The translations under genes were made by a program, and so were the position numbers. Below are positions 1-26,643 of a DNA stretch of 26,643 nt, one piece after another. This stretch comes from a virus. The notes beneath the pieces are model-generated. The model searched no databases. It saw nothing but the letters and a program-made list of their open reading frames with translations, and was not told the origin of the DNA. How positions within the stretch are numbered: the first letter of the stretch is position 1; every line of letters begins with the position of its first letter. The DNA is taken from positions 1 through 26,643 of IMG/VR virus record IMGVR_UViG_3300025128_000267; one strand, 5' to 3'.

Positions 1-3000
1 GAGCCCAACCTGAACGAAGACCAACTACGACTTTTGATGAACAACCACCACCAATATCTATAGAACAGTATCAACAGAGAAGGCAGAGTGGGGGTGGTGC
101 TGGTCATACAGAAATAGAAGAAATTGTTTCATCTGGACTCTGGAAGAAATTTGGAAGAGGAATTCCAGTAGGAGATGTACCTGACAAGATAGCTAGAGCC
201 ATAAAAGATAGAAACCCGATGTCTGCTGATACATATGTAAAGCTGATGTTTTCTTACTGGGATTCATCTTATGGATTACGGATACTTCAGGATAACTGGG
301 TAAGAGCAAGGCATCCGGGTGGACTATTCAGACCGGGAAGTAAAGAAGATGTTGTTGGTGCATTAATTCTTGCTGCAGGGGCTCCATCAAGAGGAGCTTA
401 CAAGTATACAAACTTTATAAGAAACGACATTATTCCTATTCTTGAGATGGGTGTAAAACAGGCTGATATAGAAAGATATCTTCAATTAAAACACTGGCCT
501 TCTATTCAACAGGGAGCAAGACTTAAAAAAGAAAAACTTCCAGATATTATAGACCCAGTAACAGGAGAAAGAACTTCTTCAGCAAAAATATTAACTTGGG
601 ATGCTCAGTTACGAAAAGACTACTCTAAGGAACAGTATGATGCCATTGTTGAAGGAGCAACAAAAGTTAGGGATGAGTATGCGAATATGCGTACTCGATT
701 ACTTGATGAAGGAATAATATCTCAGCGGTTACATGATGAACTTGCTTCTGCATATCCTTGGTATAACCCTATTGAATATATAGAGTTCCGTCTTGAAAAC
801 AAGACCATGAGAGGCAACAAGGAGATTTCTAGCACTAGGAATCAACAGGTTACATCTCAGGGTATCTATGAGTTTAGTGATAATCCAGAAGTTATGGGAG
901 CATTGCCACCACTTGGTGAAACTATGCTCCGTAAACTGATACAGACTGAGTTGCGTATATCCAGAAACAGGGTAACGAAACAGGTTGTTAGGATGGTTAA
1001 TGAGCAAACTCAGGGTCTTAAACAGGTATCAGGGCCGGGAGTTCGTGCTTCAGATGATAAGTTTGAACGTATTATAAAGAAGAAAGGTCAACCTGAAGAG
1101 AAACGACTACTTCCAGTTCCATACAATGAAAGTATTGATTCTGGATATTTCTCTTACTTTGAGAACGGGGAGCGATACGTATTCGGTGGAGTAGATGGTG
1201 AAGAAATACCAAAGTGGCTTTGGGATTCTGTTAACGGTAGGGCTGGGATGGCTATACGTGGTCAGGGAGAAGTCAACACAATACTTGCAGCGTCCAACAG
1301 ATATTTCCGTGGTGTCTATACAACCTATAACCCACTCTTCTTTGTAAGAAACGCTGTTATAGATATGTACACAGCATTAATACGTGCTGGCATATTACCC
1401 CATACAACCATAGCTAAGATAGTAGAAAGCCTGTACAAGGCTGGTACTGGTGCAGAGAATAGATTACTTGAATTACAACAGGCTGTTGGTGGATATCAGG
1501 CTAGATTCTATGATGTTGATGCTAACTACCGTCAGATAGCAAAAGAACTTTCTGAAGCAGGTCATATAAATAATGTTCATGTTCTTGGAAAGAACGCTTC
1601 CCCAAAAGAACTTGATAAGTTATTAAGGGCTACAGCAATACAGACAGGTCAGGGTATTGGTGGCAAGTTAAAGAGAGCTATACCTGCAACTGGTGAAGCT
1701 ATTGAACAAGCACCACGACTTGCAGTAATGGAAAAGTCTCTTATAAAACTTATTGGTAAAGATGAATATCAACGTCTTATGAAGTTGCCCCGTGAAAAAT
1801 TCCAGAAAGAACTGCTGGATAACTGGACTCCTAAGTATAATGTTAATGATGAGGTTATACCTGACTCACAACCCCGTGGCCCACTTGTAGAGTCTTCTGA
1901 ATTAAGACACGCAGCTGTTAACGGTATAGATTCCACAATTAACTTTGGTCGTGGTGGTGACCAGATACGCAGATGGAACCAGTATGTACTGTTTCTTAAT
2001 GCAGCATTTGAAGGGTTTAAGTTGCCGTTTAGGTCACTTGGAATAGATTTACATCCTGATATAAGACCAGTAGAGAATCCTGTTGCTGATGGCCCACAGT
2101 TTGAATTTGGTACTGATACCTTTGCAGGTCGTGGGCAGACTGGAAGAACACTTGATATAACTGGTGGTCGTAAACAGGCTGCCATGATACTGGGTGGAGC
2201 AACAGTCACATACTGGGGAATACAGACTAACTGGAATAAGCGAGAAAAGTTTAACGGTATCCCTCTTTACTATGATGTACCCCAGTACGTTAGGTATAAC
2301 GCATTGGTATTTATGCTTCCTGCTGAAAGGGATGATAGTGGAGACTATATATTAGACCCACAGACTGGACGGCCTACCCCAAGATACATAGTCCTTCCCC
2401 ATAAGTTACGTGAGTGGAACTGGTTTATGCAGTCGGCAACTCTTCTTGATGAAATTACAGATGAAGAAGTACCACTTGATAAATCTAAGTTTGCAGGTGA
2501 GATATGGAAAAGCACCTCTCCAATATCCGACATACCTATACCTGAAATAGTAAATGTCGGAGTGGAACAATATACAGGTATGGACTTCTGGCGTAATGCT
2601 CCTATCGTGGATGAAGAACTGGAGGGTATGGAGTCACAGGAACAGTACGATAGAAATACATCGGAAACTATAAGACGAATCTCAGGAATGATGGGTGATG
2701 CAAACATACCTGAATTTGATATTCCCCTTGGAAGCCCACAAAGACTGGAACATCTATACGAAAGTATTACTGGTGGTACTGGACGAATGGTTACATCCAT
2801 GACTGACTACGGGTTAAGGGCTATGGATGACCTTAGGAAATTAGAAGACCGTCCTATGGAACAGAAGGTAGAAGACTACCGTAACATGGATAGGACTTCA
2901 CGCATTGAGTTCCAGACTTCCCTCTCACCAAAAGAATATGACGAGTTTCAGAAAGAGATACGTATGCCCAGAAAGGAGATTCCGTTCTGGGATGCCATGC

Positions 3001-3986
3001 TTAATTCCTTTTACCCTGAACGGGGTGGCGGATTAAGAGAAACAGGACGCATGGCTACGGAAGATATGTTTCCAAATGTATCAGGTGAGGATGTTGAAAA
3101 GGCAGGGCGTGCCATGAGTAAGGTACGCAGAGAATTACTTGAACAACAGATGAAGTCTGATGACCAACTGCTAAGTTGGATACAACGTGGAGATACTAAT
3201 GTTCTCTCTCCCAGTGAATGGAGAGAAGAAAAGTCTAATAAATGGAAACGGTATGAAGGTGCTGAACTTGCTGTATCCCAGATATACCACCGTTCCATAC
3301 AGGGACAGGATGAAGAAACTAGAGATAGATACTACCAGTCTCTTTATACAGCAGCAGGTAAGATGAGTGATATGAGGGTTGGGATAGACCTGTTACTGGC
3401 TGGTTATTATGCTATTGAACCAGAGTCAAGTGACCCTTCTAATACAGAATGGAACCAGTTCTTTGCAGATAGAGAAGCCTATGTAGAGAATATTCGTATA
3501 TCTTCTGAGGCATCTGGTGATGAATTACATGATGAGTTTGAGCGTAGGTTAAGTGCAAATGATACTAATACAGAAAAGAGCTATGATAACGCAAGGAAGT
3601 ACCTTGCTCCTTACTGGAATATAGGAAGAAACATTGATGACATATGGCCCGGCGGTAGTCAGCATCCACAGTATCAACAGATGGTAGAGAAGTGGAATAG
3701 ATATCTTAATCTTGACAGGGGTAGACAGAGCCAGATGTACGATACTGACAAGCAGATACAGACTCTGGTTAAGATGAGGTCAGATAAAAGAAAGGAACTT
3801 GTAAAGATGGATGCCCAGAGAACTGGTTATCCATATATGGATGAATTACTTGTATTCTGGTATGGAGATTTTTATGAAGGTGCTAGCCTAGAGGCTAAGG
3901 CATTTCACAGGCATTTATACCAGCAAACAAAAGAATTTAGACCCAATAGACCATCCATTCCATCGGTTCCATCATTGACACCTTAG
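1..3986 (+). CDS. Giant LPD38-like polyvalent virion protein, 5' end outside window
   Basis: The frame is open from base 3 with no stop, so 72 residues precede the first in-window ATG at 219; at least 1327 residues are visible and the true start lies upstream. About residues 360-600 (counted from the ATG at 219) resemble the large polyvalent protein associated domain LPD38: an NPLFFVRNAVID segment, then IEQAPRLAVMEK, then NFGRGGDQIRRWNQYVLFLN. Proteins of this type are fused multi-domain products thought to be packaged in the head and injected with the DNA. The position directly before the scaffold and capsid genes fits an internal or ejected virion protein. The C-terminal half is charged and helical and I cannot assign it. 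Further enzymatic domains may lie in the missing N-terminus. The LPD38 call rests on remembered motifs. Confidence 0.75.
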   Translation, partial: AQPERRPTTTFDEQPPPISIEQYQQRRQSGGGAGHTEIEEIVSSGLWKKFGRGIPVGDVPDKIARAIKDRNPMSADTYVKLMFSYWDSSYGLRILQDNWVRARHPGGLFRPGSKEDVVGALILAAGAPSRGAYKYTNFIRNDIIPILEMGVKQADIERYLQLKHWPSIQQGARLKKEKLPDIIDPVTGERTSSAKILTWDAQLRKDYSKEQYDAIVEGATKVRDEYANMRTRLLDEGIISQRLHDELASAYPWYNPIEYIEFRLENKTMRGNKEISSTRNQQVTSQGIYEFSDNPEVMGALPPLGETMLRKLIQTELRISRNRVTKQVVRMVNEQTQGLKQVSGPGVRASDDKFERIIKKKGQPEEKRLLPVPYNESIDSGYFSYFENGERYVFGGVDGEEIPKWLWDSVNGRAGMAIRGQGEVNTILAASNRYFRGVYTTYNPLFFVRNAVIDMYTALIRAGILPHTTIAKIVESLYKAGTGAENRLLELQQAVGGYQARFYDVDANYRQIAKELSEAGHINNVHVLGKNASPKELDKLLRATAIQTGQGIGGKLKRAIPATGEAIEQAPRLAVMEKSLIKLIGKDEYQRLMKLPREKFQKELLDNWTPKYNVNDEVIPDSQPRGPLVESSELRHAAVNGIDSTINFGRGGDQIRRWNQYVLFLNAAFEGFKLPFRSLGIDLHPDIRPVENPVADGPQFEFGTDTFAGRGQTGRTLDITGGRKQAAMILGGATVTYWGIQTNWNKREKFNGIPLYYDVPQYVRYNALVFMLPAERDDSGDYILDPQTGRPTPRYIVLPHKLREWNWFMQSATLLDEITDEEVPLDKSKFAGEIWKSTSPISDIPIPEIVNVGVEQYTGMDFWRNAPIVDEELEGMESQEQYDRNTSETIRRISGMMGDANIPEFDIPLGSPQRLEHLYESITGGTGRMVTSMTDYGLRAMDDLRKLEDRPMEQKVEDYRNMDRTSRIEFQTSLSPKEYDEFQKEIRMPRKEIPFWDAMLNSFYPERGGGLRETGRMATEDMFPNVSGEDVEKAGRAMSKVRRELLEQQMKSDDQLLSWIQRGDTNVLSPSEWREEKSNKWKRYEGAELAVSQIYHRSIQGQDEETRDRYYQSLYTAAGKMSDMRVGIDLLLAGYYAIEPESSDPSNTEWNQFFADREAYVENIRISSEASGDELHDEFERRLSANDTNTEKSYDNARKYLAPYWNIGRNIDDIWPGGSQHPQYQQMVEKWNRYLNLDRGRQSQMYDTDKQIQTLVKMRSDKRKELVKMDAQRTGYPYMDELLVFWYGDFYEGASLEAKAFHRHLYQQTKEFRPNRPSIPSVPSLTP

Positions 3987-4004
3987 TTATACTAAGGTTA
4001 TTTT
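3980..4004 (+). terminator. Weak hairpin after the giant virion gene
   Basis: A perfect 7-bp stem, ACCTTAG (3980-3986) with CTAAGGT (3992-3998), has a 5-base loop TTATA and is followed by TATTTT. The stem includes the stop codon of the preceding gene. It has only three G-C pairs, so it may be a partial terminator or an RNA-processing or stability element that sets scaffold and capsid expression apart from the giant gene. Confidence 0.35.
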
Positions 4005-4018
4005 AGGTTGAGGTAATT

Positions 4019-4831
4019 ATGGTAAATCAGGCAGAGCAACCAGATAACACACAGTCAGCACCACCTACAGATGGAGGGGGTACGACTACTGATATCACTT
4101 CAGAATTTGAAGGGGTTAATACCTTTGATGATACTGATACATCTCCTACAGATATCACTACTACAGAGGAGACTACAGAGACTGTAGGGGAAGTAACTAC
4201 TCCACCACCTTCTTCTGAACCTACTACTGAACCTCCTGTTGTTACAGAACCAGTTGCAAGTACAGAAGAAGTACCGGGTAACAATGAAGAGATAGATACT
4301 CTTCAGAAAAGACTGGAAGCAATAGAGCAACAGAATAACCAGTATCAACAGAATCAGGTACGTGGTCAGTTACAGCAACAGGCTACTCAGTATGCTCAAC
4401 AACTTGAGCAACAGGGATATTTACCAGACCAAGCACAACAGGTAGCTCAACAGTGGATGGCCCAACAGAGTGAGGTTGTTCGTGTTCGTCAGGAACAGGA
4501 ACAATACAATAAATTTGTACAGGGACAGAACAACGCTGCAGAGCACTTTGCAAACAAATATAAATTAGAGTTAAAAGACCTTGCTGAATTACGGAGATAT
4601 GATACTCCCGAAGGCATGGAACAGGCAGCTAAGGGTATGGCATCCATCAGGGATAAAGATGCGGAGATAGCTAAGCTGAGAGCTCAGCTAGTCCCGTCCC
4701 AGAATTTTGCCGATAATCAAAGCACCCCTGCTGCTTCTAATAGCGAAGAAAGATGGCTAGAGCGATACAATGATGGTGATAGGTCGCAAGAAGCCGCTGC
4801 AGCAGCACGAAGGGCTGCTGGTTTAGGATAA
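4019..4831 (+). CDS. Probable capsid scaffolding protein
   Basis: This 270-residue protein sits immediately before the capsid gene, the usual place of a phage scaffold. Residues 1-95 are acidic and rich in Thr, Pro and Glu, so probably disordered. Residues 95-170 are Gln-rich with heptad-like spacing (for example IDTLQKRLEAIEQQNNQ), suggesting a coiled coil. The C-terminus ends in a basic, Ala-rich helix (AAAARRAAGLG), as scaffolds often use to bind the coat protein. GAGGT lies 5-6 bases before the ATG. There is no visible protease motif. The assignment rests on position and composition, because scaffolds are poorly conserved; a minor head protein is the alternative. Confidence 0.7.
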   Translation: MVNQAEQPDNTQSAPPTDGGGTTTDITSEFEGVNTFDDTDTSPTDITTTEETTETVGEVTTPPPSSEPTTEPPVVTEPVASTEEVPGNNEEIDTLQKRLEAIEQQNNQYQQNQVRGQLQQQATQYAQQLEQQGYLPDQAQQVAQQWMAQQSEVVRVRQEQEQYNKFVQGQNNAAEHFANKYKLELKDLAELRRYDTPEGMEQAAKGMASIRDKDAEIAKLRAQLVPSQNFADNQSTPAASNSEERWLERYNDGDRSQEAAAAARRAAGLG

Positions 4832-4860
4832 TAAACTAGCAATATTACAGAGGTGTAGTT

Positions 4861-5757
4861 ATGGCACAGACCGCTACAACGGGCAATCTTGCAAATGCCC
4901 AAAGAATAATTATTAGTGCTGCTCGATATACAGAGGAGCATAACGCCCCGGCTCTGGCACTCATTGAGCAGTTTAAACTGCCTAAGGGAGCCAAGCAGGT
5001 AACCGTTCCAAAGGTTGGACAGATGTCCATGAGTGACCTAGTAGATGGTCAGGACATAATAGACGAGGAAGAGATTGGAATGACCACGGTAGACCTTACG
5101 GCTAGTGAGGTTGGAGCCAAGGTTATTCTGACTGATAAACTCGTCAGGCAGTCTGCTCCCAATGTGTTTTCCATAATAGGAAGACAGCTTGGTGAAGGAA
5201 TGGCACGAAAGAAAGATACAGATGTTATTGCCCTGTATTCCGCTCTTAACGGAGGTGATGACCTCAGTGCGGATGGTAGGTTGATGACTCCTGCTAACGT
5301 TCATGCAATCATTTCTCAGGCTAAAGCCAATAAGTATGGTTCTCAGGTTTATATACTCCACCATCCAAATGCTGTAGCTCAACTTTCTAAAGGTGCTGCC
5401 ACGGTAGCAACTGGAAATGCTGGTGCTCTTGCAGCAGGTATGGGGGAGATTACCAACGGATGGTCTGCTGACTTGCTAGGTAACTTCTATAGTGGACTGC
5501 GACCAATCAATAATGTCGCTATATTTGAAGATGGAAACATTTCCAAAGTATCTGGCGTAGACTCTGGTATCGGAGTTATAGCTGATAAAACAGCTATGGC
5601 TGCTTTGACCAGTGTAGATACTAGAACAGAGCGACAGAGGGATGCTTCCCTCAGGGCCACTGAAGTTGTAATGACTGCTGACTACGGGGTATTTGAACTT
5701 GATGATTCCCGTGGAGCTCCTGTTACATTTGAAATTGATGACATTGCTACTGCCTAG
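4861..5757 (+). CDS. Major capsid protein (HK97-fold type)
   Basis: This 298-residue protein follows the scaffold after 29 bases, with GAGGTG before its ATG. It shows the coat-protein pattern: an N-terminal helix, a segment with KGAKQVTVPKVG, an E-loop-like stretch (MSDLVDGQDIIDEEEIGMTT), the helical spine around LVRQSAPNVFSIIGRQLGEG followed by ALYSALNGG, and an A-domain with YILHHPNAVAQL. The C-terminal part ends in VMTADYGVFELDDSRGAPVT, similar to the final strands of many marine phage coats. No N-terminal prohead-protease cleavage domain is evident, consistent with a separate scaffold. The family is recognised from general pattern and context, not from a search. Confidence 0.85.
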   Translation: MAQTATTGNLANAQRIIISAARYTEEHNAPALALIEQFKLPKGAKQVTVPKVGQMSMSDLVDGQDIIDEEEIGMTTVDLTASEVGAKVILTDKLVRQSAPNVFSIIGRQLGEGMARKKDTDVIALYSALNGGDDLSADGRLMTPANVHAIISQAKANKYGSQVYILHHPNAVAQLSKGAATVATGNAGALAAGMGEITNGWSADLLGNFYSGLRPINNVAIFEDGNISKVSGVDSGIGVIADKTAMAALTSVDTRTERQRDASLRATEVVMTADYGVFELDDSRGAPVTFEIDDIATA

Positions 5758-5769
5758 TAGGAGTTATAT

Positions 5770-6174
5770 ATGGTAGGGATAACTGAACGAAATAAGCAGA
5801 AGTTAGAGTTAGCCAACAGTGGCTTCTCTCTCAGGTACATAGATGAGTGGCAGCCTAAGACAACTTTGTACAGGCATAAGGCTAGTTATAATATTCAGAA
5901 TGAACTCGTTAGAGATGTTGGTACTTCAATAGTAGGAGTGCCGGGTAATCCTGACTATGTACTTAGAAAAGCTAGAATCGGTTTATTCCCTTGGAAGCCA
6001 AATGAATCCTGTGAATGCAAGTGGTGTCAGGAAACTGACTGGGAAGAGAAAGAACCAGAAATGGTTCAAGGTTTCTGTGATGTATGTGGGCTTGAGGTAG
6101 AAGCCCGTAACTCTGCAGGAGTCTCATCCAAGTTAACCTTTCACAAACGGGCAAATCACACGGAAGAGGTATAA
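5770..6174 (+). CDS. Small zinc-finger-like protein after the capsid gene
   Basis: The 134-residue product follows the capsid gene after 12 bases, with TAGGAG before the start. Cys81, Cys83 and Cys86 form a CxCxxC cluster, and Cys103, Cys106, His125 and His130 form a CxxC...HxxxxH pattern like a classical C2H2 finger (GFCDVCGLEVEA then LTFHKRANH). The N-terminal 75 residues resemble no family I know. Gene order suggests a head-associated or head-to-tail joining role, but the fingers could instead bind nucleic acid. The gene ends two bases before the structured leader at 6176. Confidence 0.6.
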   Translation: MVGITERNKQKLELANSGFSLRYIDEWQPKTTLYRHKASYNIQNELVRDVGTSIVGVPGNPDYVLRKARIGLFPWKPNESCECKWCQETDWEEKEPEMVQGFCDVCGLEVEARNSAGVSSKLTFHKRANHTEEV

Positions 6175-6175
6175 T

Positions 6176-6285
6176 AGAGTCCTGAGAGTTGTAACGATTG
6201 ACCGTGGCTCTCAGGATTCTCTAAATAAATAACGGTTGGTCGCAGGGGTAAACCCTGTAATAAGTAACCTTTAAGGAGGTTAGTC
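6176..6285 (+). promoter_or_regulatory. Structured RNA leader with pseudoknot potential
   Basis: Four pairings fill this gap. Stem 1 is 13 bp with one G-U: AGAGTCCTGAGAG (6176-6188) with CTCTCAGGATTCT (6208-6220). Its 19-base loop contains CGATTGACCGT (6195-6205), which can pair over all 11 positions (three wobbles) with ACGGTTGGTCG (6232-6242), giving an H-type pseudoknot. A hairpin CAGGG-gtaaa-CCCTG (6243-6257) directly abuts it. Finally TAACCT (6265-6270) can pair with AGGTTA (6277-6282), covering part of the ribosome site AAGGAGG (6273-6279). No run of U follows stem 1, so it is not a standard terminator. The layout suggests translational control of the gene at 6286. No known riboswitch class was recognised. 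Confidence 0.55.
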
Positions 6286-7008
6286 ATGTCGTTTCCTCAA
6301 ACAATAATGGGTAAATGGGGTTGGGAACAAGTTACTACTACTGCCAAAAAGCATAAGCTGGGAACTATAATGCAGATAGCTGATACTACTTATAGATATG
6401 CTAGTGTAGGTGAAGCCATAATAGCAGGAACATTAGTAGAAGCATCTGTCGTTGAAGCTGATGAAAATGATGACCTTGTAGTTGCTACTACAGGGGCTGT
6501 CGGTGGCACAACTATTGGGATTACCTTTGGTGGTGCTGTAACTAAAGATGAGTATGCTGATGGATTTCTTATTAGCAACGTAGATGCAAGTGACGCACTT
6601 GGATGGCGATACAGAATTAAAGGCAATGCTGCTGGTACTTCTGATGTAGAAGTAACAATAGACCATGAAGATGGCTTTGTTACTCAATGGTTAGCTGGTA
6701 CAGCAAAAGCCGGGGCTTTTAAAAGTCCATACACTTCTTGCTTGATATCTAATACAACTCATCTTGGGCCAGTTGTCGGTGTCACAGTAAGTGATATTGC
6801 CAGCGGAAGCTACGGCTGGGTACAGACTAATGGCCCAGCATTGTGTCTAATACAGGGGACTCCCGGTGTTGGAACAGGACTTATGAGGTCTAACGGTACG
6901 ACTGGGGCAGTAGAATTAGCTGATGGTTCCCTACAACCTGTAGGGGCTATGGGAAGAACTGTTGGTGTTGATGCTCAATACCATGAAGTAATACTAAATA
7001 TCACTTAA
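6286..7008 (+). CDS. Probable capsid decoration or other structural protein
   Basis: The 240-residue protein is rich in Gly, Ala, Thr and Val, with predicted beta strands throughout (for example AVGGTTIGITFGGAVT and HLGPVVGVTVSDIASGSYGW) and no enzyme motif. The composition and the segment VGEAIIAGTLVEASV resemble small phage head decoration proteins that begin with a YASVGEAI/AGTLV-type strand pair. It has the strongest ribosome site in the block (AAGGAGG, 6 bases before ATG), preceded by the structured leader, as expected for an abundant, controlled virion protein. Its stop overlaps the next start (TAATG). A tail tube protein is an alternative. Confidence 0.5.
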   Translation: MSFPQTIMGKWGWEQVTTTAKKHKLGTIMQIADTTYRYASVGEAIIAGTLVEASVVEADENDDLVVATTGAVGGTTIGITFGGAVTKDEYADGFLISNVDASDALGWRYRIKGNAAGTSDVEVTIDHEDGFVTQWLAGTAKAGAFKSPYTSCLISNTTHLGPVVGVTVSDIASGSYGWVQTNGPALCLIQGTPGVGTGLMRSNGTTGAVELADGSLQPVGAMGRTVGVDAQYHEVILNIT

Positions 7009-7370
7009 TGCAGCCAGTAGAACTCTGGACACCTCAAGGTTCCACCTATGTAGGCGGTGAAGACACTGGCTACAACGGTGAGACAGGGGTGTCCATTGTT
7101 GTACATACGTTCCAGTTTCATGACCCCGTGACAGGCAGGTCACAAGTTGTGAAGATACCTGCAGACCCTACGATTTCTCAGGCTCATATAGAAGATATGG
7201 CAGCACAGGCTCTGGAAACCTTCTTGATAGAGTGTCGTGTTAAGAACTCTAAGAAGAAGCCTACAGAGGCCCAGAAGAAAGAAATAGGTAAGCAGTTACA
7301 AGAGTTTAAGGAATACGCTCTCAAGAGAAGAGAGAGTACAAATAACAGAATATATTACAGGGGTATCTGA
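7008..7370 (+). CDS. Hypothetical head or connector protein
   Basis: The 120-residue product starts within the stop of the previous gene (TAATG) and its own stop overlaps the next start (TGATG), so translation is coupled on both sides. The N-terminal half is beta-like with HTFQFHDPVTGRSQVVKIP. The C-terminal half is a basic, Lys-rich helix (KNSKKKPTEAQKKEIGKQLQ). I do not recognise the family. Its place between the head protein and the adaptor-like gene suggests a small structural or assembly role. Confidence 0.6.
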   Translation: MQPVELWTPQGSTYVGGEDTGYNGETGVSIVVHTFQFHDPVTGRSQVVKIPADPTISQAHIEDMAAQALETFLIECRVKNSKKKPTEAQKKEIGKQLQEFKEYALKRRESTNNRIYYRGI

Positions 7371-7537
7371 TGGTCGAACAGAACCAAACTATAGAAATTA
7401 CTCAAGCAGATATGGCAGAGGCGTTACAGAGTAAAGTAAACCAGATAACTAATCTGGAACTTCAGGTAGCAGCACTGAAAAGAACAGTGATAGAGTTACG
7501 TTCTGAAGAAGAGGATTCTGAATCTGCTGAAGAATAA
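7370..7537 (+). CDS. Small acidic coiled-coil protein (55 aa)
   Basis: This short gene was read by hand. Its ATG overlaps the preceding TGA (TGATG). The predicted protein begins MVEQNQTIEITQADMAEAL, continues with a heptad-like run (VNQITNLELQVAALKRTVIEL) and ends in an acidic tail rich in Glu and Ser. This is the pattern of a small trimeric or dimeric coiled coil. The coupling on its 5' side and the tight 14-base gap before the next gene support it being real. Function unknown; a chaperone or assembly factor for head or tail is possible. Confidence 0.6.
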   Translation: MVEQNQTIEITQADMAEALQSKVNQITNLELQVAALKRTVIELRSEEEDSESAEE

Positions 7538-7551
7538 TATGAGGCTTAGAT

Positions 7552-8838
7552 ATGCCTGTACAGGGAAGAACCCGTAAACAACTAAGACAGTCCATAGGTT
7601 ACAATCTAGGGTCTTTAAAAGTTGGTAACGCTACAGGTGGTACTAATAACACTCTTATAGATGTTAATACGTTTAGAGGTGGGGACGATACCTACAACGG
7701 TAAGTTGGTTCTTGTTACAGATGCTAGTGACGGAACTACCCAGACTACACAGTACGTTAATGATTACACGGCTAGTAATAACACTATCCAATTTCAACAG
7801 AATGCTAGCTTTACTGTAGCGAGTTCTGATGAATATGAAATATGGGATGAACCATATCGACCTGAGGTTATCCACGACTTCATAAACCAAGCTATCATTG
7901 ACGCTACAGGTCAGGCTTATGACCCTGTTGAGAATCCCGATATGTCTAGTTCTCCTCACACGGCACTTCATGCTGATGGTAAGGTGCTTAGATTTGATAT
8001 ACCTAGCAATATATCTATTATCAACCACATCTATTATCGTAGCAGCGTATCTTCTACTGGGTTACATTCCTGTAACACAGCATTTGATGAAACAGTGGAT
8101 TCAGATATAACTGTTTCAGTAGATACACAAGATAAGAAACAGGGAACTGGAAGCAATAAGTTTGTTATTGCAGCAGGAGCAAGTGCTGGTGATATAGCTA
8201 CAGATTCAATTACAAGTAAAAATATAAGTAAGTATGATTACTTGGAGTGTTGGATAAAAAGTACAGTAGCAACATCCGCAGGAAACTTAAAGATATTACT
8301 CGATGATTCTGCTAGTTGTGCCAGTCCTATTGAGACATTAAGTGTCCCTGCACTATCAGCAGATACATGGACATATGTACGTATTGCTCTGGCTAACCCA
8401 GAGACTGATACAGCTATTATTTCTATTGGATTGGAATACGACTCCGACCTTAATGCGTGTCAGGTTAGGCTTGATGATATCAAGGTAGTTGAGAATGATA
8501 CTGCTATATGGGAGATATTTCCCAAGCATCTATGGAAACTGGATAGAAGTTCCAGAGACTTGGTAATTACTGAGGATGGTAAGTTTGCATCTGGTTATGC
8601 CATGCTGAAGATTACAGGTGGGGATAAACCAGCATTGCTAAGTGCTGATTCAGGAACTACAGAGATAGATGATTCATACATAATAGCCAGAGCTACAGGG
8701 CTTGCGTTTGCCTCTGCATCTGGTGGGCCTAACACAGACCCAGACCAGTTGAGACAACAGGCTGCATTCTGGTTAGGACTTGCTGAACAGGCCAAGAGGT
8801 CTTTCCCTTTGATTATTACTGGTAGGGCTGTTGAGTAA
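7552..8838 (+). CDS. Adaptor-like head-tail protein with inserted jelly-roll-like domain
   Basis: This 428-residue protein begins like many phage connector or neck proteins: RKQLRQSIGYNLG, a beta-rich stretch with NTLIDVNTFRGGDDTYNGK, and the helix RPEVIHDFINQAIIDATGQ (about 103-121). Residues about 172-315 look like an inserted beta-sandwich of the carbohydrate-binding (CBM or laminin-G-like) type: KYDYLECWIKST, a run of strands, DTWTYVRIALA and a closing VRLDDIKVV. The core then resumes with WEIFPKHLWKLDRSSRDLVI and a C-terminal helix DQLRQQAAFWLGLAEQAKR. It precedes the large tail protein, as T7 gp11-like adaptors precede gp12-like nozzles. Its stop overlaps the next start (TAATG). The domain call is from pattern only. 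Confidence 0.55.
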   Translation: MPVQGRTRKQLRQSIGYNLGSLKVGNATGGTNNTLIDVNTFRGGDDTYNGKLVLVTDASDGTTQTTQYVNDYTASNNTIQFQQNASFTVASSDEYEIWDEPYRPEVIHDFINQAIIDATGQAYDPVENPDMSSSPHTALHADGKVLRFDIPSNISIINHIYYRSSVSSTGLHSCNTAFDETVDSDITVSVDTQDKKQGTGSNKFVIAAGASAGDIATDSITSKNISKYDYLECWIKSTVATSAGNLKILLDDSASCASPIETLSVPALSADTWTYVRIALANPETDTAIISIGLEYDSDLNACQVRLDDIKVVENDTAIWEIFPKHLWKLDRSSRDLVITEDGKFASGYAMLKITGGDKPALLSADSGTTEIDDSYIIARATGLAFASASGGPNTDPDQLRQQAAFWLGLAEQAKRSFPLIITGRAVE

Positions 8839-10799
8839 TGGCAAGTAAGGTAGTAGATGAGAACGAGATATACCTTGGTGGTACATACTATCCATTAACA
8901 CGCCCTGTTCAATCTACCCTAGCGTCTATATACCCGGCTAAGATAACTATAGGAGACACAACAAGAGACTCTAATCTCAGGTCTTCTATTATCTCTTGGT
9001 CTGACTGGCGTGGTGGTATTGGTGTAGAGAGAATGCAAGGGGCTTCTGATGCTGATAGAGCATGGTATTCAACGTGTAATCTAAGGCACAGACATCACCT
9101 TGTATTACCTGCATTGTCCACTGCAACTACAAGCCAAGACCCATCTGATACACCTATCAATGGAGCTATAACATTTATACAGGATTTGGGAACAGTTCTG
9201 TACGCAGGATATGCTACCGCTCCATATTACTATTCTGAAGCTAATGATAGGTGGACTAGGGTTACACATGGAGGTAGTGCTTATTCATTCCCTGCAGTAC
9301 CTACTGATTCTATTACTGTCCGTATGGGCGGTACTGATTATGTTGTGGTTGCTCATGGTGGTGGCTACAGTTATTTTTCTTCAGCTACCACTGTAGCTGA
9401 CAAAACTACTGATGCTAAATTTATTACCTTCTGGGATGACAGGCTCTGGGGTATAGATGCAAATGGGCAACTCTGGTACACATTAACTATTGACGGAACT
9501 CCAGTTAATGATGCCAAGTTACCAGTACAGGATGATTATGTAACAGACCTGTTCGTAGGTAGGGATGCCAATGGAGAACAAATAATCTATGCAGCTACCA
9601 AGACTGGACTCTATGCTCATGATATTGCAAATGCACGATGGGTAGAGACACAGTTCCAGTTACCATTCCATAACTTTAATGGAACAGGTTCTATTAGGTG
9701 GCGTGATGCTGTATATGTTCCAAGTGGTCTTGGTATATATAAGTACATCAATGGTAATAACAATGCTGTAATTACAGTTATGGGGCCAGACAGGGATGAT
9801 GGACTCCCCTCTACATACAGGGGAACTGTTAAGAAACTGGTGGGTACTCATACAGAACTGATTGCAGCTATAGATGCCACCACAGCACCGGGAGCTCAGG
9901 CAGCTACAGATATACCGTGGCAGTATGGAAGCACATCTGGTATGGGTGGGCATTCATCTTCTGTAATACAGGCAGGTAGTGGTAGTTCCTCTATTGTTGC
10001 GTGGAACGATACGGGATGGGAAACCAAGTGGGTTGCCCCATCAGGTAAGGAAGGAAAGCCGGTAGATGTGATGTTGGTATCAAACGCAGGTAAGGGTGAT
10101 TACAGGTTGTGGTGGGGATTAGACGGTTCAGTATACTCACAATTAATCCCGTTTGATGTAACTAACCCATCACAGCTTGTAGCAGTAGATGGAACTGACT
10201 ACGCTTATGAAAGCACAGGGTTCCATGAAACACCTTGGTTTGATGCTAACCAGACTGAAGTGGATAAACTGGCATTAAACCTCAAGGTAGAAGTACAGGA
10301 TGCTTCAGCTAATGAAACTGTTGCTGTTTCTTATGCTACTGATTATTCAACCAGTTACACAGCATTAACTACTATTACAAGTACAACACTGGGGTCTGCG
10401 TCTGGAACACAGACATTTCAGTTACCATCATCTGCCTCTCCTGTTGGGGTTTCCTTTAGGTCTATCAAGTTCAAGCTAACCCTAGCGAGAGGTGGTAGTG
10501 ATACCAGTAAGTCTCCAGATATTGTTTCTGTAACTCTTGAATACAGGAAGAAGTTAGAAGCTAAATATGGTCACAGTGTAGAGGTAGACCTAAACAGTAC
10601 ATACAAGGGAAAAGACGCTAAACAACTCAGGTCTAGCCTAGTAAGTTCTATAGAGTCCAATACGTTACAGGAATTTACCTTCAGAGATGATGGTGGAGGA
10701 ACCCGTAACTATTATGTGGATGTTACTTCTGCTACTGCTATTGAATATACTGGATATGACGAGAGGGGAACTTCTCGTATCACACTGGTGGAACCATGA
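8838..10799 (+). CDS. Large beta-rich tail protein, nozzle or propeller-like
   Basis: The 653-residue product is almost all beta. Several segments look like propeller blades: DLGTVLYAGYATAPYYYSEA, DYVVVAHGGGYSYF, FWDDRLWGIDANGQLWYT and EQIIYAATKTGLYAHDI. The C-terminal third contains a sandwich-like domain (PWFDANQTEVDKLALNLKVE and FRSIKFKLTLARGG), followed by ITLVEP at the end. Position after an adaptor-like gene and before the fibres fits a short-tail nozzle (T7 gp12-like in role) or a tail-tip hub. It has no catalytic motif that I can see. Start and stop both overlap the neighbouring genes. Confidence 0.55.
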   Translation: MASKVVDENEIYLGGTYYPLTRPVQSTLASIYPAKITIGDTTRDSNLRSSIISWSDWRGGIGVERMQGASDADRAWYSTCNLRHRHHLVLPALSTATTSQDPSDTPINGAITFIQDLGTVLYAGYATAPYYYSEANDRWTRVTHGGSAYSFPAVPTDSITVRMGGTDYVVVAHGGGYSYFSSATTVADKTTDAKFITFWDDRLWGIDANGQLWYTLTIDGTPVNDAKLPVQDDYVTDLFVGRDANGEQIIYAATKTGLYAHDIANARWVETQFQLPFHNFNGTGSIRWRDAVYVPSGLGIYKYINGNNNAVITVMGPDRDDGLPSTYRGTVKKLVGTHTELIAAIDATTAPGAQAATDIPWQYGSTSGMGGHSSSVIQAGSGSSSIVAWNDTGWETKWVAPSGKEGKPVDVMLVSNAGKGDYRLWWGLDGSVYSQLIPFDVTNPSQLVAVDGTDYAYESTGFHETPWFDANQTEVDKLALNLKVEVQDASANETVAVSYATDYSTSYTALTTITSTTLGSASGTQTFQLPSSASPVGVSFRSIKFKLTLARGGSDTSKSPDIVSVTLEYRKKLEAKYGHSVEVDLNSTYKGKDAKQLRSSLVSSIESNTLQEFTFRDDGGGTRNYYVDVTSATAIEYTGYDERGTSRITLVEP

Positions 10800-11089
10800 T
10801 ATTCGATGCAGGAACCACTACCGTATCTACCGCAGGTACAGAGGTACAGATATCCAATACTACTAACAAGGTTAGATGGATTAAGGTTAAGGCTCTCGCT
10901 GGTAACTCTAACAAGGTTTATCTCGGAGTCAGTGACGTATCTGCAACCAATGGATATGAACTCTCAGCTGGTAATGAGATAGAGATTAGCTTTGCTGAAC
11001 TTGGTGGTACTGTGTTCTTCTCAACTTTCTATGTAGATGCTGCCACGAATGGCGATAAACTGGCTTGGTCTGTGGTACTGGATGGCTGA
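10796..11089 (+). CDS. Small beta-sandwich virion protein
   Basis: The 97-residue product overlaps the previous stop (ATGA) and its own stop overlaps the next start (TGATG). It is entirely beta-like: IFDAGTTTVSTAGTEVQISN, VRWIKVKALAGNSNKVYLGV, then GNEIEISFAELGG and WSVVLDG. This resembles the small sandwich proteins that accompany tail-tip or fibre genes in many phages. No specific function can be given; it may cap or attach fibres. Confidence 0.55.
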   Translation: MIFDAGTTTVSTAGTEVQISNTTNKVRWIKVKALAGNSNKVYLGVSDVSATNGYELSAGNEIEISFAELGGTVFFSTFYVDAATNGDKLAWSVVLDG

Positions 11090-11484
11090 TGACTACAGGA
11101 ACACTGCCAGAACCACCACAGGGATGGACAGGTTCAAAGCCTGAATGGGCTTTCTATTCTTCCCTCTTACAACTAGGTTATGAGCCCGATGAGGATTTCT
11201 CCTACCAGTCACCACTGATGGGAGGCCGATTGGATAAGGGAGGTGCGGTTATAGACTTCATGTTTTATAACCCACCAGACCTAGCAGTTAATGTTCAAGG
11301 TGTATACTACCACTATGAACTAGGGGCAGAGATTAAAGCCCGTGACATATTTGTCAGACAGTCGATGGCAGGTCAGGGTATAACTCTTATATTTGTAGAC
11401 GAGGATGATTTGGAACAAGACCCTATAGGAACAACGAGAAACGCTCTCGCATTCAGGGATACGTCCCGACTGGGAGGAAGATAG
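11089..11484 (+). CDS. Predicted PD-(D/E)XK/Vsr-like nuclease-fold protein
   Basis: I place the start at 11089, where ATG overlaps the previous TGA; an earlier in-frame start at 11065 would cover the end of that gene. The 131-residue product has the Vsr/DUF559-type layout: a helix with Glu19 (SKPEWAFYSSLLQLG), then VIDFMFYNPPDLAVNVQG with Asp56, an H at the end of YYHY, a helix KARDIFVRQSMAGQ, and the strand GITLIFVDEDDL. The usual acidic residue after the hydrophobic strand is replaced by the N-x-Q of NVQG, so catalysis is uncertain. A nuclease in a tail operon could process DNA at packaging or entry, or the fold may now be structural. Confidence 0.5.
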   Translation: MTTGTLPEPPQGWTGSKPEWAFYSSLLQLGYEPDEDFSYQSPLMGGRLDKGGAVIDFMFYNPPDLAVNVQGVYYHYELGAEIKARDIFVRQSMAGQGITLIFVDEDDLEQDPIGTTRNALAFRDTSRLGGR

Positions 11485-13161
11485 ATGGCAAACCCAGCTA
11501 TAAACTTTGCAGGATTTCTTTATGACGATGCAGGAGATGCTATCTCTGGTGCAACCATTAATCTGTATGACAAGAACACCAGTACAACCTCAAGGGCCAG
11601 TACGACTACAGACTCCAATGGAGCATGGAGTATTGCCCATACAACTGCCGGGGAATTTGATATACAGGTAACTAGCGGTTCTTCCAAGAGAAGGATTAAG
11701 TTTGATGACAAGGTTCATCTATCCGAACTGGACGCTGAAACAATTAATGTAAGAGGAAATAATGGTGCAGCTGCACCACTGTATTTCTTTTCTGACCAAG
11801 GTGATGACGCTGGAGACAGGTGGCTTTTCAACGCTGCTGCTGGCGGTGTCTTCACTATGGGGAATGATATTCATACTCAGGGAACTTACGTTGCCCATGT
11901 AACCATCACTCCTAACTCAACAGTAGCAAGTTCTACATTTGCTATAGCAGGGCTAGCCACAATAGCAGGAAAGCTAACTCTCTCTGATGGCTTTGCGGTA
12001 GGTTCTGATGCTGGTGGAGATATCCTTTACAGTAATGGTACAAAGTATATACGTTTGGCTAGAGGTTCAGATGGTGATGTTCTAACTCTTGCATCTAGTA
12101 TTCCTTCTTGGGCTACACCAACAACAGGAGATATCACAGGGGTAACTGCTGGTGATGGATTATCTGGTGGCGGTACTTCTGGTGGAGTCACACTTGCACT
12201 TGACCTTAATGAACTAACGGCAGCAGCAGTTGCTGATGGTGACTTCATTCCAATAATAGATACCAATGATTCTAATGGTTCAAGAAAAGAAGCTGTTCAT
12301 GACTTGGCTACTTTATTTGCTGGTGCTGGCATGACAGCTACAAGTTCTGTATTAAATGTAATTGGTGGAGATGGCATCACAGCAAACTCTAATGATGTAG
12401 CAATAACTGCTGCTCAGACAACTGTAACTTCTGTTTATAACGCTAGTTTGAAAATGGGTAGAGACAGTCAAAACTTAATTGACTTTGCCACTACAGATAA
12501 CAAGATAATTCTCAGGGTAAATAATGTTGATGAAGTAGAGTTGGTACAGAATGCTATATCTCCTGTTACATCTGATGGGGTAGCACTAGGTACAGGAAGT
12601 CTAATGTGGTCAGACTTATTTGTAGCCAGTGGTGGAGTAATTAACTTTAATAATGGTGATGTTGCCTTAACACATTCTTCTAATACGGTGACCCTATCAG
12701 GTGGAGACTTAGCACTTACTGATGCAAGCGTCCAAATAGATTCATCTCCAGCAGATGAAACTGTTTCAGGTATCACGGCTACATTCACAGCAGGTGAAAC
12801 TTTAGTAAGAGGTGAGGTAGTTTATTTTAAACAGGCTGATAGTAAGATGTGGAAAGCAGTAGCTACAGCAGCAGCCACATCTAACTGTGTTGCTATGGCA
12901 GCAGAAGATATAACAGGTGATGCAGCAGGTAAATTTTTATTACAAGGATTCTGTACAGACAATGGTACGTTCCCTGACTATTCAGCAAGTAGTGGTGTAG
13001 GAAAAGTAGTCTATACCCCAGAGGCTGAGACATCTTCACAGAATGTACCTGAAAAAACAGCACCTGATACCGATGGTGACTTTGTTCAAATAATTGGATA
13101 CGTTGTCTCTGCAAATACACTTTACTTCAATCCTAATAGCACTATTGTTGAGGTTTCATAA
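11485..13161 (+). CDS. Tail fibre or receptor-binding protein
   Basis: The 558-residue product starts one base after the previous TAG, with GGGAGG upstream. Residues about 8-75 resemble a carboxypeptidase regulatory-like (Ig-like) domain: FAGFLYDDAGDAISGATINL followed by TTDSNGAWSIAHTTAGEFDI. The long middle is Gly, Ser, Thr, Asp and Ala rich with short repeated beta motifs (GDGLSGGGTSGGVTLAL, SNTVTLSGGDLALTDAS), typical of trimeric fibres. The C-terminal 120 residues form a compact module beginning TAGETLVRGEVVYFKQADSK and ending with VQIIGYVVSANTLYFNP, which I associate with the tips of marine phage structural proteins. Receptor binding at the cell surface is the likely role; the receptor is unknown. 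Confidence 0.7.
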   Translation: MANPAINFAGFLYDDAGDAISGATINLYDKNTSTTSRASTTTDSNGAWSIAHTTAGEFDIQVTSGSSKRRIKFDDKVHLSELDAETINVRGNNGAAAPLYFFSDQGDDAGDRWLFNAAAGGVFTMGNDIHTQGTYVAHVTITPNSTVASSTFAIAGLATIAGKLTLSDGFAVGSDAGGDILYSNGTKYIRLARGSDGDVLTLASSIPSWATPTTGDITGVTAGDGLSGGGTSGGVTLALDLNELTAAAVADGDFIPIIDTNDSNGSRKEAVHDLATLFAGAGMTATSSVLNVIGGDGITANSNDVAITAAQTTVTSVYNASLKMGRDSQNLIDFATTDNKIILRVNNVDEVELVQNAISPVTSDGVALGTGSLMWSDLFVASGGVINFNNGDVALTHSSNTVTLSGGDLALTDASVQIDSSPADETVSGITATFTAGETLVRGEVVYFKQADSKMWKAVATAAATSNCVAMAAEDITGDAAGKFLLQGFCTDNGTFPDYSASSGVGKVVYTPEAETSSQNVPEKTAPDTDGDFVQIIGYVVSANTLYFNPNSTIVEVS

Positions 13162-14180
13162 TGGCTGAAATAGAAAAACTCATGGGGGTCAGTGCTGCTG
13201 ATATTGAAAAAGTCATGGGTATTGGGTCTGGTGATATTGAGAAGGTAATGGGTGTGGAACTCGTTACCTCAGTTGGTTATCAGGGTAATCGCAGCCTTGC
13301 TCTTGGAGGATATAATTCATCATGGTCAAGTCAAAATACTATTGAGTATAAGGCACTAACCTCTGATAATGATACGTTAGATTTTGGAGATGCTGCTTTT
13401 GGTAACTGTCACGATAAGAGAAGTTGTGGCAGTGACTCAAGAGCTGTTTTTATGGGTGGACACGATACAGAATCAGGGTCTACCGCTGGCACAAATAATA
13501 TTGAGTATGTAACAATCGCTACTACAGACAACGCAGATGAGTTTGGTGACCTTCTTGTAGCAGGTAAAATACTTGGTGGTGGCAGTGGTAATGGAGTAAG
13601 AGGACTTTTTGTTGGAGGGCGCCCTTCCGCTAACACTGACCAGATTGAATATCTTACTGTTGCCACTCCGGGGGATGCCCAAGATGCAGCAAATTTAAGT
13701 AGGGCTGCTGGTTACACTATCCCTAATGCTAACGTGGCCCCTGCAAGAATGATATGTCCTATGGGTTTTGATAGTGCTTATGACAACAAGGACTTCAACT
13801 ATTTTGCCATCATGAGTTCAATCGATGCAGAGGATTTTGGAGATGCCACTTATAATATATCTCATACAGCCACGATAGGATTAAGCGAGTCTCGGAATGT
13901 ATGGGCTTGGGGTAGAGATGGTAGCAACCATCAAGTCCATATGGAATATGTCAATCCTGCTGTCCTAGATGACGCTGAAGATTTTGGCGACCTACAAACC
14001 ACAGCATCAAATGGTGCAGGTAAGCATACCAATGGCACAAGAGGAGAGGCATGGAGTGGGTTAGCAGATTTTAATGATGACGTTCAATATATAACTATAG
14101 CATCTACTGCTAATGCTACTAACGCAGGAACGATGGGAAACGGTCAAAGACATTCATGGGATGGATGGTCAGGAGATTAA
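13161..14180 (+). CDS. Fibre protein with six propeller-like IEY/DFGD repeats
   Basis: The start overlaps the previous stop (TAATG). Residues 4-31 hold three 11-residue repeats of the form IEK(L/V)MG(V/I), probably an oligomerising or attachment tip. The rest contains six repeats of about 50 residues, each with a Gly-rich strand (RAVFMGG type), an IEY-type strand beginning near residues 61, 114, 162, 212, 261 and 308, and usually a D(A)xDFGDL turn. This is the pattern of a Kelch-like beta propeller and is common in fibres of aquatic phages. Repeats 3 and 6 have lost the FGD turn. Likely a host-range determinant exposed at the fibre tip. Confidence 0.65.
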   Translation: MAEIEKLMGVSAADIEKVMGIGSGDIEKVMGVELVTSVGYQGNRSLALGGYNSSWSSQNTIEYKALTSDNDTLDFGDAAFGNCHDKRSCGSDSRAVFMGGHDTESGSTAGTNNIEYVTIATTDNADEFGDLLVAGKILGGGSGNGVRGLFVGGRPSANTDQIEYLTVATPGDAQDAANLSRAAGYTIPNANVAPARMICPMGFDSAYDNKDFNYFAIMSSIDAEDFGDATYNISHTATIGLSESRNVWAWGRDGSNHQVHMEYVNPAVLDDAEDFGDLQTTASNGAGKHTNGTRGEAWSGLADFNDDVQYITIASTANATNAGTMGNGQRHSWDGWSGD

Positions 14181-14972
14181 ATGTCTGAAGAACTGATGCA
14201 ATTAAATCCTGAGATTGAGAATGGCATGGCTACCATGACTCCCGATAAGATTGCCAAAATCAGGGAACGCATGGTTGAAATGGACAGGGCTAACCAGAGT
14301 CTTGGCAGAAAGAACACCCAGACCATGAATCAACTGATGACCCTCACGATGCTGACAGAAAGCCCTTATCGGATGATGCGTCAATGTCTTACGCAGATAG
14401 AGAAGAAAAGGCAAGCAGTTGAAGAGGCACACTTTAGAACTATGACTAACAGGGTAAAGATAAAAGACTTACGAGTTAAGGGTGATGAGTTGTCCATGAT
14501 TGAAGCTGCACAGATGGAGCATGGGGAACATAGAAATTTAATTTATATTGAGGGAGCCTTGAAAGAGATTGCGGTCTTTCAGGAAGCCTATGACGAGATA
14601 CGAAAGAACCACAATATTCCTGAGAACTGGGACGAGCGTGATGCGGAACTCGCAGAGATAAGACACCATCTCAGACAGGCATTCAGACAGTCACACAGGG
14701 ATATGATTCTCCAGGGCACAATCACACAGGGCAATGCCGAATACCTTGAACAGTATGGAGTGCATCTTCAGACAGCAAGGAACGTGATAGCAAAATATAT
14801 CGCTACGTGTGAAAAGTTAATTGAGGAAGGAGATGTTCCTAACATCAATCACCTCTATGAATTTCTGGACAAGGCAGTCGAGATATTCGGTAACGAATAC
14901 AAGCATGTCATGGCACACATAGGTCTTGATGACCTTGTGAGACAGGAATATCTATACAGGTCTACCAAGTAA
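14181..14972 (+). CDS. Helical protein of unknown function
   Basis: The 263-residue product is almost wholly alpha-helical and charged, with coiled-coil-like stretches (KIAKIRERMVEMDRANQSLG and CLTQIEKKRQAVEEAHFRTM) and many Met residues. It begins directly after the previous TAA, with CAGGAG upstream, and ends in a TAATG overlap. Sitting after the fibres, it may be a fibre chaperone, a virion-internal protein or an assembly factor. I do not recognise a family. Confidence 0.6.
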   Translation: MSEELMQLNPEIENGMATMTPDKIAKIRERMVEMDRANQSLGRKNTQTMNQLMTLTMLTESPYRMMRQCLTQIEKKRQAVEEAHFRTMTNRVKIKDLRVKGDELSMIEAAQMEHGEHRNLIYIEGALKEIAVFQEAYDEIRKNHNIPENWDERDAELAEIRHHLRQAFRQSHRDMILQGTITQGNAEYLEQYGVHLQTARNVIAKYIATCEKLIEEGDVPNINHLYEFLDKAVEIFGNEYKHVMAHIGLDDLVRQEYLYRSTK

Positions 14973-15238
14973 TGGCAGTTATCAAGTATCAAATTGAGAA
15001 CAGGCAATGTCCTTCTTTCATAACTGATGGAGGATATTTTCCTGTTGGTAATGACCTGATAGGAATAGGTTCCGGTGGGGGTACAGTGTTGAGTAAGAGC
15101 CAGTTGCTTGCTTACGTGATGGCAGACCATAACTCGACAACATATACAAAGTTTGTGCGAGGTGAATTTGTAGATATGTCAGATTCAGAAGTAACTACTA
15201 TGGTTAACAACTGGTGTACATGGAAGGGGATATCATGA
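14972..15238 (+). CDS. Hypothetical protein (88 aa)
   Basis: Coupled to the preceding gene by TAATG and to the next by ATGA. The product contains IKYQIENRQCPSFITDGGYF, a Gly-rich IGIGSGGGTVLSKSQL segment and a C-terminal WCTWKGIS. It has two Cys residues but no clear zinc site and no transmembrane segment. Unknown function; placement suggests a late gene. Confidence 0.55.
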   Translation: MAVIKYQIENRQCPSFITDGGYFPVGNDLIGIGSGGGTVLSKSQLLAYVMADHNSTTYTKFVRGEFVDMSDSEVTTMVNNWCTWKGIS

Positions 15239-15321
15239 AACGCTTGACTCTCACTGGTATCATTATCGGAACTGTACTGACAGTAGCTCTAGGAGTGCAT
15301 CTAAAAAAGAGGCTAAGATAA
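15235..15321 (+). CDS. Tiny single-TM peptide (28 aa)
   Basis: Read by hand. The ATG overlaps the previous stop (ATGA) and the TAA overlaps the next ATG (TAATG), so the frame is coupled on both sides. The peptide MKRLTLTGIIIGTVLTVALG continues with VHLKKRLR: a hydrophobic span flanked by basic residues, suited to a single membrane crossing. Length makes it uncertain, but overlaps at both ends are hard to explain by chance. It could be a lysis accessory, a small inner-membrane peptide or a virion membrane peptide. Confidence 0.5.
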   Translation: MKRLTLTGIIIGTVLTVALGVHLKKRLR

Positions 15322-15497
15322 TGGGACTGTTACATACGATACGAACATATAGAAAGTATCAATCGTTTGCCAATGAAGTTGATGACTTGGTATCCACAAT
15401 GTATGAAAGCGTTAAGGATGGAAAGATATCAAAAGATGATAAGTCCATCTGTTTGAAAAAGTACTGGAATCTCCTAAAAGCTATAGAAAAGGCCTAA
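15321..15497 (+). CDS. Small helical protein (58 aa)
   Basis: Read by hand. The ATG is fused to the stop of the tiny membrane peptide (TAATG). The product is helical and charged: MGLLHTIRTYRKYQSFANEV, then a KDGKISKDDKS loop and a C-terminal helix KYWNLLKAIEKA. No known family. It is the last gene before the structured leader at 15498-15647. Confidence 0.55.
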   Translation: MGLLHTIRTYRKYQSFANEVDDLVSTMYESVKDGKISKDDKSICLKKYWNLLKAIEKA

Positions 15498-15647
15498 TAA
15501 CCTACTTATCTCAGGAACAACACTACTCTAGGAGCCCCGTAGAGAGGCGTAAAGAAGTCATATGGTACTATGACATAGGGAAGCCAAAACAAATACGGGT
15601 TTCAAATCACTGTCCCCGTAAATGGCTCATATACTGGAGGTAAATAG
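15498..15647 (+). promoter_or_regulatory. Structured leader with alternative pairings
   Basis: The 150-base gap holds several inverted repeats. GAGCC (15532-15536) can pair with GGCTC (15624-15628), closing the element. Inside are a perfect hairpin GTCATA-tggtac-TATGAC (15557-15574) and a 6-bp stem TACGGG (15594-15599) with CCCGTA (15615-15620). A second CCCGTA at 15536-15541 competes for the same TACGGG, so two exclusive folds are possible. The ribosome site GGAGG (15636-15640) follows the closing stem by 7 bases. I read it as a candidate cis-regulatory RNA for the membrane-protein gene at 15648. It matches no RNA class I know and is not a good tRNA. Confidence 0.45.
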
Positions 15648-17126
15648 ATGATAAAGCAGTTCTTTAAGAAGTGGTTTACTTTTCCCAGTATTAAGTTACC
15701 CCGATTCCACATGGCTTTTCCACGTATTCCTTTTCCCAGTATAAGTATTCCATTTTACAGGATAGGTATAGTGTTAGGAGCTATCAACACTACGTTGTTA
15801 GTGCTTGCTGGTAGCATTGGCCTTGCTGCATCGTTCATTAATCAGTACCAGATTGGTAATGTCATTCACTGGATATCCCCGATACTTCCATTCCGATGGG
15901 AAAATATATTCTGGACAGGGGCATGGGTCAATATAACTGACCAGTTTGTATTCGATACCATCCTTGCTGCACAGGCTAATTTCGTATGGACTATATCTGG
16001 TTCAATTGGCCTGATAGCTCTTGGGTTCGTTATCCATGTAGGTAACTTCAGTGCATGGTGGAGAGGATTCAAAGCTGCACCGATGGCAGTTGTCAGGTCA
16101 CCTGTCAGGGCTTACCAGAGAATAACTATCTGGCGTAACTGGCTTCTTGCCAAGATTGAATACGCCAACAATGAATCCCAGAAATGGAAGACAACATTCA
16201 AGATAATAATGAGTCCGTACTCTCTACTGAGAGCATTGGGCTTCAGTCCCCAGATGGCAATAGGCTTACTGGCTGTAGGTTCTACTGCTGGTGCTGGTGT
16301 GGCAGTCAACGAAACGATACTTGCTGAACGCTCATTTAGTAATGGAGATTCAGGTATTTATTCCGCTCCATCACAACATCCAGACCCTACCCTTGAACAG
16401 ACTATGGCATGGAGACAGGAGAACAGTGGTCTGGGTAAAGAAGATAATACGTTAAGAATTGTTCTTGGTACTACTCCTGTCAGGGAGATTCGCATTGAGA
16501 ATGTAACAGTCGGAACTGTCTACACTGGAGGTGCTATACCTTCATCTGCACATACGTCTGCCGGAGGCACGGCAGCTGCTGCAACAGCGGTATTGATTGG
16601 TGGAAAGGTAGTAGCTGGTGGTACTGACACTGTCCTAGAAATAGGTGAAATGCTAATTGAAAAATCTAGATGTACGTTTATGTATTTTGACAACATAACG
16701 GCTCACACTATCAATGTCATTGGAAATGCTTCAGATGGTCAAAGCATAAACCAGACTCCGGGAACTTCTAGGATGAGAGCAATCGGTGGAGGTCACCATC
16801 AGGCTGAAGCGATGGTCACTTCGGGCGGGTCTTATGACCGCATCCATATTGATGCTCCGACTACCGCAACAAATGGAAAGATTGATAAGCTAGTCCTGAG
16901 CAACATCTATAGTGAAGGCGGCTCCTGTTCATTCGATAAAATGAAGATTGGAACACTAACTATCCAGCTTAACGAAATTGGTGGCGGTGGTAACGCTGGT
17001 GTTTCAGATGGATTTGCCACTAAAGAATTTAAGATTAACCAGAGTGTTACCGCAGCTAACTGGAATGTCAGTGATAATGTTGAGGTACTGATTGGAGCAC
17101 CAACAGTAACCGTGACCAACGAATAG
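15648..17126 (+). CDS. Membrane protein with beta-rich C-terminal domain
   Basis: The 492-residue product has GGAGG 7 bases before its ATG. The N-terminus carries spaced Pro and aromatic residues (FPSIKLPRFHMAFPRIPFPS). Likely membrane segments are about 39-63 (IGIVLGAINTTLLVLAGSIG), 110-131 (WTISGSIGLIALGFVIH) and 203-221 (MAIGLLAVGSTAGAGVAV). The remaining 270 residues are hydrophilic and beta-rich, with parallel-helix-like turns (IRIENVTVGTVYTGG, IDKLVLSNIYSEGG, FDKMKIGTLTIQL). No enzyme motif is visible. It could be a virion protein that inserts in the host membrane at entry, or a membrane-anchored surface or lysis protein. Being downstream of a structured leader suggests controlled expression. 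Confidence 0.55.
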   Translation: MIKQFFKKWFTFPSIKLPRFHMAFPRIPFPSISIPFYRIGIVLGAINTTLLVLAGSIGLAASFINQYQIGNVIHWISPILPFRWENIFWTGAWVNITDQFVFDTILAAQANFVWTISGSIGLIALGFVIHVGNFSAWWRGFKAAPMAVVRSPVRAYQRITIWRNWLLAKIEYANNESQKWKTTFKIIMSPYSLLRALGFSPQMAIGLLAVGSTAGAGVAVNETILAERSFSNGDSGIYSAPSQHPDPTLEQTMAWRQENSGLGKEDNTLRIVLGTTPVREIRIENVTVGTVYTGGAIPSSAHTSAGGTAAAATAVLIGGKVVAGGTDTVLEIGEMLIEKSRCTFMYFDNITAHTINVIGNASDGQSINQTPGTSRMRAIGGGHHQAEAMVTSGGSYDRIHIDAPTTATNGKIDKLVLSNIYSEGGSCSFDKMKIGTLTIQLNEIGGGGNAGVSDGFATKEFKINQSVTAANWNVSDNVEVLIGAPTVTVTNE

Positions 17127-17144
17127 AGATGGATAGGTCAGGAG

Positions 17145-17252
17145 ATGGGAGTATCTAATTGGGGTTGCTTGATACAGGGAGCGGTACTTGTAGCAATAAT
17201 AGTAGTTGTTATAGTTGTATTGCTTGTAACAGTAGCGGAGAGAAGTTCATAG
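17145..17252 (+). CDS. Single-TM peptide (35 aa), possible lysis peptide
   Basis: Read by hand. The ATG has AGGTCAGGAG just upstream. The peptide starts MGVSNWGCLIQG and continues with an almost pure Val, Ile and Leu run of about 20 residues, ending AERSS. This is a textbook single membrane span. Its stop is two bases before the nuclease ATG at 17255, so the two are translationally linked. A small holin, or a pinholin-like or spanin-like component, is possible but unproved. The neighbouring two-TM protein at 17689 makes a lysis or membrane-permeability role plausible. Confidence 0.55.
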   Translation: MGVSNWGCLIQGAVLVAIIVVVIVVLLVTVAERSS

Positions 17253-17254
17253 TA

Positions 17255-17692
17255 ATGTTTGAATATAAAGTAAATGTAACAAGAGTGGTTGATGGAGATA
17301 CCGTTGATGCTGATATCGACCTTGGGTTCGATATTATCTACAAGGAACGCATCAGGCTTTTCGGTATAGACACTCCAGAAAGCCGAACTAGGAATAGGAA
17401 AGAGAAGGTACTGGGTCTTGCTAGTAAGGAGCGATTAAAAGAGCTCTGCAAGCAACACAAGGGTTCTCTTATATTACGTACTACTAAAGATGGTAAAGGA
17501 AAATTCGGACGCATACTTGGGTCATTAATACCTGAGGGTAGCGGTATAACTATTAACGATATGTTAGTAGCAGAGGGACACGCCAGACCTTACTTTGGTG
17601 GGAAGAAGGGAGAGGTTGGAGAGTGGGTTGCCGAATGTGATGATAAGTTCTGGCGTTGGACAATGGATGGATACGTGGAGATAACAGAATGA
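17255..17692 (+). CDS. Staphylococcal nuclease-like endonuclease
   Basis: The start is the ATG at 17255; an upstream in-frame TTG at 17159 would add Cys/Ser-rich residues out of frame with the membrane peptide, which is not convincing. The 145-residue product has the SNase hallmark residues: VVDGDTVDADIDLG (Asp13, Asp15), RIRLFGIDTPESR (Arg34, Asp39, Glu42) and KFGRILG (Arg86), matching Arg35, Asp40, Glu43 and Arg87 of the Staphylococcus enzyme. Members are calcium-dependent and cut DNA and RNA. No signal peptide is present, so it probably acts in the cytoplasm or in the virion. Host DNA breakdown for nucleotide reuse, or help at DNA entry, are likely roles. Overlaps the next gene (ATGA). Confidence 0.85.
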   Translation: MFEYKVNVTRVVDGDTVDADIDLGFDIIYKERIRLFGIDTPESRTRNRKEKVLGLASKERLKELCKQHKGSLILRTTKDGKGKFGRILGSLIPEGSGITINDMLVAEGHARPYFGGKKGEVGEWVAECDDKFWRWTMDGYVEITE

Positions 17693-17868
17693 AGTTTGGA
17701 ACAGTAAGACCCCAGATTCTAATAGGGATAATATGTGCAACTATCTTTGGTTGCATGGGATTGGTTGTTGGGATTCAGATGGAAGCGGTAGAAGTAGTGA
17801 CAGCCATCATAGGTGGACTGTTTGGATTCTTGGGTGGTGTTTGTTTGAAGGTACTTGAGAATGAATAG
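17689..17868 (+). CDS. Two-TM holin-like protein
   Basis: The start at 17689 overlaps the nuclease stop (ATGA); an earlier in-frame start at 17656 lies inside the nuclease gene and is less likely. The 59-residue product has two hydrophobic segments, about 10-28 (ILIGIICATIFGCMGLVVG) and 36-54 (VVTAIIGGLFGFLGGVCLK), separated by a short acidic turn, and ends in KVLENE. The size and layout fit class II holins, which sit in the inner membrane and time lysis. No endolysin is recognised nearby, so other membrane roles remain open. It is the last + strand gene; its TAG is followed directly by the stop of the opposing gene. Confidence 0.55.
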   Translation: MKFGTVRPQILIGIICATIFGCMGLVVGIQMEAVEVVTAIIGGLFGFLGGVCLKVLENE

Positions 17869-18090
17869 TTAACTTGGAGCAGTCCACTCCTGTATATACC
17901 AGCTGGGATTTACTATTATGTCTGGAGTATGGGTAACTGTTCCTGTTAATGGATTTCTTCTCCCACGTTTCTTTATATTCTCTGAGTTACTGAACTGTTT
18001 TATCTGGTTGCATTTCTTACACACCCCTTCTGATATAGGGCCGTTGGGTGACTCTACTATCCAGTGGTGTATGCATTCTGTATCAATCAT
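17869..18090 (-). CDS. Small zinc-binding protein with C-x-HHW motif
   Basis: The 73-residue product has TECIHHWIVESPNGPISEGV (Cys6, His8, His9) followed by CKKC (Cys24, Cys27) and QFSNS, then a basic stretch KKRGRRN. This is a compact zinc-ribbon-like site with a conserved-looking Trp. I recall similar short proteins from Chloroflexota and some phages, which is the main clue to the host, but I cannot verify it. A small DNA-binding regulator is likely. AGGT lies 6 bases before the start. It is the last gene of the - strand operon and ends against the + strand gene with no spacer. Confidence 0.55.
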   Translation of the reverse strand: MIDTECIHHWIVESPNGPISEGVCKKCNQIKQFSNSENIKKRGRRNPLTGTVTHTPDIIVNPSWYIQEWTAPS

Positions 18091-18099
18091 ATTAGTACC

Positions 18100-18468
18100 T
18101 CACTTAATGACCATTGGTTCTATATCAAGGGGTGTGTATTTACCATCTACCTCTGCACTTTTAAGATGTCGTTTACAAAAATGACCACTGGATACTTTCA
18201 TATGACATGGTTTATATTTCCAATCAGGAAATCCTTTTTCATCCTTCCATGCCAGAAGTTCCGCTCTTTGACATCCCTGCCATATTAGAAATTTATCCTG
18301 TACCTTCTTTAATGTACTAAAACTTATGCGTACATGTTTTTTGATATCCTCTTCTGTTACACGTTCATGGGGAAGTACATCTTCCCAGTACACTCTATCT
18401 GTTTTACGTCTTTCGATAAGACGCACATAGTCACTACCCTTTAATATATATTTATAACCGGGAATCAT
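18100..18468 (-). CDS. Hypothetical protein with Cys/His cluster
   Basis: The 122-residue product starts with ATGA overlap to the RusA gene, with GGAGGTG before it. The middle has VTEEDIKKHVRISFSTLKKV, a helix-turn-helix-like stretch with a possible recognition helix. The C-terminal part holds Cys66, Cys88, His89, His96, Cys98 and His101 (KPCHMKVSSGHFCKRH), which could bind zinc in a treble-clef or HNH-like fold. A transcription regulator or a small nuclease are both possible. Function not established. Confidence 0.5.
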   Translation of the reverse strand: MIPGYKYILKGSDYVRLIERRKTDRVYWEDVLPHERVTEEDIKKHVRISFSTLKKVQDKFLIWQGCQRAELLAWKDEKGFPDWKYKPCHMKVSSGHFCKRHLKSAEVDGKYTPLDIEPMVIK

Positions 18469-18833
18469 ATCAACACCTCCTTAATGTCGAGTACGGTTTC
18501 GCTTTCTTTCACACTGTCTCCCCATTCGTAGTACAGCGTGTAGGATAATTCTTTTGCTGAGTCATCCTCTATAACTCCTGCGTCTACTAGCCCGTCAATG
18601 CTCCCTTTCATTGCAGCCAGTAAGTTATCTATATCTCTCTTACGCTTGTCCGATGAACGCCACGTTATAGTAATGTGAGCTCGTTTCATCGGGGTGTCTG
18701 GCCTACCCTGTTCCAGTACATATGCAATCATTTCATCTCTCTGTGTATTACGTATAGATGAAAGGGCTAGGTAGTGGGTCTTTCGATTAGGGTAGGCTTT
18801 ACTGGGTGGTAAGTGAGGTAATTTTATTTGCAT
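18465..18833 (-). CDS. rusA: RusA-family Holliday junction resolvase
   Basis: I chose the ATG at 18833 (MQIKLPHLPPSKAYPNRK), preceded by AGGTG; an in-frame TTG at 18866 would lie deeper in the previous gene. The 122-residue product has the RusA signature: KRKRDIDNLLAAMKGSIDGL followed by VDAGVIEDD, giving Asp67, Asp69, Lys76 and Asp90/91, in line with the metal-binding Asp and catalytic Lys residues of RusA. The enzyme cuts four-way DNA junctions made by recombination and replication, which helps phages resolve branched DNA before packaging. It overlaps the genes on both sides. Confidence 0.9.
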   Translation of the reverse strand: MQIKLPHLPPSKAYPNRKTHYLALSSIRNTQRDEMIAYVLEQGRPDTPMKRAHITITWRSSDKRKRDIDNLLAAMKGSIDGLVDAGVIEDDSAKELSYTLYYEWGDSVKESETVLDIKEVLI

Positions 18834-19234
18834 CCTGTACACCTGACGGGTGATTCTTCGGGGCAACTTCCCCCTTCAAAGATACACCCCTCATATTCAT
18901 ATAGGTTTCGTAGTAGGCGTTCCAACTCTCCCCACTTGTGGATACTTGCTGTCATCTTTCTTTCCAGTGCACTCCCCGTATTAATAGGGTAGTCATCTTT
19001 CCAGAGGTCTTTATCCACACCAATGAACCAGTCAATCCCTGACTGTAATCTTTCTATCAGTTCCTGACAGGCATCCTTGGGGGATAGTGCTTCCAGTACA
19101 GCATCCTTGTTAGCCAGTAGTTTTTCAGCTATTGCTGATGCTGACTTTGGCCCACGTATCTTTAGTACGTCACCTTCCTGTGTAACCTTCAGTCCTGCTT
19201 CTTCCGCTTTTCTCAATAGCTTTACCCAGTCCAT
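18824..19234 (-). CDS. TubC_N-like protein with C-terminal Cys cluster
   Basis: The 136-residue product begins with a domain (residues 1-52) resembling the TubC N-terminal docking domain: WVKLLRKAEEAGLKVTQEGD, LKIRGPKSASAI, then LLANKDAVLEAL. Such domains occur in proteins next to replication helicases and primases on mobile elements as well as in synthetase docking. The middle is helical with several Trp, and the tail has Cys117, Cys124, Cys132 and Cys135 (CPEESPVRCTGCK), a likely zinc site. It overlaps the helicase gene by 13 bases and the RusA gene by 10, so it is part of the replication operon. It may tether the ATPase or bind DNA; the partner is unknown. Confidence 0.6.
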   Translation of the reverse strand: MDWVKLLRKAEEAGLKVTQEGDVLKIRGPKSASAIAEKLLANKDAVLEALSPKDACQELIERLQSGIDWFIGVDKDLWKDDYPINTGSALERKMTASIHKWGELERLLRNLYEYEGCIFEGGSCPEESPVRCTGCK

Positions 19235-20553
19235 TCAGATTCCTCCTCTACTCCTGCTAATACCACCGTTTTATTATCGGCTGACATCATCAACCGACTG
19301 TCACTGTTAACTGATGTTTCTATTGTTTCTTCCGATACAGTTTCTACTCCCTTAATAGAAGCTACTGTTATTGCAAGTTTGAGTAATGGTTGGCTACCAT
19401 GAGTTTTAACTTTGGAATAGCATATCTCTCCTATACTTAGAGGTTTCAGGAGTGCGTCATTAGCGTCTGCCAGTTCCAGTGTATCAAATGAGACTGACTG
19501 CAATACAGTATCGTAGTCATCCTCAAACTTATTGAAGCGTTCCTCTGATTCAAAGTGAATACTAAATCCACGGGGACTCTTTAGTCCTGAGTCATTGGCT
19601 TTACGGTGGTAGAGAACTACTTCCATATCACCGCTGTCATGCTCTTGAACTTTCTTAACTTCATAGACCTGTCGTGACCTGTTGTACTTATATGCAGAAC
19701 CGTGAATCTGCCACTTACCAGTGGTTTCTCCTGCTCGGTTAGCATGGTCAACTGACAGCCATGTAATACCTAGTATGTTACCTGCATCGAAATACTGGTT
19801 AACGGTATCTTGGTCGATACCAGAACCACCAAGTGCAGCTCCAACTGAGTCCACTACCATGAAGGTAACGTTATGTTTCATTATCAGCTTGGATATGTAC
19901 TCTACATTATCGGCAAGGCTACCCTTCATCTTCTTGTAGATAACTCCAGACTGAGGTTGTATGTTCAGTCCTCTGTGTACCGCAGCCAGTCTATGCCTGA
20001 ATACTTCTGCTGTTTCCTCCCAGTCCAGATACAGTGCCACTCCCTTTCTGGCCCTGAGTCCATGAATAGATAGTCCCTTGTCTACCATTACACAACTCAG
20101 TAGGCTTAGGTATGACTTTGAGCTCCCGCCCGGAGCCCAGATTAAGTTGGCTACACCTGATACGAACAGAGGTTTGATTGCATAGGTTCTTGGAGTATAG
20201 CCCTCCAAGTTTCCCATAATCTCTTCAGGTTCTCCCTCCCTGTGTTTATCTATGACAGCATCTACAGCTGCATCAACTATCTCTCCCCAGTACAGGCTAG
20301 GATAGTCTCTTGTCTTTTCCTCTAGGTTTTCTATGAGTCTGTTCTTACTGTTTACATCCAGTAAGTCTGGACGGCTATGGTTTACCTTAACCTTACTCAT
20401 TACCCCGTTAAAAGGAAGAGAGGCATATATATATAACTCTGCTGTAAAGTAACCACTCCTGTCCCTGATGCGTTCAGCGGTTATCTCAACCCCGTCATCT
20501 GGAAAAGCTACTGTTACTACTGTTCCCTTTCTATCTACTAACATATTTGCCAT
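19222..20553 (-). CDS. RepA-like AAA ATPase (replicative helicase type)
   Basis: The 443-residue product carries a RecA-fold core of the AAA_25/RepA type. Walker A is WAPGGSSKSYLS (Lys146, Ser147). A strand-plus-DWEE motif follows (GVALYLDWEETAEVFRHRL), then Walker B TFMVVDSVGAALGG (Asp235) and a sensor-like WLSVDHANR (His270). RSRQVYEVKK and VVLYHRKAND fit the later strands. The first 120 residues form an extra domain that I cannot name, and the C-terminal 100 look like a winged-helix-style tail. Members unwind DNA or load other proteins at the fork. GGAGG precedes the ATG by 7 bases. No primase or polymerase is seen in the window, so these may lie outside it or come from the host. Confidence 0.8.
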   Translation of the reverse strand: MANMLVDRKGTVVTVAFPDDGVEITAERIRDRSGYFTAELYIYASLPFNGVMSKVKVNHSRPDLLDVNSKNRLIENLEEKTRDYPSLYWGEIVDAAVDAVIDKHREGEPEEIMGNLEGYTPRTYAIKPLFVSGVANLIWAPGGSSKSYLSLLSCVMVDKGLSIHGLRARKGVALYLDWEETAEVFRHRLAAVHRGLNIQPQSGVIYKKMKGSLADNVEYISKLIMKHNVTFMVVDSVGAALGGSGIDQDTVNQYFDAGNILGITWLSVDHANRAGETTGKWQIHGSAYKYNRSRQVYEVKKVQEHDSGDMEVVLYHRKANDSGLKSPRGFSIHFESEERFNKFEDDYDTVLQSVSFDTLELADANDALLKPLSIGEICYSKVKTHGSQPLLKLAITVASIKGVETVSEETIETSVNSDSRLMMSADNKTVVLAGVEEESEWTG

Positions 20554-20890
20554 TGCTGTACCTCCTTCTATTTACTCTTGGTAATGGCTTATCTGGTTGC
20601 GTATTTAGATGTCTGAGTTCATCACGAAAGATATACATTTCATCCATGATTTCATCCTTGTTAATCTGTATGCTTTCTCTTATCTCTCTATTCCACATAT
20701 CTGTTTTCTTGGATTCAATCCACGCTCTATGTGCATAGTCAGTTAACTTCTCGTTCTCATCAAGTAGAAGAAACAATGTCTTAAATATATGAGGACATAA
20801 ATTGCAGTCATCATTTTGATGCTCTTTCTGTAACATACCCAGTAATTCTTCTACAGATTTTTGGGTATCGTCACTCACGGGTATATCCAT
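20531..20890 (-). CDS. Hypothetical helical protein upstream of helicase
   Basis: I take the ATG at 20890, where AAGGAGG sits 5 bases upstream; the GTG at 20896 lies within that site. The 119-residue product is helical and charged, with a CNLCPHIF segment (two Cys and a His), LFLLLDENEKLTDYAHRAWI, and a basic tail RVNRRRYSNGKYVSR. It overlaps the ATPase gene by 23 bases, so the two are probably made together. It may be a loader or regulator of the helicase; that is inference from position alone. Confidence 0.55.
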   Translation of the reverse strand: MDIPVSDDTQKSVEELLGMLQKEHQNDDCNLCPHIFKTLFLLLDENEKLTDYAHRAWIESKKTDMWNREIRESIQINKDEIMDEMYIFRDELRHLNTQPDKPLPRVNRRRYSNGKYVSR

Positions 20891-21066
20891 ACTCACCTCC
20901 TTGTATATGAGAGCAGTTTAAAGACATGCTCAGGTCTATCGCTGTACTCACTGGAACTTCAGCCACCAAGTTCATGAGACTATTGGCCATGGAGTCACAA
21001 TAGGTGCATCCTACCAACACGCACTGTGTTTAACGTCCTGCTATGCAATGAAAAACGGACGGGGGC

Positions 21067-21870
21067 TTACGGCCTAACAGCGGATTTCTTTCTCTTGGGT
21101 AATAACTTATCACGCCTAGATGACCATAGTTTTAATTTACAGGCATCAATAAATGTGTCCTGTTGTTCAGGTAGGTGGGCCACTTCCCTAATCTCTGGGT
21201 CAGTACCTTCTTCCTTAGGTAGTTTTACTATGAATGCTCTTACCTTTGAAGTTACTGGTACATCTATACAGAACTCAAGAGCCATAGCATATGCTGCCAT
21301 CTGTAATGGGTATTCCCTGTACATATACTTGCCTGTCTTGTAGTCACAGATTACAAAGTTATCGTCCTTGTCTACTGCCAGTACATCACAGGTTCCTGCG
21401 TATGCTATCCCTCCAACATTATAGTAAAGGGGTACTTCAGTCCCGACAATTTCCAAGTCGGATGTATCTAACCATTCAGTCCAAGCATCCACTACTGGTT
21501 GGAACTTGGATGGTACTGATGTATCTGTATTTATAATCAGGTGCTCAAGCAAAGCGTGTGCTTCAGTACCGTAGTCAGCTGCAGTGTCACGCTTCTCTTC
21601 ATGGGCATGGCTTGCATTCTCAAGTAATTGTTTCAAGGGCATCATTGAATGGTTCTCTCTTACATAATCAAGAGCCTGATTCATTGCCCATAACCTGAGT
21701 CCTTCCTTCTCAATGATGTTAAGGATTCCAGTTACCCTCTGTAACTTTAAGTCTTCAGGTATCCGCTCATCTCCCACTACACGGTAGCTCTTACTATCCC
21801 CAGATACACGTACAGATACCTCTGCTTTATATTTATTTATGCTATCCCTAACTGTGGATGCGAATGTCAC
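21067..21870 (-). CDS. RecB/Cas4-type PD-(D/E)XK exonuclease
   Basis: The 267-residue product starts with GTG overlapping the previous TAG (TAGTG), with GGAGGGAG upstream. The nuclease core has YGTEAHALLEH (His105), a Glu near residue 145 (IVGTEVPLYY), YAGTCDVLAVDKDD (Asp162), FVICDYKTGKYM (Asp176, Lys178) and the Gln-x-x-x-Tyr motif PLQMAAYAMAL (Gln190, Tyr194). This is the complete RecB-family signature. Such enzymes process DNA ends in recombination and replication. No helicase domain is fused and no Cas4-type iron-sulphur cysteines are evident, so it is a stand-alone nuclease. It likely works with the SSB-like protein and the RusA enzyme. Confidence 0.85.
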   Translation of the reverse strand: MTFASTVRDSINKYKAEVSVRVSGDSKSYRVVGDERIPEDLKLQRVTGILNIIEKEGLRLWAMNQALDYVRENHSMMPLKQLLENASHAHEEKRDTAADYGTEAHALLEHLIINTDTSVPSKFQPVVDAWTEWLDTSDLEIVGTEVPLYYNVGGIAYAGTCDVLAVDKDDNFVICDYKTGKYMYREYPLQMAAYAMALEFCIDVPVTSKVRAFIVKLPKEEGTDPEIREVAHLPEQQDTFIDACKLKLWSSRRDKLLPKRKKSAVRP

Positions 21871-22070
21871 TATACTCCCTCCTCAATGAACTCCACTCTT
21901 ATATTCTTTACCTTGCATATGTCATCATCCAGATTAACAAGTGCCATACCTACTACCTTGTTCTCATTAGTAGTGAGCCATTCAGTTGCCTCTGATACAG
22001 ACTCAGCCTTGAAGTGAAGCGTTCCAGTCATACGCACTGGTGCTGTAAAACTCTCTAACTCTTTTGCCAT
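21870..22070 (-). CDS. Small acidic protein of mini-fold family
   Basis: The 66-residue product has the layout seen in several tiny genes at 23811-25106: a strand (MTGTLHFKAES), VSEATEWLT as helix, then strands ending in VKNIRVEFIEEGV. GAGGAGG lies before the ATG. It lies between the nuclease gene and an unknown gene, and its stop overlaps the nuclease GTG. It might be an inhibitor or small regulator of phage or host enzymes; function unknown. Confidence 0.5.
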   Translation of the reverse strand: MAKELESFTAPVRMTGTLHFKAESVSEATEWLTTNENKVVGMALVNLDDDICKVKNIRVEFIEEGV

Positions 22071-22110
22071 TCAACTCACCTCCTCAGATGATTTATTCTC
22101 TATACATTTC

Positions 22111-22434
22111 TCATAAAAATGTTAGTTGTATCGGTTCGGGCTCACCATTGTTCCAGAACTTATCCACCAGTGCAAGTTGCGGAGTGGTTCTGTTTATTGG
22201 GAATGAATTCTTCCTAAAGATATCCATCGAGGTAGTAAATGTATTACCAGTATCCCCAGCTTCAATGCGTATCGTATGAGCCCCGTATTCTATGGCCTCA
22301 TTAATAACAGTAGTATCGAATGCCCATCCCTTAGGAGCCCTGAGCTTGTGTTTATATTCTCTTACTTTCTTAATGAGAATGCCGTCCCCATTTACATGAG
22401 CAACGACATTCCCACCTATAGTGCGGAGTTGCAC
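22111..22434 (-). CDS. Hypothetical protein (107 aa)
   Basis: The likely start is a GTG at 22434, immediately after the stop of the SSB-like gene, with AGGTGG about ten bases upstream. The product has a small beta sheet (QLRTIGGNVVAHVNGDGIL), a basic stretch KKVREYKHKLRAPKGWAFD and a strand pair AHTIRIEAGDTGNTFTTSMD. No known motif. It lies between the SSB-like gene and the nuclease, so it probably takes part in DNA metabolism. The non-ATG start lowers confidence slightly. Confidence 0.55.
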   Translation of the reverse strand: MQLRTIGGNVVAHVNGDGILIKKVREYKHKLRAPKGWAFDTTVINEAIEYGAHTIRIEAGDTGNTFTTSMDIFRKNSFPINRTTPQLALVDKFWNNGEPEPIQLTFL

Positions 22435-23052
22435 TTAGAAGTCCACCTCTTCTTCAGTTACCTCTTCTTCAGTTACCTCTGGTACATAAGTACCTAAGAT
22501 AATAGATTCAAAGATATCTGTTGATGAGGCAATCTCCTCAATAGTATTGAAGGTATCAACGGCAGCTTTGAATGCTACCTGTCGTATTATGCTTCTGCCC
22601 CTGTCATCCATACTTGCTGTCCAGTTCTGTACTGGTGCTTGAGTAGGCACAGAAGGGGTCTGTGGGGTCGATACAGGCGTTTGTGGTGTCTCCTGTACTA
22701 TTGGTGTAGGGATAGGGGTAACGGGAGCTTGATTGCCACCCATTGATTCCCACTCCACTATTCTCCACCTGTACATCCAGTCCTGTGTACCGTCATGGTA
22801 TCCACCACCTGCATTGTCTGATTTCTTTTTAACAGTGCCACGTTCTACCAGTACGTTATGTGTACCAGCTTCAAGAACTTCAGGACACTGGTCTTTATAG
22901 ATATACAGGTTGTCACCCCAAGTGTTGGAGTGTGGTGTCCACTCAAAGTGAACGCTTAATTTGTACTGTGCCCTTCCCTGTCTATCCGTAGTATGGCTCA
23001 CCTCATTTATACGGATGGAAGTCCATCTCCTTTCTACCTCTGGTTGATTCAT
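22435..23052 (-). CDS. SSB-like single-stranded DNA binding protein
   Basis: The 205-residue product has an N-terminal beta-barrel-like half (RRWTSIRINEVSHTTDRQGR, then KLSVHFEWTP and NLYIYKD, ending YRWRIVEWES), a Pro/Thr-rich linker at about 107-143 (PVTPIPTPIVQETPQTPVST), a helical patch WTASMDDRGRSIIRQVAFKA, and an acidic tail ending EEEVDF. The plan OB-fold, flexible linker, acidic hydrophobic tip matches phage and bacterial SSBs, whose tail recruits partner enzymes. The acidic tail is built by a tandem repeat in the DNA. The OB-fold call is structural inference. It overlaps the previous gene by ATGA. Confidence 0.6.
   Translation of the reverse strand: MNQPEVERRWTSIRINEVSHTTDRQGRAQYKLSVHFEWTPHSNTWGDNLYIYKDQCPEVLEAGTHNVLVERGTVKKKSDNAGGGYHDGTQDWMYRWRIVEWESMGGNQAPVTPIPTPIVQETPQTPVSTPQTPSVPTQAPVQNWTASMDDRGRSIIRQVAFKAAVDTFNTIEEIASSTDIFESIILGTYVPEVTEEEVTEEEVDF
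22446..22479 (+). repeat. Tandem 15-base repeat in SSB-like gene tail
   Basis: The unit CCTCTTCTTCAGTTA occurs twice in a row (22446-22460 and 22461-22475) and a third copy begins (CCTC). It codes, on the - strand, for the repeated EVTEE of the acidic tail. Slippage at this repeat could lengthen or shorten the tail without changing frame. Confidence 0.85.
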
Positions 23053-23267
23053 TCGGCCTCTACCTCCTTAGGTATCTCTGGTTTAAATTCTCCAATCTGT
23101 TTTGCTGTGAAATACAATCCCCTTTGTATAGAGGTTCCATCTAGCTGACCGAACCTCCTGTATCTTTGTACACTACCGGGGTGTACCCTTAACTTTCTTC
23201 CTGTATCAACAATATCGAACATTTCAATATCGTTACTACAGTTATCGCAACGGAGCGTAAAGCTCAT
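23049..23267 (-). CDS. Small hypothetical protein with CxxC pair
   Basis: The 72-residue product overlaps both neighbours by ATGA. It begins SFTLRCDNCSNDIEMFDI, with one CxxC pair that could be half of a zinc ribbon, and later has RKLRVHPGSVQRYRRFGQL, which is basic. The second zinc half is missing, so it might dimerise or use other ligands. Function unknown. Confidence 0.55.
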   Translation of the reverse strand: MSFTLRCDNCSNDIEMFDIVDTGRKLRVHPGSVQRYRRFGQLDGTSIQRGLYFTAKQIGEFKPEIPKEVEAE

Positions 23268-23473
23268 AGTCTGCCTCCTATATTCTTATTTAATTGTGCA
23301 ATGCCATCAGCTATCTTCATGAGAGCTATAACCTTCAGGCATTCCATAGCGTTCTGATAGACCTGTGGTTTTCCTTTACCACCTTCACGCTGTTCACTTA
23401 AATCCATTGCTGAATCTATCTGTGTCCATAAAATTCTTTCCATGTCATGGAATGAGTTACTGTTACCTGTCAC
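23264..23473 (-). CDS. Small helical protein, first of replication operon
   Basis: The likely start is GTG at 23473, with AAGGA about nine bases upstream; a later ATG (MERILWTQIDSAMDL) has no ribosome site. The 69-residue product is helical (FHDMERILWTQIDSAMDLSE and NAMECLKVIALMKIADGIAQ). It is the first gene after the promoter and repeat array at 23505-23588, the typical place for a phage regulator, but there is no clear helix-turn-helix. Confidence 0.5.
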   Translation of the reverse strand: MTGNSNSFHDMERILWTQIDSAMDLSEQREGGKGKPQVYQNAMECLKVIALMKIADGIAQLNKNIGGRL

Positions 23474-23504
23474 TGTTACATTCCTTTCAGTTACTTATAT
23501 GTAT

Positions 23505-23558
23505 TGTTACTGGATTGTTACTGTTACTGTTACTGTAACAGTTACTTGTTGTTGTTAC
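23505..23558 (-). repeat. TGTTAC/GTAACA hexamer array, operator-like
   Basis: On the + strand, TGTTAC occurs at 23505-23510, then in direct tandem at 23516-23521, 23522-23527 and 23528-23533, and again at 23553-23558. Two overlapping palindromes follow the tandem run: GTTAC-t-GTAAC (23529-23539) and GTAAC-a-GTTAC (23535-23545). Further copies at 23474-23479 and 23461-23466 fall at the start of the downstream gene. All lie downstream of a - strand promoter, so they would be in the first transcribed bases. Repressor operators, replication iterons or repeats acting in the RNA are possible. Confidence 0.65.
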
Positions 23559-23559
23559 T

Positions 23560-23588
23560 ATTTTACATGAACAACAACATCTTGTCAA
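23560..23588 (-). promoter_or_regulatory. Sigma70-type promoter for replication operon
   Basis: On the - strand a perfect -35 TTGACA (23588-23583) is followed by exactly 17 bases and a -10 TAAAAT (23565-23560), five of six matching consensus. Transcription would start near 23553 and run left into the gene at 23264-23473 and the replication genes. The -35 box begins two bases after the stop codon of the gene at 23590. Confidence 0.75.
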
Positions 23589-23589
23589 G

Positions 23590-23796
23590 TTACTCATCCT
23601 CCTTAGGGAACCTTTCAAGTAGGTCTTCCAGTAGTGATATAGGTAGCTTTACTTTTCTATTGCGTATTGTTTTTAGGTCAGCAATAGCAGTTGTTATAAG
23701 ATATTTGTGCATCTTTAATGTGTATGCCATTGGGTCAAACCCATCTATAGATTCGGTATTCTGTTCCTCAAATTGATACGTTATTGTCTTTTCCAT
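23590..23796 (-). CDS. Small hypothetical protein (68 aa)
   Basis: AGGAGG lies 7 bases before the ATG. The product begins MEKTITYQFEEQ, has DPMAYTLKMHKYLITTAIADL and ends LLEDLLERFPKEDE. It is acidic with a short strand and two helices. Last gene of the early cassette before the promoter at 23560. Unknown function. Confidence 0.55.
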   Translation of the reverse strand: MEKTITYQFEEQNTESIDGFDPMAYTLKMHKYLITTAIADLKTIRNRKVKLPISLLEDLLERFPKEDE

Positions 23797-23810
23797 TACT
23801 AATCCTCCTG

Positions 23811-24041
23811 TTATTGCCGTGATGCCCAGTATCGAGCGTTGTCAATGTTATTTGCTATATCCACTACAGTTGTATTACTAGTAAAGATTTCATCATGTAC
23901 ATAGTGGTGTAAATCATGAATGCCTCTAGAATTAAATACCTCTTTAGCTTCTTCCTTTGAATCAGCAGATATTTTTACCAACCATGTGGTAGATTCTTTG
24001 ACTACAAGTACATAGTCATTTTCATACATACCGTCTTTCAT
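23811..24041 (-). CDS. Small acidic mini-fold protein (76 aa)
   Basis: The product contains VLVVKESTTWLVKISADSKE followed by EAKEVFNSRG, the strand-turn-ADS-EEA-helix pattern shared by several tiny proteins here. The later part has HDLHHYVHDEIF and DIANNIDNARYW. Its ATG overlaps the previous stop (TAATG). Probably an early-expressed accessory protein of unknown target. Confidence 0.5.
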   Translation of the reverse strand: MKDGMYENDYVLVVKESTTWLVKISADSKEEAKEVFNSRGIHDLHHYVHDEIFTSNTTVVDIANNIDNARYWASRQ

Positions 24042-24220
24042 TACTCTTTCTCCCTTATTCCAATAACTTCAATCTCGTCATTTTGGTTTGCCATATCAGC
24101 ATTAATAATTACTTCTAACCCATCAAATGCATATGGAATCTTTTCATCTAAATCAACTTCATCCTCTGCCTCTACTTCAATAACTTGGTCAGGCAATCTG
24201 TATAAAACTTCCCACTTCAT
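24041..24220 (-). CDS. Small very acidic protein (59 aa)
   Basis: I set the start at 24220, where GGGAGG lies eight bases upstream; ten extra residues are possible from 24250 but overlap the previous gene. The product MKWEVLYRLPDQVIEVEAED continues with a helix-like EVDLDEKIPYAF and ends IEVIGIREKE. It resembles the neighbouring mini-fold proteins in its first strands and has a strong negative charge, as DNA-mimic or inhibitor proteins do. Function unknown. Confidence 0.5.
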   Translation of the reverse strand: MKWEVLYRLPDQVIEVEAEDEVDLDEKIPYAFDGLEVIINADMANQNDEIEVIGIREKE

Positions 24221-24221
24221 A

Positions 24222-24428
24222 TTAATTACCTCCCAAGTAATTTTCTTCATTCTTTGCCAGTTCCCCTGATGTCTTTACTATCTCGGCTATTGAATTAAAG
24301 GTTCGGGTAGCACAGTCATCTGGTATGTTGCCGTCCATCTCTCCATCTAATAGGTAGTCAACTACCCTATCTTTCTCTGTATGGTCACCATGTATTGTTA
24401 CTAACAGGTACGTAATTTCTCTTTCCAT
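24222..24428 (-). CDS. Small hypothetical protein (68 aa)
   Basis: The product begins MEREITYLLVTIHGDHTEKD and contains DYLLDGEMDGNIPDDCATRT, with an acidic helical end. The start region, GAGGAGGGAGAATAATG, is nearly identical to that of the gene at 24451-24645. Unknown function; early cassette. Confidence 0.55.
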   Translation of the reverse strand: MEREITYLLVTIHGDHTEKDRVVDYLLDGEMDGNIPDDCATRTFNSIAEIVKTSGELAKNEENYLGGN

Positions 24429-24446
24429 TATTCTCCCTCCTCAGTT
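24426..24446. repeat. Duplicated start-region sequence, copy 1
   Basis: The 21 bases here are identical to those at 24643-24663. They cover the start codon and ribosome site of the - strand gene at 24222 (second copy: gene at 24451). The shared stretch includes CATTATTCTCCCTCCTCAG. Confidence 0.85.
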
Positions 24447-24450
24447 GGAC

Positions 24451-24645
24451 TTATAAGTTCTCTCTATGTTTTGATTCACGTTTAGTACCACACGATTCAC
24501 ATAGGTAAACGTACCTATTTTTGTCAACGTCCTCAAAGGTTAACTCTTTGGTTTTTCCACAGTCATTACACTTGTCTACTGGTACACCAAAGAATTTTTT
24601 TAATCCTATCGGGCCGTCACCTGTTACTCTGAACTCGTTATTCAT
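24451..24645 (-). CDS. Zinc-ribbon protein (64 aa)
   Basis: The product has two CxxC pairs, Cys26/Cys29 (VDKCNDCGKTKELTF) and Cys49/Cys52 (RYVYLCESCGTKRES), with 19 residues between them, a classical zinc ribbon. The N-terminus is MNNEFRVTGDGPIGLKKFFG. It could be a transcription or nucleic-acid binding regulator. Its start region duplicates that of the next gene in the operon. Confidence 0.65.
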   Translation of the reverse strand: MNNEFRVTGDGPIGLKKFFGVPVDKCNDCGKTKELTFEDVDKNRYVYLCESCGTKRESKHRENL

Positions 24646-24663
24646 TATTCTCCCTCCTCAGTT
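24643..24663. repeat. Duplicated start-region sequence, copy 2
   Basis: Identical over 21 bases to 24426-24446. It covers the ribosome site and start of the zinc-ribbon gene and the last codons of the gene at 24645. Confidence 0.85.
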
Positions 24664-24827
24664 ATATCTACTAATTCATACTCACCCTGTTCTGTATGGC
24701 TTATCCCTATTTTCTTTTCGTAATCTACCCATACAGAATCTTCAACTATTTTTAGAGCTTCTTCTTCTGAGTCTGCTTCAATGGTTGTTGTTATCCATTG
24801 AAGGTGATACTCAACTGTGTATTGCAT
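24645..24827 (-). CDS. Small acidic mini-fold protein (60 aa)
   Basis: The product MQYTVEYHLQWITTTIEADS followed by EEEALKIVEDS is the clearest example of the strand, ADS-EEEA, helix pattern shared by genes at 23811, 21870 and the 3' part of 24906-25418. It ends YELVDITEEGE. GGAGGTGAG lies before the ATG. Stop overlaps the next start (TAATG). Function unknown. Confidence 0.55.
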   Translation of the reverse strand: MQYTVEYHLQWITTTIEADSEEEALKIVEDSVWVDYEKKIGISHTEQGEYELVDITEEGE

Positions 24828-24872
24828 TACTCACCTCCAAGTAAGTTTTATATTTATCTTCTAGTCGTAGTG

Positions 24873-24907
24873 AAAAGGATGGTCTGGTGTACCTCCCCAC
24901 CCTTTTT
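24873..24907 (-). terminator. Intrinsic terminator in early cassette
   Basis: On the - strand, AAAAGGGTGG (24906-24897) pairs with CCATCCTTTT (24882-24873), ten base pairs with one G-U, around a loop that holds a second small GGT-ac-ACC pairing. The run of U in the 3' arm fits an intrinsic terminator. It overlaps the stop codon of the ArdC-partner gene. It would lower expression of the tiny genes downstream relative to ArdC. Confidence 0.6.
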
Positions 24908-25106
24908 AAATACTCCATACTTCATTGCCGTCTGCATCTGTAACGGTGATAGGCATCACTTCTTCAATAAAGGAATAGATGTCGGAGGAAGGTGTTACCA
25001 TTTTGTATTGTGCTTGGACAGTCTCTCTCGCCTCTAGAACATCAATCGCTTCTACTTCAATTGTGGCATGCCCTGTTAGTTCTACTGTTACTGTAAATTT
25101 TGCCAT
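24906..25106 (-). CDS. Possible internal in-frame product (66 aa)
   Basis: Within the ArdC-partner gene, ATG at 25106 is preceded by AAGGAAATAAA, a good ribosome site at 6-7 bases. The product is a complete mini-fold protein similar to those encoded by stand-alone genes nearby. Either it is an independent second product of the same frame or the sign of a recent loss of a stop codon between two genes. Not certain that both forms are made. Confidence 0.35.
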   Translation of the reverse strand: MAKFTVTVELTGHATIEVEAIDVLEARETVQAQYKMVTPSSDIYSFIEEVMPITVTDADGNEVWSI

Positions 25107-25418
25107 TTTATTTCCTTGTATCTTTTTAGGTTTAGATATTCTTGTCATTTGTCGTACTGGACAGAGCCCTTCATAAATTACTTCTGGTATTTCTGTTGGA
25201 TTAGGTTGGTACAGGTTCAGGTATCGGGTCGCATCCACATCTTCCTCAAGGTATACATAGGTTTCATCCTGATAGCTGTGGGTTGATGCTTGGAACCCAT
25301 TCAATTCATACTCTCTCTTACTAACCTGTAGCCATGCGTGGCCTATATCTACAATCCATTTGTACGGTAGCTCGTCCCTCTCTCTATCTATTACCTTGTC
25401 ATTGCCTTCATGACTCAT
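24906..25418 (-). CDS. ArdC-partner protein, possible fusion of two modules
   Basis: The 170-residue product has two parts. Residues 1-104 contain DIGHAWLQVSKREYELNGFQ, then THSYQDETYVYLEEDVDATR, a pattern (HxWLxV ... YVYLEEDxD) that I recall from small proteins beside ArdC genes in phages. Residues 105-170 (MAKFTVTVELTGHATIEVEA with DVLEARETVQAQ) match the nearby mini-fold proteins. Met105 has its own ribosome site, AAGGA, so the 3' part may also be made separately. The gene overlaps ArdC by one base (TAATG). A role with antirestriction is inferred from position. Confidence 0.6.
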   Translation of the reverse strand: MSHEGNDKVIDRERDELPYKWIVDIGHAWLQVSKREYELNGFQASTHSYQDETYVYLEEDVDATRYLNLYQPNPTEIPEVIYEGLCPVRQMTRISKPKKIQGNKMAKFTVTVELTGHATIEVEAIDVLEARETVQAQYKMVTPSSDIYSFIEEVMPITVTDADGNEVWSI

Positions 25419-26332
25419 TACTCACCTCCCAGTATGTAACTTGTTGCTTTGTGTGCTTGTGATGATGCACTTACTAATAGTTTTTCGTCATTCCGTAACT
25501 TGCCTATCCAACTTCTAAGGTATGCTTCTGAGTTTTCCCTAGTGTTATCAATTCCTGATTGTCTGCATAGTATTGCTGATACAAACTCGGCTACTAATTC
25601 TTCCTTTGCATACTGACCACTACCAAAGTGGTCAAAGTTTTGTATTCCTTCTCTACCTACTCTTGATTCGTGTCCTGTAGAGTGTCCTTCCTCGTGGAAT
25701 CGTGTTGAGTAGTATTCATTTGGACTATCGAATGTGCTTCTATCGGGAAGATGTATCGTGTCTTCTTTCATCCTGTAGTAGGCACGGTCACCGCCATTGT
25801 GTAACGTGACTGGTTTATTAGGTATCCCATTCAGTATCTTTTCTGCTTCTTCTATAGGTACAAATTCTGTAGCGTTTGGTTTGCTTAGTGGTTCTACATT
25901 CAAACCTTCCCATTGCTCTACGTTAAAGACCTTGTAGTATCTGAATATAGGAAACTTAATTACTTCTTCTTCAAGTTCACCTTCATTTTTCTTACGCTCT
26001 AATATTAGGGGTTTCAGTAGGGTTATTGACTTGTGATATTCGCCATCCTTTAACGTGCTACCGTTTGCCTTGCCTTGTTTGTAGGTAAGCCATCTATAAT
26101 CTTCATACTGGTCACCACCTAATACATCTATCCAGAACGGGTTCATACCCTGATATATATGTCCTGATATAGCGTTTTGATGGGCTCCGAATACACCAGT
26201 CCACGGCTTATGCCACGGGAGTCCTTTGTTTTTCAAAATATTATCAATCATCTGGTCAGTCTGTACCTTAAATACAGATGGTTTGTTGTATTTCTTTTTG
26301 CTTTTTCCCTTACTCCTAGTTGCTGTTACCAT
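25418..26332 (-). CDS. ardC: ArdC-like antirestriction protein with zinc metallopeptidase domain
   Basis: The 304-residue product has the two-part ArdC plan. The N-terminal half (residues 20-140) is the single-stranded DNA binding domain: KPWTGVFGAHQNAISGHIYQ, NPFWIDVLGG, YRWLTYKQGKANG and RYYKVFNVEQ. The C-terminal half is a zincin peptidase: STRFHEEGHSTGHESRVGRE with HEEGH (His213, Glu214, His217), and the downstream YAKEELVAEF, which supplies the third ligand. ArdC proteins protect incoming DNA from host restriction. The N-terminus is basic. Being early in a left-reading block fits expression soon after entry. Tightly coupled to the partner gene downstream. Confidence 0.88.
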   Translation of the reverse strand: MVTATRSKGKSKKKYNKPSVFKVQTDQMIDNILKNKGLPWHKPWTGVFGAHQNAISGHIYQGMNPFWIDVLGGDQYEDYRWLTYKQGKANGSTLKDGEYHKSITLLKPLILERKKNEGELEEEVIKFPIFRYYKVFNVEQWEGLNVEPLSKPNATEFVPIEEAEKILNGIPNKPVTLHNGGDRAYYRMKEDTIHLPDRSTFDSPNEYYSTRFHEEGHSTGHESRVGREGIQNFDHFGSGQYAKEELVAEFVSAILCRQSGIDNTRENSEAYLRSWIGKLRNDEKLLVSASSQAHKATSYILGGE

Positions 26333-26344
26333 TGCTTAGTTCTC
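26330..26344. repeat. Duplicated junction sequence, copy 1
   Basis: CATTGCTTAGTTCTC (15 bases) covers the ArdC start codon and the sequence just before it. The same 15 bases occur at 26534-26548, covering the next upstream start and the stop before it. Confidence 0.85.
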
Positions 26345-26536
26345 CTGTAACTTGTTATATGAATCGTGAGCATCCTTTATAGCTAATAACTTGGTATATA
26401 TCTTTGAACACTGGCTTAACTTCATAGCTTGGGGGGTTGCTTTAAGTGTTAAGCCCCTTCCGCTATCAAGGCATTTCTTTTTACTCTCTCCTACTATGTA
26501 TATAAGATGATTTATATCCGACTCTGTTAGTAACAT
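26336..26536 (-). CDS. Small hypothetical protein (66 aa)
   Basis: The product begins MLLTESDINHLIYIVGESKK and continues with a basic, helical sequence (CLDSGRGLTLKATPQAMKLS and KIYTKLLAIKDAHDSYNKLQ). AGGAG lies about 11 bases before the ATG. It ends in a QEN-stop three bases before the ArdC start. No known family. Confidence 0.55.
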   Translation of the reverse strand: MLLTESDINHLIYIVGESKKKCLDSGRGLTLKATPQAMKLSQCSKIYTKLLAIKDAHDSYNKLQEN

Positions 26537-26548
26537 TGCTTAGTTCTC
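26534..26548. repeat. Duplicated junction sequence, copy 2
   Basis: Identical over 15 bases to 26330-26344 (CATTGCTTAGTTCTC). It holds the start of the gene at 26336 and the end of the partial gene at 26540. Confidence 0.85.
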
Positions 26549-26643
26549 TCCTTCGCATTTTGTGCATAATATTGTTTCTAATACTTTTGATAGTGAGTAT
26601 TCATTGCCATACCATTCAACTAGTATTGTCATGTCGCATACTT
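26540..26643 (-). CDS. Partial small Cys-containing protein, 5' end outside window
   Basis: The frame is open from the window edge to a TAA at 26540-26542; 33 residues are visible. They include MTILVEWYGNEYSLSKVLET and end ILCTKCEGEN, with one CxxC pair and an earlier Cys, suggesting a zinc ribbon whose first half may be upstream. An ATG at 26632 has no ribosome site, so the true start is probably beyond the edge. Confidence 0.5.
   Translation of the reverse strand, partial: VCDMTILVEWYGNEYSLSKVLETILCTKCEGEN

Follow-up and report, generated by a model that had tools for sequence, protein, structure and literature searches.

Which function is encoded in a 111-nt gap between two head genes of an uncultured phage? 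The gap lies in a virus record of IMG/VR type, 26,643 bases long and here called the window as a whole, between a gene for a 134-amino-acid (aa) protein and a gene for a 240-aa virion protein (Table 1). It is the one clear non-coding gap among the head genes read, neighbouring genes mostly abutting or overlapping. Elsewhere in the window, a further gap of about 150 nt (15495–15650) precedes a 492-aa open reading frame; this gap shows no significant fold (z −1.3), and nothing in Rfam matches it. The window also encodes a very large protein with an LPD38 domain (219–3986, + strand), a staphylococcal-nuclease homologue (17159–17692, + strand) and an anti-restriction-like protein with ArdC-N and zincin domains (25418–26332, − strand).

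Table 1 Features of the leader RNA and its neighbouring genes in the window.
Feature	Coordinates	Strand	Basis
Scaffold-like gene	4019–4831		Label from position
Major capsid protein gene, HK97-type, Phage_capsid_4	4861–5757	+	PF25209, E 6.8e-9; PHROG major head protein
Upstream 134-aa gene: conserved N-terminal domain and C-terminal C2H2-type zinc finger (CDVCG...FHKRANH)	5770–6174	+	Sequence
P1 stem, 14 bp, closed by near-invariant U6190·G6206	6176–6189 with 6207–6220	+	Sequence; both-sided changes; tree-aware covariation
Loop 1, GUAA[C/A], 5′ of the pseudoknot helix	6191–6195	+	Alignments A1 and A5; GUAA invariant
P2 pseudoknot helix, 10 bp, C6195–G6242 optional	6196–6205 with 6232–6241	+	Covariation; P2-free alignment; matched indels
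Loop 3, crossing loop, A/U-rich, nearly invariant A beside P2	6221–6231	+	Alignments
P3 hairpin, CAGGG-loop-CCCUG, adjoins P2	6243–6247 with 6253–6257	+	Sequence; fold; variants in relatives
P4 hairpin, AACCU-UUAAGG-AGGUU, with Shine–Dalgarno AAGGAGG (6273–6279)	6266–6270 with 6277–6281	+	Predicted hairpins; compensatory changes
Virion gene, 240 aa, probable capsid decoration or head-fibre-base protein	6286–7008	+	AF2 model; fold matches; position

The gap contains an H-type pseudoknot

A first-pass annotation of the window had described nested pairing in this gap, and its coordinates all proved correct on the sequence, including the stop codon (TAA, 6172–6174) placed two bases before P1. The 13-bp hairpin that it had drawn (6176–6188 with 6208–6220) is present and extends by U6189·G6207 and U6190·G6206. 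It had further proposed that the loop of this hairpin pairs downstream at 11 positions. The segment CGATTGACCGT (6195–6205) does pair with ACGGTTGGTCG (6232–6242) at 11 of 11 positions, three of them G·U, but comparative support covers 10 of the 11: the C6195–G6242 pair is not kept, and because 6195 is A in many relatives we assigned this position to loop 1. The third hairpin, P3, directly abuts this helix as had been claimed, and the amount of pairing does exceed chance: the nested fold of the gap has −41.9 kcal/mol, against −25.8 ± 3.7 kcal/mol for shuffled sequences (z −4.3; 0 of 200 shuffles). The 3′ strand of P1 starts one nucleotide after the 5′ strand of P2, and the two stems together make up a pseudoknot of the H type, beside which P3 is stacked.

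The RNA is present throughout a family of uncultured phages

Searching IMG/VR with the downstream protein and the capsid protein yielded 94 loci, and a comparison of the sequences alone showed that they share the motif and its location and that their P1 sequences vary freely. A covariance model built from P1 and P3 only (R1) matched 74 of 80 capsid-anchored clade-1 loci, once each, in addition to the window; the remaining six contigs end before the site, leaving one copy in 74 of the 74 loci whose contig reaches it. One strong R1 copy was also found in 15 of 16 longer phage records, the sixteenth having been fetched through a chance pattern match. A looser pattern scan led to locus L289, whose capsid protein is 49% identical and opened a sister clade; there the RNA was found in 83 of the 86 loci searched, and the other three end too soon. 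The collection from the two clades comprises 156 distinct leader sequences. The element belongs to a widespread group of uncultured tailed phages.

Outside this group, GTDB genomes and cultured phages yielded no counterpart. A single pattern match in GTDB genomes was rejected as chance, since it lies in GC-rich coding sequence, and pattern-only matches outside the family were rejected because the structure is absent. Searches of INPHARED phages with the leader DNA and the downstream protein as queries found none, and Pelagibacter phages, with capsid proteins 31% identical to that of the window, carry other genes at the site and no RNA. Rfam 15 gave no match on the element in the window at E up to 10, or on the element in four relatives at E up to 1, and no published description of the RNA was found in a partial literature collection. 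The RNA appears to constitute a previously undescribed, strongly covarying family.

Covariation supports the pseudoknot

The first-pass annotation had judged the pseudoknot feasible but not certain, and named compensating base changes as the check. Such changes were found in P1, P2 and P3, and covariation strongly supports the pseudoknot. Among 66 aligned clade-1 sequences, all nine counted pairs of P1 change on both sides, as do five of ten pairs of P2, and 90.9% of cells are paired, against 16–42% in slid controls; structure was one of the grounds on which alignments A1 and A5 were selected, and the percentages paired in them are inflated. A tree-aware covariation test (our own script, using a G-test with average-product correction and substitutions re-placed on a FastTree tree) placed eleven structural pairs in the top eleven ranks among all column pairs. 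The best were 11–37 in P1 (E 5e-6) and 31–58 in P2 (A1; E 7e-4), and the pairs below E 0.05 were four in P1 together with 31–58.

The cleanest test of P2 used loci from protein homology and an alignment model without P2. In this alignment, some loci of which were also in the training set of the model, 95.1% of P2 cells were paired, compared with a mean of 84.3% for shuffles (0 of 500) and 9–44% for slid controls, and swaps included UA/AU (35:56), UG/AU/UA/CG and AU/GC. The 10- and 11-bp length variants of P2 are one-base deletions matched on both strands, and P3 occurs in relatives as CGGG/CCCG, CUGG/CCAG and UAGAGG/CCUCUA. The pseudoknot is, with near certainty, real. As far as the alignments tell, P1 is free in sequence yet covarying, and only its pairing matters.

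Several loci depart from the common form. The most divergent P2 (GAUCGGACGA / UCGACCGAUC) is that of L358, L362 and L367, where the usually fixed CCG/CGG core is altered and nine of ten pairs are kept. An additional hairpin (GGTTTGGTGTACACCAAACC) lies inside the crossing loop of L214 (5896–5995), and in L002 (1550–1649), a short contig with a possible assembly fault, P1 is disrupted beside a similar inserted hairpin.

Nearly invariant in the alignments are the GUAA of loop 1, the U·G pair that closes P1 and the A ahead of the 3′ strand of P2. A compact pseudoknot with such an invariant loop, a conserved U·G pair and a conserved A beside P2 recalls ligand-binding or catalytic RNAs and could be a riboswitch or self-cleaving ribozyme of a new class. 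We consider this very improbable: there is no Rfam riboswitch or ribozyme match even at relaxed thresholds, no separate internal loop resembles a catalytic core, the RNA has one fixed context before a single virion gene, and it is absent from cellular genomes (GTDB). The preQ1, SAM-II and fluoride riboswitches share the H-type topology in a 5′ leader, but here Rfam gave no match and the gene that follows is structural rather than metabolic. HDV-like/theta and pistol ribozymes are compact pseudoknotted RNAs, some of them in phages; the nested double-pseudoknot topology of the HDV-like class needs a P3 hairpin between the 5′ strand of P2 and the 3′ strand of P1, whereas no such hairpin, and no Rfam match, is found here.

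The RNA is linked to the downstream decoration gene

The 240-aa protein is encoded shortly after the capsid protein gene. Its AF2 model (pLDDT 90) has as nearest PDB folds the base of the phi29 head fibre gp8.5 and capsid chains of Pam3, Sf11, HFTV1 and phiCD508, at E 7e-3 and weaker, and the product is probably a capsid decoration or head-fibre-base protein. A distant homologue follows the capsid region of MW202566, where the gap in front is only 24 nt and there is no RNA before the gene.

One divergent family of downstream genes follows the RNA at every locus examined. The distance from the end of P3 to the AUG is 28.3 ± 1.7 nt in leaders of the P4 class and 19.8 ± 4.7 nt in those without P4, whereas that from the upstream stop codon to the RNA is scattered (SD 9–13 nt). 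Homologues of the upstream 134-aa gene are present at all clade-1 loci. In the sister clade the RNA and the decoration gene stay together despite an unrelated upstream gene; in the member examined this gene encodes a protein of 93 aa that ends in KKKRGRPRKKV, and its stop codon falls in loop 1. The RNA is linked to, and serves, the downstream decoration gene.

A pseudoknot that begins 2 nt after a stop, as in the window, might also be a recoding signal for the upstream gene, causing a frameshift or read-through. This is largely refuted: the stop-to-RNA distance varies, the stop falls within P1 or loop 1 in many relatives, and in-frame stops lie beyond (TAG at 6175, TGA in P2) before the next gene. 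A recoding pseudoknot would sit at a short, constant distance from a slippery site or stop, with the downstream frame open, and neither feature was found. An intrinsic terminator was likewise rejected, as no U-run follows P1, P2 or P3 and a terminator scan lists none here. At L120 the upstream frame runs through P1 and P2 (ending GKEEAVTIDRGSSSSKK and a stop), and the pseudoknot is also coding there; the RNA sequence of L108 is near-identical to that of L120.

A covarying hairpin holds the Shine–Dalgarno sequence

The first-pass annotation had missed a fourth hairpin, P4 (6266–6281). A simple search predicted a hairpin containing the Shine–Dalgarno (SD) sequence in 111 of the 156 distinct leaders, most of one recognisable type, and P4 is absent in roughly 45 of 156. 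Its stem covaries (AACCU/AGGUU, AACCC/GGGUU, AUCCC/GGGAU); at its free positions, 89% are paired, against 76% in shuffles (maximum 83%). The predicted unpaired fraction of the SD is 0.23 with P4 and 0.45 without (p 0.005). An anti-SD switch, in which the 3′ strand of P2 would pair with the AACC of P4, was rejected by inspection, AACC staying constant where the P2 strand varies. All three structures, pseudoknot, P3 and P4, are conserved.

Among clade-1 loci the presence of P4 largely matches that of the C2H2/C2HC zinc finger in the upstream protein, and the RNA could be an operator bound by this protein (5770–6174), coupling decoration synthesis to another head-gene product. In clade 1, after correction by hand, about 58 loci have both finger and P4 and 33 have neither, with about four exceptions (L107, L195, L120, L211). 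The leader type tracks the upstream C-terminus best (Mantel r 0.61), and independent pairs on the capsid tree are concordant in 5–6 cases and discordant in none. However, the sign test after tree control gives p about 0.06, and finger and P4 lie within 150 nt of each other, where block transfer explains the link. Moreover, the core RNA is present in clade-1 members without the finger, and RNA and P4 also occur in the sister clade, where the upstream gene is unrelated. The AF2 model of the 134-aa protein (pLDDT 85) gave insignificant fold matches, with weak C2H2-like ones only. The link between finger and P4 in clade 1 is suggestive only and is weakened by the sister clade; we regard an operator for the zinc-finger protein as improbable.

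A candidate leader for translation of the decoration gene

We lean, with some reserve, towards the reading that the gap encodes a cis-acting mRNA leader controlling translation initiation of the decoration-protein gene, given that the RNA is kept with this gene, that its distance from the AUG is nearly fixed and that the SD is predicted to be less accessible with P4. The P1/P2 pseudoknot with its stacked P3 would form a docking face. The SD lies about 8–17 nt beyond P3 and in most members is enclosed in P4, which would act as a lock on it; the distance to the AUG hardly varies. Probably a trans-acting factor, either a phage protein or the 30S subunit itself, recognises the compact face of P2, loop 1 and P3; this recognition would decide the opening of P4, and the decoration protein would be made in the amount that the capsid needs. 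That the leader works through translation, in which direction it does so and which factor reads it are inferences from these patterns, as is the mode of action, be it a protein-bound operator, a ribosome platform or mRNA processing and stability.

The first-pass annotation had proposed a leader for the gene at 6286, serving either to switch its translation or to bind an autoregulatory protein. Synteny, the tight start-codon spacing and the covarying SD hairpin bear out a leader acting on this gene; the switch and the autoregulatory site are candidate roles. None of P1, P2 and P3 pairs with the ribosome-binding site (RBS), and the sequence therefore shows no direct on/off switch. The RNA core is weakly co-inherited with the decoration protein (Mantel r 0.06–0.15), which, as judged from the sequences, does not favour specific autoregulation by this protein. 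Downstream of the RNA, decoration genes have been swapped separately from the capsid genes (L122/L157, L009/L163, L027/L120, L003/L192), the conserved RNA marking the recombination border; L122 and L157 are 97% identical upstream, 100% in the RNA and 61% downstream. Together, the weak co-inheritance and the swaps behind near-identical RNAs give little support to the decoration protein as the factor.

The absence of P4 in about 45 leaders is a point against translational control, and conservation before a highly expressed gene would also be predicted by a purely mRNA-processing role. In the main rival reading, the decoration mRNA is processed and long-lived, its 5′ end being marked or protected by the pseudoknot and hairpin, and is uncoupled from the upstream capsid mRNA. 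The element sits exactly between cistrons, near the upstream stop; its folds at the boundary are stable, and P1 is free in sequence with pairing alone mattering, all of which would suit such a role. Yet this explanation leaves the tight AUG spacing, the covarying SD hairpin and the invariant GUAA of loop 1 unaccounted for, and in the sister clade the paired stem is down to 4–6 bp, a poor RNase III site. We consider processing or stability rather unlikely, if a serious contender. As for the class of riboregulator, a pseudoknot and SD-hairpin leader that meters decoration-protein synthesis in response to a phage or host factor would be new among phage riboregulators, a pseudoknot serving as translational operator of a gene for a virion structural protein; we offer this assignment tentatively.

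Relation to known leader pseudoknots

In the rpsO operator the pseudoknot includes the RBS and ribosomal protein S15 traps the ribosome, whereas here P1 and P2 lie upstream of the RBS. That pseudoknot is part of a translational operator controlling initiation (PMC3014915). The best functional analogue would be the autogenous gene 32 operator of T4, T2 and RB69, an H-type pseudoknot leader that lies about 40 nt 5′ of the start codon, is conserved across relatives and can overlap the end of the upstream open reading frame (PMC535899, PMC3014915). It combines a pseudoknot of about 28 nt, to which gp32 binds, with a downstream RBS region that lacks structure, is rich in UUAAA and is bound cooperatively by this single-stranded DNA (ssDNA)-binding protein (PMC535899, PMC3014915). 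The leader described here shares a pseudoknot upstream of the RBS, but its downstream gene resembles a capsid decoration or head-fibre-base protein rather than the ssDNA-binding gp32, P3 and P4 occupy the stretch that is an unstructured UUAAA repeat there, and its pseudoknot is larger. Because gene, linker and size differ, the present RNA is not a member of the gene 32 operators. A 2010 review considered that, among viral pseudoknots, the one of T4-type gene 32 was perhaps still alone in serving translational autoregulation (PMC3014915).

The family described here adds a strongly covarying RNA to a very short list of DNA-phage pseudoknot leaders, and places such a leader before a head gene, not a replication gene. 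Its covariance model can be used for annotating these uncultured phages, and the compensatory variants found in nature can serve directly to test structure against sequence. For the question of what fixes the amount of decoration protein relative to capsid protein when one operon encodes both, the RNA offers a direct handle: the leader is a testable candidate for an RNA switch in the building of the virus shell, in which evolution has kept the folding and not the sequence.
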